Positions 1-64,000 of a stretch of DNA of 64,000 nt are shown in pieces. This stretch comes from Haloarcula amylovorans (GTDB lineage: Archaea > Halobacteriota > Halobacteria > Halobacteriales > Haloarculaceae). Under the pieces are notes generated by a model. That model had not been told where the DNA came from and did no database searches. It was given only the letters and a program-made list of their open reading frames with translations. Positions within the stretch are counted from its first letter, which is position 1. The number at the start of each line of letters is the position of its first letter. Where the stretch lies: assembly GCF_004681185.1 (NCBI RefSeq), contig NZ_SRIF01000002.1, positions 539,994 to 603,993 on the forward strand, written 5' to 3'. The translations under genes and the position numbers were made by a program.

Positions 1-1
1 A

Positions 2-718
2 GGCGAGGCGATGGACCGCGCCGACGAGTTCGGCGTCGGTGCGGTGGGCGTCCACAATTCGAATCACCTCGGCATGCTGGGCTACTACACGGACCAGCTC
101 CAGCGCGAGGGCTACGTCGGCATCGCCATGACGAACACGGAACCGGCGATGCCACCCTACGGCGGCGCTGAGCCGGTGCTAGGGACGAATCCGATCGCCA
201 TCGGCCTGCCGACCGACCCCGTGTTCAACCTCGACATGTCCACCTCGGCCATCGCTCGCGGGACCGTCCTCGAAACGCGGGAAGCGGGCGAATCGATTCC
301 CGAGGGGGTCGCACTCGATGCCGAGGGCGAACCGACGACGGACCCCGAAGCGGCGCTGGAGGGGACCATCCTCCCGTTCGGTGGGCCGAAAGGTTCCGGG
401 TTGGCGATCGCCGTCGAGGTGCTGGCTGGCGGCCTGGTCGGCGCGGCGATGGGCGAGGACGTCACCGGCACGTACCACACGGAAGACCCCTGCACGAAAG
501 GCGACCTCTTTCTCGCGCTCGACCCCGAAGTGCTGGGTTCGCAGGGCGCTCCCGCTCGGATGTCGGCGTTCCTGCGGGAACTGAAACAGACGGAGACGAA
601 TGCGACGGTCGAGGAAATTCGGCTCCCGGGCGAACGCTCGGTCAGCCGTGACCGTACACAGGAGCGTATCGACATTCCTGCGGACCTCTGGGAGCAGGTC
701 GAGGACCTTCGCGGGTAA
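2..718 (+). CDS. Ldh_2-family (malate/L-lactate/sulfolactate) dehydrogenase, 5' truncated by window edge
   Basis: C-terminal two thirds of an NAD(P)-dependent 2-hydroxy-acid dehydrogenase of the Ldh_2 family (malate/L-lactate dehydrogenase, ureidoglycolate dehydrogenase, ComC sulfolactate dehydrogenase). The frame is open to the left edge, so the first Met at 11 is probably internal; the family is usually about 340 aa and about 240 remain. Visible family motifs are VGVHNSNHLGMLGYY, a GTNPIAIGLPT segment and FGGPKGSGLA, where many members have GHKGYGL. A TRAP transporter follows downstream. Which hydroxy acid it oxidises cannot be told from this fragment. Confidence 0.85.
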   Translation, partial: GEAMDRADEFGVGAVGVHNSNHLGMLGYYTDQLQREGYVGIAMTNTEPAMPPYGGAEPVLGTNPIAIGLPTDPVFNLDMSTSAIARGTVLETREAGESIPEGVALDAEGEPTTDPEAALEGTILPFGGPKGSGLAIAVEVLAGGLVGAAMGEDVTGTYHTEDPCTKGDLFLALDPEVLGSQGAPARMSAFLRELKQTETNATVEEIRLPGERSVSRDRTQERIDIPADLWEQVEDLRG

Positions 719-722
719 GCTC

Positions 723-1166
723 CTACTTCGACTTTCCACAGACGGTTACCGGAACGTCCGTCCCGAAGATGACCGACTGGGTGACACTCCCGAAGATTGC
801 CTTACCTGCCGGTGACGTGTTCTTCCCGCCGATGTGAATACTATCGACATCTCTGGCCTTCGCGATTCGAGTTATCTCCGAGGACGGATTCCCACTCGCG
901 AGTTCCAGTTCGACGGTTGCCGACGACGCTTCGAGTGCCTCCGCCGTCTCCTGAACGCTGACAGGGATCTGGTGTTCGAACTCCTCGTCGTCGTATCCAC
1001 TCGCTAGCTGGTGAATCGAGACGCGCTGTGAGATTTGGGTATTTCTGAACACGTGAACGAGCGTGATTTCACATCGATCGACGGCGTCAATCAGCCGTTT
1101 GACAGCGTCTACGAGATGGTTTGCGGTTTCTCGGTCGTCGTCTACGGCGAGTAGTATGCGGTACAT
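723..1166 (-). CDS. Universal stress protein (UspA family)
   Basis: Single-domain USP of 147 aa. It starts MYRILLAVDDD, the usual beta-1 strand with the ATP-contacting Asp, and ends with an IGGKNTSPAGKAIFGSVTQ stretch that matches the nucleotide-binding loop of ATP-binding USPs. It runs convergent to the dehydrogenase fragment (4 nt gap) and divergent from the TAXI binding protein. A TATA-like TTTAATAG on the minus strand around 1190-1198 would give a nearly leaderless transcript. USPs often sit beside transporters as regulators, as TeaD does for a TRAP system; that role is inferred here. Confidence 0.9.
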   Translation of the reverse strand: MYRILLAVDDDRETANHLVDAVKRLIDAVDRCEITLVHVFRNTQISQRVSIHQLASGYDDEEFEHQIPVSVQETAEALEASSATVELELASGNPSSEITRIAKARDVDSIHIGGKNTSPAGKAIFGSVTQSVIFGTDVPVTVCGKSK

Positions 1167-1296
1167 CGTTTGCTGTTGTGACGAGAATAGCTATTAAAGG
1201 ATAGGGTGCCATTGGTGTCGTCATCGATGTCAGCGGTATATTTACGATATAATATCTCGAATAAACACCCACTGTGAACGTGATAACCGATAATGT

Positions 1297-1308
1297 TATT
1301 ATTATCGT
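1297..1308 (+). promoter_or_regulatory. TATA-type promoter for the TAXI binding-protein gene
   Basis: AT-rich TTATTATTA element centred near 1303 in an otherwise GC-rich spacer. A start site about 27 nt on falls near 1330, just before the ATG at 1335, as expected for a leaderless or near-leaderless haloarchaeal transcript. It also favours 1335 over the upstream ATG at 1293. Confidence 0.5.
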
Positions 1309-1334
1309 TTGTGTGTGTCATGGTGTGTCGTGTC

Positions 1335-2468
1335 ATGACATCTAGGAAGCAATCGACCGATAGGGTATCACGTCGGCGAGTACTGAAGTTGACCGGAGCA
1401 GCGGGCATCGCGGGATTGGCTGGGTGTACGGAAGATAGCACCGGCGATGGCGGCGATGGCGGCGGTGGTGGCGGAACGAGCGGCGACGGCGGTAGCGGCG
1501 GAACGGGGAATGGAACCCAATCCGGCGATGGCGGCAGTAACGGCGGTCAGATCCTACTGGAGACGGCGGGCGGGTCCCCCGGCGGAACCGGCTACGCCAT
1601 CATGAACGCGATGCTGTCCGGTGCCTCCGCCGAATACCCCGAGTTGACCTACAACATCCTGCCTGGCGGATGGGTCGGGAACAACACTCGACTCCAGAAT
1701 CAGGAGATAGACCTCGGGCACACGACGCTCGCCGCAGGAACGCTCGCGGCCAATGGGAATGAACCCTACGCCGACAAGGGATGGGACCAGCCGCCGAGTA
1801 ACATCCGTGGCGTCCTCGCAGACCAGAGCGAGCTGTTCTTCTTCGTGGTCGCACAGAGCGACTTCCCCTACGATACGCTGACGGCGGCCGCAGAAGACGA
1901 CTACGCCATCAACGTGACGAACCAGCCAAAGGGGACCTTCGGTGGGTTCTTGTGGGACACCGTCCTCAACAATCTGAACTATTCGCAGAGTAAGATTCAG
2001 GAACTCGGTGGGTCCTACCGCCGCGTTGGCTGGAACGACGCCGCACAACTGTTCTCCGACGGGCAGGTTGACGCCATTCTCGCGGTCGGCGGACGTGATC
2101 TGGGCTGGCTCAACAACATCTCATCGGGCTCCGACGTGAAGTATCTCAGTTGGGACGACAAGTTCCGAACGCAGATCAGCGAAGAGTACGGCGTTCTGGA
2201 AGCAGATCTCGAGGACGTCTTCCCGCAGCAGGACGGGACGCTCAAGTGTACGCAGGACAGCGGCCTCATCGGTACGCATTCCGGCGTCTCTGAGAAAGCA
2301 GTCTACACGGTGACGAAAGGGATCCTCGCCCGAGCGGATCAGATTCGACAGTCGACCGGTCTCCTCGAACCGTTCGAGGTCGGGCCCGATATGATCGATC
2401 CGAGCCCCTTCGAGATCCACCCGGGAGCCGTGAAAGCATATAAGGAAGAAGGCGTCGGCGATTTCTGA
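1335..2468 (+). CDS. TAXI-family TRAP transporter solute-binding lipoprotein
   Basis: Extracytoplasmic substrate-binding protein of the TAXI (TRAP-associated extracytoplasmic immunogenic) family. The start at 1335 gives a Tat signal (SRRRVLK) and a lipobox ending LAGC, with Cys31 as the lipid anchor. A Gly/Asp/Ser-rich linker of about 40 residues follows, as is usual for haloarchaeal lipoproteins. The mature domain opens with GGSPGGTGYAIMNAM, the typical TAXI ligand-loop start. An alternative ATG at 1293 would put 14 hydrophobic residues before the twin arginines and is less likely. It should deliver ligand to the fused permease at 3708; the ligand is unknown. Confidence 0.9.
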   Translation: MTSRKQSTDRVSRRRVLKLTGAAGIAGLAGCTEDSTGDGGDGGGGGGTSGDGGSGGTGNGTQSGDGGSNGGQILLETAGGSPGGTGYAIMNAMLSGASAEYPELTYNILPGGWVGNNTRLQNQEIDLGHTTLAAGTLAANGNEPYADKGWDQPPSNIRGVLADQSELFFFVVAQSDFPYDTLTAAAEDDYAINVTNQPKGTFGGFLWDTVLNNLNYSQSKIQELGGSYRRVGWNDAAQLFSDGQVDAILAVGGRDLGWLNNISSGSDVKYLSWDDKFRTQISEEYGVLEADLEDVFPQQDGTLKCTQDSGLIGTHSGVSEKAVYTVTKGILARADQIRQSTGLLEPFEVGPDMIDPSPFEIHPGAVKAYKEEGVGDF

Positions 2469-2575
2469 GCCGTCGGCACTCGACGGTCGCAGTCAGTATT
2501 TTATCGTCGGTGGAGAGAACAGAGACAGGAGAACGAGAATCGAGGGCGTAAGCCTGCGGTACGAACTCAAATGGG

Positions 2576-2896
2576 TTAGCTGTAGTCGGTCCCGCCGCGC
2601 TCTACGGACATCTCGTCGAATTTATCTTGTCGCTTCAGTTCGCGTCGATAGATCAGCAGCCCGATTCCGGCGATCATGAGTAGCGGCCAGAGGTATATCT
2701 GCATGTCGACGCTCGTGACGCTATTTGCGACGACGTACGTGAGCAACACCCCGAGGAACAGGAGTCCGAATCCGACCCAACTCATCGCCGAGATGTTCTC
2801 GTATCCGGTCTCCCGAATCGTGAGCGCCATCGGGAGGAGACTGAATACGAGGACGAACAGGAGTCGCATCGGCACGACTTCGATAATGTCTACCAT
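2576..2896 (-). CDS. Small three-TM membrane protein of unknown function
   Basis: 106-residue membrane protein with three hydrophobic segments (about residues 9-25, 37-55 and 66-82) and a charged C-terminal tail. I do not recognise the family. The start at 2896 (MVDIIEVVPMRLL) is preferred over an ATG at 2971 because a minus-strand TATA box (TTTATATCC, about 2919-2927) lies about 27 nt upstream, giving a leaderless mRNA. It sits divergently between the TAXI binding protein and the SdhC-like gene, so it probably belongs to the same transport locus but is transcribed separately. Confidence 0.7.
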   Translation of the reverse strand: MVDIIEVVPMRLLFVLVFSLLPMALTIRETGYENISAMSWVGFGLLFLGVLLTYVVANSVTSVDMQIYLWPLLMIAGIGLLIYRRELKRQDKFDEMSVERGGTDYS

Positions 2897-2975
2897 GGTC
2901 GATTTTGCCTCGGCATAGGATATAAATCTACTGCCGAGATGGTCCGGAGCCAGTGACAGATGTCTTAACAAAACC

Positions 2976-2984
2976 TATATTATA
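2976..2984 (+). promoter_or_regulatory. TATA box for the SdhC-like/SdhD-like/TRAP permease operon
   Basis: The nonamer TATATTATA lies about 30 nt before the ATG at 3010. Archaeal start sites fall about 25-30 nt past the TATA box, which points to a leaderless start at 3010 rather than the in-frame ATG at 2995. Confidence 0.55.
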
Positions 2985-3009
2985 CTAAGGCGAAATGTGC
3001 TACCATACC

Positions 3010-3372
3010 ATGGGAAACGAGAACACGAGGGTGTATCGCCGAGAAGTGACTAACGTCTCGTCGTGGCGCGAGTTCTCCGTCCCCCACGTCGCGTTCGCGT
3101 TGCACCGAATCACGGGGTGGCTGTTGCTCATCTGGGTGGGGTATCACCTCGTCCTCCCCGCACTAACCGCATCGCCGACGAGCGTACAACCGCCCGGCGG
3201 GAAGCTACTCACGGTGGGGCTGTTGAGCGTTCTTTTTTTCCACGGAATCAATGGGATACGGCTCTTGATCAACGAGTCGCTGGGACTTGGAATCGGCAGT
3301 ATCGAACGGTTGTTCAAAGGGACTGTCGCGGCTACCGCGATAACGGCCATCGTAATGTGGGTGGTCGTATGA
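3010..3372 (+). CDS. SdhC-like cytochrome b membrane-anchor protein (orphan)
   Basis: 120-residue three-TM protein resembling the cytochrome b556 subunit of succinate dehydrogenase/fumarate reductase. The N-terminal helix carries FALHRITGW, matching the SdhC ILHRxSG quinone-site motif, although the usual Ser before it is not seen. Helix 2 carries FFHGINGIRLL, which fits the haem-ligand motif H-x3-G-x-R. No flavoprotein or iron-sulfur subunit is nearby. Its stop overlaps the next start (ATGA), so the two subunits are probably translationally coupled. Function with a TRAP system is unproven; it may supply a quinone- or haem-linked anchor for an unseen partner. Confidence 0.7.
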   Translation: MGNENTRVYRREVTNVSSWREFSVPHVAFALHRITGWLLLIWVGYHLVLPALTASPTSVQPPGGKLLTVGLLSVLFFHGINGIRLLINESLGLGIGSIERLFKGTVAATAITAIVMWVVV

Positions 3373-3689
3373 GCGAAGCAACGATGACGCGGTCCCCAGC
3401 GACAGTCGGCTACGCACCGTGGATCATCCACCGGGCGACCGCCGTCTTGCTCGTGATACTCTTAGCGATTCACGTCGGTGTGCAGGTGTTCGGCATCACC
3501 GTCTTCTACGAGGCGGGCGTGTATCAGCCACTTCTCGACCTGACGCTACTCGCTGTGTTCACCCACGGTTTCCTCGGCGTCAGAGCAACGCTACTCGAGA
3601 CCACGTGGGGCAGGACGACGAAACGCCTCGCAGTTTGGGCCCTCGGGATACTCTTCCTCGCTATCGTCGCCATCCGCCTCATCGGCTAA
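3369..3689 (+). CDS. SdhD-like cytochrome b membrane-anchor protein (orphan)
   Basis: 106-residue three-TM protein. The start at 3369 overlaps the upstream stop by 4 nt; an in-frame upstream ATG at 3063 lies wholly inside the SdhC-like gene and is rejected. Helix 1 carries WIIHRATAV and helix 2 carries FTHGFLGVRATLLET, the same HR(A/I)T then H-x3-G-x-R layout as its neighbour. The pair thus looks like the two haem-sandwiching anchors of complex II or a homologous b-type cytochrome dimer. It is followed after 18 nt by the TRAP permease and is likely co-transcribed with it. Confidence 0.7.
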   Translation: MSEATMTRSPATVGYAPWIIHRATAVLLVILLAIHVGVQVFGITVFYEAGVYQPLLDLTLLAVFTHGFLGVRATLLETTWGRTTKRLAVWALGILFLAIVAIRLIG

Positions 3690-3707
3690 CGAGACTATAC
3701 AAGATCC

Positions 3708-5651
3708 ATGACGACAACCACACAATCCACGACCGACGACGAACTATACGCCAAACTACGCAGCAGCGGCCAGTTCGCGATTTCGTTGCTGGCCATCGTT
3801 ACGTCGCTGTTTCACCTCTATACAGGAGCGTTCGGTATCTTCGGCTCGCTCGTCCAGCGCTCCGCTCACGTCTATCTCCTCGCCGCACTCACCTTCGCCA
3901 TCGTCCCGTTCATGGGAAGTCACAAGATCAGGTACCGATTGGTCGATCTCCTTCTGATAGCGCTCTCGCTCTCCGGGATGGGGTACATCATCCTCAACTA
4001 CCAACGGCTGTTGAACAAGACGGCGTACGTGACGGCACCGGCGCAGCTGGATTTCGTCTACACCGTCATCTCGGTCGTTCTGGTCATCGAGGCGACGCGG
4101 CGTATCGTCGGCCGACTGCTCGCGTCCATCGTGACGCTGATTCTGGTCGGCGGGTTCTTCTCGAGTCATCTCCCAGCGCCGTTCACCAGCCCGTCCGTCC
4201 CGACCTCGAACTGGGTCGACGGCCTGTTCGTCACGACGAACGGTCTCTGGGGCATCCCGACGCGCGTCTCCGCGACGTTCATCTTCCTGTTCGTGGTCAT
4301 GGCCGCGTTCCTCGAAGTGACCGGAGCCGGACGATTCCTCCTCGACTTCGCGAAATCGCTGGTCGGTCGACGGCAGGGCGGTGCGGCGAAGATTGCCGTC
4401 GTCGCCAGTACCCTTTTCGGCAGCCTCTCGGGGAGCGCGGCGGCGAACGTCTACGGGACCGGTATCTTCACCATCCCGACGATGAAGAAGTTCGGTTACA
4501 AGAACTCCTTCGCCGGGGCAACCGAAGTCGCCGCCTCGTGTGGAGGACAGATCATGCCACCTATCATGGGGGCCGGGGCGTTCATCATGGCGCAGTTCCT
4601 CGGCATCGACTACATCGTCATCGCCCTCGCGGCGGTGATACCGGCGGCGTTGTACTACCTCTCGGTGTACTTCTCCGTCCACGCCGAGACGATAAACGAG
4701 GGGATTCAGCCGATCCCCGAAGACGAGATCGACCCGCCCATGGAGGTGCTACGAACCCAGCGCGGCTACGCAGCCTCCTTCTTCGTGACGATAATCATCC
4801 TCTTTTACATGCTCTTCGAGGGGTACACCATTTATCGGGCGGTGTTCTTCAGCGTCATCGTCCTCATGTTCGTGAGCGCGCTCCAGCCCCAGTCGCGAGT
4901 CGGCGTCGATGAACTCGCGATAGCGCTGGACAAGGGCGCTCGCAACGCAACCCAAATCGCGATGGCGACGGCGTGTGCGTCAATCGTCCTCGGGACGCTG
5001 AACACCTCCGGACTGGGCGTCATCTTCGGGCAGTGGGTCGTCGCTCTGGCCGGTGGCGTCGTCATCCTGCTGTTGGTGCTGGTTGCCGCCTTCTCCATCG
5101 TCCTCGGGTTTGGGATGCCCACGACGGCCGCGTACATCCTGGCGGCCGCGTTACTCGGTCCCGCGCTCGTCGCCGTGGACATGGGCGGCCTGAAAGCGCA
5201 GTTCTTCATCTTCACCTTCGCGGTGTATTCGACGATTACCCCGCCCGTCGCGCTCGCCGCCTTCGCCGCGGGACAGGTCGCAGACGCCGACCCGATCACG
5301 GTCGCGCTCAAGGCGATGAAGATGGTCCTACCGACGTTCATCATCCCGCTGCGGTACGTCTACCGCCCGGCCATCCTACTGCAGATGCCGGCGTCCGCTA
5401 TCGTCATCGACACGCTAGCGCTCGGTCTGGCGGTCATCCTCATCCAAATCGGCATGTGGGGCTGGCCGGTCGAGAACAAGGTCGCACGCGGGTTCGCCAT
5501 CCTCAGCTCGGTCCTGTTGATGGTCCCGCCACAGGTCATGCCGATCAGCCTGCCGATGCTCATCGTCGTCGGCCTCCTCTGTGCCGGGCTAATGGTGCTG
5601 ACCGAAGCCTACGACCGAGATAGAGCGCTCCCCCGGCTCAACCTGAACTAG
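3708..5651 (+). CDS. TRAP transporter fused permease (4TM/12TM, TAXI type)
   Basis: 647-residue membrane protein fusing the small (DctQ-like) and large (DctM-like) TRAP subunits, the normal form for TAXI systems. The large-subunit signature is clear: SLSGSAAANVYGTG, then CGGQIMPPIMGAGAFIMA around residues 280-295, and a second half with GFGMPTTAAYILAA and STITPPVALAAFAAG repeats. Transport should be driven by a Na+ or H+ gradient with ligand from the lipoprotein encoded at 1335. Two SdhC/D-like genes directly precede it with short gaps. Substrate unknown. Confidence 0.92.
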   Translation: MTTTTQSTTDDELYAKLRSSGQFAISLLAIVTSLFHLYTGAFGIFGSLVQRSAHVYLLAALTFAIVPFMGSHKIRYRLVDLLLIALSLSGMGYIILNYQRLLNKTAYVTAPAQLDFVYTVISVVLVIEATRRIVGRLLASIVTLILVGGFFSSHLPAPFTSPSVPTSNWVDGLFVTTNGLWGIPTRVSATFIFLFVVMAAFLEVTGAGRFLLDFAKSLVGRRQGGAAKIAVVASTLFGSLSGSAAANVYGTGIFTIPTMKKFGYKNSFAGATEVAASCGGQIMPPIMGAGAFIMAQFLGIDYIVIALAAVIPAALYYLSVYFSVHAETINEGIQPIPEDEIDPPMEVLRTQRGYAASFFVTIIILFYMLFEGYTIYRAVFFSVIVLMFVSALQPQSRVGVDELAIALDKGARNATQIAMATACASIVLGTLNTSGLGVIFGQWVVALAGGVVILLLVLVAAFSIVLGFGMPTTAAYILAAALLGPALVAVDMGGLKAQFFIFTFAVYSTITPPVALAAFAAGQVADADPITVALKAMKMVLPTFIIPLRYVYRPAILLQMPASAIVIDTLALGLAVILIQIGMWGWPVENKVARGFAILSSVLLMVPPQVMPISLPMLIVVGLLCAGLMVLTEAYDRDRALPRLNLN

Positions 5652-5754
5652 TCAGCACCGGTCTCTCTGTTTTTCGGTCGCTGTCGAGCGAATCCCGCTC
5701 TCATACGCCTGCTTCGAGACGGCGCTATCCCACCGAGCGAGCGAACCTGTGCAG

Positions 5755-5764
5755 TAAATTAAAG
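5755..5764 (+). promoter_or_regulatory. TATA-like element before the small membrane peptide and UPF0324 gene
   Basis: TAAATTAAAG in a GC-rich spacer lies about 34-43 nt before the ATG at 5798. It predicts a start near 5787 and a short leader of about 11 nt. It suggests that the 44-codon gene and the exporter have their own promoter. Confidence 0.35.
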
Positions 5765-5797
5765 TATTGCCGTCGCATTTGTGCGAGCAACGGAATC

Positions 5798-5932
5798 ATG
5801 AAAGTCCAGCAGAATCTCACCACCGTGAGTAGCGTTAGCACTGTTCATCGCTGGTGGCACGAGCTAGAGCGAGGGTGGCAAGCGACCATCCTCGGTCTCG
5901 TCCTCTGTCTCGCCGCGCTCGTACTGGTGTGA
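5798..5932 (+). CDS. 44-residue single-TM peptide upstream of the UPF0324 exporter
   Basis: ATG-initiated frame of 44 codons ending 1 nt before the exporter start. Its N-terminal half is soluble and contains HRWWHELERGWQ; the C-terminal half is one hydrophobic helix (about residues 29-44). The aromatic segment followed by a helix resembles the extra N-terminal helix (WWAxWxGL-like) seen in some longer UPF0324 proteins, so it may be a detached first helix or a small partner subunit. Tight spacing implies co-transcription and translational coupling. Function is unknown; being real is supported by position and composition only. Confidence 0.55.
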   Translation: MKVQQNLTTVSSVSTVHRWWHELERGWQATILGLVLCLAALVLV

Positions 5933-5933
5933 G

Positions 5934-6932
5934 ATGGGTGACGAGCCTCGGTCGGTGCGGACACTCCTCCCGGGACTTCTCTTACTGGTTAGTTTCGGCG
6001 TCGTCGCGAAGCTCTCCGCGTCATTTCTCGGGTGGGGGACGCCGCTCATCTTCGCTGTGCTGTTTGGTGCGCTCCTCAGTAACAGCTACGGACTCCCGAC
6101 ATCGCTGGAACCGGGCGTCGACGCGTACAAACTCCTCTTGGAAGTCGGAATCGTCCTATTGGGTGCCAGCATCTCGCTGAGCGACGTCATCGACGCCGGG
6201 CCGCGAATCCTCGGCTTGACCGTCGCTGTCGTCGCGTTCGGTGTTCTCTTAGTCGAGTTCCTCGCTCGGTACGTCTTCGGCCTCTCCGGTCGAACCCCGG
6301 CACTGTTGGCGACCGGGTCGAGCATCTGTGGCGTCTCTGCGGTCCTCGCTGTCGCGGGAACGATCGACGCCTCGGAGAACGACATCGCGTACGCCACGGC
6401 GACCATTCTCGTCTTCGACGCGCTCACGCTGGTCGCGTTCCCCATAGCGGGAAGCATCCTCGACATGTCCTCGGTGTCGTTCGGAATCTGGTCCGGGCTC
6501 AGCATGTTCAGCACCGGTCCGGTCGCCGCCGCTGGTTTCGCTTTCAGTCAGACCGCCGGTGAGTGGGCGACGCTGACGAAGCTTACGCGTAACTCGCTCA
6601 TCGGACTGGTCGTCCTCGCGTACTCGTTTTCCTACTCACTCGGTGGTGAGAAGCGAGCGTCTCCACGGATGTTCTGGAACCAGTTCCCGAAGTTCCTCAT
6701 CGGGTTCTTCCTCGTCGCGGCCATCGCTAACCTGCCCGGAATCTCGACGGGGTTCGTAGACACCGTCGGGACGGTCTCGGACTGGCTGTTCGTCTTCGCC
6801 TTCGTCGGATTGGGCTGTGGAATCCAGACCAAGAATCTCCGAGAAACCGGCATTCGACCGTTCCTGACGGTGCTGTTGTACCTGCTTATCATCGCCACCA
6901 TCAGCTTTCTCGCCGTGCAAGCGATATTCTAA
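5934..6932 (+). CDS. UPF0324 / YeiH-family putative sulfate exporter
   Basis: 332-residue protein with about 10 TM helices, of the family annotated as YeiH, UPF0324 or Putative Sulfate Exporter. Typical motifs are LLEVGIVLLGASISLSDV, LLATGSSICGVSAVLAVAG and ATATILVFDALTLVAFP. The protein is full length. Family members with sulfonate-degradation genes (SuyZ) are proposed to export sulfate or sulfite; others have unknown roles. Its place behind a TRAP transporter and a sulfolactate-dehydrogenase-type enzyme makes a sulfonate connection worth testing. It starts 1 nt after the small peptide stop. Confidence 0.88.
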   Translation: MGDEPRSVRTLLPGLLLLVSFGVVAKLSASFLGWGTPLIFAVLFGALLSNSYGLPTSLEPGVDAYKLLLEVGIVLLGASISLSDVIDAGPRILGLTVAVVAFGVLLVEFLARYVFGLSGRTPALLATGSSICGVSAVLAVAGTIDASENDIAYATATILVFDALTLVAFPIAGSILDMSSVSFGIWSGLSMFSTGPVAAAGFAFSQTAGEWATLTKLTRNSLIGLVVLAYSFSYSLGGEKRASPRMFWNQFPKFLIGFFLVAAIANLPGISTGFVDTVGTVSDWLFVFAFVGLGCGIQTKNLRETGIRPFLTVLLYLLIIATISFLAVQAIF

Positions 6933-7238
6933 CGCCGCGACCGGGCATTTTCGTCGGTTTTCCGGATGTAGAACTGTCTTTGATCACATACTCCCCTAAT
7001 ACACTGAAATTTTGCGCCTTGTAGGCATTATATACTCATATCTAGTTCCATATAATCATATTTGACTTCACAATTGACAATTCTGGAGCTAGTTAACTTA
7101 TTTACCCATATTCACAGTCATATTCGGCGAAAGTGAAACTATAGTATAGGGATTGAGTCGCGTCGGAGGGCATTACTTCTCGGTCGAAAGTGAGCCGACC
7201 CGACGGATTTTTGCGTCTCGACAATCCCCCTTGGGATA
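6933..7238. other. 306-bp intergenic region with an AT-rich island
   Basis: No gene seen. The stretch from about 6980 to 7160 is far richer in A and T than either neighbour and holds several TATA-like words (TATATACTCATAT, ATATAATCATATTTG). It separates the transport block from the polysaccharide locus and probably carries a promoter for the epimerase at 7239. It could also mark an old insertion boundary; no inverted repeat or target duplication was recognised. Confidence 0.5.
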
Positions 7239-8225
7239 ATGCAGATTCTCGTCACCGGCGGCGCGGGCTTCATCGGCGGCCACCTCGCCGAGCGCTTCGC
7301 CCGCGACGGTCACTCGGTCACCGTGTTGGACAACTTCGACCCCTTTTACGACCTCGATATCAAACACCACAACGTCGAGATTGGCCGCGAGGCCGCCGAA
7401 GAAGGCGACGGAAGCTACGAACTGGTCGAGGGTGACGTCCGCGACGCCGAGTTGGTCGCCGACCTCGTCACCGACGCCGACTACGTCTACCACCAGGCCG
7501 CACAGGCCGGCGTCCGCCCGAGCGTCGAAGACCCCCGGAAGTACCACGAGGTCAACGCCGACGGCACGCTCAACGTCCTCGACGCCTGCCGCGACGAGGG
7601 CATCGAGCGCTTCGTGATGGCCTCCTCCTCGTCGGTGTATGGCGTCCCCCAATATCTCCCCTACGACGAACAGCACCCGACGACGCCCGTCTCACCCTAC
7701 GGCGCGTCGAAACTCTCTGCCGAGCGCTACGCCTGTGCCTACGGCGAAGTCTACGACTTCTCCGCCGTCGCTCTTCGGTATTTCACCGTCTACGGCCCGC
7801 GGATGCGCCCCAACATGGCCATCTCGAACTTCGTCTCGCGCTGTCTGAACGGCGAACCGCCCGTGCTCTACGGCGACGGCACGCAGACGCGCGATTTCAC
7901 CTTCATCGAGGACGTCGTCGAGGCGAACGTCACGCTCTTAGAGGAGGACGCCGCCGACGGTGAGGCCGTCAACATCGGCTCGACGGACAACATCGAGATC
8001 AAGACGCTGGCCGAGGAGATCCGCGACCAGCTCGCGCCCGACCTCGAACTGGAATACGAACCGCGCCACGATGCCGACGCCGAACACACCCACGCCGATA
8101 CCTCGAAAGCCAGCGAGTTGTTGGAGTACGAGGCCAATCACACTATCCGCGAGGGCGTCTCGAAGTTCATCGACTGGTACCGAGCGAATCGAGAGTGGTA
8201 CGAACCGCTCGTGCGACGTTCATGA
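7239..8225 (+). CDS. NAD-dependent sugar-nucleotide epimerase/dehydratase (extended SDR)
   Basis: 328-residue extended short-chain dehydrogenase/reductase of the UDP-glucose 4-epimerase / UDP-glucuronate epimerase type. It has the NAD-binding Rossmann motif GGAGFIGG at residues 7-14, a catalytic Ser cluster near 129-132 (ASSSSVYG) and the YxxxK pair Tyr154/Lys158 (SPYGASK). The C-terminal part carries the family VYGPRMRP and TRDFTFIEDV motifs. It should interconvert nucleotide sugars that feed the glycosyltransferases that follow. Exact substrate (Glc/Gal, GlcNAc/GalNAc or GlcA/GalA) cannot be assigned by eye. Confidence 0.9.
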   Translation: MQILVTGGAGFIGGHLAERFARDGHSVTVLDNFDPFYDLDIKHHNVEIGREAAEEGDGSYELVEGDVRDAELVADLVTDADYVYHQAAQAGVRPSVEDPRKYHEVNADGTLNVLDACRDEGIERFVMASSSSVYGVPQYLPYDEQHPTTPVSPYGASKLSAERYACAYGEVYDFSAVALRYFTVYGPRMRPNMAISNFVSRCLNGEPPVLYGDGTQTRDFTFIEDVVEANVTLLEEDAADGEAVNIGSTDNIEIKTLAEEIRDQLAPDLELEYEPRHDADAEHTHADTSKASELLEYEANHTIREGVSKFIDWYRANREWYEPLVRRS

Positions 8226-8397
8226 TTTAAACGAAGCGCGCGAGGAAGCTAGAACGTCTCGATGTTACAGAGAGGTAAATCGAGCGAACCTATCTATTGC
8301 AGAGCAAGGCCCCACTTTGTAAGCGTATAGTCGAACCAGACGAAAAGACAAAGAGAGTTGGTGGCATTAGTCTCGCCAACAAGTTAAAATTCCGACG

Positions 8398-9189
8398 ATG
8401 AAGTTCTGTATCAGGGATGACGATACCTGCTACTATACGGAGCCGGCGGTACTGGAATCGGTGTTCGGAGATTTCTGGGACGAGGTCCCAGTAACGCTTG
8501 CTTGCGTCCCAATGGCCTCGCCCGACACTGATGCGATGGTCGAGGCGACCGAGCCCGTTCCGATGCCCATAGAGGAGAACGCGGCGCTTCGGTCGTATCT
8601 TATTGAGCGGCTGGAAGCGGGGTCAATAGAAATCGCACTCCACGGCTACCACCACGATACTCCCGGCGGACGGCCGGAGTTCGTCGGCGGAACCGGGTTA
8701 GCGAGGAAAGTCAGAGATGGGCGCCGACAGCTGGAAGCGGTATTCGATACGGACGTTCGGGTGTTCGTCCCACCGCACGTCCGCCTCGCTAACCGAGGAG
8801 TCCGAGCGGTCACCGGTGACGGCCTCGATCTCGTACGTGGGTACGGCCCCCGCCCACGCGAGTTGCAGGCCCACCCGAAGTGGTGGACGACGTACACACG
8901 GTTCCTCGCCTTCCATGTCCGTTATCGGCGACGCTTCAGGTATCCGCGGGTACTCGACTACGGCACTCATCGGGAAATATACTCCCACCGCCTCAACGCG
9001 CGAACGGACATGACTTGGTGCAAGCGCGCGTTCGACTACATCGCGCGCAACGACGGCGTCTTCTGTCTCTCCGTTCACGCGAACGGCCTGAACGAGCGCG
9101 GCCAACGAAAGCTTCGAGAGATAGTGTCGTACGCTCGGGCACGAGAGCCCGAGTTCGTGACGGCGAGCGAAATATTCTACTCGGACTGA
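8398..9189 (+). CDS. Polysaccharide deacetylase-like protein (DUF2334 type)
   Basis: 263-residue protein of the NodB/DUF2334-like (beta/alpha)-barrel deacetylase group. The opening MKFCIRDDDTCYY gives the Asp-rich metal and catalytic motif, and IALHGYHHDT (about residues 79-88) the metal-binding His pair. SVHANGL near the C terminus is the expected last catalytic segment. It probably removes acetyl groups from a surface polysaccharide or lipid-linked sugar. It converges on the flippase gene, overlapping by 13 nt. The 172 bp before it hold no other gene. Confidence 0.75.
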   Translation: MKFCIRDDDTCYYTEPAVLESVFGDFWDEVPVTLACVPMASPDTDAMVEATEPVPMPIEENAALRSYLIERLEAGSIEIALHGYHHDTPGGRPEFVGGTGLARKVRDGRRQLEAVFDTDVRVFVPPHVRLANRGVRAVTGDGLDLVRGYGPRPRELQAHPKWWTTYTRFLAFHVRYRRRFRYPRVLDYGTHREIYSHRLNARTDMTWCKRAFDYIARNDGVFCLSVHANGLNERGQRKLREIVSYARAREPEFVTASEIFYSD

Positions 9190-10610
9190 GGCAGTACGTG
9201 CTTGATATCGGTACGGAGAGTCGGACTCGACGCGAGCAGCGTCCCCGAAAATAGAACGGCTCCGACGGCGACGAGTGTGAGGAGTCCCGGCACCGTCTCT
9301 GGAAGCAATTCGGCGAGGACGCTAACGGAGCCGAACATCACCCCGGCGGCGGCGATGCTCGGGAGGAACTGCGCGAACTGTGGACGGTCGACCCGGTCTG
9401 AGACGAGTTCGAAGAGCAACACCGCGAGGACGGTGTACGAGACGAGACTCCCGAGCGCCGCACCGGTAATCCCGATGGTCGGGATGAGCGCCACGTTCAG
9501 CCCGGCGTTTACCAGCGCAGCCGCAATGCTAGCCTTCGCCACGCCCGTATCGAAGTTATAGCTGTAGCTCAACATCGTCGTGATTCTGGCGAGACTGTAC
9601 GGCAAGCGACCGACGAGTAACACGACCAGCGGGAGGTAGGCGTCGGCGTAGTTGGTACCGTAAAGCGCCGTGACCAGCATCGGTCCCAGCGCGAGCGCGC
9701 CCGCAACGAGAGCGACCATCGGCGAACTGACGTAGAAAAACGCCCGGTTAGCGTAGCGATTTATCGCCGCTCGATCACCAGCGCTCGCGGCCTGAGCAAA
9801 GCGAGGGTAGAGAACCGACGTGACGGCGTTCGTCACCATGAGTCCGACGGCAGAGAGACGCCAGGCGACCTCGTACACCGCCACCGCAGCGGGGGTCATG
9901 AACACCCCAACGAGCAACGTATCGAGCCACTGCTGTCCGAGATGCCCCATCCCGGCGACGGTTAACTTGGCGACTCTACGGGTGAGCCGTCCGAGTTCGT
10001 CCGGTCGTGGTATTCCCACCGGAACAGTATCGATACGGAGCAACCCGCCGCCGAGTTCGAGCAGCTTGCCGGAAAACAGTCCCCCGACGAGGGCGAGACG
10101 CGGTTCGACGCCGACGAGTAGTGCGAGACTGCCAGTCGTGTACGTCGTCACTCGCTGGCAAGCCGTCATAGTCTCGGCGCTCGTGTTTTTTTGCTCACCG
10201 CGCAGGACTGCGCCGGTCAGCAGCGCGAAGACGCTGACCGGAAGCAACGCGACTAGGAAGAGTCCGAACTGATTACGGACGTACGCTGCGACGACCGGCT
10301 GAGCGAGGTACGCACCCACAGTGAGCGCGCTAGTGACGACAGCAGTGAAACAGACCGCGTTCGCCAATTCCCGGCCCGGCGTCTCGGATTGGTTGAGCCG
10401 CCGAGTGATGTCGGACGTGACGCCGTTCGCGCCCAGAAAGGACGCGATCTGGAGGACGGCGACGAGGAGGAAGTACGACCCGAGTATCTCTCGCGGGAGT
10501 AACTGCGTATACGCGATGACGCCGAGGAAACTCGCCACCTGCCCGACCGCCTGCAAGCCGCCGGTCCCGAGTATCTGTTTCGCTACCGTACGACTAGAGA
10601 CTCCAGACAT
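9177..10610 (-). CDS. Wzx-type polysaccharide flippase (MOP superfamily)
   Basis: 477-residue membrane protein with about 14 TM helices, of the polysaccharide biosynthesis/Wzx family in the MOP superfamily. The N-terminal GTGGLQAVGQVASFLGVIAY and central NRYANRAFFYVSSP segments are typical. It should flip a lipid-linked oligosaccharide to the outer face of the membrane, as AglR is proposed to do in Haloferax. It lies on the minus strand between plus-strand deacetylase and glycosyltransferase genes. Its 3' end overlaps the deacetylase stop by 13 nt. Confidence 0.9.
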   Translation of the reverse strand: MSGVSSRTVAKQILGTGGLQAVGQVASFLGVIAYTQLLPREILGSYFLLVAVLQIASFLGANGVTSDITRRLNQSETPGRELANAVCFTAVVTSALTVGAYLAQPVVAAYVRNQFGLFLVALLPVSVFALLTGAVLRGEQKNTSAETMTACQRVTTYTTGSLALLVGVEPRLALVGGLFSGKLLELGGGLLRIDTVPVGIPRPDELGRLTRRVAKLTVAGMGHLGQQWLDTLLVGVFMTPAAVAVYEVAWRLSAVGLMVTNAVTSVLYPRFAQAASAGDRAAINRYANRAFFYVSSPMVALVAGALALGPMLVTALYGTNYADAYLPLVVLLVGRLPYSLARITTMLSYSYNFDTGVAKASIAAALVNAGLNVALIPTIGITGAALGSLVSYTVLAVLLFELVSDRVDRPQFAQFLPSIAAAGVMFGSVSVLAELLPETVPGLLTLVAVGAVLFSGTLLASSPTLRTDIKHVLPQSE

Positions 10611-10758
10611 AGGCTACTCCGGTGGGTCCCCCAACGGCGACGGTCGGCCGGCCCCGTGGTGGGTACTCCAAACACCTATTTCGGGAGTTATAAGCGTGGT
10701 TGTCTGCAGAAAAATGCCGAAGACTTCTTAGGAACACGAACGCACCGATAGACATTCA

Positions 10759-11919
10759 ATGAAACCGGTCTCGTTCGTCGCATACGGGGATATCGGTTCT
10801 CAACCCGGCCGCGACATCACTGAGCTATCTCGCGGCCTGTATCGGCGCGACCTCTTAGAGCAGGTATACTGTCGCGGCATCGAAACGCACGACCTACCCA
10901 AGCACCTCGTAACGACGCCGATACCGCTTGGACGAGCGATACCGCGAGCGATGACGGGTATCAACCGCTACGTCACCGAACGCTTCGATAAGCGTTACTA
11001 CGCGGAGCAACTCTTCGATACCTTCGCTGCGCGTGCAGTTGAGGAAACGGAGATACAACTGCACCACACGCCGGGGTACCTCCGTACGCTTCGGGCGGGA
11101 AACAGCGCGGGAAGCCGAACTGTGGTCAAGGCGACCACGGAGTACAGTAAATCGTTCGACCAACGCATGGCACAGACGTATCGAGACCTCGGTGTAGCAA
11201 AGACACCACCAAAGATGACGGGAGAACGGTCGGAACGTCGGGAGCGAACACTACGGGAATGCGACCAGATACTGGCGATTTCGGCGTTCGTCAAGCGATC
11301 ACTGCTAGCGGCCGGCTTCCCGGCGGAAAAAGTGTCTGTAACCCCGTTGGGCGTCGATGCCACCGACTACCAGGAGAGTCAAGAGAGAGACGACGCGCCC
11401 TTTACCGCACTCTACGTCGGTTCGGTGACTGTCGAGAAAGGAGTACCGTACCTCCTCGCGGCATGGAAACGAAACCAGTGGGGCAAGGACACTGACGCAC
11501 GCTTGCTCCTCTGTGGCGACATCTCTTCGACGATGCAAGAGCTGATATCGCAGTATGGGTTCGAAAACGTGGAAACCCCGGGGTTCGTCGATCCGCGGAA
11601 GTATCATCGAGATGCGTCAGTCTTCGTCTTTCCCACGCTCTCTGATGGGTTCGGCAAGGCACCTCTCGAAGGGATGGCAGCCGGGCTGCCCGTAATATCG
11701 ACCGAGCGAACCGGAATGCCGGATATCATGAGCGACGGCCGCGAGGGGTTCATCGTCCCGGCAGGCGACGCGACAGCACTGGCCGACCGTCTCAAAGAAC
11801 TGAGAGAGCAATCAGCGGTTCGTCGGAAGATGGGAAAGCGGGCACTCGAAACCGCACGGAAGCAGACGTGGGACAAGCACGCCGAAGCAGTTGTCGACGC
11901 TCTCGGCTTGTCGGGATGA
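10759..11919 (+). CDS. Glycosyltransferase, GT4 family
   Basis: 386-residue GT-B glycosyltransferase of family GT4. The C-terminal nucleotide-sugar half shows ALYVGSVTVEKGVPYLLAAW, then VFVFPTLSDGFGKAPLEGMA (about residues 295-314), the E-x7-E type donor-binding motif, and GREGFIVPAGD. It has no membrane helix and should act at the cytoplasmic face on lipid-linked sugar. Donor and acceptor unknown. It is divergent from the flippase. Confidence 0.88.
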   Translation: MKPVSFVAYGDIGSQPGRDITELSRGLYRRDLLEQVYCRGIETHDLPKHLVTTPIPLGRAIPRAMTGINRYVTERFDKRYYAEQLFDTFAARAVEETEIQLHHTPGYLRTLRAGNSAGSRTVVKATTEYSKSFDQRMAQTYRDLGVAKTPPKMTGERSERRERTLRECDQILAISAFVKRSLLAAGFPAEKVSVTPLGVDATDYQESQERDDAPFTALYVGSVTVEKGVPYLLAAWKRNQWGKDTDARLLLCGDISSTMQELISQYGFENVETPGFVDPRKYHRDASVFVFPTLSDGFGKAPLEGMAAGLPVISTERTGMPDIMSDGREGFIVPAGDATALADRLKELREQSAVRRKMGKRALETARKQTWDKHAEAVVDALGLSG

Positions 11920-11941
11920 AGTCGAGATTACGCCGGCCGGT

Positions 11942-12868
11942 TCACACGTACCCCAAATCGGCCAGTCGCTCGGCAACCACGTCGTCGTCGGTATCGTTTC
12001 GATGGTCGACCGGCGGGTCGCGCTCGATAGTCCGGCGCTCCCCCTCGACGACGTGCCACGGGACGTTCACGAGTTCGTCAGTGTAGATGCCGTGGGGATG
12101 ACCCCACTCGCGGATGGGAAGCGGGCTCGCACGCTCACCGACCATGTTACCGTGGTCCGCGGTGACCACCGATTTACCGTCGAGACCGTCGAGTAACTGC
12201 TCAACGTGAGGGAGCGTTCGGTCGAGGTTCGCGCGATAGGCGGGCCAGATGTCGTCGGCTGAGGCGTCGAGGTCACCGGTCATCAACTGGGCCCAGCTTC
12301 CAGCCGTACCGGGCTTGAGAAAGGCTTGATCGTCGTCGAAGGGCTGGTCGCCCTCGACGATGAAGGGGTAGTGTGGCTGGATGTAGTGGACGAGGAGCCG
12401 CTTGTTCGGGTAGGACTCGGCGGCCGAGAGCGCGTGAGCAGTCGTCGTCTCGGGGAGGACGGTGCGGTGGTCTTCGTCCCACCCGTCCGTCTTCCAGACG
12501 TGGTCGACGGCGTGAAACGACGCGTCTAGCCAGTCTCGGAGGCGGTAGAACTGCGGATTCGCCGTCACGTAGACCGTATCGTGTAACTCTTTGCCTGCGA
12601 CGTTCGCCTTCAGGAACTCCCGCGTGCTCGACCCGCGGGAGCGTCGAGACTCCAGACGACCTTGGAGCGACGACTGGTCGGCAAACATATCGTAGCGACA
12701 GGCGTCGAGTATCAGCAGGTTATCCCAGTCTTCCCCGAAGAGATCGACTCCGTCCGTATTGTACGGTCGAGTGTAGCCCTGTCGGTGATACAACCGGTTG
12801 ACTTCGCGGAGAAAGAGGTTCGGACTCGAAAGACCGCGGCGAATCCGCTCGGGGGAGAAAACGCCCAT
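11942..12868 (-). CDS. Sulfatase-like / alkaline phosphatase-superfamily protein
   Basis: 308-residue protein with the metal-dependent hydrolase fold of the alkaline phosphatase superfamily. LLILDACRYDMF (about residues 51-62) gives the first metal-binding Asp, HYIQPHYPFI a core His, and SVVTADHGNMVGE plus WGHPHGIY the second metal site. No signal peptide is seen, so it is probably cytoplasmic. Related haloarchaeal proteins sit in glycosylation loci and are often called sulfatase domain proteins, but a transferase role is equally possible. It converges on the upstream GT4 gene with a 22-nt gap. Confidence 0.8.
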   Translation of the reverse strand: MGVFSPERIRRGLSSPNLFLREVNRLYHRQGYTRPYNTDGVDLFGEDWDNLLILDACRYDMFADQSSLQGRLESRRSRGSSTREFLKANVAGKELHDTVYVTANPQFYRLRDWLDASFHAVDHVWKTDGWDEDHRTVLPETTTAHALSAAESYPNKRLLVHYIQPHYPFIVEGDQPFDDDQAFLKPGTAGSWAQLMTGDLDASADDIWPAYRANLDRTLPHVEQLLDGLDGKSVVTADHGNMVGERASPLPIREWGHPHGIYTDELVNVPWHVVEGERRTIERDPPVDHRNDTDDDVVAERLADLGYV

Positions 12869-12952
12869 GCAGAGACAGATGCGAAGTGGGGAACTTAGAG
12901 ATTCGGATATTTTCCCCCTAATCTAAGTAGTGCCGGCTAAGTTTCTACGCCA

Positions 12953-14086
12953 ATGTCGTCTCGACTGCGGGTGTTTCAGCTCATCAACGCGCTTCGGTTC
13001 GGGGGCGCGGAGAACATGCTGATAGACTTAGTCGAGACTATCGACGATGTCGAGTTTACCGTCGGCTACATGGAGGCCGACGACGACCTCGTCCCGGAGT
13101 TGATCGAGGCGGGCGCGAACGTCGAGTCCTTCAACGAAGCGTTCCGATTCGATCCGCAGGCGCTCACTCGGCTACGGCGGTATCTCTCGACTGAGTCGTT
13201 CGATATCGTCCACGCCCACCTCCCGTACGCCCAGACCATCGCTCGGCTGGCAGCAATCGGTACCGGCGTGGATGGCGTGGTCAGCACCCAACACAACGTC
13301 GCCAGCAACTACCATCCGGTCACGCGTGCGACCGAACGGGCCACCCGCTCGTTCGATAGCGCGACAGTAGCTGTCTCGAACGGCGTGGAGCGCTCCTTCA
13401 CCGGTAGTGCACACCCGCCTAACAAGCTCGGCGACTCGTGGTGTACCATCTACAACGGTATCGACGTCGAGAGGTTCGGCCAAGCGGTCGAAACGGCGGA
13501 AACCGCGCCGCTTCGGGCGGAGTTCGACCTCGATTCGGCGGCGCTGACGCTTTTGAACGTCGGACGATACGTTCCAGTCAAGCGACAGCGCGACGCCATC
13601 CAGGTGGTCGCTCAGGCTGACTTCGATGCGACCCTACTCGTCGTGGGCGACGGTCCGCTGAAGGCGGAGCTTCGGTCGCTTGCGTCCCAATTAGGTGTAG
13701 CCGACCGTGTCCATGTGACTGGCCGGGTCCCGAACGTAGCGCCCTACTATGCGGTGAGCGATGCCTTCGTCGCCCCATCACGGGGAGAGGGGTTGCCGAT
13801 AACGCTACTGGAGGCAATGGCAGCCGAACTACCGGTAGTCGCGACGGATATCCCAGGTATCCGCGAGGTCGTAGAGGACGGGGCCACAGGCACCCTATAC
13901 CCGACCGATGAGCTAGCTGCGGCGGTTCGGGCCGTCGAGGCCTTGCAAGACGATGCGCTTCGCACGTCCTACGGGACAGCGGCGCTCAACCGCGCCCGGT
14001 CCGTCTTCAGCGTCGAGCAGATGGCGACGTCGTACGCGGAACTGTATGCCCACGTAGCAGATAACGGATGGCGACCGGCTTTTTAG
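12953..14086 (+). CDS. Glycosyltransferase, GT4 family
   Basis: 377-residue GT4 enzyme. The N terminus FQLINALRFGGAENML is the acceptor-domain glycine motif of the GT4 group, and the donor domain carries LLNVGRYVPVKRQRDAI, VTGRVPNVAPYYAVSDAFV and SRGEGLPITLLEAMAAELPV, with the E-x7-E pair. Divergent from the sulfatase-like gene, with an 84-nt shared promoter region. The Wzy-like membrane protein follows after 24 nt, so the two are probably one operon. Confidence 0.9.
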   Translation: MSSRLRVFQLINALRFGGAENMLIDLVETIDDVEFTVGYMEADDDLVPELIEAGANVESFNEAFRFDPQALTRLRRYLSTESFDIVHAHLPYAQTIARLAAIGTGVDGVVSTQHNVASNYHPVTRATERATRSFDSATVAVSNGVERSFTGSAHPPNKLGDSWCTIYNGIDVERFGQAVETAETAPLRAEFDLDSAALTLLNVGRYVPVKRQRDAIQVVAQADFDATLLVVGDGPLKAELRSLASQLGVADRVHVTGRVPNVAPYYAVSDAFVAPSRGEGLPITLLEAMAAELPVVATDIPGIREVVEDGATGTLYPTDELAAAVRAVEALQDDALRTSYGTAALNRARSVFSVEQMATSYAELYAHVADNGWRPAF

Positions 14087-14110
14087 CCATCGGAATGGTA
14101 CCGTAGAGCG

Positions 14111-15301
14111 ATGCCTGTACTCGCTATCGCCGTCGCCTCTCTTTTCCTCCTTCTGTTGATGGCCCACTACGGCGACGAACGCTACAGGGCGGCTGCGGCG
14201 GTGGCCTTCGTCGGGCACCTCTTCGTCACTCTCGTGGTCTTACCTCGCTTGCCCTACGCGTGGGACATCGCGTACTTTCACCGAAGCGCGATGGACGTCG
14301 CTACCGGCACCGTCGTTACCGGGTCACAAACGGTCGCCTCGTTCGCGGCGTTCCAAGGGCTCCTCTATACGCTGTTCTCACCGCAACCGACGACGCTCGG
14401 TGTGTTTAACGGACTCTTCGCCGTGCTCGTGGCGATTCCTGCCACGTCCCTAGCGCGGGAGCTCTACCCCCAAACCAAGGATACACCAGCCGTTGCCCTC
14501 ACCGTCCTCTTCTTGCCGCTCCCGTTCCTGTTTACGAGCATCCCGATGCGGGACGCCCTTGCAGTTCTGCTGTGTATCACACTGCTCGCGGTATGTCTCC
14601 GGACGCGAACTAATGGGGCTGCTAGCGGGTTGCCTGCTATCCCGCTCTGGGGTCTTCTGTATCTCCTGCGGCCGGAACTCGCACTCGTCGTTTCCCTCGG
14701 AATCGTCGCCACGACGCTGGTCAGTGCCGCTCGCCGTGTTGGCGTCCAGTCGGTACCGACGCTTTCGGTGATACTCGGTGTCGTGGGATGTCTCGGCTTC
14801 AGCCTGTTCGCGGAGGTGTTACTCCCCTTCCAGCGGGTCAACGCACAGCTCCAGCGGCGAGCAACAGGCGGAGCTGTCTATCTCGACGGCATGGCCTATC
14901 GCTCGTGGTTCGACTTCCTGCTGGCCGCGCCGGCTCGGGGCGTCTACTTCCAGTTTGCGCCGTTCCCGCTTCACGTCGACTCAGCGTTTCACCTCCTGGC
15001 ACTCACCGGAACGGTGGTCGTCATCGTCCTCTTCGTGAGCGCGGCCCGCTCGCTATACGCGTGCGAATTCGACGAGACCGCGGCGGTCTTCCTTGGAGTA
15101 GTCTATCTCGCGGGTGTCGTCGGCTACGGAACCATCAATTCGAACTTCGGGACGAACGTCCGTCACAGGATGGTGTTCGATTTCCTGCTCGTCGTCTTCG
15201 CTAGTCCCATCCTCCACGGCTGGTGGCTACGACTTCACGAGTGGCTCGGTGTAGCGCCAAGTGAGCGTGGCTACGACGACGAACAACAGCGCAAAGCTTA
15301 G
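14111..15301 (+). CDS. Polytopic membrane protein, Wzy/EpsG-like polymerase candidate
   Basis: 396-residue protein with about 10 TM helices. A long cytosolic or periplasmic loop precedes FLFTSIPMRDALAVLL (about residues 136-151), the SxxxRD motif found in EpsG/Wzy-like capsule polymerases and in related membrane glycosyltransferases. Between flippase and glycosyltransferases it is the best candidate for the repeat-unit polymerase. No DxD or GT-C motif was recognised, so the assignment rests on topology, this motif and context. Its last 75 nt overlap an antiparallel small gene. Confidence 0.6.
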   Translation: MPVLAIAVASLFLLLLMAHYGDERYRAAAAVAFVGHLFVTLVVLPRLPYAWDIAYFHRSAMDVATGTVVTGSQTVASFAAFQGLLYTLFSPQPTTLGVFNGLFAVLVAIPATSLARELYPQTKDTPAVALTVLFLPLPFLFTSIPMRDALAVLLCITLLAVCLRTRTNGAASGLPAIPLWGLLYLLRPELALVVSLGIVATTLVSAARRVGVQSVPTLSVILGVVGCLGFSLFAEVLLPFQRVNAQLQRRATGGAVYLDGMAYRSWFDFLLAAPARGVYFQFAPFPLHVDSAFHLLALTGTVVVIVLFVSAARSLYACEFDETAAVFLGVVYLAGVVGYGTINSNFGTNVRHRMVFDFLLVVFASPILHGWWLRLHEWLGVAPSERGYDDEQQRKA

Positions 15302-15499
15302 GAACTTCACTGGCGCAGCCATCGTCGAAGTCAGAACCCGAATCAGGCTCACAGTGAGAACCAGTGCGACTACGCCGACCAGCGTTCGCTCGTCCGTAAG
15401 GAGGCACCCGACGGTGCTGTGTTCTGACCACTGTCGCAGTCGGGAGAGCCCTTGATAAGTCCGTGATCTTGCGAGAATGGTCTCCAGGTCCGGTCGCAT
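15227..15499 (-). CDS. Small two-TM membrane protein overlapping the Wzy-like gene tail
   Basis: 90-residue protein: a charged N terminus (MRPDLETILARSRTYQGLSR) and two hydrophobic helices (about residues 39-58 and 63-82). Its final 75 nt are antisense to the end of the Wzy-like gene. I do not recognise a characterised family. The organised topology argues that it is real; the convergent overlap argues caution. It may be co-transcribed after the GT4 gene at 15590-16675, which is read in the same direction. Confidence 0.55.
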   Translation of the reverse strand: MRPDLETILARSRTYQGLSRLRQWSEHSTVGCLLTDERTLVGVVALVLTVSLIRVLTSTMAAPVKFLSFALLFVVVATLTWRYTEPLVKS

Positions 15500-15589
15500 C
15501 GGGTGAACTCAGCACGCACTAGCTAAAATGGCTTATGTGTCACTGTTCGGAACGCGCTCTCGACCTACGGTGGCGCTCGTCGCTCCCGG

Positions 15590-16675
15590 TCATAGTAGTG
15601 ACTGCAGCCGTGCGGTCGTTGCCGCGACCGTATCTTGCCACTGGAACGAGTCGACGGCGAGCGCCCGACCCCGCGAAGCCAGCCTTTCACGGTTCGAAAG
15701 GACTCGCTCTACCGCCGCACCGTAAGATACCACGTCGCCGAGAGGGACTGTCTCGCCCGCCTGTTCGACGATTGACGCGGTGTGTTCCAGACGACTCGAT
15801 ACGACCGGGACACCCGACGCGAACGCCTCCAAAATGGTCCGCGGGAGGCCCTCGGCGCGACTCGGCAAGACGAGCGCGTCGGCAGCCCGATAGACAGCGG
15901 GCATCTCGTCGTACGAGAGTTGGCCGAGGAATGTCACTTCGTCGCCGGCCATCGCCATCAGTTCTGCCCGCATCGGGCCGTCACCGACCACGTACAGCCG
16001 CGCGTTCAGGCCACGCGGGAGTTGTGACATCATTTGCACGGCGTCCTGTGGTCGTTTGCCATCGACAAGTCGGCCGACAAACAGAATCACCGACTCATCG
16101 TGGTCCAGACGGTCGCTCGTCGGCCCGTCAGGGGTAAACCGGTCCGTGTCGACGCCGTTAGCGACGACTTCGATAGGCGAATCGACGCCGAACGACCAGA
16201 CGCGCGAGCGGTCCTCGTCCGTGTAACAGAAGACCACGTCAGCCTGGTCGAACGTCCACCGTCCTGCCGTTCGCAGATACAGATCGAACAGCCACTCGGG
16301 AGCGTTCTGGCTGTACAGGCCGTGGTTCGTAATTGCCAGCGGAGTCTCGCCGAAGCGACGTCCCAGCGCGGCGAGGTTCGTTGAGGCGTATAGATGAGAG
16401 TGGGCATGGACGACGTCGAACTCCGCGGCGGTCCGGAGGAAACGGGCGACTCCAGCGGACAGGTCGTTACCGAGTAGCGATACGGTTCGGGGCCGGCGAA
16501 CAATAGTATACCCGTCGCGTCGTTCCCGTTTGGGGCGGTCAGGGTCGTCAGTGACGGTCAACACCGTGACGTCGTGGCCCCGCGCAGCCTGGTCCCGAGA
16601 CATCGCGTGCACGTGGTAGGTTCCGCCGCCGGGAACCTCCGGATAGAGCTTCTGCGCGACGCGAAGAATGCGCAT
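15590..16675 (-). CDS. Glycosyltransferase, GT4 family
   Basis: 361-residue GT4 enzyme. The start at 16675 (MRILRVAQKLYPEVPGGG) places the N-terminal glycine motif correctly; the upstream ATG at 16729 would add 18 residues without family likeness. The donor half shows ILFVGRLVDGKRPQDAVQMM, VTFLGQLSYDEMPAVYRAAD and LPSRAEGLPRTILEAFASG (E-x7-E). Third GT4 of the locus and on the minus strand, so the locus has at least two transcription directions. Confidence 0.9.
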   Translation of the reverse strand: MRILRVAQKLYPEVPGGGTYHVHAMSRDQAARGHDVTVLTVTDDPDRPKRERRDGYTIVRRPRTVSLLGNDLSAGVARFLRTAAEFDVVHAHSHLYASTNLAALGRRFGETPLAITNHGLYSQNAPEWLFDLYLRTAGRWTFDQADVVFCYTDEDRSRVWSFGVDSPIEVVANGVDTDRFTPDGPTSDRLDHDESVILFVGRLVDGKRPQDAVQMMSQLPRGLNARLYVVGDGPMRAELMAMAGDEVTFLGQLSYDEMPAVYRAADALVLPSRAEGLPRTILEAFASGVPVVSSRLEHTASIVEQAGETVPLGDVVSYGAAVERVLSNRERLASRGRALAVDSFQWQDTVAATTARLQSLL

Positions 16676-16885
16676 ATCCACTGGTCCGATGGTATCAGTA
16701 AGTATGTGCCGGTCGGGACTACTCGCCAAACAGATTTCTGGGCCGTGACTGTCTCACTGCCTTCGGAACTCACCCGTCGCCGTCGCATTTTGCTCCCCCT
16801 CTCCACAGTATGGGGATGAGCATCGTCGATAGAACGCGATGTCAGCGAGCGAAAGAATCATACGGAGCCTAGCGGATGGTGGACC

Positions 16886-17755
16886 ATGGATGCGGAGTCG
16901 TCGTACAGGCTCATCGACGATGAAGGGAATCTCTTCGGTATCGTCAACGTCGTCGATGCGCTCGTCGTCCTCCTCGTTCTCTCGGTGAGTATCACGGGCG
17001 TTGCACTGATTTCGATGGACAACGACCAAACCCCGCAGACTGAGCACACCACCAGCCACGTCACGCTCGATTTAGGCAGACAGCCGCCGTATCTCGCCGC
17101 TGCGATTAGCGAAGGAGACAGCTTCAGTCCAGCAAAAGATGCAAATCTCACAGTGACCGATGTCCATCTGGCGCCAGGAGGCAACCAGACACACGTAGTT
17201 CTCGGGGTCACCCTCCGGGGAGTCGCCAACGAGCAGGGTACCAGGTACGCGAACGCACCACTCTGGCTCGATCGAGAAATCGATATCAACACGTCGACGT
17301 ATAACGTGACCGGCCGAATCAGCGATATTAACGACGAGACGGCCCTGCGGACGAATACTACGACCGTTGTCGTTCAACGACAGCAATCGGTACTCGACGC
17401 CAGCGAGGTGAACCCAGGTGATAGAGTTACCGTCGCTAGCCGCACCGTCGGGACAGTGACAGACGCCGCCGTCTATCCGGCAGCCGAAGGAAACGGAGAG
17501 ATCCTGCTCGTCGAAGCCACTCTCCAGACATACTCTCGGCGGGGGATTCCCTATTTCGGGGGTACGCAACTCCGGTCCGGCGAACGTATCAGGATCTCGA
17601 CGGCGTCGTACGTTGTCGATGGCCACCTCAAGCGGGTCGGAGGTGGTCTCAAACGTGACGAACTCGGCAACCGGACGAAGACGACGGAGACCACACCGGT
17701 CGATAGATTGCAGTCCTCTGTTAGTGGCAGACTAAGCGGACCAGTGGACAGATGA
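16886..17755 (+). CDS. DUF4330-type membrane-anchored protein
   Basis: 289-residue protein. It begins with a short conserved IDDEGNLFGIVNVVDALV segment followed by one TM helix (about residues 25-45), the hallmark of DUF4330 proteins, then a long extracytoplasmic beta-rich domain containing two similar SxGD-type barrels and many NxT sequons. The C terminus is polar and probably disordered. Its role is unknown; its place among glycosyltransferase genes suggests work in surface polysaccharide assembly or export. Confidence 0.65.
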   Translation: MDAESSYRLIDDEGNLFGIVNVVDALVVLLVLSVSITGVALISMDNDQTPQTEHTTSHVTLDLGRQPPYLAAAISEGDSFSPAKDANLTVTDVHLAPGGNQTHVVLGVTLRGVANEQGTRYANAPLWLDREIDINTSTYNVTGRISDINDETALRTNTTTVVVQRQQSVLDASEVNPGDRVTVASRTVGTVTDAAVYPAAEGNGEILLVEATLQTYSRRGIPYFGGTQLRSGERIRISTASYVVDGHLKRVGGGLKRDELGNRTKTTETTPVDRLQSSVSGRLSGPVDR

Positions 17756-17780
17756 GAGGCTGCGTGATGACTGCCCTCTC
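17754..17780 (+). terminator. Weak hairpin at the DUF4330 gene stop
   Basis: GAGAGG (17754-17759) pairs with CCTCTC (17775-17780) around a 15-nt loop and overlaps the stop codon. There is no T-run after it. It could aid 3' end formation but is short, so the call is tentative. Confidence 0.25.
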
Positions 17781-18078
17781 ACTCACCGAGTGGCGTGGAG
17801 ATATGTGAAACTGTGCGGCTCGTCAGCGCGTTTGGTATCGAGTCTCGATTAGAGAGGCGTGCTAATTAGCGAGAATACGACGGAGACAAGTGTCTAGACA
17901 GCGCCGCGAGGGGCATGAAGCAGTGCGGGCATCGAGATACCGAACCGGCAGCCCGCTCACAGCGACGATGCTTGCTGGAGTGAGTCGCTGTCGAGCAGAA
18001 GCACCCGAGGACACGTGCCGAACCCCGGCCGACCGCGAAGCGGTAATGTCAACACGGTGTCGGTGCTACCGAACACCA
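17756..18078. other. 323-bp intergenic region
   Basis: Lies between the DUF4330 gene and the membrane hydrolase. The hydrolase frame stays open upstream to 17890, but that extension is rich in Arg and Cys and does not look like protein, so it is counted as non-coding. Apart from the weak hairpin at its left edge I see no clear promoter, RNA or repeat. Confidence 0.5.
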
Positions 18079-18645
18079 ATGTGGCCCTGGGGACACGCCG
18101 CGCTGGGCTATCTCTGTTATACCTTCGGTATCCGCGCACAGGGAGAGGCCCCAAACGGACTGCCGGTTATCGCCCTCGCCATCGGAACGCAGTTTCCAGA
18201 CCTCGTCGATAAGCCCCTGGGCTGGACGCTGGGCGTGCTCCCGGGCGGGCGCTCGCTGGCGCACTCGCTGCTAACGCTCGCCGTCGTCGCGGCTGTCGTG
18301 GGCTATGCCGCTCGCCGATACCGCCGGAGCGATGTCGGTGTCGCGTTCCTCGTTGGCTACCTCACACACGTCCTCTCCGACGGCCTCTACTCGGCCATCG
18401 AGGGCGCGTACGGTAATCTCACCTACCTGCTGTGGCCGATGTTGCCGATGCCCGAACCCGAGATCGCACAGACCTTCTGGGCGCACTTCGCACAGGCGTC
18501 GCTGGACTCGTACATGGCGCTCGAACTGGGGCTGGTCGCGCTGTCAGTTATCGGCTGGTGGGTAGACGGCCGACCCGGCCTCTCAGTCCTTCGTTCGACC
18601 GGCGAGCGATGGCTGTCGCGTCTCGCTGGCCCCGAAGACGGCTGA
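18079..18645 (+). CDS. Membrane-bound metal-dependent hydrolase (DUF457/YdjM family)
   Basis: 188-residue membrane protein with about four TM helices. MWPWGHAALGYL at the start, IGTQFPDLVDKPLGW (His/Asp metal motif), GRSLAHSLLT and GYLTHVLSDGLY match the YdjM/DUF457 family of inner-membrane metal-dependent hydrolases. The start at 18079 is chosen because the family begins at the WPWGHAAxGY motif. Physiological substrate is unknown; members often sit near envelope genes. The WbaP-like gene follows 75 nt later. Confidence 0.8.
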   Translation: MWPWGHAALGYLCYTFGIRAQGEAPNGLPVIALAIGTQFPDLVDKPLGWTLGVLPGGRSLAHSLLTLAVVAAVVGYAARRYRRSDVGVAFLVGYLTHVLSDGLYSAIEGAYGNLTYLLWPMLPMPEPEIAQTFWAHFAQASLDSYMALELGLVALSVIGWWVDGRPGLSVLRSTGERWLSRLAGPEDG

Positions 18646-18720
18646 GGCCTCAACTCTCTTGTTTTCAGCAATGATAGCTGGGGAGGAGTGTTTATTTGGA
18701 GGAAGAAAGTCCAGAAGAAC

Positions 18721-20193
18721 ATGAAGAGCGGGTGGCGCTACAGGTTCGCCAGCGTTGGGGGTGCTGTCCTCTGGACAGTTATCGCCGTCGCAATCTCGTA
18801 CCACCCGCTGGTCCAGACAATCGTCGGCCTGCTTCCTGTCGTCGGTGACCTCCCAATCGAATCGGCATCGGGCGCGGAACTCGGCCTGGAGATAGCGACG
18901 ACGGCCGCGGTCGTTCTCCTCGCATTCGCACCGCTGTATCGCCCGCAACCGCGACGATTCCTCGATACGTGGATGCTCGCGCTCCAGCGGACCGGCGTGG
19001 CCGTCCTCGCACTCGCGGCCATCGGTTACTTCGATTATACGTATCGCCTCCCTCGTGCGACGCTCATCGTCGTGACCGCTACGCTGGGCGTCGGCCTCCC
19101 GGCGTACTTCGTCGCGATTCGACGGCGGCCCACGAGCGGCGGTCGGGCCGTCGTCGTCGGCGACTCGCCCGAACAGGTCGCTGACGTGTTAGACGACGTC
19201 GAGGGCGACGTCCTCGGGTACGTGGCTCCGGCCGTCTCCTCGCCCGCCCAGATGGTCGATTCGCGGGCCCGAAGCGACGACCAGTTGCTCGTCGGCTACA
19301 CCGACGGCGGACAGATTCGCGGCCTCGAACAGGTCCCCTGTCTCGGCGGACTGCCCAAGCTGGAGACGGTCCTCGTCGAGAACGACGTCGATACGGCGGT
19401 GCTCGCGTTCGACCACTCCGACCGCTCGGCCTGCTTCGGCGCGATGAACGTCTGTTACGAACACGGCGTGGCCGCGAAGATCCATCGCGACCACGCCGAT
19501 AGCGTCCTCAGCCGAGACATCGGCAGCGGTAACGACTGGCTGGTAGATATCGACTTAGACCCGTGGGACATCCAAGACCGCGTCTTCAAGCGAGCGTTCG
19601 ATGCCGCGTTCGCTGTTCTTGGATTGCTCGCACTCTTACCCGTCATGGCGGCCATCGCGGCTGCCATCAAACTGGAAGACGGTGGCCCCGTATTCTATCG
19701 GCAGAAACGGACCGCGACGCTCGGCGAGACGTTCACCGTCTCGAAGTTCCGGACGATGGTGCCCGACGCCGAGAGCGAGTCGGGAGCGACCATCTCCGTG
19801 GCTGACGACGGCGGCGTCGACCCTCGCGTGACGAGCCTCGGTCGGGTCCTTCGACCGACGCACCTAGACGAAATTCCGCAACTGTGGGCCGTGCTTCGTG
19901 GGGACATGAGCGTCGTCGGCCCGCGTCCGGAACGCCCGGAACTCGACGCCGACATCGAAGCCGACCTGAGCGAGTGGCGCAGTCGTTGGTTCGTCAAGCC
20001 CGGTTTGACTGGCCTCGCCCAGATAAACGGTGTCACGGGCTACAACCCGCACCGAAAGCTGAAATACGACATCGAGTACATCCGTAACCAGTCGATCACG
20101 TTCGACCTGAAAATCGTCGTTCGGCAGTTGTTTCAGGTGGTCGTCGATGCACGGACCTGCGCCTCGGCTGACGGCTTGGAAGCCGATAGATAG
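18721..20193 (+). CDS. WbaP-like polyprenyl-phosphate sugar-phosphate transferase
   Basis: 490-residue bacterial-type sugar transferase. Four N-terminal TM helices and a CoA-binding-like middle domain lead to a catalytic domain from about residue 295, starting KRAFDAAFAVLGLLALLPV. It continues with DGGPVFYRQKR, FTVSKFRTM, HLDEIPQLWAVLRGDMSVVG and PGLTGLAQINGVTGY, all core motifs of the WbaP/WcaJ family. It should place the first sugar-1-phosphate on a polyprenyl phosphate carrier. The start at 18721 is preferred to 18688 because MKSGWRYRFAS begins the first helix normally. Confidence 0.9.
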   Translation: MKSGWRYRFASVGGAVLWTVIAVAISYHPLVQTIVGLLPVVGDLPIESASGAELGLEIATTAAVVLLAFAPLYRPQPRRFLDTWMLALQRTGVAVLALAAIGYFDYTYRLPRATLIVVTATLGVGLPAYFVAIRRRPTSGGRAVVVGDSPEQVADVLDDVEGDVLGYVAPAVSSPAQMVDSRARSDDQLLVGYTDGGQIRGLEQVPCLGGLPKLETVLVENDVDTAVLAFDHSDRSACFGAMNVCYEHGVAAKIHRDHADSVLSRDIGSGNDWLVDIDLDPWDIQDRVFKRAFDAAFAVLGLLALLPVMAAIAAAIKLEDGGPVFYRQKRTATLGETFTVSKFRTMVPDAESESGATISVADDGGVDPRVTSLGRVLRPTHLDEIPQLWAVLRGDMSVVGPRPERPELDADIEADLSEWRSRWFVKPGLTGLAQINGVTGYNPHRKLKYDIEYIRNQSITFDLKIVVRQLFQVVVDARTCASADGLEADR

Positions 20194-20205
20194 CCGGCCT
20201 TCACG

Positions 20206-21996
20206 TCATTCCACCGTCACGCTCTTCGCCAAGTTCCGCGGTTTGTCGATGTTCCGTCCCAGCAGCGAGGCCACATGATAGGACACCAGCTGCAGATGCG
20301 TATTCGCCAACACGGCGGCGGCCCGTGGATGCGTCTCCGGCAGTTCCAGCACGTGGTCCGCGTACCGAGCCACGTCCGATTGCCCGTCGGTAATCGCTAC
20401 GACCGGGGCGTCCCGTGCCTCAACTTCCTTGACGTTGCCGACGGTCTTCCGAGCTTGCTCCCCACCGCCCGTAACCACCGCAAACACGGGCGTATTCTGG
20501 GTCACGAGCGCCAGCGGGCCGTGTTTCAACTCGCCGGAGGCGAAGCCCTCGGCGTGTTTGTACGTGATCTCTTTCATCTTCAGCGCGCCCTCTAAGGCGA
20601 CGGGGAACTGATAGCCGCGGCCGATGAAGAAGTAGGCGTCCGAGTTCTCGTACGTCTCGGCGACCGCCTGAGCGTTGGACTCGTCCAAGATGCGCTGGAC
20701 GTTACCGGGCAGCTCACGGAGCGCAGTGATGACCTCGCGGGCCGCGCCGGTGTTGGTCATCCCCAGCGCCAGCAGGTTCAGCGCCGTCAACTGCGAGGAG
20801 AACGTTTTGGTGGCGGCCACACCGATCTCCGGGCCAGCGCGGATGTAGAAGGCGTGGTCACACTCGCGGGCGGCCGTCGACCCGACGACGTTCGTGACGG
20901 CCATCGTTCGCGCGCCGCGCTTGCGAGCGGCCCGCAGCGCTGACAGCGTATCGGCCGTCTCGCCGCTCTGGGTGACGCCGACGACGAGGGCCTCGCCGAT
21001 GGGTGGGACGGCGGTAGCGTACTCGCTGGCGAGGAACGCCTGGGCCGGGATGCCGGCGTCGCGGAACAGTTGCGCGCCGTAGAGCGCGGCGTGATAGGAG
21101 GTCCCACAGGCGACGAACTGAACGCCGCTGGGCGAGAGGTCCGCGAGGTCTTCGATGTCGACGGTGCCGGCCATCTCGTCGACGCGGCCGCGGAGACACT
21201 GTCGGAGTGCCCGTGGTTGCTCGTGGATCTCCTTGAGCATGAAGTGGTCGTAGCCGCTCTTGCCGGTCTCCTCGGGGTCCCACTGCACCGTATCCACGTC
21301 TTTCTCGACGAGAGTGCCCTCGAGGTCGGTGACGGTCCAGCCTGCGGTGTCGAGTCGGGCGAACTCGCCGTCGGCGAGATAAACCACCTGATCGGTGAAA
21401 TCGCGGAACGCGGGAACGTCGCTGGCGAGGAAGGTCGCGTCTTCGGTCAGGCCCAACACGAGCGGCGAGTCGTTGCGCGCGGCGAACACCGACTCGGTGC
21501 CGGCGACGAGGGCGGCGACGGCGTAACTGCCCTCTAATCGGGCGAGTGCCGCGCGAACTGCATCCTCGGGGTCGGTACCGACGTCGAGTTCGTCCTCGAT
21601 CAGATGCGGGATGACCTCCGTATCCGTATCGGAGGTGAACGTGTGGCCGGCCGCGACGAGTTCGTCTCGCAGGGTCTGGTAGTTCTCGATGATACCGTTG
21701 TGGACGACGGCGACGTCGCCGTGGCAGTCCTGATGCGGGTGGGCGTTCGCGTCGGTCGGCGGGCCGTGCGTGCTCCAGCGGGTGTGACCGATGCCGACAG
21801 TTCCAGAGAGCCGCGCGGATTCGAGCGCGGCTTTCAGGTCCGAAATCTCACCGGACGCCTTGCAGATGTCGATGTTGTCGTCGGCCATCGCCACACCAGC
21901 CGAGTCGTAGCCGCGGTACTCCAGTTTCGAGAGGCCATGGACGAGCGTATCGAGTGTCTCGTCGCCGCGACCGACACAGCCGATGATCCCGCACAT
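20206..21996 (-). CDS. glmS: Glutamine-fructose-6-phosphate aminotransferase (isomerizing)
   Basis: 596-residue GlmS. Cys2 of MCGIIGCVG is the glutaminase nucleophile; LEYRGYDSAGVAM and GHTRWSTHG follow in the N-terminal amidotransferase half. Two SIS domains form the C-terminal half, with VACGTSYHAAL, VGVTQSGETADT and the terminal NLAKSVTVE motif. It makes glucosamine-6-phosphate from fructose-6-phosphate and glutamine, the first step to UDP-GlcNAc. Its start overlaps the stop of the glmU-like gene (TGATG), a clear two-gene operon. Confidence 0.96.
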   Translation of the reverse strand: MCGIIGCVGRGDETLDTLVHGLSKLEYRGYDSAGVAMADDNIDICKASGEISDLKAALESARLSGTVGIGHTRWSTHGPPTDANAHPHQDCHGDVAVVHNGIIENYQTLRDELVAAGHTFTSDTDTEVIPHLIEDELDVGTDPEDAVRAALARLEGSYAVAALVAGTESVFAARNDSPLVLGLTEDATFLASDVPAFRDFTDQVVYLADGEFARLDTAGWTVTDLEGTLVEKDVDTVQWDPEETGKSGYDHFMLKEIHEQPRALRQCLRGRVDEMAGTVDIEDLADLSPSGVQFVACGTSYHAALYGAQLFRDAGIPAQAFLASEYATAVPPIGEALVVGVTQSGETADTLSALRAARKRGARTMAVTNVVGSTAARECDHAFYIRAGPEIGVAATKTFSSQLTALNLLALGMTNTGAAREVITALRELPGNVQRILDESNAQAVAETYENSDAYFFIGRGYQFPVALEGALKMKEITYKHAEGFASGELKHGPLALVTQNTPVFAVVTGGGEQARKTVGNVKEVEARDAPVVAITDGQSDVARYADHVLELPETHPRAAAVLANTHLQLVSYHVASLLGRNIDKPRNLAKSVTVE

Positions 21997-23186
21997 CAGC
22001 GGGTCACCTCCGAGTCTTCGCGGACGTTACCCCGCACTGTCACGCCAGCGTCGAGCGTGACGTTCGGCCCGACCAGCGACCCCGGCGTGAAACTCACGTC
22101 GCCGCGGGCGCGGGTCCGGTCGGCGATGACCGCACCGAGTCGCTGGTCCTCGAAGATCCGTGTCCCGACCTGAACGTCGGCCGGGCCGCCCGGAACGACT
22201 GTGGTCGCCCCGAGATGGACGTCCTGTCCGGTGACGGTGTCCAGTAGCGTCGACCCGGGGTCGACCCGCGTGTCGGCATCGAGAATGCTGTTCTGGACGA
22301 CGCTGTTCGCGCCGACGGTGACGGTGCGACCGAGCGCGGTGTCGGGACCGATCACCGCGTCCGGCCCGACCTCACAGTCCGGGCCGACGACGACCGGGCC
22401 CTGCAAAACGGCCTCGTTGTGGACCCGTGCGGAATCGGCGATCCAGACCTGTTCGCGTCGCGCACTCTCGACGACCCGCCCTCGCGCCAGTACCTCGCGG
22501 GCGACGATCAGCAGGTCCCACGGGTAGGTGGCGTCGACCCACATTCCATCCACCTCGACGCCGCGGACGCGTTCTTCGTCGACGAGCGTTGCCAGCGTGT
22601 CCGTCAGCGCGAGCTCGCCCGCCTGCCGGGGCGTGTCCTGAATGGCCGCGAAGATGTCCGGCGAGAAGGCGTAGACGCCGCCGTTGATGAGCCGATAGTC
22701 CCCCTCGCGGGGTTTCTCGACGAGGTCGGTGATGTAGCCGTCTCGGACCTGTACAGCCCCGTAGCGACTGGTGTCCTGTCGTTCGACTACCGACATCGTG
22801 GCGTTGCCCGATTGTGAGAACGTCTCCGCGACGGCTTCGACCGTCCCGGCGTCGATGAGTCGGTCGCCGTTCAAGACCAGCGCCGGCCCGTCGACGCTGT
22901 CGCGGGCCTGCAACAGTGCGTGGCCGCTCCCGAGCTGCTTGTGCTGGATGGCGTAGGTGACCGGGACGCCGCGATACGTCGGGCCGAAGTGGTCTTGTAC
23001 CCGGTCGCGCTTGTAGCCGACGACGGCGATTAGTTCCTCGACGCCGGCGTCGACCAAGGCGTCGAAGACGTGTTCCAGAATAGGCCGGTTCGCTGCCGGC
23101 AACATCGGCTTCGGCCGGTTTCGCGTCAGCGGGCGGAGCCGGGTCCCCTCACCAGCGGCGAGGACCACGGCCGTGTCGATGTCCAT
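21996..23186 (-). CDS. Bifunctional sugar-1-phosphate nucleotidylyltransferase/acetyltransferase (GlmU-like)
   Basis: 396-residue protein. The N-terminal nucleotidyltransferase has the signature VLAAGEGTRLRPLTRNRPKP and later LNGDRLID; the C-terminal third is a left-handed beta helix of hexapeptide repeats (VVVGPDCEVGPDAVIGPDTA). In archaea this architecture makes UDP-GlcNAc or dTDP-/UDP-glucose. Its operon with glmS favours UDP-GlcNAc. First gene of the operon; an ATTTGAATAT element about 25 nt upstream on the minus strand could be its TATA box. Confidence 0.88.
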   Translation of the reverse strand: MDIDTAVVLAAGEGTRLRPLTRNRPKPMLPAANRPILEHVFDALVDAGVEELIAVVGYKRDRVQDHFGPTYRGVPVTYAIQHKQLGSGHALLQARDSVDGPALVLNGDRLIDAGTVEAVAETFSQSGNATMSVVERQDTSRYGAVQVRDGYITDLVEKPREGDYRLINGGVYAFSPDIFAAIQDTPRQAGELALTDTLATLVDEERVRGVEVDGMWVDATYPWDLLIVAREVLARGRVVESARREQVWIADSARVHNEAVLQGPVVVGPDCEVGPDAVIGPDTALGRTVTVGANSVVQNSILDADTRVDPGSTLLDTVTGQDVHLGATTVVPGGPADVQVGTRIFEDQRLGAVIADRTRARGDVSFTPGSLVGPNVTLDAGVTVRGNVREDSEVTR

Positions 23187-23498
23187 ACGCGTATCAGTGT
23201 GAGCGGGGATTTGAATATGGCGGGGCTAACAGAGTCCACGGGAACCGAGACGAACGGACCGCTCTCGGACGAGGGCGAGAATCGCGCCGGTCGAATCACC
23301 CGGCTCGGGCCCCATCGACCGATTCGAGCGAATACACAGTGTAAGGGTGTTCCTACTTACAGAAAACCAACCGAGAAAAGTCAATAGTCCCCATTGTCGG
23401 AGTGGTATTCGGATATTCGGCGATTCGGAAACGGCAACGCCAGCGACTAGCTGCGCGCCCGTGGAACCTGTATCCAGTTCGAATCTCGTTCGCCATCG

Positions 23499-23525
23499 GA
23501 GACTCCTCGCGTTGCTCGGAGTCTC
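23499..23525. repeat. Hairpin repeat, GAGACTC type (copy at first cheF)
   Basis: GAGACTCC (23499-23506) and GGAGTCTC (23518-23525) form a perfect 8-bp stem with an 11-nt loop. A closely related stem-loop lies at 37831-37859, at the matching place behind the second cheF. Confidence 0.75.
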
Positions 23526-23566
23526 TCTACTGCTCTGCGGTTCGTTTCACTCCTCGTTCGTACTCC

Positions 23567-23600
23567 GTGGTTCTCACTCGCTTCGCTCGTTCCGAACCAC
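23567..23600. repeat. Hairpin repeat, GTGGTTC type, abutting the cheF stop codon
   Basis: GTGGTTC (23567-23573) pairs with GAACCAC (23594-23600); the 20-nt loop is TCACTCGCTTCGCTCGTTCC. On the cheF strand it begins 1 nt after the TAG stop. Near-identical copies lie at 37711-37744 and 37897-37930. It may act as a terminator or mRNA-stability element, or be a dispersed palindromic repeat. Confidence 0.8.
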
Positions 23601-23601
23601 G

Positions 23602-24462
23602 CTATTGCTCTCCCATTCTATCCCCAGCAACACGCCGGCCCTTCGTCGTCAGCGCCACCTCGGTCCGCTCGCGGAGGACACTGATGGCGTCGAGTTCGAC
23701 GAGCCGGTCGAAGATGGCCTCGGTCTTCTCGACGTCGATGCCGACGAAGTTGGGGATGTCAAAGGGCGAGACGCCCGAGTGCAGCGCCATGATGACCCGT
23801 TTCTCCGTCGCCGAGAGGTCTAAGTCGGCGCGGTTCTGCTCGGCGCTGTCTTCGAGCATCGTCCGGAGGACGGTGGCCTGAAACTCCTCGCCGGCGAGGT
23901 GGGTCTCGACGCTGATATCGTTCTCCGAGTGTTCGACTTGAATGACCGTCCGTTCCTCGCCCGAGACCTGTTTCTCCTCGACGGAGAGGCCGCCGATGTC
24001 AGCGCGATCGACGTCGACGGCCTGTCCATCGGCCAGCGCGAGACGCACCGTCTCGTCGCTCACCTTCAGTCGGCCCTTCGTCCATTCGGCGTCCTGGACG
24101 ACGCCGCCTTTCAGCGCGGGGTGCTGGGCGAGGACGACCGCGCCGTCTAAGGCCGCCCGGTAGAGGTCCGTCTCGAAGGCCGCGTGGTTCGACGCCGAGA
24201 CGAGGATAACGTCGTCGTCGACGTGAAAGCCAGCGTATTCGGAGACCCCGGCGCTCTGCTGGTTCACGTCGAAGCGGTCGGCGAGGCGGTCGATCTCTGC
24301 GAGGGCAATCTGGCGCTTGCTGTCGCCGATAAGCACGATGCGTTCGGTCGTGAGGACGATACGACAGTTTCGCCACTCGGCGTCGGTGAGCCGCTGGCCC
24401 TGCGAGACGGCCTGGAGGTACTGGCCCTGCGTGTCGGCTATCTTCTTCTCTGTGTCGCTCAT
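23602..24462 (-). CDS. cheF: Archaeal taxis protein CheF (paralogue 1)
   Basis: 286-residue CheF, the archaea-specific adaptor that links CheY, CheD and CheC2 to the archaellum motor in Halobacterium. Order: N-terminal PH-like domain (WRNCRIVLTTERIVLIGD), a second similar domain, and a C-terminal winged-helix-like end (LSATEKRVIMALHSGVSPFD then IFDRLVELDAISVL). The start at 24462 is preferred to 24558 because MSDTEKKIAD opens the conserved region. No other chemotaxis or archaellum gene is adjacent. A paralogue is encoded at 37932. Confidence 0.9.
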   Translation of the reverse strand: MSDTEKKIADTQGQYLQAVSQGQRLTDAEWRNCRIVLTTERIVLIGDSKRQIALAEIDRLADRFDVNQQSAGVSEYAGFHVDDDVILVSASNHAAFETDLYRAALDGAVVLAQHPALKGGVVQDAEWTKGRLKVSDETVRLALADGQAVDVDRADIGGLSVEEKQVSGEERTVIQVEHSENDISVETHLAGEEFQATVLRTMLEDSAEQNRADLDLSATEKRVIMALHSGVSPFDIPNFVGIDVEKTEAIFDRLVELDAISVLRERTEVALTTKGRRVAGDRMGEQ

Positions 24463-24628
24463 GCCGTGTCCGGTCTTACCGTCCGTTTCCGAGGGCCGCG
24501 AATATAGCTTCCGCCGCCAGTGTCGATGTTGAGAACGCGACGGAAGCCGTTCTCTCATGAAAAGAGAGATATTGAAATACGTTACTTACGGCAGTACATT
24601 CATTACGGTGATACGTGTAGTACGACAC

Positions 24629-24997
24629 ATGCCGGTGAGTATCGACAATTTCGAGTCCGGGGAACTACCGGACGGCCCTAGCGTCCCGGAGCAGGTCGTT
24701 ACCTACCTGTACACGCATCAGGCACAGGCGTTCACGCGCTCGGAGATTGCCGCGGCATTGGACGAAAGTCCGAACACGGTCGGGACAGCGCTTTCACGGC
24801 TGAAAGAACGCGGGCTTGTCCGGCACAAGGGAGAGTACTGGGCCATCACAGACGACTTAGAGCGAGTCAACGAGGCGTACGACCTCCATACGATAACGCG
24901 CCGACTCGACGCCGAGGACGGCGGTGTCGACCCCGAGGAGTGGGACGCCGTCGCGCCAGATCAGACACACCCAAGCGACTCCGAGACGGACCAATAG
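24629..24997 (+). CDS. Winged-helix DNA-binding protein, probable antitoxin
   Basis: 122-residue protein with a MarR-like winged helix: EQVVTYLYTHQAQAFTRSEI, then LDESPNTVGTALSRLKERG as recognition helix and LVRHKGEYWAI as wing. The C-terminal tail is very acidic (Asp/Glu-rich), a form that could cap a partner. The next gene, a PemK/MazF-like toxin, starts directly after its stop with no gap. The pair therefore looks like a toxin-antitoxin module with a wHTH antitoxin rather than the usual AbrB or RHH type. Start 24629 omits an unlike N-terminal extension. Confidence 0.7.
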   Translation: MPVSIDNFESGELPDGPSVPEQVVTYLYTHQAQAFTRSEIAAALDESPNTVGTALSRLKERGLVRHKGEYWAITDDLERVNEAYDLHTITRRLDAEDGGVDPEEWDAVAPDQTHPSDSETDQ

Positions 24998-25324
24998 ATG
25001 CAACCGGAGCGCGGGGACGTCGTCCGGAGTGCAGACCCATTCAAACTGGGCGAGGAGAAACAGCGTCCGTGGCTCGTCATCAGTGACGACTCACACCCGT
25101 TCACTGGAGAACAGTGCGTTGCCGTCGCCATTTCGACGAAACGCTACGAAGACTCTCTCGAACTCTCTGACGAAGTCTGGGAAACGGGTGGTGTCCCACG
25201 TAAATCGTTTGTCTCACCGTGGGCAGTACATTCGCCTCGTACCGAAGACTTCGTAGCGTGGCAGGGACGGGTGTCCGACGGGTTTGTCGATCGTGTAGTC
25301 GAGGTTCTGACGGCGTATCTCTAG
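24998..25324 (+). CDS. PemK/MazF-like toxin
   Basis: 108-residue protein with the MazF/PemK fold opening: RGDVVRSADPF, then RPWLVISDD and CVAVAISTKRY, ending VDRVVEVLTAYL. MazF-type toxins cleave mRNA as dimers. Here the family signature beginning RGDVV is clear, but the conserved PKxR-like stretch after the loop is not obvious, so activity is inferred only. Start codon abuts the upstream stop (TAGATG), which implies translational coupling with the antitoxin candidate. Confidence 0.7.
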   Translation: MQPERGDVVRSADPFKLGEEKQRPWLVISDDSHPFTGEQCVAVAISTKRYEDSLELSDEVWETGGVPRKSFVSPWAVHSPRTEDFVAWQGRVSDGFVDRVVEVLTAYL

Positions 25325-25407
25325 TGGGGCTACCTGTCCGCGTCCCGTTCCGGTTTTTCTCTCACTTAGGGCCAATCCTTTTGACGACGCCCTCGAAGTG
25401 CCACTCA

Positions 25408-27348
25408 ATGACAGGGTCCCACGGGTCGGGCCGCAAGACTGCCCTCGAAGACCGTCCGGCTATCGACCCACCCGCGTGGTTCACCGAGCAGGCCAACCGA
25501 GCCGACCCGTCGGTGTACGACACCTTCGAGCGGGAGTGGCCGGCGTGCTGGGCGCAAGCGGCCGACCTCTTGGACTGGGAGGAGACGTACGACAGCGTGC
25601 TCGACGGCGGGGAGGGCCCGCCCTTCGAGTGGTTTACCGGCGGGACGTTGAACGCCTCGTACAACTGCATCGACCGACACCTCCCCGAGCGCAAGAACCA
25701 GTTGGCGCTCATCTGGGAGGGCCACGGCGAGTCACGGACCTACACGTACCGAGAGCTCTCTCGCGAAGTCAACGCCGTCGCGGCGGCCCTGCGCGAGCGG
25801 GGCGTCGAGGAAGACGACGTGGTGACCATCTACCTCCCCATGGTCCCGGAACTCCCCGTCGTGATGCTCGCTTGCGTGCGACTGGGCGTCGTCCATAACG
25901 TCGTCTTCGCGGGGTTCTCATCGGGCGCGCTCGCCGAGCGGATGGAGCGCACCGGCTCGGAACTGCTCGTCACTTGCGACGGCTACTACCGACGGGGCAG
26001 TGCCGTCGCCCAGAAGAACAAGGCCGACAACGCCCGTATCGCCGTCGAACAGGACGTCTCCGTCGTCGTGCTGGACCGACTGGGTCGGGACGTCCACCTC
26101 GGGAAGGACTACTACGACTACGCGACGCTTCGGGACGCACACGACGGCGAGACGGTCGACCCGGTCCCGCGGGACGCCAGTGATACGCTCTTTCGCATCT
26201 ACACCTCGGGAACGACGGGCGAACCCAAGGCCGTCGACCACACGACCGGCGGCTACCTCGCACACGTCGCGTGGACCAGTGAATCGGTTCTCGACGTGAA
26301 ACCGACGGACACCTACTGGTGTTCGGCCGATATCGGCTGGATCACCGGCCACTCGTACATCGTCTACGGCCCGCTCGCGCTCGGGACGACGACCGTCCTC
26401 TACAACGGCACGCCGGACCATCCCGAGAAAGACCGTCTCTGGGACATCGTCGAGCGCTACGCCGTCGATGTCTTCTACACCGCGCCGACGGCCATCCGCG
26501 CGTTCATGAAGTGGGGGAAGGAGTACCCCGCACAGCACGACCTCTCCAGCCTCCGCCTGCTGGGGACCGTCGGCGAACCCATCGACGAACGGGCGTGGCA
26601 GTGGTACCGCGAGCACATCGGCGGCGGCGATGCGCCGGTCGTGGATACGTGGTGGCAGACCGAGACGGGCGCGATTTTGGTCGCCACGCTCCCGGGCATC
26701 GACGCGATGAAACCCGGCGCGGCGGGCAAGCCGCTGCCGGGCATTCAGACCGAGGTGGTCGACCCCGCGGGCGAGACAGTCGACCGCGGCGAGGCCGGCG
26801 AACTCGTCGTCACCCGGCCGTGGCCGGGAATGCCCCGCGCGCTGCGAACTGGCGAGGACTGGGGCGCGGCGTCGATTCACGGCGACGAGTGGCGCTACTA
26901 CCCCGAGGACGGCGCGACCGTCGACAGCGACGGCTACATCACGTTTCTAGGCCGTGTCGACGACGCGATCAACGTTGCCGGGCGGCGCTTCAGCACGATG
27001 GAACTGGAGAGCGCCATCGCGGGCGTCGAAGGCGTCGCCGAGACCGCCGTCGTCGGGGCGAATCACGCGACCACGGGGACGGCCGTCTACGCCTACGTCT
27101 CGCCGGAGGGTAACTGCGCGGAGGCCGACCTCGAAGCGCGCATCGAGGCGGCCGTCGAAACAGCGATCGGGAGCGTCGCCACGCCCGAAGCGGTCATCTT
27201 CACGCCTGACCTCCCGAAGACGCGCTCTGGAAAGGTGATGCGACGGCTCCTCACCGCGGTCGCCAACGGTGAGGAACTGGGCGATACGAGTGCGCTTCGC
27301 AATCCCGAGATTCTCGGTGAGTTGCAGTCCGCGACACCCGATCGATAG
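25408..27348 (+). CDS. Acyl-/acetyl-CoA synthetase (AMP-forming), ACS type, copy 1
   Basis: 646-residue ANL-superfamily enzyme. It has the P-loop YTSGTTGEPKAVDHTTGGY, the TWWQTETG motif whose Trp limits the pocket to acetate or propionate, and the catalytic Lys in TRSGKVMRR. The hinge and CoA-site region reads DDAINVAGRRFSTMELES where canonical ACS has DDVLNVSGHRLGTxE, so this copy has drifted in a conserved patch. It makes acyl-CoA, AMP and PPi. Start 25408 is chosen because the long upstream open frame overlaps the toxin gene and is not protein-like. Confidence 0.88.
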   Translation: MTGSHGSGRKTALEDRPAIDPPAWFTEQANRADPSVYDTFEREWPACWAQAADLLDWEETYDSVLDGGEGPPFEWFTGGTLNASYNCIDRHLPERKNQLALIWEGHGESRTYTYRELSREVNAVAAALRERGVEEDDVVTIYLPMVPELPVVMLACVRLGVVHNVVFAGFSSGALAERMERTGSELLVTCDGYYRRGSAVAQKNKADNARIAVEQDVSVVVLDRLGRDVHLGKDYYDYATLRDAHDGETVDPVPRDASDTLFRIYTSGTTGEPKAVDHTTGGYLAHVAWTSESVLDVKPTDTYWCSADIGWITGHSYIVYGPLALGTTTVLYNGTPDHPEKDRLWDIVERYAVDVFYTAPTAIRAFMKWGKEYPAQHDLSSLRLLGTVGEPIDERAWQWYREHIGGGDAPVVDTWWQTETGAILVATLPGIDAMKPGAAGKPLPGIQTEVVDPAGETVDRGEAGELVVTRPWPGMPRALRTGEDWGAASIHGDEWRYYPEDGATVDSDGYITFLGRVDDAINVAGRRFSTMELESAIAGVEGVAETAVVGANHATTGTAVYAYVSPEGNCAEADLEARIEAAVETAIGSVATPEAVIFTPDLPKTRSGKVMRRLLTAVANGEELGDTSALRNPEILGELQSATPDR

Positions 27349-27492
27349 AGGTGTTTCGCCAGTTTAGATATTTCCGAAACAGTACGTAGAACCACTGGTG
27401 GCATTTCTATATCTCTCGAAGGCATTTAAAGCTGGAATATCTCATCACAGTCCACAAACTTATTTCGGGTAAAAGCGAATATACGAAACAGA

Positions 27493-29190
27493 ATGACGGA
27501 TTCGACGGATGTCCTCGGCGCGCGCGGCTACGAACAACTGCGTCGCGCCGCCGAGACGTACCGCGAGGACCTCGTCTTGCGCCTCGGTGCGGAGGTGGGC
27601 CTGCGACCAGCGGAGATGACGCGAGTCCGTCTCGCGGACGTGGCGAGCGCCGACGAACACTACTTTCTAACCGTGCGCGACGAGGCGGGCGAACCCACCC
27701 GGGAGGCGTACCTTCCGGGGGGTGTCGAACACGACCTGCGGAAGTTCGCCAGTGCGAACGGCCGTGACGGGGACGAGGCGCTGCTGTCGGTGTCGGCCCG
27801 ACGCCTCCAGATGGTCGTCGGCGAAGTCGCAGACCGGGCCGCCGAGACCACGCCCAGACTGGCCAACATCTCCTCACGTGACCTGCGCTGGCGCTTCGCG
27901 GCGACGCTGCTCTCACAGGGCGTTCCACCGCACGTCGTCTGCGAACTCGGCGGCTGGGACCGCCTCGCTCGACTCGAACCACTGCTTCCGGACCCGAACC
28001 GCGAGCGGGTCGTCCGCGCCATCGAAGACACCGAAGACGTCCCGACGCCAGCTCGCCTCCGCCGGACCATTGGCGTCGCCGCCGACGTAGGCGAGACGCT
28101 GGCCGGCGCGGCGACCGGCGAGGAGATCGAACAGACCGTCTGCGAGCGACTGGCCGGCACCGAAGGATTTCGCTTCGCGTGGGTCGCAGAACGCACCGGC
28201 GACGGCCTGACGCCGAGAGCGTCTTCCGGTATCGCCGAGGACAGCGTCGCCGACCGCGCACGCGACCACGAGGAAGCGGCCGCGACAGCGATGGACAGCC
28301 ACGAAGTGCGGCTGGTCGAGGACGCCCGCGGGCCGATGGCGCTCGTCCCCATCGTCCGGGACGACGCCGCGGCCGGCGTCCTCGCAATCGGGACGACGGC
28401 CCATGTCGTCGACGCTGAACGGGACCTGCTGGCGGCGCTCGGCGCACAGGTCGGCGCGGCGCTGGCGGCCATTGAGCGCAAGCGCCTCCTGCTCGCCGAT
28501 ACGGTCACAGAACTCACCTTCGAGTGCACCGATCACGCAGCGTTTACTGTCAGCCTCTCGGCCGAGCTCGACTGCACGCTCGAACTCTCGGGCGTCGTTC
28601 CGGTCGGCGGGCGCTCTCTGCTGTACTATCTGGTCGTCGAGGGCGCGCCCGCCGGGCCGGTCCTCTCTCGCGCCGCCGACGACGACGACATCGCCGACGC
28701 CCGCCTCATCGAGGACTACGGCGACGGTGCGCTCGTAGAAGTGGTCGTGACGGCAGCGCCCGCACTCTCGCTGGTGGAAAACGGCGGCCGTCTCCGCGAC
28801 CTCACGGCCGACCACGGGACGGCGACCATCGAGGCCGAACTGCCCGGCGACACCGACCTCCGCGAGGTGGTCGACGCCGTCGTCGAGTCCTATCCGGGGA
28901 CGTCGCTAACGGCCAAACACGAGACGGAGCGGTCCGTCGAGACGGAGACCGGCTTCCGCGAGCGGCTCTCCGACCGCCTCTCCGAGCGGCAGGCGACGGT
29001 GTTACAGGCCGCCTACCACAGCGGTTACTTCGAGTGGCCCCGGGGGACCACCGCCGAGGAGCTTGCCGACTCGCTCGACGTTTCCTCGCCGACGTTCCAC
29101 AACCACCTCAGGAAGGCCCAGCAGAAGCTCCTGACGGCCTTCTTCGCCGATGCGCCCACCGAAGAACCACCTGCGCCGCTGAACGGGTGA
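27493..29190 (+). CDS. Bat-type (bacterio-opsin activator-like) transcription regulator with GAF and HTH_10
   Basis: 565-residue regulator of the Bat family. The N-terminal domain (about 1-180) resembles a tyrosine recombinase core (LGAEVGLRPAEMTRVRL, SRDLRWRFAATLLSQGV) but lacks the catalytic Tyr and the His of the HxxR box, so it is not an active integrase. A GAF domain (about 205-330) and a Bat coupling domain follow. The C terminus is an HTH_10 motif (SERQATVLQAAYHSGYFEWP, then TAEELADSLDVSSPTFHNHL). Placed between two acs genes, it is a good candidate for a local acetate-gene regulator. Confidence 0.88.
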   Translation: MTDSTDVLGARGYEQLRRAAETYREDLVLRLGAEVGLRPAEMTRVRLADVASADEHYFLTVRDEAGEPTREAYLPGGVEHDLRKFASANGRDGDEALLSVSARRLQMVVGEVADRAAETTPRLANISSRDLRWRFAATLLSQGVPPHVVCELGGWDRLARLEPLLPDPNRERVVRAIEDTEDVPTPARLRRTIGVAADVGETLAGAATGEEIEQTVCERLAGTEGFRFAWVAERTGDGLTPRASSGIAEDSVADRARDHEEAAATAMDSHEVRLVEDARGPMALVPIVRDDAAAGVLAIGTTAHVVDAERDLLAALGAQVGAALAAIERKRLLLADTVTELTFECTDHAAFTVSLSAELDCTLELSGVVPVGGRSLLYYLVVEGAPAGPVLSRAADDDDIADARLIEDYGDGALVEVVVTAAPALSLVENGGRLRDLTADHGTATIEAELPGDTDLREVVDAVVESYPGTSLTAKHETERSVETETGFRERLSDRLSERQATVLQAAYHSGYFEWPRGTTAEELADSLDVSSPTFHNHLRKAQQKLLTAFFADAPTEEPPAPLNG

Positions 29191-29259
29191 TGGCAGGCAA
29201 CAGTTGCCATAGTTAGACCCCTCGTTTATCAGTGACCCGTTAATTGTGAGTGATAGACC

Positions 29260-31254
29260 ATGTCAGATGATGACGTTCAACTCGAGGCGCGCTTGGAAGA
29301 GCAGGAGGTCTTCGAGCCCCCAGAGTCGTTCGTCGAGCAGGCGAACGTCTCTGATTCGGGGATCTACGAGGAGTTCGAGGAGAACTGGCCGGAGTGTTGG
29401 GAGCAGGCGGCGGACCTGCTGGACTGGGAGGAGTCCTACGACCAGGTGCTAGACGACTCGAACCCACCGTTTTACGAGTGGTTCACCGGGGGGTCGCTGA
29501 ACGCTTCGACGAACTGTATCGATCGCCACCTCGACGAGCGGGGCGACGAGGCGGCCATCGAGTGGGTCGGGGAACCCGTAGACGAGGACGACATCACCTA
29601 CACGTACGAGGACCTCCACCGCGAGGTCAACGAGTTCGCGGCCGCGCTCCACGAACAGGGCGTCAGCGAGGACGACGTGGTCACGATGTACATGCCGATG
29701 ATCCCCCAGCTCCCCATCGCCATGCTGGCTTGTGCCCGCATCGGCGCGCCCCACTCAGTGGTGTTCGCCGGCTTCTCGGCGGACGCGTTGGCGACGCGGA
29801 TGAACGCCGCCGACTCTGAGTACCTCGTCACCTGTGACGGCTACTACCGACGCGGCGACCCGCTCGACCACCTTGAGAAGGCCAACGAGGGACTGGAAGG
29901 CGTCGAACACGACGTGGAGACGGTCGCGGTGGCCGAGCGCCTGCGCGACGGCGACGGCTTCGACCACGACTACGCCGACAATCAGGTCGCCTTCGAGGAC
30001 CTCCAGAGCGAACAGGAGGGCGCGGAGGTAGAGCCGGTCTCCCGGGACGCCGAGGACATGCTGTTCCTGATGTACACTTCGGGGACGACCGGCGAGCCGA
30101 AGGGGGTGAAACACACGACTGGGGGCTACCTCTCCTACGCCGCGTGGACCTCACAGGCCGTCCTCGACATCAAACCCGAGGACACCTACTTCTGTTCGGC
30201 CGACATCGGCTGGATCACCGGCCACTCCTACATCATCTACGGCCCGCTGGCGCTCGGCACCACGACGATGATGTACGAGGGGACCCCCGACCACCCGGAC
30301 AGAGACCGCCTCTGGGAGATCATCGAGGAGTACGAGACCACCCAACTGTACACCGCGCCGACCGCGATTCGAGCGTTCATGAAGTGGGGTCAGCAGTACC
30401 CCGACGACCACGACCTCTCCAGCCTCCGCCTGCTGGGGACCGTCGGCGAACCCATCAACCCGCGGGCCTGGAAATGGTACTACACCCACATCGGCGGCGA
30501 GGACTGTCCCGTCGTCGACACCTGGTGGCAGACCGAAACCGGCGGGATGATGCTAACGACGTTGCCGGGCGTGGGCGACATGAAGCCCGGCTCTGCTGGC
30601 CCGCCGCTTCCAGGCGTCAGCGCCGATATCGTCGACGTCAGCGGCAGTCCCGTCGAGGCCGGCGAAGCCGGCTATCTCGTCGTCAACAAGCCCTGGCCCG
30701 GGATGCTGCGGACGCTGTACAACAATGACGAGCGCTTCATCAACGAGTACTGGCGGGAGTACTCCAACACCGATAGCGACGACCCGGCCGACTGGGTGTA
30801 CTTCCCCGAAGATGGCGCGAAGATCGACCAGGACGGCTACATCACCGTCCTCGGTCGGGTCGACGACGTGCTCAACGTCTCGGGCCACCGTCTCGGGACG
30901 ATGGAGATCGAGAGCGCCATCGTCGGCGTCGAGGGGGTCGCGGAAGCCGCCGTCGTCGGCGGCGAACACGACATAAAGGGGGAAGCCGTCTACGCCTACG
31001 TCATCACCGAGGACGGCTACGAGGAGAACGAGGACCTGCGAGAGCGCATCATCGCCGGTGTCGAGGACGCTATCGGGCCAATCGCCCGCCCGGAGGCGGT
31101 CATCTTCACGCCGGAACTGCCCAAGACCCGCTCGGGCAAGATCATGCGTCGCTTGCTCGAAGACATCGCCAACGGCGAGGAGCTGGGTGACACCAGTACG
31201 CTGCGCAACCCCGACGTGGTCTCCGACATCCAGTCGAAGATCGGCGGCGACTGA
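29260..31254 (+). CDS. acs: Acetyl-CoA synthetase (AMP-forming), copy 2
   Basis: 664-residue canonical ACS. It shows YTSGTTGEPKGVKHTTGGY, the acetate-pocket DTWWQTETGG, the hinge and CoA region RVDDVLNVSGHRLGTMEIES and the catalytic Lys of KTRSGKIMRRLLED. It converts acetate, ATP and CoA to acetyl-CoA. Compared with copy 1 it has an extra acidic N terminus and a longer loop before the hinge (YNNDERFINEYWREYSN, the typical ACS segment). It is followed by a symporter of acetate-permease type, so uptake and activation genes cluster. Confidence 0.95.
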   Translation: MSDDDVQLEARLEEQEVFEPPESFVEQANVSDSGIYEEFEENWPECWEQAADLLDWEESYDQVLDDSNPPFYEWFTGGSLNASTNCIDRHLDERGDEAAIEWVGEPVDEDDITYTYEDLHREVNEFAAALHEQGVSEDDVVTMYMPMIPQLPIAMLACARIGAPHSVVFAGFSADALATRMNAADSEYLVTCDGYYRRGDPLDHLEKANEGLEGVEHDVETVAVAERLRDGDGFDHDYADNQVAFEDLQSEQEGAEVEPVSRDAEDMLFLMYTSGTTGEPKGVKHTTGGYLSYAAWTSQAVLDIKPEDTYFCSADIGWITGHSYIIYGPLALGTTTMMYEGTPDHPDRDRLWEIIEEYETTQLYTAPTAIRAFMKWGQQYPDDHDLSSLRLLGTVGEPINPRAWKWYYTHIGGEDCPVVDTWWQTETGGMMLTTLPGVGDMKPGSAGPPLPGVSADIVDVSGSPVEAGEAGYLVVNKPWPGMLRTLYNNDERFINEYWREYSNTDSDDPADWVYFPEDGAKIDQDGYITVLGRVDDVLNVSGHRLGTMEIESAIVGVEGVAEAAVVGGEHDIKGEAVYAYVITEDGYEENEDLRERIIAGVEDAIGPIARPEAVIFTPELPKTRSGKIMRRLLEDIANGEELGDTSTLRNPDVVSDIQSKIGGD

Positions 31255-31307
31255 GCCACGTACCGTTTTTCGAACACCACAGCCACTGACGCACCACGAA
31301 CGGACCT

Positions 31308-31763
31308 ATGACAGATAAGAACACGCACGACTCTGGCGACCGCCCGTCGGTCTCGACCGACGGCGGGACCGCCGCACAGGCAGCACAGGCCCATCAAAAC
31401 ACGAACTACCTCGACGAGGAGGTGAACCTGCTGAACCCGAGTACGCCGTTCATGCGCGACCACCTACGACTCATCTGGACCGGGTTCATCGCGTGGGCGA
31501 TTATCGTCTTCGTCCCGGTGACGCTGACGGCCGTCGTCCCCAGCGTCATGACATCGCCGATACCGGTCATCGGCTTCCCGCTACACTACTTCCTCGTCGC
31601 CATCGGCGCACCCGCCGGCGCGCTCATCCTCTCGTTCTGGTACGCCCGCAGGCGCGACAAGTTAGACGAGAAGTACGGTATCACCCACACCGACGCCAGT
31701 GAAACCACCGAGGGGACGACCGGCGAGGAACGAACCGCCACTGACGGGGGTGTCAGCAAATGA
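31308..31763 (+). CDS. DUF4212 small subunit of a sodium/solute symporter
   Basis: 151-residue protein with two TM helices (about residues 60-82 and 94-113) and acidic termini. PFMRDHLRLIWTGFIAWA and FPLHYFLVAIGAPAG are the DUF4212 signatures; the family pairs with VC_2705-type SSS transporters. Its stop overlaps the symporter start by 4 nt (ATGA), so the two should be made together. The role of the small subunit is not established. Confidence 0.88.
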   Translation: MTDKNTHDSGDRPSVSTDGGTAAQAAQAHQNTNYLDEEVNLLNPSTPFMRDHLRLIWTGFIAWAIIVFVPVTLTAVVPSVMTSPIPVIGFPLHYFLVAIGAPAGALILSFWYARRRDKLDEKYGITHTDASETTEGTTGEERTATDGGVSK

Positions 31764-33457
31764 TTGGCTATCTGCTCCAGAGTGGGCTACTCCCGGAGGG
31801 CCTGAACGTCTCGTTCAAACTGCTCCCGGCAATACTCGTTCTCTCGATGCTCCTGCTGTTCCTCGGTATCGGTTTCGCCTTCCGCGTCGCCGACACCGAG
31901 GGAATGTGGGTCGCGGGCCGTTCTATTGGGAACGTCGAGAACGGGATGGCTATCGGGGCCAACTGGATGTCGGCCGCATCCTACCTCGGGATGGCGGCAC
32001 TCATCGCCCTCTCGGGCTTCTACGGGCTGGCGTTCGTCGTCGGCTGGTCGACGGGATACTTCATCCTGCTCATCTTCCTCGCCGCCCAGATGCGCCGCTT
32101 CGGGAAGTACACCGCGCCGGACTTTGTCGGCGACCGGTTCAACTCTGACAGCGCGCGCGCCATCGCGGCCGTGACGACGTTCCTCATCGGCTTCGTCTAC
32201 GCCATCGGACAGGCTCGCGGGATGGGACTCGTCGGTCTGTACATCTTTGGTGACATCGGCATCCCCGGCTTTTCCGGGTATCAGTCGATGGTCATTTTCA
32301 TGATGGCTATCACCGTCGGCTACCTCACCCTCTCGGGGATGTTGGGCGCGACCAAGAACATGGCCGTCCAGTACGTCATCCTCATCGTCGCCTTCCTCGC
32401 CGGCCTCTACGCCGTCGGCTTCACGGGCGGCTACTCGACGGTGCTCCCCCACATCGAGTACGGGGCCCTCTTCAGCACGCTCAGCAGCGAGTTCAGCGCG
32501 CCGTTCGTCTCCGCGAGCTACTACCTCTGGATCGCGACGGCGTTCTCGCTGGTGGTCGGGACCTGTGGACTGCCACACGTCCTCGTTCGGTTCTACACGG
32601 TCGAGAGCGAGCGGACCGCCCGCTGGTCGACCGTCTGGGGGCTGTTCTTCATCTGCTTGCTGTACCTCTCGGCTCCGGCTTTCGCCGCCTTCGGGACCGA
32701 CCTCTACGGACAGAACATCGGCGACGTGTACGGCGACCCCGGCATGACCAGCGCCGCCGGTGACGTCATCGTCGTGCTGGCCGCCCAGCTCTCGAACCTC
32801 CCACAGTGGTTCGTTGGACTGGTCGCCGCCGGCGGCATCGCCGCCGCCATCGCGACGACCGCCGGCCTGTTCATCGCCGGATCGTCGGCCATCTCCCACG
32901 ACATCTACGCGAACATCATCAACGAGGACGCCAGCCAGCGCCAGCAGGTGCTGGTCGGCCGCGCGAGCATCGTCGCGCTGGGCGTCATCACGACGCTCGC
33001 GGCCCTCGACCCCGCGGCACCCATCGCCGCGCTGGTCTCCTACGCGTTCTCGCTGGCCGGCGCCGTGCTGTTCCCGATGTTCTTCCTCGGTCTCTGGTGG
33101 GAGAACACGAACCGACCCGGCGCGCTCGCCGGCATGACGACCGGGCTGATCATCTGGACCATCCCGATGATAAACGAGGTGCTGCCGAGTTACGGCATCC
33201 TCGCCAGTGCGGCCGGCTCCGATGGCGTCCTCTCGGCGTTCCTCGCCCAGTGGCTCCCGGCCATCGGCTCCGCGCTGGTCGCCGTTCCCATCGTCTTCGC
33301 GGTCACCATCGGCGTCTCGCTCGCGACCGACGAACCCGATATGGCGACTAAGCGGCTGGTCCGGCAGTGTCACAGTCCCGAGCCGATGTCCAAGATGCAG
33401 TCCGCCGAAGAGGTCGCGGCGACCGACGGCGGTGAACCACAACCTTCGGACGACTAA
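31760..33457 (+). CDS. Sodium:solute symporter (SSS family, VC_2705/ActP-like)
   Basis: 565-residue transporter with about 13 TM helices. The family motif appears as GMWVAGRSIGNVENGMAIGA and GTCGLPHVLVRFYTV (about residue 270), the classic SSS segment of acetate/pyruvate permeases. With acs upstream and DUF4212 overlapping, acetate or a related monocarboxylate is the likely cargo. The C-terminal tail is acidic and cytosolic. A USP gene follows after 2 nt, so the three genes are one transcription unit. Confidence 0.9.
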   Translation: MIGYLLQSGLLPEGLNVSFKLLPAILVLSMLLLFLGIGFAFRVADTEGMWVAGRSIGNVENGMAIGANWMSAASYLGMAALIALSGFYGLAFVVGWSTGYFILLIFLAAQMRRFGKYTAPDFVGDRFNSDSARAIAAVTTFLIGFVYAIGQARGMGLVGLYIFGDIGIPGFSGYQSMVIFMMAITVGYLTLSGMLGATKNMAVQYVILIVAFLAGLYAVGFTGGYSTVLPHIEYGALFSTLSSEFSAPFVSASYYLWIATAFSLVVGTCGLPHVLVRFYTVESERTARWSTVWGLFFICLLYLSAPAFAAFGTDLYGQNIGDVYGDPGMTSAAGDVIVVLAAQLSNLPQWFVGLVAAGGIAAAIATTAGLFIAGSSAISHDIYANIINEDASQRQQVLVGRASIVALGVITTLAALDPAAPIAALVSYAFSLAGAVLFPMFFLGLWWENTNRPGALAGMTTGLIIWTIPMINEVLPSYGILASAAGSDGVLSAFLAQWLPAIGSALVAVPIVFAVTIGVSLATDEPDMATKRLVRQCHSPEPMSKMQSAEEVAATDGGEPQPSDD

Positions 33458-33459
33458 CC

Positions 33460-33933
33460 ATGTACGATACGATACTCGTCCCCACGGACGGCAGCACCGT
33501 CGCGGAAGTAGCAGTTAGCCACGCCGTCGACATCGCCGAGAAGTACGACGCGACTGTCCACGCGCTGTACGTCGTCGACCCCGACTGGGTCAACTACAGC
33601 CTCGGCAGCGAACAGATAGACCGACTCAAACAGGGCCACTTCGACGGGATGGAGGACGTAGAAGCTGACGCCAACGAAGCGACCGGTGCCGTCGCCGACG
33701 CCGCGGCCGTCCACGGCATCCAGACGGTCGAGGAGACCCGCGTCGGCACCCCTCACGAGATAATCAGCAACTACGCCGACGGCAACGACGTCGACCTCAT
33801 CGTGATGGGGAGCCACGGCCGCTCGGGCGTCCGACGCGCCCTGCTGGGAAGCGTCACCGAACGCGTTCTGCGGTCGAGTCACCTCCCCATCCTCGTCGTC
33901 GACGAACAGGGCGTAGAAGGGCGGGAGGAGTAG
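33460..33933 (+). CDS. Universal stress protein (UspA family)
   Basis: 157-residue USP. MYDTILVPTDGST is the N-terminal strand and Asp; VMGSHGRSGVRRALLGSVTE is the complete ATP-binding motif G-2x-G-9x-G(S/T). Begins 2 nt after the symporter stop, consistent with a role coupled to acetate uptake or energy status, as inferred for USPs linked to transporters. Confidence 0.93.
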   Translation: MYDTILVPTDGSTVAEVAVSHAVDIAEKYDATVHALYVVDPDWVNYSLGSEQIDRLKQGHFDGMEDVEADANEATGAVADAAAVHGIQTVEETRVGTPHEIISNYADGNDVDLIVMGSHGRSGVRRALLGSVTERVLRSSHLPILVVDEQGVEGREE

Positions 33934-33972
33934 GCAAATCCGGACCATGATTCCCACCGACGGAGGCCGCGC

Positions 33973-34194
33973 GTGAGCCTGTTGGAACGTGTTGGCGAGC
34001 ACGTCCGCGAGAACCGCTCGGGGATGTTCGTCGATCTCGTGTTCGCGATGGCGTGGGTGACGCTGGTCTCGGTCGTCTTCGCGGTGTTGCCGCCGGCCCC
34101 GCAGTGGGCGTACTACCTGGCTATGGCCAGCGGTATCGTCGCCTACTACGGCTTCTTCTGGTCGCTAGAGGCGCTGCGGGCTGAGGAGCCGTAG
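33973..34194 (+). CDS. Small two-TM membrane protein, GTG start
   Basis: 73-residue protein with two hydrophobic helices (about residues 20-43 and 46-66) and a charged N terminus ending RENRSGMFVD. GTG start at 33973 follows the USP stop by 39 nt. Haloarchaeal-type small membrane protein of unknown role, possibly the last gene of the acetate operon. Confidence 0.65.
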   Translation: MSLLERVGEHVRENRSGMFVDLVFAMAWVTLVSVVFAVLPPAPQWAYYLAMASGIVAYYGFFWSLEALRAEEP

Positions 34195-34226
34195 CGGGCG
34201 ACCGGAGCGGACAGTTTGGAACTGCG

Positions 34227-34616
34227 TCAGTACGTCTCGGTTTCGACACCGAGCCGTTCGAAATCCTCGACGTTTCGCGTGAGGACTGGTTCTTCGACGA
34301 CGTCTGCGGTCGCACCAATGACCACGTCGCCGTCTCCAACTGGCGTTCCGGCGTTCTGTAATTCCCCGGACAGTCGGCCCGCTTTTCTCATCACAGCGGT
34401 GTCGGCGGGATGGACGGGTTTCGATGCGAGGACGGTTTCGACTTTCTCTCGTTCCGACTCGGAGTCGGTAACACGAGCGATACCGTGATATAGCTCGAAG
34501 AGCGTCATCGCCGAGAGCCGCTGTTGAACGAGCTCGTTTTCCAGCTCTCGTGCCGTTTCGACCGCGTCCTCGTCGCCGTTCATCAGGTCGATGAAGAACG
34601 ACGTATCGAGTAGCAC
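34227..34616 (-). CDS. vapC: VapC-family PIN-domain toxin
   Basis: 129-residue PIN ribonuclease. LLDTSFFIDLMNGDED gives the first catalytic Asp, LFELYHG the conserved Glu, and GDGDVVIGATADV the third and fourth acidic positions. The start is taken as GTG at 34616, 1 nt after the antitoxin stop, which gives the normal VapC length; the longer open frame would overlap vapB. It should cleave RNA (often initiator tRNA or rRNA in the family) when the antitoxin is lost. Confidence 0.88.
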   Translation of the reverse strand: MLLDTSFFIDLMNGDEDAVETARELENELVQQRLSAMTLFELYHGIARVTDSESEREKVETVLASKPVHPADTAVMRKAGRLSGELQNAGTPVGDGDVVIGATADVVEEPVLTRNVEDFERLGVETETY

Positions 34617-34617
34617 G

Positions 34618-34860
34618 CTACGCGCCTCGCATCTGGTCGGCGATATCTTCGAGTTCTTCGCCGCGGCGCGTTCGCCGCTCGGCGACGGCATCTCGAAGTT
34701 CGTCGGCCTCTTCGTCGCTCAGAATACCGGCGAGTTCCAGCAGTGACCGTTCCCCCGCCAATCGGAGGACGACCTCCGAGAACGTCTCGTCCTCGCGTTT
34801 GTGAGCCGCGAGTCGCTCGTAGGCGTCTTCGGAGAGGCGAATGCTCTTCGACATATGCAT
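34618..34860 (-). CDS. vapB: VapB-type antitoxin
   Basis: 80-residue antitoxin of the DUF217/VapB group. SKSIRLSEDAYERLAAHKRE is the ribbon-type DNA-binding N terminus, and the C terminus (about residues 45-80) is a charged tail that would wrap the PIN toxin. Start may be Met1 at 34860 or Met3 at 34854. First gene of the pair. A perfect palindrome covers the start codon and is the probable autoregulatory operator. Confidence 0.85.
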   Translation of the reverse strand: MHMSKSIRLSEDAYERLAAHKREDETFSEVVLRLAGERSLLELAGILSDEEADELRDAVAERRTRRGEELEDIADQMRGA

Positions 34861-34873
34861 ACAGTTGTATGCA
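34856..34873. promoter_or_regulatory. Palindromic operator candidate over the vapB start
   Basis: TGCATAC (34856-34862) and GTATGCA (34867-34873) form a perfect inverted repeat with a 4-nt spacer. It overlaps the vapB start codon. Toxin-antitoxin complexes commonly bind such palindromes to repress their own promoter; the function is inferred from position. Confidence 0.6.
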
Positions 34874-34992
34874 ACAACAGTAAGTTCTTTCGTGGCGCTC
34901 GAACCCGTGAGGGGTACTCCGACTCTCCCGGATACTGAACGCGCGCTGAACGGGATGTCGAGGTACCGAACTCGTTCGAAAATCGGTGTGGT

Positions 34993-36387
34993 CTAGACCA
35001 GCGGGAAGAACGACGAGTAGACCAGCACCGCGATAAGGCCGGTCACGGAGATGATGGTCGTGAGGACGGTCCACGTCTTCAGCGTCTCCGCCTGCGTGAG
35101 ACCGCCAATCTCCTTGAACAGCCAGAACCCGGAGTCGTTGTACCACGAGAAGATGTTTCCGCCCGCGCCGATGGCCATCACCAGATACGCCGAGTGAACG
35201 TCGAGTTGCCCGGTCAGCGGGGCCATGATACCCGCAGTCGTCAGCATCGCAGCCGTCGCCGACCCCTGTGCGATGCGGATGACGGCGGCGATGAGCCACG
35301 CGGTCATGATCAGCGGGATGCCGATTCCTTCGAACGCGCCGGCGATGTAGGAGCCGATTCCGGACGCGGCGAGCAGCGCACCGAACGCGCCACCCATCGC
35401 GGTGATGGCAGCGATGTTCCCGCCGCTTTTCAGCGCCTCGGTGAGTTCGTCCTCCCAGATAGAGCGCGAGAGGTCACTCCACCGGAGGTAGGTGAGCGCC
35501 GCGGCGATGGCTGCGATGGTCAGCGCCACGTTCTTGTCACCGATGAACGCGACGGCAGGCTTGATTGCCGACAACGTAGGATATATCGATTCGAAGGTGT
35601 CGACGATGGTGAAAGAGGCGACCAGCACGATCGCGAGGATGATCGGCAGCGACGATTCGAGAACGCCCGGGAGCGACGCGGCGCTCTGATTCGCACGCTC
35701 TTCGAGTTCTTCGGTCGTCGTCCCCATCGAGTCCCGAAGCGGAATCTCGACCACTCGGTTGATGAAGCGACCGTAGACGAGACCGCCCATCACGGCCGCA
35801 GGAATCGCGACAGCGATACCGACCAGAATCGTCCACCCGAGGTTAACGTCGAGCTCGCTGGCGACGGCCAACGGACCCGGCGTTGGCGGGACGAACACGT
35901 GCGCCGTCGCGGCACCGGCACCGACGACCACGAGGTACAGCGCGTAGTTCTTGCCCCGGCGTGCACGCATCGAGCGTGCGAGCGGTGCGAGGAGGTAGAA
36001 GACGCTGTCGAAGAACACCGGAATAGCCAAGACGGTACTGCTGCCCCACAGCGCGATGTCGGAGTTCTCCTTGCCGACCGCCGACTGGAACCCGCGGACG
36101 ATTCGCTGTGCGGAACCGCTCTCTAGCATCGATTTACCGATGACCGCGGCCATCAGAATCGGAATGCCGATACCGGCCATTCCGTTCCCAAATGCCGTCG
36201 CCGTCCTCGTTGCCGCCTCCCCGAAGGAGAAGTCCTGGACGAACACTGCGTTGACGAGGCCGACAGAGAACGCGGCGATCGTCAACCCGACGAACGCCGG
36301 GAGGTCCCAGACGACCAGTAGCAATACGACCAAGACGAGCCCGATAGCGAAGGTGAGCAACGGGCTGTGAGCGAACTCGACTGCCAT
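34993..36387 (-). CDS. GntP-family gluconate/organic-acid permease
   Basis: 464-residue membrane protein of the gluconate:H+ symporter (GntP) family with about 12-14 TM helices. Typical segments are GNGMAGIGIPILMAAVIGKS, FVPPTPGPLAVASELDVNLG and the C-terminal GSATAAMLTTAGIM and WYNDSGFWLFKEIGG motifs. It imports a sugar acid or hydroxy acid with protons. A USP gene is divergent at 36549 across an AT-rich spacer of about 160 nt. Substrate cannot be fixed from sequence alone. Confidence 0.92.
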   Translation of the reverse strand: MAVEFAHSPLLTFAIGLVLVVLLLVVWDLPAFVGLTIAAFSVGLVNAVFVQDFSFGEAATRTATAFGNGMAGIGIPILMAAVIGKSMLESGSAQRIVRGFQSAVGKENSDIALWGSSTVLAIPVFFDSVFYLLAPLARSMRARRGKNYALYLVVVGAGAATAHVFVPPTPGPLAVASELDVNLGWTILVGIAVAIPAAVMGGLVYGRFINRVVEIPLRDSMGTTTEELEERANQSAASLPGVLESSLPIILAIVLVASFTIVDTFESIYPTLSAIKPAVAFIGDKNVALTIAAIAAALTYLRWSDLSRSIWEDELTEALKSGGNIAAITAMGGAFGALLAASGIGSYIAGAFEGIGIPLIMTAWLIAAVIRIAQGSATAAMLTTAGIMAPLTGQLDVHSAYLVMAIGAGGNIFSWYNDSGFWLFKEIGGLTQAETLKTWTVLTTIISVTGLIAVLVYSSFFPLV

Positions 36388-36504
36388 GTGTGCAGGAAGT
36401 CAATCATTGTTACCGTATGAAAAAGTTTCCAATTGGGGAGTATTATGATGGACATTCGTTCATGTCGAATATAATATGATGTTTTAATCACGTATCATGT
36501 CCCA

Positions 36505-36512
36505 TTATAATT
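36505..36512 (+). promoter_or_regulatory. TATA box for the USP gene at 36549
   Basis: TTATAATT lies about 27 nt before position 36535 and 40 nt before the ATG at 36549. It sits in the AT-rich divergent spacer shared with the gntP-type gene. Confidence 0.45.
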
Positions 36513-36548
36513 AGAATAGTATGTGTTGCGTTCCCTGTCTTTATCAGC

Positions 36549-37016
36549 ATGGACTCGTTCGACCCAGCCATGGATCGAGCACTCGCCGTCGTCGAACCGA
36601 CCGAGATAGCGAAGGACCTCGTCCACGAAGCGGGCACGCTCGCCGAGGGTGTGGACGCCGAAGCGGTCCTGCTCCACGTTACTACCGAAGAAGCGTACAG
36701 CGCGCGCCGCGGTGCGATGGAATCCATCCCGAACGCGTCGACGAAGTACACCCCCGGCGAGGCCGAAAAGGGAGCAACGGAGTTCGCCGAGGACGTCGGC
36801 CGCGAAGTATTGGCCGAGTTCGATATCGAGCACGAAGCCACCGGTGCCGTCGGTGACGAGGCCGACGAAATCCTCCAGACGGCCGAGGAGTACGACTGTG
36901 ACCACGTCTTCCTGCCGGGCCGACAACGCTCGCCAACTGGGAAAGCGCTCTTCGGCGATGCGGCACAGCGAGTCGTCCTCGACTTCGACGGTCCCGTCAC
37001 TGTCGTCACCGAGTGA
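36549..37016 (+). CDS. Universal stress protein (UspA family)
   Basis: 155-residue USP. Strand 1 is MDRALAVVEPTEI (a second possible start, at 36570). The end shows HVFLPGRQRSPTGKALFGDA, a USP nucleotide-loop region in which the usual GSHG has become PGRQ and the GSV step is GDA, so ATP binding may be changed. Divergent from the GntP-type permease, the third USP-transporter pairing in this window. Confidence 0.85.
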   Translation: MDSFDPAMDRALAVVEPTEIAKDLVHEAGTLAEGVDAEAVLLHVTTEEAYSARRGAMESIPNASTKYTPGEAEKGATEFAEDVGREVLAEFDIEHEATGAVGDEADEILQTAEEYDCDHVFLPGRQRSPTGKALFGDAAQRVVLDFDGPVTVVTE

Positions 37017-37082
37017 CGTATCAAGAAGTATCGCCGAAACAGCGTCTTCGAACCGTGTCCGAGTAGGCGTCCCTCGCTGTCG

Positions 37083-37421
37083 TTACATCGTCTCTATTCG
37101 CCAGTACAGATAGCGCCCGGCGACGGCCTCGAAGTTGTCGTATCCGCAGGTGACACACTCGAACTCCGGTGTTCTGTCATCGGCCACCACGAGGACGTTC
37201 CCGCAGTCGTTCTCACAGTGCATTCGCTTCGTCCGATCAGCGTAGGCGTCTACGAGTTGTGCTCTGTGACTGGTGAGATGCGACGTGCCGTGGTGTTTTA
37301 TTCCATCGGCAGTCGCACTCTGAACTGTCGTTGCACAGAATTCGCAGTCGAAACGATAACCGCTGTCCTCCCGTTCCTGTACTACTCGGTCGCTGTCGAA
37401 ACTGTACGGTAGGTCAGTCAT
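37083..37421 (-). CDS. Small zinc-finger protein
   Basis: 112-residue protein with three Cys pairs: FDCEFCATT (about residues 25-33), MHCENDCGN (about 67-75) and FECVTCGYDNFEAV (about 88-101), plus His residues near 44-52. The layout suggests two zinc sites, one of C2H2-like and one of ribbon type. Start 37421 (MTDLPYSFDS) chosen over 37472 because the extension is not protein-like. Role unknown; haloarchaeal proteins of this kind may bind nucleic acid or proteins. Confidence 0.7.
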   Translation of the reverse strand: MTDLPYSFDSDRVVQEREDSGYRFDCEFCATTVQSATADGIKHHGTSHLTSHRAQLVDAYADRTKRMHCENDCGNVLVVADDRTPEFECVTCGYDNFEAVAGRYLYWRIETM

Positions 37422-37710
37422 GGCGGGCGAGAGAACTATGTGGTGCGCCCCCTCGTGGATTCGGCCGACCACGCTACTGACGTCACTTTCGCAATGCCAC
37501 TACCTGACACGGTAGTGAACGCACAGTGTGTCCCATCTCGTGTTCCCCTATGTGGCCAAGCCTGTTGAATGGGCAGTTTGACCCGCTTCCTCACAGGCCA
37601 CCGTTTCCGTGAGGCCGTATGCGTGTAGAACTGCGCTACTCCCAGAGACACCGCTAATGCCTCTCTGAACGGCTCTCCCTACTTCTCACATTCCTCCCCG
37701 CTCGCATCTC

Positions 37711-37744
37711 GTGGTTCTCACTCGCGTCGCTCGTTCCGAACCAC
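37711..37744. repeat. Hairpin repeat, GTGGTTC type (second copy)
   Basis: GTGGTTC (37711-37717) pairs with GAACCAC (37738-37744); the loop TCACTCGCGTCGCTCGTTCC differs by one base from the copy at the first cheF. On the minus strand the flank reads GAGCAGTAGC, like the end of cheF, although no cheF lies there. It could be the 3' scar of a lost gene. Confidence 0.75.
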
Positions 37745-37768
37745 GCTACTGCTCGCGGCTCCGCCGTC

Positions 37769-37791
37769 GTCGGGCGGCGGTGCCGCCCGAC
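37769..37791. repeat. Strong GC hairpin, 10-bp stem
   Basis: GTCGGGCGGC (37769-37778) and GCCGCCCGAC (37782-37791) are perfectly complementary around a GGT loop. It sits inside the hairpin cluster behind the second cheF. Confidence 0.7.
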
Positions 37792-37796
37792 TGCCT

Positions 37797-37815
37797 GAGG
37801 GACCTCTGGTCCCTC
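37797..37815. repeat. GC hairpin, 8-bp stem
   Basis: GAGGGACC (37797-37804) pairs with GGTCCCTC (37808-37815) around a TCT loop. It follows the previous hairpin by 5 nt. Confidence 0.7.
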
Positions 37816-37830
37816 TCCGCTGCGCTTTTT

Positions 37831-37859
37831 CGAGACTCTTCGTTTCACTCAGAGTCTCG
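37831..37859. repeat. Hairpin repeat, GAGACTC type (copy at second cheF)
   Basis: CGAGACTCT (37831-37839) pairs with AGAGTCTCG (37851-37859), a 9-bp stem and 11-nt loop. It is the counterpart of the stem-loop at 23499-23525 and lies 37 nt before the next GTGGTTC hairpin, against 41 nt there. Confidence 0.75.
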
Positions 37860-37896
37860 CTATTTCTCACGGGTCGTTCCTCCCCGTTCGCATCTC

Positions 37897-37930
37897 GTGG
37901 TTCTCACTCGCGTTGCTCGTTCCGAACCAC
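37897..37930. repeat. Hairpin repeat, GTGGTTC type, abutting the second cheF stop
   Basis: GTGGTTC (37897-37903) pairs with GAACCAC (37924-37930). It begins 1 nt after the cheF stop codon on the minus strand, exactly as at the first cheF. Its left flank (CTCCCCGTTCGCATCTC) is also shared with the copy at 37711. Confidence 0.8.
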
Positions 37931-37931
37931 G

Positions 37932-38795
37932 CTATTCTCCACTCATCGCTTCGCTCGCCATATTCCGCCCTTGGGCGTTCAGGCTGACCTCCGTTCGGGT
38001 CCGAACCTTGTCGACCGCGCCGACGTCCAAGAGCCGCTGATAGATTTCCTCGACCTCGTTAGGCGTGGTGCCGACGAAGTCCGCCATCTCGAACGGCGAA
38101 ACGCCAGAATACAGCGCCATCAGAACCTGACTCTCCATCTCCGTGAGTTCGTAATCGTCTTCGCGGCGGTCGACCACCGCCGAGAACAGCGACTGCAGGG
38201 CGTCGGTGTGGTGACCCATCCCAGAAAAATGCGTCTCGACGCTCCGGCCCTGTTCGTCGGTGTGTTCGACTTCGACGACGGCGCGCTGTTCGCCCATCAC
38301 CGTGCTCTCACTCGTCTCGATGGTCCCCACGTCCTCGATCTCGAAGACAGTCGAGTCGCCACCGGGGAACTGCAGGCGAACCTCCTCGTCGGCCAGCCGG
38401 AAGCGCGCTTTCCCCCACTCGGCGTCGTCTTGAATGACGCCACCGACGACGGCCGGGTGCCGAGCGAGGATGACCGCGCCCTGTAAAGCGGCTCGGCAGT
38501 ACTCGAACGCGAAGTCCTCGACGCCGGAGGCGTCTATCAGCAAAACGTTGTTCCCGACTTCGAATGCGGTGGCGTTGGCTGGCGTTCCGTCTGGAACGTC
38601 GCTTTCGGAGCTGGCCAGCGAGAGTTTCGAGTGCGGGATGGGCTGTTTCCCGCCGTTAGTCGCCAGGACGAGACGCTTGTTGGTGACGATGATTCGACAG
38701 GAGCGCCACTGCGGATCCGTGACCTGCTCGCCGTCGCGGACGACGTACTGAAAGTCCCCGGACGCGTCGAACACCTTCCGTTCGTCACCATTCAT
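37932..38795 (-). CDS. cheF: Archaeal taxis protein CheF (paralogue 2)
   Basis: 287-residue CheF paralogue. It shares the order seen in paralogue 1: WRSCRIIVTNKRLVLATNGG, VVGGVIQDDAEWGKARFRLA, then ELTEMESQVLMALYSGVSPF and IYQRLLDVGAVDKVRTR at the C-terminal helical domain. The start at 38795 (MNGDERKVF) is used because the longer open frame runs through the UppP-like gene's stop region. Halobacterium also encodes two CheF proteins, so the duplication may be functional. No other chemotaxis gene is adjacent. Confidence 0.88.
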   Translation of the reverse strand: MNGDERKVFDASGDFQYVVRDGEQVTDPQWRSCRIIVTNKRLVLATNGGKQPIPHSKLSLASSESDVPDGTPANATAFEVGNNVLLIDASGVEDFAFEYCRAALQGAVILARHPAVVGGVIQDDAEWGKARFRLADEEVRLQFPGGDSTVFEIEDVGTIETSESTVMGEQRAVVEVEHTDEQGRSVETHFSGMGHHTDALQSLFSAVVDRREDDYELTEMESQVLMALYSGVSPFEMADFVGTTPNEVEEIYQRLLDVGAVDKVRTRTEVSLNAQGRNMASEAMSGE

Positions 38796-38850
38796 GGCCG
38801 CAATCACCCGAGAGTTGTCGCCCGGTCGTATATAACTTCCAGCACCGACC

Positions 38851-39663
38851 TCACAGCGCGACCAGTAGCCCACCGGCGACGCCGAGACCGCCGAAGAGGA
38901 CACAGACCAACCAGAACGCCACCCGGCGGACGAGTCGGACGAGTGCGTCGACCGTGAGATACCCCACGATAGCGCTGACCGCGAGCGCGACGACAGCGCC
39001 AGTCGGCTCGACCGCTGGCAGACCGGTATCGACCAGAACGAGGGCATTCGCGGCCAGCGCGGCCGGGATCGAGAGCAGGAAAGAGAGCCGTAAGGAGGAC
39101 TCACCCTCGTGCCCGCGCAACAACAGCGCGCTGACCGTGGTTCCCGACCGCGAGACGCCGGGCAGAATCGCAAGCCCCTGTAACCCGCCGACGACGACGG
39201 CGTCTACGAGATTCGGGCTCTCGCGCTCGCCGAGCGACAGTGCCGCGGCGAAGCGCTGGAGTAGTCCCGTCACGACCAGTAGCGCGCCGACGAAGGCGAG
39301 AAACAGACCGCCGCCGAGTTCCGAGACGGCGGCGTCGAGGACGAGATACGCTGGTAAGCCGGTCAGCCCCGTCGCCAGCGTCGCTACGACGAGAAAGGAG
39401 AGGTCCGCCGTTTCGTCGGCGAACGGACGCCGGGAGAGCGCCGGCAGGGACGCCAACAGCTCTCGCACCTCGACGCGATAGTACGCCACCGCGGCGACGG
39501 CAGTCCCGGCGTGCAAGAACAGCGCCAGTCGCGTCGCGTCGTCGGGGTCCAGTCCTGCGAGCACCGTCGAAGCGAGGGCGACCCCACCTTCGCTTGAGAC
39601 AGGAATCCACTCCAGAATCCCCTGTAGGAGACCGAGTAAAATGGCGACGAGTAGCGGATGCAC
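38851..39663 (-). CDS. uppP: UppP/BacA-like polyprenyl-diphosphatase homologue
   Basis: 270-residue membrane protein of the BacA/UppP family with about eight TM helices. The first motif reads LLQGILEWIPVSSEGGVAL, so the Glu residues are kept but the usual SSTGH His is Gly; the second motif LPGVSRSGTTVSALLLRG is complete with its Arg. The family recycles polyprenyl diphosphate to the monophosphate carrier. GTG start at 39663 is supported by a minus-strand TTTATT element near 39685. The missing His makes enzyme activity uncertain. Confidence 0.8.
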   Translation of the reverse strand: MHPLLVAILLGLLQGILEWIPVSSEGGVALASTVLAGLDPDDATRLALFLHAGTAVAAVAYYRVEVRELLASLPALSRRPFADETADLSFLVVATLATGLTGLPAYLVLDAAVSELGGGLFLAFVGALLVVTGLLQRFAAALSLGERESPNLVDAVVVGGLQGLAILPGVSRSGTTVSALLLRGHEGESSLRLSFLLSIPAALAANALVLVDTGLPAVEPTGAVVALAVSAIVGYLTVDALVRLVRRVAFWLVCVLFGGLGVAGGLLVAL

Positions 39664-39730
39664 AGTCACGAGGAAACGGCCAAGAATAAAGGCGGTTCGG
39701 TCGTCTCGGCGCGTCACGGTCGAGGAGGGC

Positions 39731-39740
39731 AGTATATATT
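39731..39740 (+). promoter_or_regulatory. TATA box for the mscS gene
   Basis: AGTATATATT is centred about 27 nt before the ATG at 39762, so the mRNA should be leaderless. The oppositely directed uppP gene has its own element about 50 nt away. Confidence 0.6.
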
Positions 39741-39761
39741 CTCCGCCAGCCAACAGGTGGT

Positions 39762-40871
39762 ATGCAACTGGGTGGTGTCTCCGCGTGGCTCGCCACGCTC
39801 CCGATATGGCAGGGCTTTACCCTGCTCGTCCTGGGCGGACTCGTGCTGGCGGCAATCGTGCAGGTCGTCGGCGACCGCTTCCTCAGACGACTCACAGAGC
39901 GTATCGACGGCGAAGTCGACAACATCGTCCTCCGGGGTATCCACTCGGCGCTGTACGTCACCGTCGGCGTCGCCGGCGCGTACGCGGGGACGCGAGTGTA
40001 CGACATCTCACCGGGCGTAGCCGTCCCACTGGAGTCGGGCACGCTCTCGCTGGTCATCCTCGTCTGGATGGTAACGCTGATGCGAATCGGTCGGAAGGCC
40101 TCCGCGGCGGCGACCGACAACCGCTACATCGACCGACAGGTGGTCCCCATCCTCCAGAACGTCTGGAGTGCGCTCGTCGCCGGTCTCGGTGTCTGTCTCC
40201 TACTCGTCCTCTGGGAGGTCGACGTGCGCCCGCTGTTGGCCTCGGCGGGCCTGATCGGCATCATCGTCGGCCTCGCGGCCCGCGATACGCTGGCGAACTT
40301 CTTCGGGTCGCTGTCGCTGTACCTCGACGGCACCTACAAAGTCGGCGACTTCGTCGTCCTCGAAACCGGCGAACGCGGTCGCGTCGAAGACATCTCCGTG
40401 CGCTCGACGGTCATCCGTACTCGCGACGACATCCTCGTCACCGTTCCAAACTCGAAGCTCAGCAACGCCGCCATCGTCAACGAATCCACTCCTAAGCAAA
40501 AGCGGCGTATCCGCGTCCCCGTCGGCGTCGCCTACGGCACCGACGCCGACGCCGTCGAGGAGATTCTACTCCACGTCGCCGAGGAGGAGGGACTGGTCCT
40601 CGACCGACCCAAACCCCGGGTCCGGTTCCGCGAGTTCGGCGCGTCCGCGTTGAACTTCGAACTGCTCTGTTGGGTCGGCAATCCCGCACAGAACGCCCGT
40701 GCGATTCACAACCTCAATCGCGCCGTCTACGAGCGGTTCCAGACCGACGGCATCGAGATTCCGTTTCCCCAGCGCGACGTGTCGGTGTCGGTGACGGACG
40801 TGCCGGGCGACCTGTTTCGGCAATCAAGCGCCGAGCCGTTCTCCGCCGACGGCGGCCGAGACGCACGATAG
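39762..40871 (+). CDS. mscS: Small-conductance mechanosensitive channel (MscS family)
   Basis: 369-residue channel with an N-terminal region of about four TM helices, then the pore helix and beta domain: VRPLLASAGLIGIIVGLAAR, DTLANFFGSLSLYLDGTYKV, GDFVVLETGERGRVEDISVR and TVPNSKLSNAAIVN. The final alpha/beta region ends in a polar tail. It opens under membrane tension to release solutes during hypo-osmotic shock, an obvious need for a halophile. Confidence 0.93.
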   Translation: MQLGGVSAWLATLPIWQGFTLLVLGGLVLAAIVQVVGDRFLRRLTERIDGEVDNIVLRGIHSALYVTVGVAGAYAGTRVYDISPGVAVPLESGTLSLVILVWMVTLMRIGRKASAAATDNRYIDRQVVPILQNVWSALVAGLGVCLLLVLWEVDVRPLLASAGLIGIIVGLAARDTLANFFGSLSLYLDGTYKVGDFVVLETGERGRVEDISVRSTVIRTRDDILVTVPNSKLSNAAIVNESTPKQKRRIRVPVGVAYGTDADAVEEILLHVAEEEGLVLDRPKPRVRFREFGASALNFELLCWVGNPAQNARAIHNLNRAVYERFQTDGIEIPFPQRDVSVSVTDVPGDLFRQSSAEPFSADGGRDAR

Positions 40872-40931
40872 CTCGCCTTCTCTTCTGTGATCACCGTAAG
40901 GTATTTTAGAAGGTGTACGATAACCCGACAC

Positions 40932-41135
40932 ATGGTCACGGGGTTGGAGTACCAGCTGACCCTGCTCGCGGATGTCATCCAGAAGGCGGTCGTACAGGGT
41001 GTTCTCAGCCCCGAACAGGCTGAGACGCTCAAAACGCAACTCGCCGAGTGCAGTTCTCTCGAAGACGTCGACGACTTCTGGGAGTTGCTCGAAGCCGAGT
41101 ACGACCTGCTCAACGACGCGGTCTGGGACGACTGA
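40932..41135 (+). CDS. Small acidic protein, 67 aa
   Basis: Acidic, mainly helical protein (MVTGLEYQLTLLADVI then LSPEQAETLKTQL) without a recognised domain. A GTATTTTAG TATA-like element about 27 nt before the ATG at 40932 supports a leaderless gene and the start. It lies between mscS and pus10 and 88 nt before the latter. Confidence 0.65.
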   Translation: MVTGLEYQLTLLADVIQKAVVQGVLSPEQAETLKTQLAECSSLEDVDDFWELLEAEYDLLNDAVWDD

Positions 41136-41223
41136 GGAGTGCCGTGAGGCGCTCGCTCCAGTCGTGTCTCTCTCCGAAGAGAGGTCGAAACGCAGTTACG
41201 GGCCGGTCGCGTCGCTCAGAACA

Positions 41224-42501
41224 ATGAACGTACTGGAGGTCGCACGGGCCGCACTCGACACCGGCCCGCTCTGTGACGCCTGTCTCGGCCGGCTGTTCGC
41301 CGAGCGGAGTTTCGGGTTGACCAACGCCGAGCGGGGCCACGCGTTGCGCGTGACGCTCGCACTCAAAGCGGACGAACCCTTCGAAGCGAGCGAGGACTGC
41401 TGGGTCTGTGAAGGCGAGACCGACCGCGTCGACTGGTGGGCCGAACAGGCCGCCACCGCCGTTCGGGGCTACGACTTCGAGACCTACCAGGTGGGGACGA
41501 AAGTGCCACCGCTGTTCGAGGAGAACGACGCGCTCCTGCGCGAAGACGTAGGGTTGGACCCGGATTTGGGCGAGGCGCTGAAGACGGACCTCAACCGCGA
41601 AGTGGGCAAGCGAATCGGCCGCCTGACCGACACCGAAGTCGAGTTCGGTCGGCCGGACGTGCAGTTCACGCTCGATTTGGCGACCGACGAGGTGGACGTC
41701 CAGGTCAACTCCGCGTTCGTCTACGGCCGCTATCGCAAGCTACAGCGGGATATCCCTCAGACGAAGTGGCCCTGTAACGACTGCAACGGCACCGGTCTCT
41801 ATCAGGGCCAGCCCTGTGACGGCTGTGACGGGACCGGGTATCGCTACGACGAGAGCGTCGAGCAACTCTCGGCGCCCGTCGTCGAGGAGGCGATGGAGGG
41901 CTCCGCGGCGACGTTCCACGGTGCGGGCCGCGAGGACGTCGACGCGCTGATGCTCGAATCCGGGCGGCCGTTCGTCATCGAGGTGGACACGCCCCGGACC
42001 CGCAACGTCGACACCGACGCGATCGAACGCGAGATTAACGAGTTCGCCGACGGGAAAGTCGAAGTCGAGGGGCTGCGGTTGGCGACCCACGAGATGGTCG
42101 AGCGGGTGAAAGAACTCGACGCCTCGAAGACCTACCGGATGGACGTCGAGTTTGCCGAGCCGGTGACGGAAGACGCGTTGCAGACCGCGCTGGACGAACT
42201 CGAAGGGACGACCGTCGAACAGGAGACGCCACAGCGAGTCGCTCACCGGCGGGCCGACCTCACGCGGACGCGGGACGTCTACGCCGCGAGCGGCGAACTG
42301 ATAGACGAGCGCCACGCCGACATCCGCATCCACGGCGCGGGCGGTCTCTACGTGAAAGAACTGGTCTCCAGCGACGACGGCCGAACCGAGCCGAGTCTGG
42401 CCGGGCTCCTCGGTGTCGACGCCGTGGTGACCGCACTGGACGTAGTCGATGTCGAAGGGGAAAGCGAACCGTTCGCCAAGGCGGAATTCTTCAGAGAGTA
42501 G
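41224..42501 (+). CDS. pus10: tRNA pseudouridine synthase Pus10
   Basis: 425-residue Pus10, which makes pseudouridine 54 and 55 in archaeal tRNA. The N-terminal THUMP-like part has four Cys pairs: CDACLGRLF, CWVCEGE, CNDCNGTG and CDGCDGTG. The catalytic half starts with TFHGAGREDVDALMLESGRP, whose Asp is the expected nucleophile, and ends with the DIRIHGAGGLYVKELVSSDD motif. The start at 41224 is chosen because upstream open frame overlaps the 67-aa gene. Confidence 0.93.
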   Translation: MNVLEVARAALDTGPLCDACLGRLFAERSFGLTNAERGHALRVTLALKADEPFEASEDCWVCEGETDRVDWWAEQAATAVRGYDFETYQVGTKVPPLFEENDALLREDVGLDPDLGEALKTDLNREVGKRIGRLTDTEVEFGRPDVQFTLDLATDEVDVQVNSAFVYGRYRKLQRDIPQTKWPCNDCNGTGLYQGQPCDGCDGTGYRYDESVEQLSAPVVEEAMEGSAATFHGAGREDVDALMLESGRPFVIEVDTPRTRNVDTDAIEREINEFADGKVEVEGLRLATHEMVERVKELDASKTYRMDVEFAEPVTEDALQTALDELEGTTVEQETPQRVAHRRADLTRTRDVYAASGELIDERHADIRIHGAGGLYVKELVSSDDGRTEPSLAGLLGVDAVVTALDVVDVEGESEPFAKAEFFRE

Positions 42502-42505
42502 CGAT

Positions 42506-42844
42506 TTAGCCGTCGATCTCGGCGGTCAGTATCGCGTCGAGGTTTTCGCGCACGCTCGACAGCGCAGGTCGAACCCGTTCCGTCACGGTGACGAGGTCGT
42601 CGGTCTGGTCGTATCGGACGAGGTCGCTCTCCTCTAGAATCGGGACGTGCGTGTGATAGAGCGCAAAGTAGGTGTCACGGATTCTGTCCTCCGAGACAGT
42701 CGTTATGTCCGCCTCGTCTGTCCGTTCCAGCACTAGCTCAGTGAGGTCTGCGAGCGTTAGCGTCTGATGATCCTGCAGACAGGAGAGTGCGAGACGCCGC
42801 TCTCTGGCGGCCAGCGCGCGGTAGATGCAGTCCAAGTCGCCCAT
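42506..42844 (-). CDS. DUF7344-type winged-helix regulator
   Basis: 112-residue haloarchaeal protein with a helix-turn-helix layout: IYRALAARERRLALSCLQDH, then LTLADLTELV and DTYFALYHTHVPILEESDLV as the recognition and wing segments. This matches the small DUF7344 wHTH family. It converges on pus10 (4-nt gap) and is divergent from the RNase HII gene. Target unknown. Confidence 0.72.
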   Translation of the reverse strand: MGDLDCIYRALAARERRLALSCLQDHQTLTLADLTELVLERTDEADITTVSEDRIRDTYFALYHTHVPILEESDLVRYDQTDDLVTVTERVRPALSSVRENLDAILTAEIDG

Positions 42845-42993
42845 CGTCTCGGTGGTTACGGTTCCACTATATCAACCTTTCCTGTAACACTCGACTACCG
42901 GCGGTAACCTTGGGGTCGAGTTCGTTTGCCCGCGACTACTCTGCCGAATCGACGACCGCAACGACTTTCGTGTCGCCGCGGAATCGACCAGCC

Positions 42994-43629
42994 ATGCGAT
43001 TCGGCGTCGACGAGGCCGGCAAAGGACCCGTGTTGGGGTCGATGTTCGCCGCGGCCGTCCGGGCCGACCTGAAGGCGCTCCCGGAGGACGTCGGGGACTC
43101 GAAAGATATCGCTCCCCAGCGCCGCGAGCAGTTGGCGACGGAGATTCGGAGCGCCGCCGACGCCGTCGCCGTCGCGGAGATTCCGGTCGTTCGTATCGAC
43201 GACCCGGAGACGGACATGAACACGCTGACCGTCGCGGCCCACGCCGAGGCGCTCTCGGGCGTGGCGAGCGACGGACTGGCTGGTACCGTCGACGCGGGCG
43301 ACACCGACGCCGAGCGGTTCGGTCGCCGCGTCGCCGACCGGGTGGCCGCCGACGTGACCGTCGCGGCCGAACACGGAGCCGACGAGACGGACCCGCTGGT
43401 GGGCGCTGGCTCGATCGTGGCGAAGGTAGCTCGTGACGCCCACGTCGCGGCGCTCAGCGAGACGTACGGTGACGTCGGTTCGGGCTACCCGAGCGACCCG
43501 ACGACGAGAGAATTTCTGGCCGACTACGTGCGTCGCCACGGCGACCTGCCTGACTGCGCGCGGGCGTCCTGGTCGACGTGTGAGGACGTGCTCGCGGCCG
43601 CCGAACAGGCGACGCTGGGCGAGTTCTGA
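42994..43629 (+). CDS. rnhB: Ribonuclease HII
   Basis: 211-residue RNase HII. MRFGVDEAGKGPVLGSMF holds the first Asp-Glu pair; GDSKDIAPQRREQL and GAGSIVAKVARDAHVA hold the rest of the active site and the GSIxAKxxRD motif; YGDVGSGYPSDP follows. It nicks RNA in RNA-DNA hybrids and removes ribonucleotides from DNA. The start at 42994 is set by the family N terminus (VDEAGKG). Confidence 0.95.
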   Translation: MRFGVDEAGKGPVLGSMFAAAVRADLKALPEDVGDSKDIAPQRREQLATEIRSAADAVAVAEIPVVRIDDPETDMNTLTVAAHAEALSGVASDGLAGTVDAGDTDAERFGRRVADRVAADVTVAAEHGADETDPLVGAGSIVAKVARDAHVAALSETYGDVGSGYPSDPTTREFLADYVRRHGDLPDCARASWSTCEDVLAAAEQATLGEF

Positions 43630-43639
43630 CAGCTGGAAA

Positions 43640-44003
43640 GACCCCGCGAACGCGGTTTAGACCTGAACGGGAGATGTTTTCGACAGCCCCTGCGGCTGTG
43701 CTGGCACACTGTCGGCGTTTAGCCGGGCTTGCACCGGCCTTGTCCGCGTGGACTTTAGCTGGGCTCTCACCAGCCTTGCCGACGTACCAGGTTCCCGAAT
43801 GCCACTTACGTGATATCCGGTAGTTGGCCTTGCTACCGATCCGGCCGGCCGGACCGGCGATGGGCTGTGGCGGTTCTCCTTCAGAGCGTTACCCTCGGAG
43901 TCCTGTGACAGACTGCTCGGTTCTTGCCCCCAACGCGTCCCTTCATGTCCTGTACGGGCAGTTCTGAGATGCGTCGTTCAGTGTATCCCCGCGTTCCAGC
44001 GGG
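43640..44003 (-). ncRNA. Candidate structured RNA with promoter and terminal hairpins
   Basis: Minus-strand unit. A TATA box (44025-44033) predicts a start near 44002, right at a CCCGC/GCGGG hairpin (43988-44003). Internal helices: GGTAG with CTACC (43819-43837), a TCCGGCCGGCCGGA palindrome (43840-43853), and a four-way junction closed by GTCGGC/GCCGAC (43711-43716 with 43778-43783). The junction encloses three hairpins: 43722-43738, 43742-43753 and 43758-43774. Two of them are near copies with GNRA-like loops. A CCGC/GCGG hairpin followed by TCTTTCC would end it near 43640. It is not RNase P, SRP or tRNA by motif. It may be an omega-RNA/TnpB remnant. Confidence 0.5.
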
Positions 44004-44024
44004 AATAGAACCTACGTCGCGTAC

Positions 44025-44033
44025 GGATATAAG
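44025..44033 (-). promoter_or_regulatory. Minus-strand TATA box for the candidate RNA
   Basis: GGATATAAG on the plus strand reads CTTATATCC on the minus strand. It is placed about 27 nt before the first hairpin of the candidate RNA. Confidence 0.5.
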
Positions 44034-44140
44034 TCAATCTAAAGTAATTTGTCAACCAGTACCAAACAGTATCGTGTGACTGGATCGAAACGAAGTCATC
44101 GACCGCAGAAACGCCCGCTGGTGATGGGGTTTCGCCCCGC

Positions 44141-45727
44141 TCAGCTCTCGTCCAGCACGAGGTTTCGGAGGATGTCACCGTAGGCCGGCCGCGTCACCAG
44201 CACGCCGATGAGGACGCCGACGATGGTGATGATAGCGAACCCGGAGAGGTCGCCGAGCGAGAGCACCATCAGCGGACTCATGGCGACGATCGTCGTCGCC
44301 GCGGCCGCGCCGATGACCCAGAATGCCTTGCGGAAGCGGTTCTGGAACACTCTCCCGGTCTCGACTTCACCCTGTTGTAGTATCTCGTCGGCGATGATGA
44401 TGAGGTCGTCCACCCCCGTCCCGATGACGGCGATGAATCCCGCCAAGTGAGATAAGTTCAGCGGGTACTGGACGAACGCGACGAAGCCAAGGAGGATGAA
44501 CACCTCGGAGAGCGCCGTCACTATCATCGGCAGTGCGACCTCTGCCCGACCGTAGCGCCCGTAGACGACCAGACTGACCGCGGCGACGGCGAGCAAGCCC
44601 GTTAGCAGCGAGTTCGTCTTGAACTGGTCGGCTAATGCCGGTTCGAGCGAGCGCGTCTGCGTCACCTGCGGGTCGAAGTTGAGCGGCGCGGGGAGCTGTC
44701 CCGCGTCGAGGCTGAGCTTCACCTGCTGTGCCTTCTCTCGGGACGGCACTTCGATGGTCAGCGTCGGGTTCTCGGCGAAGGAGCCGTCGGCGAAGGAGCT
44801 GCCGAGCCCAGGCTTGACGCTGCCGTTGAAGACGATTTCGTCTTCGTAGGTGACCTGCAGGCACTCGACGGGTTGCCCTCTGGCCTGGGCTTGCTGAGGA
44901 CTACAGAACCCGCCGTTACCGAATCCGGCGGCGGCCATCTCCTGTGCGAACGACTGGGCCGCCCCTTCCTCCATCGTCACCGAGAACGTGTACGACTCGC
45001 CACCGGCAGAAGTCTGCTGCTGGTTTATCGTCCCAGTTCCCCGGATCGCCTCAGCCCCTTGATCCAGCACGGGTTTGCGGACGTAGGTGCCGTTCTCGGC
45101 CGGATAGTAGGCGTACATCCGGACGATACCCCGGTCTTCGAGGATGCTGCGCAGTTCCTCGTAGTCCTTATCCGGGGCCGTAATCGCGATGTAGTTTCGC
45201 TCGCCGGTGCGGGCCTGAGTCACCGTCCCACCCGAGAGCGCCGACGTGGAGATTTTCTGGTCGATGGCCTCGACCATCTCGTCGCGCGTCTGTTCGGTCA
45301 CGCCCTGTCGGACCGTCTCGGGCTGGTAGCCCGCGTCTTCGAGCGCTGTCTGTAAATCGGACTGTGAGACGTTCTTCGAGAACACCTCGACGGTCCCACC
45401 CTCGGCCCGCGGCACGGCCTGAATGTCGATTCTATCGACGCCGAGGCTATTAGCCAGCGTCTGTTCAAGTTGGGCCCGCTGTGTGGTGTTCGTCGGAACG
45501 TCGATGCCCTCGGCCGTAATCCCGACGACGGGGGCGCGGATGCGTGTCCCACCGTTCAGTTCGATGCCGTACTGGAGGTTCGTCATCCCTTCGGAGCCGG
45601 CCGCCGACGAATCGTTGGCCGACGGGTTGCTGCCCGGCGGGACGCCTGGAACGAACAGCGCCACGGCACTCACCAGGAGGAGGAGTATCAGCGCGCCGAT
45701 ACGCCAGTTCTCGCGTATCGCGCTCAT
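44141..45727 (-). CDS. secD: Protein-export membrane protein SecD
   Basis: 528-residue SecD with one N-terminal TM helix, a large extracytoplasmic P1-like domain and five C-terminal helices. GIELNGGTRIRAPV is the first signature; the TM part shows FVQYPLNLSHLAGFIAVIGT, GVDDLIIIADEIL and TTIVAMSPLMVLSLGDLSGF. It assists Sec translocation by pulling substrates from outside. Its start overlaps the secF stop by 4 nt. Confidence 0.95.
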   Translation of the reverse strand: MSAIRENWRIGALILLLLVSAVALFVPGVPPGSNPSANDSSAAGSEGMTNLQYGIELNGGTRIRAPVVGITAEGIDVPTNTTQRAQLEQTLANSLGVDRIDIQAVPRAEGGTVEVFSKNVSQSDLQTALEDAGYQPETVRQGVTEQTRDEMVEAIDQKISTSALSGGTVTQARTGERNYIAITAPDKDYEELRSILEDRGIVRMYAYYPAENGTYVRKPVLDQGAEAIRGTGTINQQQTSAGGESYTFSVTMEEGAAQSFAQEMAAAGFGNGGFCSPQQAQARGQPVECLQVTYEDEIVFNGSVKPGLGSSFADGSFAENPTLTIEVPSREKAQQVKLSLDAGQLPAPLNFDPQVTQTRSLEPALADQFKTNSLLTGLLAVAAVSLVVYGRYGRAEVALPMIVTALSEVFILLGFVAFVQYPLNLSHLAGFIAVIGTGVDDLIIIADEILQQGEVETGRVFQNRFRKAFWVIGAAAATTIVAMSPLMVLSLGDLSGFAIITIVGVLIGVLVTRPAYGDILRNLVLDES

Positions 45728-46587
45728 CGGTTGACTCCCTCGTACTTGTACCAGCGAAGCAGCGTGACGTTGAGCATGTAGGTGTTCATCAAATCAGCAG
45801 AGAGTCCGAGGACGAGGACGAGACCGATGGAGGCCATCAGGTCGATGCCGAAGAGCGTCGCGGCGACGGCCATCACCGCCATCGCCGCGATGGAGGTGAG
45901 CGTCATCGTCACACCGGTCCGCATCGCCCGGTACGTCGATTCGTAGAACCCCCCGGATCGCCGGAGGACGTGGTTGTTCAACAGAATGTCCGAGTCGACG
46001 CTATATCCGATGAGCATCAGCAAGGCGGCGACAGTGCCGAGCGAGAGCTTGATGTCGACGAGGTTCATCACCGCGACGGGGATGACGATGTCCGAAAACG
46101 CCGAGAGGACGATGGCGATGCTTGGGACGAACGTCCGGAAGAAAGCAAAGGCGAGGAGGCTCATCCCGACGAACGCGATGGCCATTCCGATGACGGCCAT
46201 TTGCTGGTTCTGCCCGCCGAAGACCGGCGAGACCGACCCGCTCCCGCGTAACTCCATCTGTTCGTTATTTATTGCAGTCTGGCGAATCTGCCCCATCTCG
46301 GAGGACTCGAACGTGACGATGTACTGGTTGTTCTCCCCGGCGACACCCTGGACGGAGACGATCGGGTCGTCGAACGAAGAGCGTATCTCCTCCTGTGAGA
46401 GCGACGTCTGAACCGTGATTTCGGAGCCACCCGTGAAGTCGATCCCCATCGTGACCGGCGCGCCGGTCAGCACCCACCATCCGGCGATAACCGCCAGGGC
46501 CAGCGCCAGTACCGCCAGCGGTATCGCCACCAGCTGGCGGTTCGAATACTGGGTATAATCGACTTCGGGGACCTCGAACGCGACCAT
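45724..46587 (-). CDS. secF: Protein-export membrane protein SecF
   Basis: 287-residue SecF. An N-terminal helix precedes TMGIDFTGGSEITVQTSL, the family signature; GTVAALLMLIGYSVDSDILL and RTGVTMTLTSIAAMAVM mark the RND-like TM half. The start at 46587 (MVAFEVPEVDY) is chosen because the longer frame adds an arginine-rich stretch. SecF precedes SecD, the usual archaeal order. Confidence 0.95.
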   Translation of the reverse strand: MVAFEVPEVDYTQYSNRQLVAIPLAVLALALAVIAGWWVLTGAPVTMGIDFTGGSEITVQTSLSQEEIRSSFDDPIVSVQGVAGENNQYIVTFESSEMGQIRQTAINNEQMELRGSGSVSPVFGGQNQQMAVIGMAIAFVGMSLLAFAFFRTFVPSIAIVLSAFSDIVIPVAVMNLVDIKLSLGTVAALLMLIGYSVDSDILLNNHVLRRSGGFYESTYRAMRTGVTMTLTSIAAMAVMAVAATLFGIDLMASIGLVLVLGLSADLMNTYMLNVTLLRWYKYEGVNR

Positions 46588-46659
46588 GGGCGAGGGGTTG
46601 GCACGCCCCCGAATAAGCCTTCCCAATCCGGACTGGGTCGGTGCCGCCCGAAGCGCCGG

Positions 46660-47127
46660 TCAGTCGGGCAGATAGCGGACGCTTACCACACCTGCGGCGG
46701 TTCGTACTTCGACCCGATCGACGCCGAGGCGGGCGGCCCGCGAACGGGTCGCCTCGTCTTCGAGAATCTCCTCGGCGGCGGATTCGGTTCGCTCCTCGGG
46801 CACCGTCAGGACGTGAATCTCGCCCTCGCCAGCCCGCTCGCGGGTCGTCACCTCGCCGACGGACTGGTCGGCTGCGAGGTCCTTCGCCTGCGTCGTCGGT
46901 GCGAGGTCGACCGTCTCGACGGGAATCGTCCGCTCGTCGGCGAGATCGATCACGGTGTAGGTCATCTCCATCGGCGGTTCCGGTTCGACCGTCGCCTCGA
47001 CGACCGATCCGGCTTCCAGTCCGGGATTTTCTGCAAGCGTCAGGACCTGTGAATCGGCTACGTCCCGGAGCGTCGCGGACTCCTCGTCGGCGTGGGTAAC
47101 CAGAAACGTCCCCTCTTTCGTTGTCAT
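46660..47127 (-). CDS. DUF5812 haloarchaeal protein
   Basis: 155-residue acidic protein opening MTTKEGTFLVTHADEES with a first beta-rich part (about 1-70), then a helical region with PTTQAKDLAADQSVGEV and a C-terminal RVEVRTAAGVVSVRYLPD. This pattern matches the haloarchaea-wide DUF5812 family. No function is known. It is on the same strand as secF but 72 nt upstream of its start. Confidence 0.75.
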   Translation of the reverse strand: MTTKEGTFLVTHADEESATLRDVADSQVLTLAENPGLEAGSVVEATVEPEPPMEMTYTVIDLADERTIPVETVDLAPTTQAKDLAADQSVGEVTTRERAGEGEIHVLTVPEERTESAAEEILEDEATRSRAARLGVDRVEVRTAAGVVSVRYLPD

Positions 47128-47172
47128 GGATACGCTTACGCCAGCGGCGTTTTTCCGGGTTTCGACCCGTCG

Positions 47173-47703
47173 CTATCGCAGGAAGCGGTGGACAGCGTAC
47201 AGCAGCGCGGCAGCCAAGACAGGGGGAGCGAGCCCCGCGAGTTGCGGCGCAGCGTACAGCGTCTGGACGACGGCGCTCCCGGTCGGCTCCTGTAACTGCG
47301 GGGGAACCGAGACGACGAGACCGACGTACAGCGACGCGACGAAGACGAACCCGGACAGTGCGAGGGCGCGGTCGTACACGACCGAGGATTCGGTGCGACG
47401 GTGCCGTCGCGCGACCAGCAGGATCGGGGTCAGTAGGGGCGCGACGACGAGCAGGCCCACGAACAGGAAAAACGAACGCGAGAAGGTGAACGTCCCGCCG
47501 CGAAGCCCCTCAGACCCGGACAACAGCACGAGTAATCCGAGTGCGAAGGCGAGCGCGATGGCGAGGGTCAACAGCAGCGCCACCACGAGGTACCCCTTGA
47601 ACAGCCACGAGTCGCTCGCGCCCAGCGCGTAGCGAAACGCCCCCGGGAGACCGTTGTAGGAGTTCGTCGTCTCCTCGGCGGAGACGGTCGACGCGTCTGT
47701 CAT
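47173..47703 (-). CDS. Four-TM membrane protein of unknown function
   Basis: 176-residue protein with an acidic N terminus (MTDASTVSAEETTNSYNG) and four hydrophobic helices at about residues 36-60, 72-93, 106-127 and 140-170. It ends with a basic tail. The start at 47703 is chosen since the frame from 47787 has no protein-like start. Family not recognised. Confidence 0.65.
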   Translation of the reverse strand: MTDASTVSAEETTNSYNGLPGAFRYALGASDSWLFKGYLVVALLLTLAIALAFALGLLVLLSGSEGLRGGTFTFSRSFFLFVGLLVVAPLLTPILLVARRHRRTESSVVYDRALALSGFVFVASLYVGLVVSVPPQLQEPTGSAVVQTLYAAPQLAGLAPPVLAAALLYAVHRFLR

Positions 47704-47789
47704 CACCGTTGCTATGGCGACGGGGCGGTTAAACGCCCCGCTCTCCGTCAGCCGCGAGCTATTTGTAACGCCGAATCGACGGGCCACGT

Positions 47790-49094
47790 ATGTACGTGGA
47801 CATCGGTGCCGCGCTTGGTACCGTCGCCGAGCCGGGCATCGACGAGGCGGAACTCGAAGAACTCGACGAGCGAGTGGCCGAGGCCCACGAGCGTATCGCG
47901 GCGGGGCGAGCGGACGACGAGTTCGGCTACGCCGCGCTGAACCTGCCGGAGCGAACGGACGCCGACGCGATTCGAGAGGCCATTTCTCCCGTGGCCGACG
48001 CCGAATACGTTCTCACGGTCGGCATCGGTGGCTCGGCGTTAGGTGCAAAGACGATTACCTCGGCGCTGGCGGAGAACCCCGAGCGACACGTTGTGTTGGA
48101 CAACGTCGACCCCGAACACGTCGAACGGACGCTCTCGGACCTCCCGCTCTCCCAGACCGCTATCAACGTCGTCTCGAAGTCCGGAACGACGGCGGAGACG
48201 CTGGCGAACTTCCTCGTCGTCCGCGATGTCTACGAGTACCGTGACGTGGACTGGACCGAGCGGACCGTGGTGACGACGGGCGAGTCGGGACCGCTCCGGG
48301 AACTGGCCGACGAGGAAGACCTCCCGACGCTGCCGGTCCCCGACGGCGTCCCCGGTCGGTTCTCCGCGCTGTCGTCGGTAGGACTGGTCCCGCCGGCCAT
48401 CCTCGGCGTCGATATCGAGGAACTACTTGCTGGCGGGGCCGACGCCGCTGACGGCCTCGGACCGTCACTGTTCGAGACGCCCGCCTATGCCTACGGCGCG
48501 GTCGCCTACGCCCTCGAAGAGCGCGGCGCGGCGGTCAACGCCTTCATGCCCTACGCCGAGCGACTGGAGGTCTTCGCCGAGTGGTTCGCCCAGTTGTGGG
48601 CCGAGAGCCTCGGGAAGGAGGGCCGTGGCCAGACCCCGGCCCGCGCGCTCGGTGCGACCGACCAGCACTCCCAGCTCCAACTGTATCGCGCCGGCCCACG
48701 AGATAAGGTCGTCACGGTCGTTCGCCCCCGCGAACGGGCCGATGTGCCGGTCCCCGAGGCTGGCCACGAGTCGCTCGATTATCTCGCTGGTACAAACCTC
48801 GGCGAACTGCTGGACGCCGAGTACGACGCGACGGTCGCCAGCCTCTCGGCGGCCGAACGGCCGGCCGTCGAAATCGAAATCGACCGGCTCGATGCTCGCT
48901 CGCTGGGCGAACTGCTCTACGCGACGGAGGCCGCCTGCGTCCTCGTCGGCGAACTCGCCGATGTCGAGACGTTCACCCAACCGGCCGTCGAGTGGGGCAA
49001 GCGGGCCGCCCGCGGCCTGCTCTCCGGCGAGGACACCGAAGAGACCCGAACCGTCGCGGAGCGGCCGAGTTACCTGATCTCTGACGAGGACTGA
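47790..49094 (+). CDS. pgi: Glucose-6-phosphate isomerase
   Basis: 434-residue bacterial-type phosphoglucose isomerase of the haloarchaeal branch. VLTVGIGGSALGAKTIT and NVVSKSGTTAETLANF are the two SIS-type phosphate-binding motifs, and GATDQHSQLQLY is the active-site region with His. It interconverts glucose-6-phosphate and fructose-6-phosphate, so it also supplies the GlmS substrate. Divergent from the four-TM gene. Confidence 0.94.
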   Translation: MYVDIGAALGTVAEPGIDEAELEELDERVAEAHERIAAGRADDEFGYAALNLPERTDADAIREAISPVADAEYVLTVGIGGSALGAKTITSALAENPERHVVLDNVDPEHVERTLSDLPLSQTAINVVSKSGTTAETLANFLVVRDVYEYRDVDWTERTVVTTGESGPLRELADEEDLPTLPVPDGVPGRFSALSSVGLVPPAILGVDIEELLAGGADAADGLGPSLFETPAYAYGAVAYALEERGAAVNAFMPYAERLEVFAEWFAQLWAESLGKEGRGQTPARALGATDQHSQLQLYRAGPRDKVVTVVRPRERADVPVPEAGHESLDYLAGTNLGELLDAEYDATVASLSAAERPAVEIEIDRLDARSLGELLYATEAACVLVGELADVETFTQPAVEWGKRAARGLLSGEDTEETRTVAERPSYLISDED

Positions 49095-49181
49095 GACGGG
49101 AGTCGAGCGACCGGGAGTTCGAGCGACGCCCATAGCGCGTCTGGCACGGGATTTTTGCCGCGTCGGTGAGAGAGCCACGTC

Positions 49182-49391
49182 ATGGTCCTCTCAGATGAGC
49201 CGGTCTGGGGCGATGCGCTCGAAGATGTCGTCCAAGAGTACGCCGACGCCGTCGTGTACGCGGACGCCGACCAAGACGCGGTCCTCCATGAAGGCGCGGT
49301 ACGCGTCATGGCGAACGGCTGGGTGAAGCTCCCGACTAACCGACTGCTCTCGCCGAGCGTGGTCCACCACATCGACGACCGGTCGCCGTAG
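49182..49391 (+). CDS. Small acidic protein, 69 aa
   Basis: Acidic protein (MVLSDEPVWGDALEDVVQ then VMANGWVKLPTNRLLSPS) without a recognised domain. Codon use and acid content look haloarchaeal, and it fits between pgi and the protease gene without overlap. Being real is likely but not proven. Confidence 0.55.
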   Translation: MVLSDEPVWGDALEDVVQEYADAVVYADADQDAVLHEGAVRVMANGWVKLPTNRLLSPSVVHHIDDRSP

Positions 49392-49482
49392 TCGCGTCGG
49401 TCGCGTCGTCGCGCTCGACCCACGTGTCGCCCAATCGGTGGGGTCTTGTGGATTCACCGACTACTGGCCGGTAACTCCCGCT

Positions 49483-50274
49483 ATGGCATTCACTCCCCCG
49501 TACGTCTCCGTGGCTGACGGTCGGACCATCGCGACGAGCGCCGTCCGTGCGCTGGCCGTCGTCGCGGCCGCTTTCCTCTTTGCGGGCGTGTTCGCACAGC
49601 TCGGCTTGTCCCTGTTCGGCATCGAGTCCCAGGGTGCGTTGACCCGGTCCCCGATTGCCTACGCGGTGGTGAACGCGCTGTCGTTCGTCGGCTTCATCGC
49701 GGCCGGTTACGGCTTCGTCAGACTCAGAGAGGAAGACTCGCTGGTCCACGTCCGCAAGCCGACACTGTCGGACCTCGGCTGGGCGCTGCTGGGCGTCCTC
49801 GGTATCTTCCTCAGCGCGCTGGTGATGGGCGTCGTCGTCGACCTCCTCTCGGCGGCAGTGGAAGCGGTGTTCGGCACGCCCGTCGAAACCGGCCAGAACA
49901 GCGTCATCACGGAGGGGCGGAACAACCCGCGGCTGTTCCTCTATATGATTCCCGTCGCGCTGTTTTTCGTCGGTCCGGCGGAGGAACTCGTCTTCCGGGG
50001 CATCGTCCAGGGGCTGTTCCGGCGGTCGTTCGGTCTCGTCCCCGGCCTGTTGCTCGCGAGTCTGCTGTTCGGGATTGGCCACTTCTTCGCGATCAGTTCC
50101 GGGAGCGCGTGGACGTACATCCTCATCGCCGGCGCACTCGGGTTGGTGCTGGGGGCCATCTACGAGTACACCGAGAGCATCACCGTCCCGGCGCTGGCCC
50201 ACGGTCTCTGGAACGCCGGGCTGTTCGCGCTCAACTACTATCTGGCGACGACCGGGGCCTCGCTCCCGGTGTGA
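49483..50274 (+). CDS. CPBP-family intramembrane metalloprotease
   Basis: 263-residue membrane protein of the CPBP (Abi/CaaX) family, with about eight TM helices. The active-site motifs are present: PAEELVFRGIVQGLFRRSFG (EExxxR, about residues 169-184), LFGIGHFFAISSG (FxxxH), and VPALAHGLWNAGLF (HxxxN). It likely cleaves membrane peptides or prenylated substrates; substrate unknown. The start at 49483 fits the family N terminus. Confidence 0.9.
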   Translation: MAFTPPYVSVADGRTIATSAVRALAVVAAAFLFAGVFAQLGLSLFGIESQGALTRSPIAYAVVNALSFVGFIAAGYGFVRLREEDSLVHVRKPTLSDLGWALLGVLGIFLSALVMGVVVDLLSAAVEAVFGTPVETGQNSVITEGRNNPRLFLYMIPVALFFVGPAEELVFRGIVQGLFRRSFGLVPGLLLASLLFGIGHFFAISSGSAWTYILIAGALGLVLGAIYEYTESITVPALAHGLWNAGLFALNYYLATTGASLPV

Positions 50275-50335
50275 GCCGCCGTGCGACGGCTGTCTGACGG
50301 ACATTTATGCACACAGACAGGAAACAGCGGTGCAC

Positions 50336-50482
50336 ATGGCAACCCGGTACACGGTCTCGTGTGACGACGACCAAGCCCGGGCAGTAGCGGTACTGGCCCG
50401 CCGCTACGGCATCACCGAGGAAGAGGTCCTCAAACAGCTCATCGACCTCGGTCTCGAAGACGTCGAAGAACGGATCGTCTAG
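50336..50482 (+). CDS. Short RHH-like protein, 48 aa
   Basis: 48-residue protein MATRYTVSCDDDQARAVAV then YGITEEEVLKQLIDLGLEDV. A strand followed by two helices fits a CopG/Arc ribbon-helix-helix fold, which would bind DNA as a dimer. The start follows ACATATG-like spacing and is the only ATG in a plausible position. A partner toxin is not seen next to it. Confidence 0.6.
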   Translation: MATRYTVSCDDDQARAVAVLARRYGITEEEVLKQLIDLGLEDVEERIV

Positions 50483-50554
50483 TTCCGCGTACTGCCCCAG
50501 CGACCGTTGGTAGTACAGCCGCCGCGACTGCCGCTCTCTGTGCAGTCGCTCCGG

Positions 50555-51013
50555 CTACGCGGGATTCTTCCGGGAGAGCGAACTCCCGCAGATCGGACAG
50601 CGGTCGTGGTTCTCGTCGAACTCCCGACCACAGCCGGCACACTGGAACAGCCAGTCGCGCTGTTCGGAGATGCCCTCGCGGGCGATGACCTCGACGCTCA
50701 CGTCCAGTTTCTCCGCGACGTTCTGCATGGCGTAGTCGTCGGTGACGAGGCGAGCGTCGAGTTCGAAGGCGGCGGCGACGAGACGAACGTCAGTTTCGGA
50801 GAGTTCCGCGAGGTCGCCCGTCTCTCTGGCGGCGCGTTCGATGCGCTCGACTGTGTTCTCCTCCGGGATGTGGAGGTGCATTCCCGAGCCTTCGAGGGCG
50901 TCGAAGCGAAACGCCGCCTCGCCTTCGAGTTCTTCCTGGACGAGCGGGATCGAAGCGATGCGCTCGTCGGTGTGGTACTCGTTGATAAATGCCGAAGAAT
51001 CGAGGACGTACAT
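50555..51013 (-). CDS. nob1: Endonuclease Nob1 (PIN plus zinc ribbon)
   Basis: 152-residue Nob1, the enzyme that makes the 3' end of 16S rRNA. The PIN domain starts MYVLDSSAFINEY with the first catalytic Asp and has LSETDVRLVAAAFELDA and LVTDDYAMQNVA for the other acids; the zinc ribbon is CAGCGREFDENHDRCPICGS (about residues 125-144). It is directly followed upstream by the PRC-barrel gene with no gap. Confidence 0.92.
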   Translation of the reverse strand: MYVLDSSAFINEYHTDERIASIPLVQEELEGEAAFRFDALEGSGMHLHIPEENTVERIERAARETGDLAELSETDVRLVAAAFELDARLVTDDYAMQNVAEKLDVSVEVIAREGISEQRDWLFQCAGCGREFDENHDRCPICGSSLSRKNPA

Positions 51014-51253
51014 CTACCGGTTGACGATCATGTGGTCTTTCACCGCCTTCACGCGTTCGACGGGAACCAGAAGGCGGCCCTGGTCGGTGTACTCGAAGTC
51101 CGTGTTTCGAAGCGACTCGGCGGGGTCGATGACGAGGTTGTACAGCGTCCCCGAGGAGATGTCCATGGTGATGTTGTAGAGGCTGCCGATCTCCGCCCCA
51201 TCGGTACCCATGACGTCTTTCCCCGAGAGGTTCTCGGCGAGTATCTCGGCCAT
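51014..51253 (-). CDS. PRC-barrel domain protein
   Basis: 79-residue single PRC-barrel: LSGKDVMGTDGAEIGSLYNI, then YNLVIDPAESL and LLVPVERVKAVKDHMIVNR. PRC-barrel proteins act in RNA processing (RimM-like) and other assemblies. With nob1 on its 3' side and aIF5B divergent, a ribosome role is likely by context. Start 51253 chosen because MAEILAEN opens the domain. The next gene upstream is divergent. Confidence 0.85.
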   Translation of the reverse strand: MAEILAENLSGKDVMGTDGAEIGSLYNITMDISSGTLYNLVIDPAESLRNTDFEYTDQGRLLVPVERVKAVKDHMIVNR

Positions 51254-51455
51254 ACCCCCCTTTCTGAGCGCGGTCACATAAACGCCACGGGCGTCTGACG
51301 CCCGTCGCAGCGTCGTTTTCGTCCCAGCCGCAGGACGCGTACGAAACCGAATCGGCGTCGCCGGTGTGAGTCGTTCGCAGAGACCGGCGCGAGCGCTATG
51401 ACGACGAACTTAACTACTACGGACGATAGTTTCTCGATAACTTCTGGGGCCATCT

Positions 51456-53261
51456 ATGTCTGATACCGACGCCACCACAGAGACGGACCACACTCTCCGG
51501 ACGCCCATCGTCGCAGTGCTCGGCCACGTCGACCACGGGAAGACGAGCCTGCTCGACCGCATTCGCGGATCGGCCGTGACGGCGGGCGAATCCGGAGCGA
51601 TCACACAACACATCGGGGCCACGGCGGTGCCGCTCTCGGTCATCTCGGAGATCGCGGGCGAACTCGTCGACCCGACGGACTTCGACCTGCCGGGCCTGCT
51701 GTTCATCGACACACCCGGTCACCACTCGTTCTCGACGCTTCGCTCCCGTGGTGGCGCGCTCGCGGACATCGCCATCCTCGTCGTCGACGTCAACGACGGC
51801 TTCCAACCGCAGACGCTGGAGGCCATCGACATCCTCAAACGGACCCAGACGCCCTTCATCGTCGCCGCGAACAAGATCGACACTGTCCCCGGCTGGAACC
51901 CCAACGAGAACCAGCCAGTGCAGGCGACGATGGACGCCCAGTCCGACCGGGTCACTTCGGATCTGAACGAAAAGCTCTACGAGATAATCGGCGAACTCTC
52001 CGACAACGGCTTCTCGGCGGACATGTACTGGCGGGTGCAGGACTTCCAGGCCAACATCGGCGTCGTCCCCGTCTCCGCAGAGACTGGCGAGGGCGTCCCC
52101 GACCTGCTGACGGTGATGATGGGCCTCTCCCAGCGCTACATGAAAGAAGAGATGGAGATCGACGCCAGCGGTCCCGGCGTCGGCACCGTCCTCGAAGTGA
52201 AAGACACCCGCGGGTTCGGGACGACGCTCGACGCCATCGTCTACGACGGCACCATCCGGGCCGACGACACCATCGTCGTCGGTGGCCTCCAAGGTCCCAT
52301 CGTCACTGACGTTCGCGCGCTGTTGCGCCCCCGTCCTCTCGAAGAGATACGGACCGAACAGGAGTTCGAACAGGTCGAGGAGGTTGCCGCCGCCGACGGT
52401 GTGAAGATCGCCGCGCCGGATCTGGACAACGCGATGGCCGGCGCACCCATCCGCGTGGTCCGGGACCGCGACCAGGAGGAGGTCGTCGCCGAAGTGCAGG
52501 AGGAACTCGCCGAGATCGCCGTCACGACCGAAGACGAAGGCGTCGTCGTCAAGGCCGACACGCTCGGCTCGCTTGAAGCGATTTCGAGCACCCTCGAAGA
52601 GGAGGAGATCCCCATCATGCGCGCCGAGGTCGGTGCCGTTGCCCCGCGGGACGTTCGCGTCGCCGAGACGGCCAACGAACCGACCCATCAGGCCATCCTC
52701 GCGTTCTCCGTCGAGGTGTTAGACGACGCTCGCGACCTCGCCGAACAACAGGACGTGAACCTGTTCGAGGACGACGTCATCTACCAGCTCATCGAGCGCT
52801 ACGACGACCACGTCACCGCTATCGAGGAGGCCCAACAAGAACAGATCCTCGACAACATCACGCGCCCAGCGAAGTTCCGCGTCCTCGATGACCACACGTT
52901 CAGGCAGTCCGATCCCGCCGTCGTCGGCGTCGAGGTACTGTCGGGCGAACTCCGCCGCAACGTCAACGTCGTCAAGTGGGAAGGCAACGAGCCGACGCGA
53001 GTCGGCCGCCTCAAATCCCTCCAGGACGAGGGCGAGGAGGTCGACGACGCCCGCGCAGGCGAGCGACTCGCCGCCTCCATCGACGGCCCGACGGTCGGCC
53101 GCCAAATCGAGGAAGGCGACGACCTCTGGGTCGAGATTCCCGAAAAACACGCCAAGATTCTCGAACAGGAACTCACAGAGGACATCTCTGTCGACGAACG
53201 CGAGGCGCTGTCGATGTACCTAGAGAAGCACCGCAAGCGTGACCCCTTCTGGGGGAAGTGA
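51456..53261 (+). CDS. infB: Translation initiation factor aIF5B (IF-2 type GTPase)
   Basis: 601-residue aIF5B. The G domain shows G1 VLGHVDHGKTSL (about residues 21-32), G3 DTPGHHSF and G4 NKID; the last third has the domain III and IV motifs FRQSDPAVVGVEV and a C-terminal helix. It promotes subunit joining at translation initiation. The 202 bp before it have no gene and hold its promoter. Confidence 0.97.
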   Translation: MSDTDATTETDHTLRTPIVAVLGHVDHGKTSLLDRIRGSAVTAGESGAITQHIGATAVPLSVISEIAGELVDPTDFDLPGLLFIDTPGHHSFSTLRSRGGALADIAILVVDVNDGFQPQTLEAIDILKRTQTPFIVAANKIDTVPGWNPNENQPVQATMDAQSDRVTSDLNEKLYEIIGELSDNGFSADMYWRVQDFQANIGVVPVSAETGEGVPDLLTVMMGLSQRYMKEEMEIDASGPGVGTVLEVKDTRGFGTTLDAIVYDGTIRADDTIVVGGLQGPIVTDVRALLRPRPLEEIRTEQEFEQVEEVAAADGVKIAAPDLDNAMAGAPIRVVRDRDQEEVVAEVQEELAEIAVTTEDEGVVVKADTLGSLEAISSTLEEEEIPIMRAEVGAVAPRDVRVAETANEPTHQAILAFSVEVLDDARDLAEQQDVNLFEDDVIYQLIERYDDHVTAIEEAQQEQILDNITRPAKFRVLDDHTFRQSDPAVVGVEVLSGELRRNVNVVKWEGNEPTRVGRLKSLQDEGEEVDDARAGERLAASIDGPTVGRQIEEGDDLWVEIPEKHAKILEQELTEDISVDEREALSMYLEKHRKRDPFWGK

Positions 53262-53347
53262 ACGGACGACGCTGAGAGCGTCGACCCGGACCGTCCCGAC
53301 CGCCGAAAGCAACACGGTTTTTTCGTCGCTTCGTGTAGAACCACCAC

Positions 53348-53671
53348 ATGGCAACGTCAGACACACCGACGGCGGACCCGCTGGCCTCGACGTTCCCGAT
53401 ACCGCTTTCGCGTGCAGAGTCACACAGTTGGGAGTACGGCCAGCGCTGTGTGAGCCGAGAGGGGTCGTACCGCGAGACGTGGACCGACGAGGTCGGTCGC
53501 CAATCGCTGACCGTCTTCGACGTGACTGACCACACCCTCGTCCTCCGGTGCCAGACGCCGGTCGGCCGTCAGTCGTACTACGGGATGGCCACGCGCGACT
53601 ACAGCGCCGCCCGCGAGGCCCTCGTCGCCGACGAGGGATGGACGGTACAAACCACGCCGGACGGGCAGTAA
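53348..53671 (+). CDS. Haloarchaeal conserved hypothetical protein, 107 aa
   Basis: 107-residue beta-rich protein with ESHSWEYGQRCVSREGSYRE and RQSYYGMATRDYSAAREALV. No domain recognised. It follows aIF5B in the same direction and has a 40-nt spacer to the next small gene, whose own promoter is strong. Confidence 0.6.
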   Translation: MATSDTPTADPLASTFPIPLSRAESHSWEYGQRCVSREGSYRETWTDEVGRQSLTVFDVTDHTLVLRCQTPVGRQSYYGMATRDYSAAREALVADEGWTVQTTPDGQ

Positions 53672-53673
53672 TA

Positions 53674-53684
53674 ATATTTAATTA
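53674..53684 (+). promoter_or_regulatory. TATA-type promoter for the 65-aa membrane protein
   Basis: ATATTTAATTA lies centred about 30 nt before the ATG at 53710, in a GC-rich region, and supports a leaderless gene there. Confidence 0.5.
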
Positions 53685-53709
53685 GCTGGCGCACCTCTGT
53701 CGAGACGAG

Positions 53710-53907
53710 ATGGTCGGACCTGCCTCTCTGCCCGCGACGGCGGACCTCGTCCTCGCGAGTATCGCCCTGTCGATGGTGCTGGCCGCGTTCGGTGCCGTGC
53801 TCACGTCGTTCAGCGTCGTCACCGCGATGGCCGCAGGGAGCCTCTCGGCCAGCGGGTCCATCGGCTACGCGTTGTTCTACAACCCGCCCGCGGAAAACGG
53901 AACGTAA
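53710..53907 (+). CDS. Small membrane protein, 65 aa
   Basis: 65-residue protein with one long or two short hydrophobic helices (about residues 12-33 and 35-55) and a Ser/Ala/Gly-rich middle. Supported by a good TATA element. Family and role unknown. Its end is 1 nt from the convergent DUF5811 gene stop. Confidence 0.6.
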   Translation: MVGPASLPATADLVLASIALSMVLAAFGAVLTSFSVVTAMAAGSLSASGSIGYALFYNPPAENGT

Positions 53908-53908
53908 C

Positions 53909-54262
53909 TTACTGCGCGGTCGGCGTCGGGTCGTCGCCCATTACCTGTTTGACCTGCAGGGCCGCGGAAGCGGCGATGCCCTGTGCGAGGTCGTCGCGTT
54001 CGTCGGACGTTATCGTCGCGCTCTCCGGGTCTTCCGGCGCGTAGCCCGCGCTGACGACGGAGCCGACCGGCGGCTGGACCGCGATGGTCGCTCGCGGGCC
54101 GCTCTCACTGTCGCTTATCTCCGACCCAACCACGAACTCACCTGGGAGTAGGTCTCGCGTCCGGGCGGCGACGCTCGCTAAGTCTTCGCGGAGTGTCTGT
54201 CGTTGCTCTGGAGTGAGCGTCACTTTCTCCGTGTCACCGCCGAAGGACGTGTTTCCGTACAT
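53909..54262 (-). CDS. DUF5811 haloarchaeal protein
   Basis: 117-residue acidic protein. MYGNTSFGGDTEKVTLT, LREDLASVAARTRDLLPGEF and AVQPPVGSVVSAGYAPEDPE match the haloarchaeal DUF5811 family. A globular alpha/beta domain with a short polar end is expected; function unknown. It is on the same strand as pdaD, 91 nt downstream of its stop region. Confidence 0.8.
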   Translation of the reverse strand: MYGNTSFGGDTEKVTLTPEQRQTLREDLASVAARTRDLLPGEFVVGSEISDSESGPRATIAVQPPVGSVVSAGYAPEDPESATITSDERDDLAQGIAASAALQVKQVMGDDPTPTAQ

Positions 54263-54352
54263 GGACGTTCTCCTCCACGTAGGGGGCAGGGTGCTAAAAA
54301 CCCCGTGGCTTGTGCGTCGTTCGCAGCCGACACGAAGGGCGGCTCTCGGGCG

Positions 54353-54823
54353 CTACACCACGGGATGGCTCTCGCCGTAGGTGGCGAGCACCACCGCGCT
54401 AGCGTAGTCGTGGTCGGGTGCGACCGACTCGACGTGGACCGTCTCCTCGACGAAGTCCCACTCGCGGAGGTCGCGGCCTGCGGCGAGCCCCTCGCGGATT
54501 TCCGCGCGAACAGCCTCAGGGTCGGTGCCGTCTACCTCGTAGAAGATGCCGGGGCCGTCGGCGGTGCGCGCCCAGCCGATGCCAGCGGCCGCGCGGTCGC
54601 CGGGTGCGGCGGTGGCCGCCGACTGGACGACTTCGATGGCCTCGCCAGGCGGCCCGAGGTCCGGTGCGGTGTCGACTACTTCGATGGTCGGTCCTGTCGG
54701 GATGACCGATGAGAGGGTCACGAGGTTGTAGTTGTGGACGCCAGCCTCGGCTAAGGCCGCGTCGTACGACGACAGCGCGGTCGGGCCGGTCGCCGTCCCC
54801 CAGACGACCCGAATCGTACTCAT
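54353..54823 (-). CDS. pdaD: Pyruvoyl-dependent arginine decarboxylase
   Basis: 156-residue PdaD. NYNLVTLSSVIPTG (about residues 32-45) holds the Ser-Ser self-cleavage site that forms the pyruvoyl group and the two chains; AAAGIGWARTADGPGIFYEV follows. It makes agmatine from arginine, the first step to polyamines and to agmatidine in archaea. The start at 54823 is used because MSTIRVVWG opens the family; the longer frame adds unrelated residues. Confidence 0.92.
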   Translation of the reverse strand: MSTIRVVWGTATGPTALSSYDAALAEAGVHNYNLVTLSSVIPTGPTIEVVDTAPDLGPPGEAIEVVQSAATAAPGDRAAAGIGWARTADGPGIFYEVDGTDPEAVRAEIREGLAAGRDLREWDFVEETVHVESVAPDHDYASAVVLATYGESHPVV

Positions 54824-55031
54824 ACCGGCGTATCGGCGACCGAGGCTGTAAGGGGTTTCGTTTCCCACGGACGGAGACTCAGATGCTCACACTACCGCGA
54901 GTGTTCGATGGCCGTATAGCGGCCGTATAGACGGCGTACCGACGGTATTTTGACCCTCACCGAAAAATAACTCGACGTTATTCTTGGCAATCTGTTGATA
55001 ACAATAGTCGACCCTTCCGAACGAGCAGACG

Positions 55032-56435
55032 ATGCAAGTCACGTACCTCGAATCAGCGGCAGTGCTGGTCGAGACAAGGGACGTGGAGGTGCTCTGTGAC
55101 CCGTGGTTGCTCGACGGCGCATACTACGGCTCGTGGGCGCACTATCCTGCCCCTGATTTCGAGCCGGAGGATTTCAACGATGTGGATTACATCTACGTCT
55201 CGCACGTCCACCCCGACCACTTTCACCCGCCCACGCTCGAACGGATGGACAGCGACATCCCCGTCCTCATTCACGACTACCGCTGGGACTACCTCCAAGA
55301 GGCCGTCGAGGACCTCGGGTTCGACGCCGTGGAACTGCCCCACGACCAGCGCACTCACCTCGGCGGCGACACCCACATCAACGTCCTCGCGGCCGACGGC
55401 TGTGACCCCGAACTCTGTGGCAACTTCTTCGGCTGTACGTGGTACGACAGTGAGGCCGACCAGACCGGGTCGACGCAGGTCGACTCGATGGCGGTCATCG
55501 ACGACGGGGAACAGACGCTGGTCAACACGAACGACTGTCCGTATCCGATGGCCGAGTCGAGCTGTCAGAAAATAAAGCGCGACTACGGCGATGTCGACAT
55601 GCTCTGTCACCAGTACAGCGCGGCGCAGTTCTACCCGCAAGCCGTCACTAACTACGACCACGAGGAGAAACTCGCCGAGCGCGATCGCGTCATCCAGGAG
55701 AAACACGAGTTAGCCCTGAACTTCATCGACCTGTTCGAACCGACCTACTACATGCCCTTCGCGGGCGAGTACGTCCTCGCCGGTGACCTCGCACACCTCA
55801 ACGAGTACACCGCCAACCCGCCGCGAAACGAAGCCAAGGCGTTCTTCGAGGCCAATACCGACGACGACCACGAGTGCGTCTTCCTCAACTCCGGAGAGTA
55901 CATCGACGTGACGACGGGCGAGCGTTCGGCCCCGTTCGAATCAGTCGACCCCGAGGCCAAGCAACGGTACATCGAGGAAGAACTGGCCCCGCGCTCGTTC
56001 GACTACGAGTCCGACCCGATGCCGACCGTCGACGAGTTCCGGGCGTACGTCCCGCTGGCCTACGAGAACATGGAGGGCAAGCGCGCCCGAATCGGCTACG
56101 AGACGGACACCACGGTACTGATTCCGCTCGTCGACGACATCTGTCTCGAACTGCCGATGGACGGCGGCGGGTTCGACTACACGACGGACCTCGACACCGA
56201 CGACTACGAGGACGGGCGGGTCAAGATGGAGGTCGACCCCCGACTCCTGAAACGGCTGTTCGAGGGACCACACCGCGCCTACTGGGCCGACGCGAAAATC
56301 GGGTCGCACATCGGAATCAGCAAGGAACCGGACATCTACGAACGCGGCCTCTACAACGTTCTGGGGTCGTTTCACGCCGACGGCGCGGAGGTACAGGCGA
56401 ACGCGAGTCACGACGCCACCGCGGAGTCGGACTGA
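55032..56435 (+). CDS. MBL-fold metallo-hydrolase related to CMP-NeuAc hydroxylase core
   Basis: 467-residue protein with an N-terminal metallo-beta-lactamase fold. VDYIYVSHVHPDHFHPPTLE (about residues 51-70) is the HxHxDH metal site, and VNTNDCPYPMAE gives a later Asp. The length and the VSHVHPDHFHPPTL motif recall the MBL part of CMP-N-acetylneuraminate monooxygenase (CMAH) and UlaG-like enzymes. No Rieske domain is seen, so hydroxylase activity is not implied. The C-terminal half (about 270-467) is acidic and of unknown fold. Substrate unknown. Confidence 0.75.
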   Translation: MQVTYLESAAVLVETRDVEVLCDPWLLDGAYYGSWAHYPAPDFEPEDFNDVDYIYVSHVHPDHFHPPTLERMDSDIPVLIHDYRWDYLQEAVEDLGFDAVELPHDQRTHLGGDTHINVLAADGCDPELCGNFFGCTWYDSEADQTGSTQVDSMAVIDDGEQTLVNTNDCPYPMAESSCQKIKRDYGDVDMLCHQYSAAQFYPQAVTNYDHEEKLAERDRVIQEKHELALNFIDLFEPTYYMPFAGEYVLAGDLAHLNEYTANPPRNEAKAFFEANTDDDHECVFLNSGEYIDVTTGERSAPFESVDPEAKQRYIEEELAPRSFDYESDPMPTVDEFRAYVPLAYENMEGKRARIGYETDTTVLIPLVDDICLELPMDGGGFDYTTDLDTDDYEDGRVKMEVDPRLLKRLFEGPHRAYWADAKIGSHIGISKEPDIYERGLYNVLGSFHADGAEVQANASHDATAESD

Positions 56436-56491
56436 GAACGCGCTTCACTGCACCGTGCCTCGGCGGCTTTGCCGCCTCAGTATCGAGGACG

Positions 56492-57715
56492 CTACGCGCC
56501 CTCGCTCAACTTATAGAGATACCCCGGCCCGACCAGTTCCTCGTCGTCCCACTGCGCTCGCTCCGTGTAGTAGATCGCGTCCTCGGTCACGAGCGGCGCG
56601 CTGGTGACGTGACCGCGGTTCGGCACCGACCACGTCACGTCGCCGGTCTCTCTCTCCAGCGCGTAGAGGCGGGTGTCGTACGACCCCACTAAGACGTGTT
56701 CGGGCGTGGCGACGACGCTCCCGATAATCCAGCCGCCGGTGTCGTAGCGCCACACTTCGTCGCCGCTGTCGAGGTCGATGGCGTAGATCCGGTCGTCGTG
56801 GCTGCCGACGTAGACGGTCCCGTCGGCGACGGCAGGCGCACACATCACGTCGGCGTCGGCCGCGAACTCCCATTCGCGGGAGCCGTCGTCGACGTTCACC
56901 GCCGTGATCGTCCCGGCCCACGACGGGACGATAGCGAGGCCATCGGCGATAGCGATCGGCGCTTTCACGTCGCCGCCGGTGTCGTAGGTCCACGCCCGTT
57001 CGAGGTCGGGAAAGGACCACGCGTAGACGCGACCATCGTTGGACCCGAACAGGAGGCGGCCGCGTTCGCGGTCAAGCGCCACCGTCGAATGGGGATGGTT
57101 CGTCGGCCAGGAGTCCCGCCAGTGGACGTCGCCGGTCGCGGCGTCGACCGCCGCGACGCTCCCGCTCGGTGCCGAGTGCTCAATAGCGACGTAGAGCAGT
57201 CCGTTGTAGTAGGTCGGACTCGCGCCGATGGCGTCGCCGAGTTGCGTCCGCCAGCGGCGTTGTCCGGTCTCGATATCGACGGCCGACACCGCGCCATCGT
57301 ACGTGCCGACGTAGGCCGTGTCGTTGGCGATAGCCGCCGTTCCGTGGCTCCCCCGGGTGGCCTGCGTGATGGTGGTCGCCCACTGTCCCTCGCCGCCTGT
57401 CGAGAGGGCCCGTATCCGGCCGGTGTCGTCGGCGACGACGAGGTCGCCGGTCGGGGAAAGCGCCGGACTCCCCTTCGCGGCAGTGTGGTCCCCGCGGTTG
57501 GTCGGCACCGCCCACGCTTTCACGACGTGCTCGGGGATCGACTGGTCCGTATACCCCTGGTTCAACAGTCCCTGCCGGAACTGCGTCGCCGCGAACTCGT
57601 CGAGTACCGTCGAGGCGAGCGGGTTGAACGCCGACTGACAGCCGGCGAGCGACCCGAGGACCGCGCTCCCGACCCCGGCGAGAAACCCCCGTCGTGTGTG
57701 CCCACGCTCGTTCAC
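56492..57715 (-). CDS. Tat-exported PQQ-like beta-propeller lipoprotein
   Basis: 407-residue surface protein. GTG start, twin-arginine signal THTRRGFLAG-like (HTRRGFLAGVGSAVLG) and lipobox LAGC, so it is probably lipid-anchored outside. The body is a seven- or eight-bladed PQQ-like propeller with repeated segments such as AYVGTYDGAVSAVDIETGQR, VYAWSFPDLERAWTYDTGG and IYAIDLDSGDEVWRYDTGG. Such repeats usually form protein-binding or assembly platforms (BamB-like); no enzyme motif is visible. Confidence 0.88.
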   Translation of the reverse strand: MNERGHTRRGFLAGVGSAVLGSLAGCQSAFNPLASTVLDEFAATQFRQGLLNQGYTDQSIPEHVVKAWAVPTNRGDHTAAKGSPALSPTGDLVVADDTGRIRALSTGGEGQWATTITQATRGSHGTAAIANDTAYVGTYDGAVSAVDIETGQRRWRTQLGDAIGASPTYYNGLLYVAIEHSAPSGSVAAVDAATGDVHWRDSWPTNHPHSTVALDRERGRLLFGSNDGRVYAWSFPDLERAWTYDTGGDVKAPIAIADGLAIVPSWAGTITAVNVDDGSREWEFAADADVMCAPAVADGTVYVGSHDDRIYAIDLDSGDEVWRYDTGGWIIGSVVATPEHVLVGSYDTRLYALERETGDVTWSVPNRGHVTSAPLVTEDAIYYTERAQWDDEELVGPGYLYKLSEGA

Positions 57716-57799
57716 GCCCGCCGCTACCGGACGAGACGGCTTAAATCGCGCGGCGAGCGCGTCGCTCGCGGGCCGACTCGTCGTGCTTCTCGACGGCGG

Positions 57800-58699
57800 C
57801 TACGAGTCCCGGCGGTCGAGATGCGCGGCCAGTGCCGCGATAACCGCCTCGTCGTTAGTCATGAGGTCCCAGCGCTTACACCGAACGTCGAAATGCGGGA
57901 GCGGCCGGTGGAGGACGACCGCATCGTCGGTCACGGTGAAACCTTCGAACTGCGACCACGAGACGAGATGGCGGGAGACGAACAGTCTGCCCGCTCGTCG
58001 CTGTTCCAGTCCTGCGGGGGTCGCGCGATACGTGCGCTTGGCCGCCAGACTGGAGAGAGCGACTATCGACACGATACAGAGCGACGAGAATGCCATCACT
58101 CCGACCCCACCCAGTTGCCAGACCGCCAGTCCGAAGAGCGGGACGACGACGGCGAGCGTGGCGGCCGCAAGTTTGAGTCTGTCCCGTGGCGGCCACCCGG
58201 CCGTCCACTCGGTGTCGACGTCACCGTCGTCCACCGTCGCGTGCACCAGTCGAGCGCGAGCCATCTGGACGAGTACACTACCGAGAACCGAGGCCACAAT
58301 TCCCAGGCAGAAGCCGGTGACGCCGACGAGATTGGCCGCGCTCTCTGATTGGAGTTCTGTGAGCGAAAAGGCGACGTAGAGGAGAGCCTGAAAGTGGTAC
58401 GCGAACAGCGGAATCACTCCGACGGCGGGAACGAGTACCGCCAGCCACGTCGAATTGAACCACGCCACGACTCCGCCCCGCCGCGTGACCTGCCACGCGA
58501 CGAGAGCGGTGAGGACCACCCCGACCGCACCGAGCAAACCGAGCGCGAACGGCCCGCTCTCTAGCTGTAGCCACTGCACTCCGACAAACAGGAGCGCCGG
58601 CGAAAGCAGCGTAGCGACGTAGAGTCCGGCCACCGTCCCGAAGCGCACGTCCAGTCGCTCCGGCGTCTGGAACGGCTCGGGATTGGCGCGAATCCCCAT
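57800..58699 (-). CDS. Multi-TM membrane protein with soluble C-terminal domain
   Basis: 299-residue protein. About six TM helices (residues 25-215) precede a C-terminal soluble domain that resembles a small PH-like strand-rich segment (SRHLVSWSQFEGFTVTDDAV, VVLHRPLPHFDVRCKRWDL). Family not recognised. It is divergent from the lipoprotein gene at 58827 and close to the propeller lipoprotein on the same strand. Confidence 0.7.
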   Translation of the reverse strand: MGIRANPEPFQTPERLDVRFGTVAGLYVATLLSPALLFVGVQWLQLESGPFALGLLGAVGVVLTALVAWQVTRRGGVVAWFNSTWLAVLVPAVGVIPLFAYHFQALLYVAFSLTELQSESAANLVGVTGFCLGIVASVLGSVLVQMARARLVHATVDDGDVDTEWTAGWPPRDRLKLAAATLAVVVPLFGLAVWQLGGVGVMAFSSLCIVSIVALSSLAAKRTYRATPAGLEQRRAGRLFVSRHLVSWSQFEGFTVTDDAVVLHRPLPHFDVRCKRWDLMTNDEAVIAALAAHLDRRDS

Positions 58700-58826
58700 A
58701 CACGGTTTTTCCCACGCGTGTCAAAATTGGTTTCGGTCGGCTAGCGACGGAAATCGCGGCGCTCGAATGACTGAACGACGTGCTCCGTCCAGAAAGTGTA
58801 AAGCCTACGCGCCCGAGGTATCGACA

Positions 58827-60326
58827 ATGCGAAGACGTGCCCTCCTCACGTCGCTGGCGGCCGGCGTTGCCGGGGTGGCGGGCTGTTCGTTCGGGGTGGG
58901 GGAGACCGACGAGGTGTCGAGTATCACGCCTGCGGACCGGCCGACGCCCGACTCGTCGACCACTCACTCGCCAGCCACGGCGACGAACTCGGGCGGCGAC
59001 CCGCCACGGCCGGAGACGCTGACGAGGGTCATCAACTTGGAGACGGGACCGCGGACGTACGCGCTGGACTCGTGGATACACGCGCCCGACGGCGGGCAGA
59101 TTGCGCTGTGGTTCGACCGGACCGCGACGCCCTCTCATCCCGCCAGGCTCCGTGGCTGGTTCCAGAACGGCACCGACGCCGAGACGACGTTCACGCTCGG
59201 CGAGATTCCGATGGTCGGACAGATCCACGGCCGCCCGCCGGCCGAACACGACGAGGACGACGCCCTCCACCTCGCGCCGACTCCGAACAACGACCTCGCC
59301 CGGCGCGTGCCGGCGGTCGTCCGCGCCGACAGCGGGTACTGGCGTGCCGACGAGGTGGGACCGTGGATGGTCCGGACCGCCCGCCTGGGTCCCGGCGAGT
59401 GGGCGAGACTGGAGTTCGAACTCGTCGGGTCGCCCGGAATGCGAGGGCGACCGACCGGTACCTATCGGTTCGGCGGCGATACCTCGCTCAACGTCTGGGA
59501 TTCGAACAGTCCCGGTCCGTCGGTCAACTCCCGGTTCGCCGGGCGCTCGGTGCCGACGTTTCCGAGCGGCGGACAGGTCCAGTGGTACCACGAAGCCGGT
59601 CCCGGGACGGCGGCGTTCGTCCGGCCCTCGACCGAACGCCTCGAACTGAACGGCCGCGTCGACTTCGAGATGGTCAACCACAGCCGAGAGACACTGCAGT
59701 GTGGGCACTGGAACCTCTACAAACTCGTCGACGGCGAGTGGTTCTACGTCGCCCCGCGAATGCACACCGACGACTGTCGCGGCCTCCCGCCCGGCGGCAC
59801 CAAACAGTGGTCGCTCTGGGCGTCTCAGGGGGACCCGATTGCCTGCGGGGACGACTGTAAGAACGGCGGGCTCTCGCAGGGTTACCTCGGCGGCGGCGAG
59901 TACGCTGCTGTCGCGGGGTACGGCCACCCCGTCCCACAGAGCGGCGCACTCGTCGAACTACGCGGCGACCCTGTCTCTGTGGAACCGACGCCCGACGCCA
60001 TCGCCCAGCGCGATGGGGCGACGGTCACCGTCACCACCGACCAGTTCGACGACGGACAACACCCGCCCGACGGAACGCTCACGCTCGAACGCACCGGAAC
60101 TGCCACCGAGCGGCTCATCGCCGAGCAGCTGATGGCCGGAACGGGTGCCGGGGTGGGACGCGGCCTCCGGAACACGCTGCCGTTTCTCACCGACGAGACC
60201 GACCGAGTCGTGTTGCGGACCGACGCCCACGTCGTCGACAACGTCGTCGGCTACGACGAGCAGAACCGACGGTTCACCGTTCGCGGGGAGGCCTACGTCG
60301 TCTCACGTAACACGGGCGAGGCGTGA
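58827..60326 (+). CDS. Tat-exported lipoprotein with Ig-like domain
   Basis: 499-residue surface protein. The start at 58827 gives MRRRALLTSLAAGVAGVAGC with the twin Arg and a VAGC lipobox at Cys20. A Thr/Pro-rich stalk (about 25-65) precedes a large domain with paired Cys: LQCGHWNLYKLVDGEWFYV, HTDDCRGLPPGG and IACGDDCKNGG, the form of haloarchaeal Ig-like surface domains. Role unknown; no enzyme motif is clear. Confidence 0.75.
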   Translation: MRRRALLTSLAAGVAGVAGCSFGVGETDEVSSITPADRPTPDSSTTHSPATATNSGGDPPRPETLTRVINLETGPRTYALDSWIHAPDGGQIALWFDRTATPSHPARLRGWFQNGTDAETTFTLGEIPMVGQIHGRPPAEHDEDDALHLAPTPNNDLARRVPAVVRADSGYWRADEVGPWMVRTARLGPGEWARLEFELVGSPGMRGRPTGTYRFGGDTSLNVWDSNSPGPSVNSRFAGRSVPTFPSGGQVQWYHEAGPGTAAFVRPSTERLELNGRVDFEMVNHSRETLQCGHWNLYKLVDGEWFYVAPRMHTDDCRGLPPGGTKQWSLWASQGDPIACGDDCKNGGLSQGYLGGGEYAAVAGYGHPVPQSGALVELRGDPVSVEPTPDAIAQRDGATVTVTTDQFDDGQHPPDGTLTLERTGTATERLIAEQLMAGTGAGVGRGLRNTLPFLTDETDRVVLRTDAHVVDNVVGYDEQNRRFTVRGEAYVVSRNTGEA

Positions 60327-60416
60327 GTCGACACACGCCGTCGAACGCACGCAGAAACGGGGACCGCAACGGACGGAAGGGGAAGATACTTCCCTGTCGT
60401 GCCCGCACCGGAGGAC

Positions 60417-60590
60417 ATGAGCACGTTCACTGTTCGTGGTAGTTTCCCGGCCCGAGACGGCCCACAGGAGTTCGAGAAGGAAGTGGAGGCACCCAACGAG
60501 AGCGTCGCCGAAGAGCGCGTCTACAGCGACTTCGGCTCCCAGCACAACTTAAAGCGTACACAGATCACCATCGACGAGGTGGCAGCATGA
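60417..60590 (+). CDS. rpl18a: Large ribosomal subunit protein L18Ae (LX)
   Basis: 57-residue L18Ae/LX: MSTFTVRGSFPARDGPQEFE then LKRTQITIDEVAA. The archaeal protein is about this size. It forms an operon with prefoldin alpha, overlapping by 4 nt (ATGA), the standard euryarchaeal order L18Ae-pfdA-ftsY. Confidence 0.95.
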   Translation: MSTFTVRGSFPARDGPQEFEKEVEAPNESVAEERVYSDFGSQHNLKRTQITIDEVAA

Positions 60591-61054
60591 TGGGCGGCGG
60601 TGGCGGCGGCGGCGGTCAGATGCAGCAGATCTCCCAGGAAATCGAGCAGATGGACCAGGAGATCGAGGCTATCGAACAGGAGATCGAAGGACTCCGTCAG
60701 GAGAAGACCGAGGCCGACGAGGCCATCGAGGCCATCGAGACCCTCGAATCCGGCTCGACCGTGCAGGTTCCGGTCGGCGGCGACGCCTACATCCGTGCGA
60801 CGGTCGACGACATCGACGAGATCGTCGTCTCGCTGGGCGGCGGCTACGCCGCCGAACGCGACCAGGAGGGCGCTGTCAGCTCGCTGGAGACGAAAAAGGA
60901 GACGCTGGACGACCGCATCGAGGACCTCCAGTCCGAGATTGCCGAAGTCGAGACCGAGAAGGAGGAACTCGAACAGCAGGCCCAGCAGATGCAACAACAG
61001 CAGATGCAGCAGATGATGCAACAGCAGCAAGAAGAGCAAGGCGACGACGAGTAA
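60587..61054 (+). CDS. pfdA: Prefoldin alpha subunit
   Basis: 155-residue prefoldin alpha. Two long coiled-coil helices (about 12-48 and 95-150) flank a beta segment VQVPVGGDAYIRATVDD and VVSLGGGYAAERD. The Gln-rich tail QQMQQQQMQQMMQQQ is unusual but common in haloarchaeal versions. With the beta subunit it forms a hexameric holdase that passes unfolded protein to the thermosome. Confidence 0.95.
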   Translation: MMGGGGGGGGQMQQISQEIEQMDQEIEAIEQEIEGLRQEKTEADEAIEAIETLESGSTVQVPVGGDAYIRATVDDIDEIVVSLGGGYAAERDQEGAVSSLETKKETLDDRIEDLQSEIAEVETEKEELEQQAQQMQQQQMQQMMQQQQEEQGDDE

Positions 61055-61060
61055 GGCCAC

Positions 61061-62437
61061 ATGTTCGACGGACTGAAGGACAAACTCAGCGGGTTCACCA
61101 GCGACGTCGAAGAGGACGTCGACGACGACGCCGTCGAGGAGGAACTGGCCGACGAGGAGTCGGTCGAAGACGAGTCGACAGCGAGCGAAGCGGCGGCAGC
61201 CGCCGAAGACGACTCGACAGCCACCGAGACCGAACCCGACGAGCACACGCCCGAGGGCGGCCCCGGCGAGAAGACGGTCGAACCGCAAGCGACGGCGACG
61301 GCCTCACCGGAGACGACAGCCGACGCCGACACCGCCGCCGAGGAGCCGCCGGGACCGGTCGACGGCGACGAGGATCCGTCGGCAGGTGACGCTGACACCG
61401 AGACCGAAGCCGAGACTGCGGCCGACGAAGACGACGCGGAGGTCACCGGGCCCGACGCCCCGACCGGAACGCCAGCCACGTCGCCTGAAGCGGCGGCCGA
61501 AGAGGCCGAAGAAGTCGAGGAGAGCGACGAGGACGACGAGGAGGATGACGGCCGGAGCCTGACTCAGCGGGCGAAGATTATGGCGACCGGGAAGACGGTC
61601 ATCGAGGAAGACGACCTTCAGAACCACCTCGACGACCTCGAACTCGCCTTGCTGTCGAGCGACGTGGAGATGAGCGTCGCGGGCGAGATTTTAGACGGCG
61701 TCAAGGCGAATCTCACCGGCCAGACCCGCCGCCGTCTCTCCAGTACGGGAAGCCTCGTGCGCGATGCGTTGCGCGAGGCACTGTACGATGTCATCAGTGT
61801 CGGCCAGTTCGACTTCGACGAGCGCGTTCGGGACGCCGACTCGCCCGTCGTCATCGTCTTCACCGGCGTCAACGGCGTCGGGAAGACGACGACCATCGCT
61901 AAGCTCGCACAGTACTTCGAAGACCGTGGTCTCTCGACGGTGCTGGCAAACGGCGACACCTACCGCGCCGGCGCGAACGAACAACTCCAGAAGCACGCAC
62001 AGACCCTCGACAAGAAGGTCATCACCCACGAACAAGGGTCTGACCCGACGGCGGTAATCTACGACGCCGTGGAGTACGCGAAGGCCAACGACGTCGACGT
62101 GGTGCTGGGCGACACCGCCGGTCGCCTCCACACCAACGACGGCCTGATGGACCAACTGGCGAAGATCGACCGCAACATCGACCCTGACATGACGCTGTTC
62201 GTCGATGAGGCCGTCGCCGGACAGGACGCGGTCAACCGTGCCCGCGAGTTCGACGCCGCCGCCGAAATCGACGGCGCGGTGTTGACGAAGGCTGACGCCG
62301 ACCCGCAGGGCGGCGCGGCTATCTCCGTGGCGCACGTCACGGGCAAGCCCATCCTCTTTCTGGGGACGGGACAGGACTACGACGACCTCGAACCGTTCGA
62401 CCCCGAAGAGATCGTCGATCGGCTACTGGGTGAATAG
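61061..62437 (+). CDS. ftsY: Signal recognition particle receptor FtsY
   Basis: 458-residue SRP receptor GTPase. An acidic, low-complexity N-terminal domain (about 1-165) that associates with the membrane is followed by the NG domain: TGVNGVGKTTTIAKLAQYF (about residues 269-287), DTYRAGANEQL, LGDTAGRLHTNDGLMDQL and TKADADPQGGAAISVAHVTG. It docks SRP-bound ribosomes to the translocon. Third gene of the L18Ae-pfdA-ftsY operon. Confidence 0.97.
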   Translation: MFDGLKDKLSGFTSDVEEDVDDDAVEEELADEESVEDESTASEAAAAAEDDSTATETEPDEHTPEGGPGEKTVEPQATATASPETTADADTAAEEPPGPVDGDEDPSAGDADTETEAETAADEDDAEVTGPDAPTGTPATSPEAAAEEAEEVEESDEDDEEDDGRSLTQRAKIMATGKTVIEEDDLQNHLDDLELALLSSDVEMSVAGEILDGVKANLTGQTRRRLSSTGSLVRDALREALYDVISVGQFDFDERVRDADSPVVIVFTGVNGVGKTTTIAKLAQYFEDRGLSTVLANGDTYRAGANEQLQKHAQTLDKKVITHEQGSDPTAVIYDAVEYAKANDVDVVLGDTAGRLHTNDGLMDQLAKIDRNIDPDMTLFVDEAVAGQDAVNRAREFDAAAEIDGAVLTKADADPQGGAAISVAHVTGKPILFLGTGQDYDDLEPFDPEEIVDRLLGE

Positions 62438-62592
62438 CGGTCGACCGACGGTCGCGGTAACGCCGACTTATCCGACGCTTTTCTCGCTCTGAGCGATGGA
62501 ATCGGGCCGTTCTCCCCCGACGACGAGTAAGCCGAACCGACTGGCGATAGCCGGTGACTGCTAATGTCGGTGGATAGAGTCGGGGCCGACGT

Positions 62593-62892
62593 ATGGTTCG
62601 ACAGTTCCAGACACGACGCGGTGTACTGACACTCGCTGCCGGCGGTTTGGCAGTCCTGGCCGGCTGTGGCGATGGCGGTGACGGCGGTGACGGTGGCGCT
62701 GCGACCGAGACAGAAGGGGGCATGGCTACGGAGACAGAGGCCGGCATGGGCGGCGAAACCGAGACCACGGCCGGAATGGGCGAGGAGACGGAGACCGGCA
62801 TGGGCGAAGCGACCGAGACCGGGACCGGCATGGGAACGGAGACAGAGACCGGTATGGGGACCGAGACGGAGACAGCGTCGCCTGCAGAGTGA
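62593..62892 (+). CDS. Repeat-rich Tat lipoprotein, 99 aa
   Basis: 99-residue protein. TRRGVLTLAAGGLAVLAGC is a Tat signal with lipobox (Cys26), so it is exported and lipid-anchored. The rest is almost entirely repeats of a Met-Gly/Glu-Thr pattern such as ETETGMG, with DGGDGGDGG at the front. No fold is expected; it may be a flexible surface linker or an expanding repeat gene. A 155-bp spacer separates it from ftsY. Confidence 0.7.
   Translation: MVRQFQTRRGVLTLAAGGLAVLAGCGDGGDGGDGGAATETEGGMATETEAGMGGETETTAGMGEETETGMGEATETGTGMGTETETGMGTETETASPAE
62700..62880. repeat. Imperfect tandem repeat coding for ETETGMG units
   Basis: Units of about 18-27 bp built on GAGACCGG.ATGGG recur across the lipoprotein gene, in phase with the codons. 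Unit lengths vary, so replication slippage is a likely source. Confidence 0.65.
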
Positions 62893-62934
62893 AACCGGAC
62901 AGGAAACAGACCGTCGAAAAACGAACCGTCGCTC

Positions 62935-64000
62935 TCAGTCGTCGTCCTGTGCGATCGAGGGGCCGCCGGTGAAGACGAACTGGTGTTCGGACTCCGTCTC
63001 GAAGCGGTCGAGAACGTCGTACAGCGGCCCGACGTAGCGGACGAGTTCGTCCGCGCGAGCGCTGACTTCGTTGAGTTCCGCGGCCTGTTCCTCGGCGGCA
63101 CCGGCGACGTTCTCGGATTCGGACATCGTGTTCTCGGTGGCGTCGGCGACGTCGTTGAGCGTTCCGGCGACGGCTCCGAGTCGGTCGCGGGCGGCCGCGA
63201 CATCGCCGTCGTCGAGCGCGGCGACGGCGGCGTCGACCGTCTCGGTAGCCTGCTGAAGCTCCTCGCGCTGGGTGTGTGCGTCGTCCGAGATCATCTGGAT
63301 CGACTCGGCCACCTGCTCGGCGGCGTCCTTGACGCTCGCGGCGCTGGTGCCGACGACCGTCCCGGACTCTTCGACCTTACCGGCGAAGCTCTTGAGCTGT
63401 CCTGTCGTCTTCTCCAGTTCCTCGATCATCTCGTTGAAGTCCTCGCCGATGGCGTCCATCGCGTCGTGTTGGCCGTCGGCCTCCATGCGCTGGGTCAGGT
63501 CACCGGCGGCGGCCTGCTCCATCACTTCCGAGTACTCCGCGGCCTTGCTCTGGAGGTAGGCGTTGGTCTCAATGACCTCGTCACGGGCGACTTCGGCGCG
63601 TTTTCGCTCGCGTTCGACCTCAGCTAAGTGTTCCTGTAGCGAGTCGCGCATCGCCCCGAATCCGGCGTAGAGCCGGCCGACGGTGTCGATTCGCTCGGAG
63701 TGTATCTCTACGTCGAGGTCGCCCTCTTGCATCTGTTCGGTCTTTCGGGTTAGTCGGTTGAGCGAGCTGGCGGTGTTGCGTCCGAGGACGGCACCGATGG
63801 CACCGATGGCCGCGACGCCGAGCGCCGTTGCGATGAGCCCGCGGTCGGCGACGCTTCGGACGGTCCCGTAGGCCACGTCGAGGTTCGTGTGGACGAGGAC
63901 GACCCAGTCCGTGTTCAGCACCTGTGCGTAGCCGACGACGTACTCCTTGCCGGCCATGCTTGCGGACGCGTTGAGGGCACCCTGTGCGGGACCAGCCCGG
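62935..64000 (-). CDS. Methyl-accepting chemotaxis-like transducer, 5' truncated by window edge, lacking the signalling tip
   Basis: C-terminal part of an Htr/MCP-type transducer; the frame is open to the right edge, so the N terminus is missing. Present: the end of a dCache-like sensor (GYAQVLNTDWVVLVHTNLD), one TM helix, two HAMP domains (EQMQEGDLDVEI and QAAAGDLTQRMEADGQH) and a coiled-coil (VKDAAEQVAESIQMISDDA). The universal hairpin tip with its ALNAAIEAARAGE-like motif is absent. Instead a short helical stretch (AALDDGDVAAARDRLGAVAG) leads to AGAAEEQAAELNEVSA and a C-terminal FETESEHQFVFTGG end. It may not bind CheW/CheA. Confidence 0.85.
   Translation of the reverse strand, partial: RAGPAQGALNASASMAGKEYVVGYAQVLNTDWVVLVHTNLDVAYGTVRSVADRGLIATALGVAAIGAIGAVLGRNTASSLNRLTRKTEQMQEGDLDVEIHSERIDTVGRLYAGFGAMRDSLQEHLAEVERERKRAEVARDEVIETNAYLQSKAAEYSEVMEQAAAGDLTQRMEADGQHDAMDAIGEDFNEMIEELEKTTGQLKSFAGKVEESGTVVGTSAASVKDAAEQVAESIQMISDDAHTQREELQQATETVDAAVAALDDGDVAAARDRLGAVAGTLNDVADATENTMSESENVAGAAEEQAAELNEVSARADELVRYVGPLYDVLDRFETESEHQFVFTGGPSIAQDDD

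Follow-up and report, generated by a model that had tools for sequence, protein, structure and literature searches.

The 64,000-nt stretch of Haloarcula amylovorans DNA analysed here (the window) encodes, on its minus strand at 43643–44005, a structured RNA of ~360 nt lying between secD and rnhB. Both flanking genes are intact, and the RNA runs in the same direction as secD with its own TATA box, which is present at 44033–44025 as the initial annotation had stated; the RNA start at 44005 was inferred from the TATA spacing. Of the 56 homologues, 42 have a TATA-like word 41–57 nt ahead of the anchor (background rate 0.024), and 40 have a T-rich run within 35 nt after the closing helix P0 (background 0.055). 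Being far above background, these signals argue that the RNA has a gene of its own, which begins close to the base of P0. The window genome contains a single copy of the RNA, and there is nearly always one per genome elsewhere. Searches of the window sequence and of divergent members against Rfam, at both gathering and permissive thresholds, returned chance matches only and no family and, as far as we have searched, the RNA was previously uncatalogued.

Table 1. Positions of the structured RNA, its predicted helices and the neighbouring elements within the window.
Feature	Position	Strand	Evidence or partner
Structured RNA, bounded by its closing helix	43643..44005	-	conservation in the genus, covariance model to phylum level, covariation
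TATA box CTTATATCC, with a BRE-like A/T-rich stretch before it	44025..44033	-	sequence
T-rich tail, probable terminator	43635..43642	-	T-rich runs in homologues
secD flank	44141..45727	-	Pfam SecD_SecF_C, synteny
rnhB flank, RNase HII, convergent	42994..43629	+	Pfam RNase_HII, synteny
P0 5' strand CCCGCTGGAACGCGG (first hairpin of the initial annotation)	43989..44003	-	MFE, covariation (56 sequences)
P0 3' strand CCGCGTTCGCGGG (GC terminator hairpin of the initial annotation)	43643..43655	-	MFE, covariation (56 sequences)
P1a GGAT and P1b CTGAACG, 5' strands, with ACA bulge	43975..43988	-	partners in 43669-43658
P2/P3 stem-loop	43933..43974	-	folds in nearly all homologues; covaries within the genus
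P4 arm: P4a GGGGGC/GCTCTG, P4b ACC/GGT, P4c with GTNACA-like loop	43882..43931	-	
P5 long-range 5' strand GGAGA(ACC)	43872..43879	-	partner TCTCC 43674-43670
P6 long-range 5' strand CAGCCC	43862..43867	-	partner GGGCTG 43689-43684
P7 GC-rich hairpin	43836..43859	-	8/9 pairs covary
Conserved AAGGCCAAC; GGCC is the P8 strand	43823..43831	-	long-range partner near 43699-43694
P9 hairpin, GNRA-type loop (GTAA)	43795..43820	-	11 pairs, 90.6% paired, 6 covary
P10 arm, enlarged into the four-way junction of the initial annotation	43701..43790	-	
Conserved single-stranded CGAAAACA, then P5 3' strand TCTCC	43670..43682	-	GAAAAC near-invariant

Comparative analysis indicates that this RNA is a new class, predicted to fold into about a dozen helices, of which three are long-range. 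Nine helices were scored on a MAFFT alignment of 27 sequences built without reference to structure (A7). The share of pair cells that are paired is 91.6%, and it drops to 31–44% if the structure is slid. Covariation, with changes on both sides, is seen at 39 of the 53 pairs, and none of 500 shuffles reaches these values. The initial annotation had proposed a covariance model built from homologues and a test for covarying pairs, and both the homologues and the covariation were indeed found. The covariation result stays when three non-haloarchaeal sequences are added (alignment A8). The closing helices, namely P0, P1a and P1b, come from a separate count made on 56 longer sequences. Relative to shuffled sequences, the minimum free energy (MFE) has a z-score of -2.2 for the 394 nt of the initial annotation and -3.4 for 43643–44005; for a compact homologue (L050) it is -7.3, and the MFE structure there agrees with the comparative model. 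The architecture common to the homologues comprises a long closing helix (P0/P1), several hairpins and three long-range helices (P5, P6 and P8) in which the central part of the molecule pairs with its 3' segment.

In the window copy, the closing helix P0 has two parts that together make up about 13 bp. Its strands correspond to elements described previously as a first hairpin (44003–43989) and as a GC hairpin with a T-rich tail. The sequences and the tail are there, but covariation across 56 sequences shows that 44003–43989 pairs with 43655–43643. P1b is 98.5% paired with covariation at 5/7 pairs (56 sequences), and the P4 helices are 91–95% paired with double changes. Among the long-range helices, P5 is 94.8% paired (4/5 pairs covary), P6 is 97.5% paired (5/6 pairs covary) and P8 covaries as GRCC/GGYC, with one pair showing 12 double changes. 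A local hairpin in the covariance model of the RNA core, CUCY-GAA-RGAG, was rejected: it shows no covariation and 119/200 shuffles are as good, whereas the long-range partner covaries. All five pairs at the base of P10 covary, and its inner hairpins do so within the genus. The perfect four-way junction of the initial annotation lies in this arm and is real, with a GTCGGC/GCCGAC stem (43783–43778 with 43716–43711) and three hairpins (43774–43758, 43753–43742 and 43738–43722) joined by AAG and TAAA linkers, but it is a Haloarcula-type enlargement of P10 and not a conserved core; in many relatives P10 is a single GNRA-like hairpin, CUGGC-GNAA-GCCAG. Peripheral regions vary elsewhere too. In Haloferax (L192, L160, L201, L189 and L070) P2/P3 has grown from about 42 to 74 nt and is branched, and three non-haloarchaeal members (L229, L230 and L231, from genomes G180, G189 and G198, respectively) have one more hairpin between P4 and P5, following GGCGCCCNAUGAUG; in haloarchaea about three nucleotides stand in its place.

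BLAST searches among relatives identified ten RNA-bearing genomes in the genus, the window's own included, and gave faint matches in two other families. The locus itself is stable: secD is present in 32/32 genus genomes and adjacent to rnhB in all 31 whose locus was compared. The RNA occupies the same site in 13 of these 31 loci, where the secD-rnhB gap is 486–572 nt; the remaining 18 have a gap of 43–280 nt and no recognisable remnant of the RNA. Applied to 146 Halobacteriales genomes from 56 genera, a covariance model of the RNA core (R1) detected it in 32 genomes and 17 genera, at E-values (1e-10 to 1e-46) that are rough owing to a short calibration; the large searches used strict filters and may have missed weak members. 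A DNA pattern made from the most conserved hairpin gave 50 matches among 84,980 species, of which 49 are Halobacteria confirmed by R1 and the other, on a Clostridia contig, is a chance match. Named carriers include Haloarcula, Halomicroarcula, Haloferax, Natrialba, Haladaptatus, Halorussus, Halogranum, Halobellus and Halorarius, and homologues range from about 270 to 430 nt. The initial annotation had suggested an undescribed haloarchaeal RNA. As far as searched, 'undescribed' is supported by the conserved, covarying helices, a TATA box belonging to the gene itself and the lack of an Rfam match. The RNA occurs in many haloarchaeal families, although 'haloarchaeal' is slightly too narrow because G180, G189 and G198, from two further Halobacteriota families outside Halobacteriales, also carry it. 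A channel-like gene, the same one in both genomes, is found near the RNA of G180 and G189. No copy was found in the viral contigs searched; a plasmid search identified two Halorussus megaplasmids in which the RNA lies beside a gene for the PIN protein HARP (see below). Salinigranum salinum has a tandem array of four head-to-tail matches to the RNA model within 750 nt (L194, 6952–7695, minus strand), three of them shortened. A divergent subgroup was also seen (L086 5001–5133, L073 and G065:C1:510535–510668); HARP and a ligase adjoin the RNA of this subgroup in G108 and neither was found in G065 or G115, whose RNAs are possibly copies in decay.

Gene comparison across 20 loci from different families revealed one recurring neighbour, a PIN protein matching TIGR03875 (the NCBIfam 'RNA ligase partner'), Pfam PIN_5 and the PDB entry 'RNA-free ribonuclease P' (7e8j, E=1e-34), which together identify it as HARP. 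No more than about 2 kb separates its gene from the RNA in 9/20 sampled loci, spanning five families, where random placement in a 3.5-Mb genome predicts about 0.02; depending on the family, the two genes are arranged divergently or convergently. In the window genome HARP is not adjacent to the RNA and is found together with the ligase on another contig. The 146 Halobacteriales genomes divide into 29 with both RNA and HARP, 3 with the RNA only, 18 with HARP only and 96 with neither (Fisher p=4e-15), so that HARP is present in 29/32 genomes with the RNA versus 18/114 without it. Counted by genus, the same categories hold 16, 1, 10 and 29 (p=3e-6). These Fisher p-values overstate independence, since the genomes are related, and the genus-level and joint-absence associations are safer than the genome-level tests.

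Within the window genus, all 13 genomes with the RNA have HARP (20 do in all) and the RNA was detected in no genome lacking HARP (p=4e-4). On a secD plus rnhB tree, RNA and HARP are jointly missing in G014, whose sister G021 has both, and again in the six-genome G008 clade, even though the two genes are unlinked in this genus; several losses affected the RNA alone, and the genus has no RNA-bearing genome that lacks HARP. In a phylum-wide sample, all eight genomes with the RNA have HARP, including G180, G189 and G198, compared with 58/148 overall. The three exceptions among the 146 Halobacteriales genomes are metagenome-assembled genomes of 63% (G050) and 89% (G115) completeness and the 99% complete G065, in which a weak, possibly decaying RNA copy occurs without HARP. 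The converse does not hold: HARP often occurs without the RNA, as in 18/47 Halobacteriales and in most HARP-containing genomes of other classes. No diverged RNA was detected by R1 near HARP or the ligase in HARP-positive, RNA-negative genomes; a whole-genome search of these with model R2 gave at best 22 bits (at least 45 for accepted members), and model R3, applied to the 10 kb around HARP in 20 phylum genomes, returned only three loci already known. Co-occurrence, adjacency in several families and joint absence together indicate that the RNA depends genomically on HARP.

The Rnl3 RNA ligase (TIGR01209) was found only in genomes that have HARP. Among the 47 HARP-positive Halobacteriales, 15 have both ligase and RNA, 18 the ligase without the RNA, 14 the RNA without the ligase and none neither (p=2.5e-4); every sampled haloarchaeal genome with HARP therefore encodes the structured RNA, Rnl3 or both. 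Seshadri and Gopalan (2025; PMC12153264) raised the question of why some HARP genomes lack the ligase, and in our sample all such exceptions (14/14) have the structured RNA. The HARP–Rnl3 association described there is likewise patchy and sometimes involves adjacent genes, the difference being that its partner for HARP is a protein, whereas here it is an RNA.

Several known RNAs were compared with the new one. No motifs of RNase P, SRP RNA or tRNA had been noticed initially, and Rfam likewise gives no gathering-level match to tRNA or SRP RNA at the locus. Pre-tRNA is a known substrate of HARP; its acceptor–T-arm stack is roughly as long as the closing stem of the structured RNA, whose 3' segment GGGUUCUAAUC resembles a T-loop. 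Interpretation of the 3' end as a T-arm was rejected, the full T-stem being present in only 3/56 sequences. The 17-nt hairpin at 43738–43722 (minus strand), with its T-loop-like GGUGCAAGCC, is identical to positions 31–47 of the twister-sister family (RF02681, E=0.8); with 17.3 bits against a cut-off of 34, and only one hairpin matched, in the unconserved part of P10, a twister-sister ribozyme was also rejected. Box C/D and H/ACA guides gave no match near threshold, a limited test given that Rfam covers archaeal guide RNAs only partly.

A link to a protein RNase P, a length of about 270–430 nt and a helix that closes both ends might suggest a paralogous or divergent RNase P RNA, which is also large and closed by a terminal helix. 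We regard this as very improbable: three representatives gave no cmscan match to the archaeal family (RF00373) even at E=10, the RNase P segments GAGGAAAGUCC and ACAGAA are absent, the RNase P locus gives no match to model R3, and a normal RNase P RNA is encoded elsewhere in the window genome (RF00373, 127 bits). The latter gene (G000:C12:341427–341980) is 554 nt long and has an internal duplication in which an 82-nt block occurs twice with 90% identity (L043, 1681–1762 and 1835–1916). The alternative raised in the initial annotation, that the locus is an omega-RNA or the 3' remnant of an IS200/IS605 element with a decayed TnpB end, has in its favour a minus-strand frame that by eye reads as a short TnpB-like peptide, and omega-RNAs are structured haloarchaeal RNAs of similar size. 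It is vanishingly improbable: no open frame is conserved across homologues, the flanks are intact, there is one copy per genome at the same site across the genus with no signs of mobility, neither tnpB nor another transposase was seen among the examined neighbours (secD, rnhB, HARP, Lrp-type regulators and others), and the helices covary as RNA across several lineages.

The best explanation, which we hold with about even confidence, is that of a stable, highly folded RNA whose existence depends on HARP, with the RNA being either a substrate of the protein or its partner in a ribonucleoprotein (RNP). Transcription would start at the base of P0, and the transcript would fold into the P0–P10 architecture and serve as a dedicated HARP client. 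HARP may bind the P0/P1 end much as it would the acceptor–T-arm stack of pre-tRNA, and then either trim an end of the RNA or stay bound as an RNP. The predicted start leaves almost no 5' leader, which argues against simple removal of a 5' leader and for binding or minimal trimming. Counting against this explanation, Haloferax volcanii HARP knock-outs grow normally (PMC10941002, PMC12153264); the frequent occurrence of HARP without the RNA and the exceptions G065 and G115 also weigh against it. Alternatively, the RNA could regulate HARP, as an inhibitor or an RNA antitoxin acting on the PIN nuclease, with Rnl3 taking that part elsewhere. HARP does belong to a VapC-like PIN group (PMC10941002), the RNA is almost never found without it, the two are divergent neighbours in one arrangement, and the RNA-or-ligase rule among sampled HARP-positive Halobacteriales would fit. 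However, HARP is reported to complement E. coli and yeast RNase P mutants without any antitoxin, and loss of the ligase reportedly causes no growth defect in Thermococcus (PMC12153264), and it is for these reasons that we prefer a substrate or RNP partner; the many genomes with HARP and ligase and without the RNA also speak against regulation, which we consider unlikely. It is similarly improbable that the RNA has its own function in an ecological or physiological niche that also favours HARP, the two being co-retained without direct contact. Both are patchy and unlinked in many genomes (on different contigs in the window genus), as this would predict, yet adjacency in several families and orientations and joint absence at unlinked loci are hard to explain on such a basis.

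All archaea also have an RNA-based RNase P, HARP knock-outs are without phenotype, and the Rnl3 ligase was previously the sole genomic clue to the role of HARP in archaea (PMC12153264, PMC10941002). In the open-access literature covered, HARP is linked to no RNA besides tRNA and C/D RNAs. Differential RNA-seq of Haloferax lists hundreds of unnamed intergenic sRNAs, so the transcript may be present, unrecognised, among them. It is possible, though doubtful, that in many haloarchaea HARP acts as an RNP with a dedicated 270–430-nt structured RNA; archaea would then keep it for this RNA or for the Rnl3 ligase pathway, and not for tRNA maturation. The structured RNA provides a concrete candidate HARP client, and a lead to the job of HARP in archaea, that is testable in genetically tractable haloarchaea such as Haloferax.
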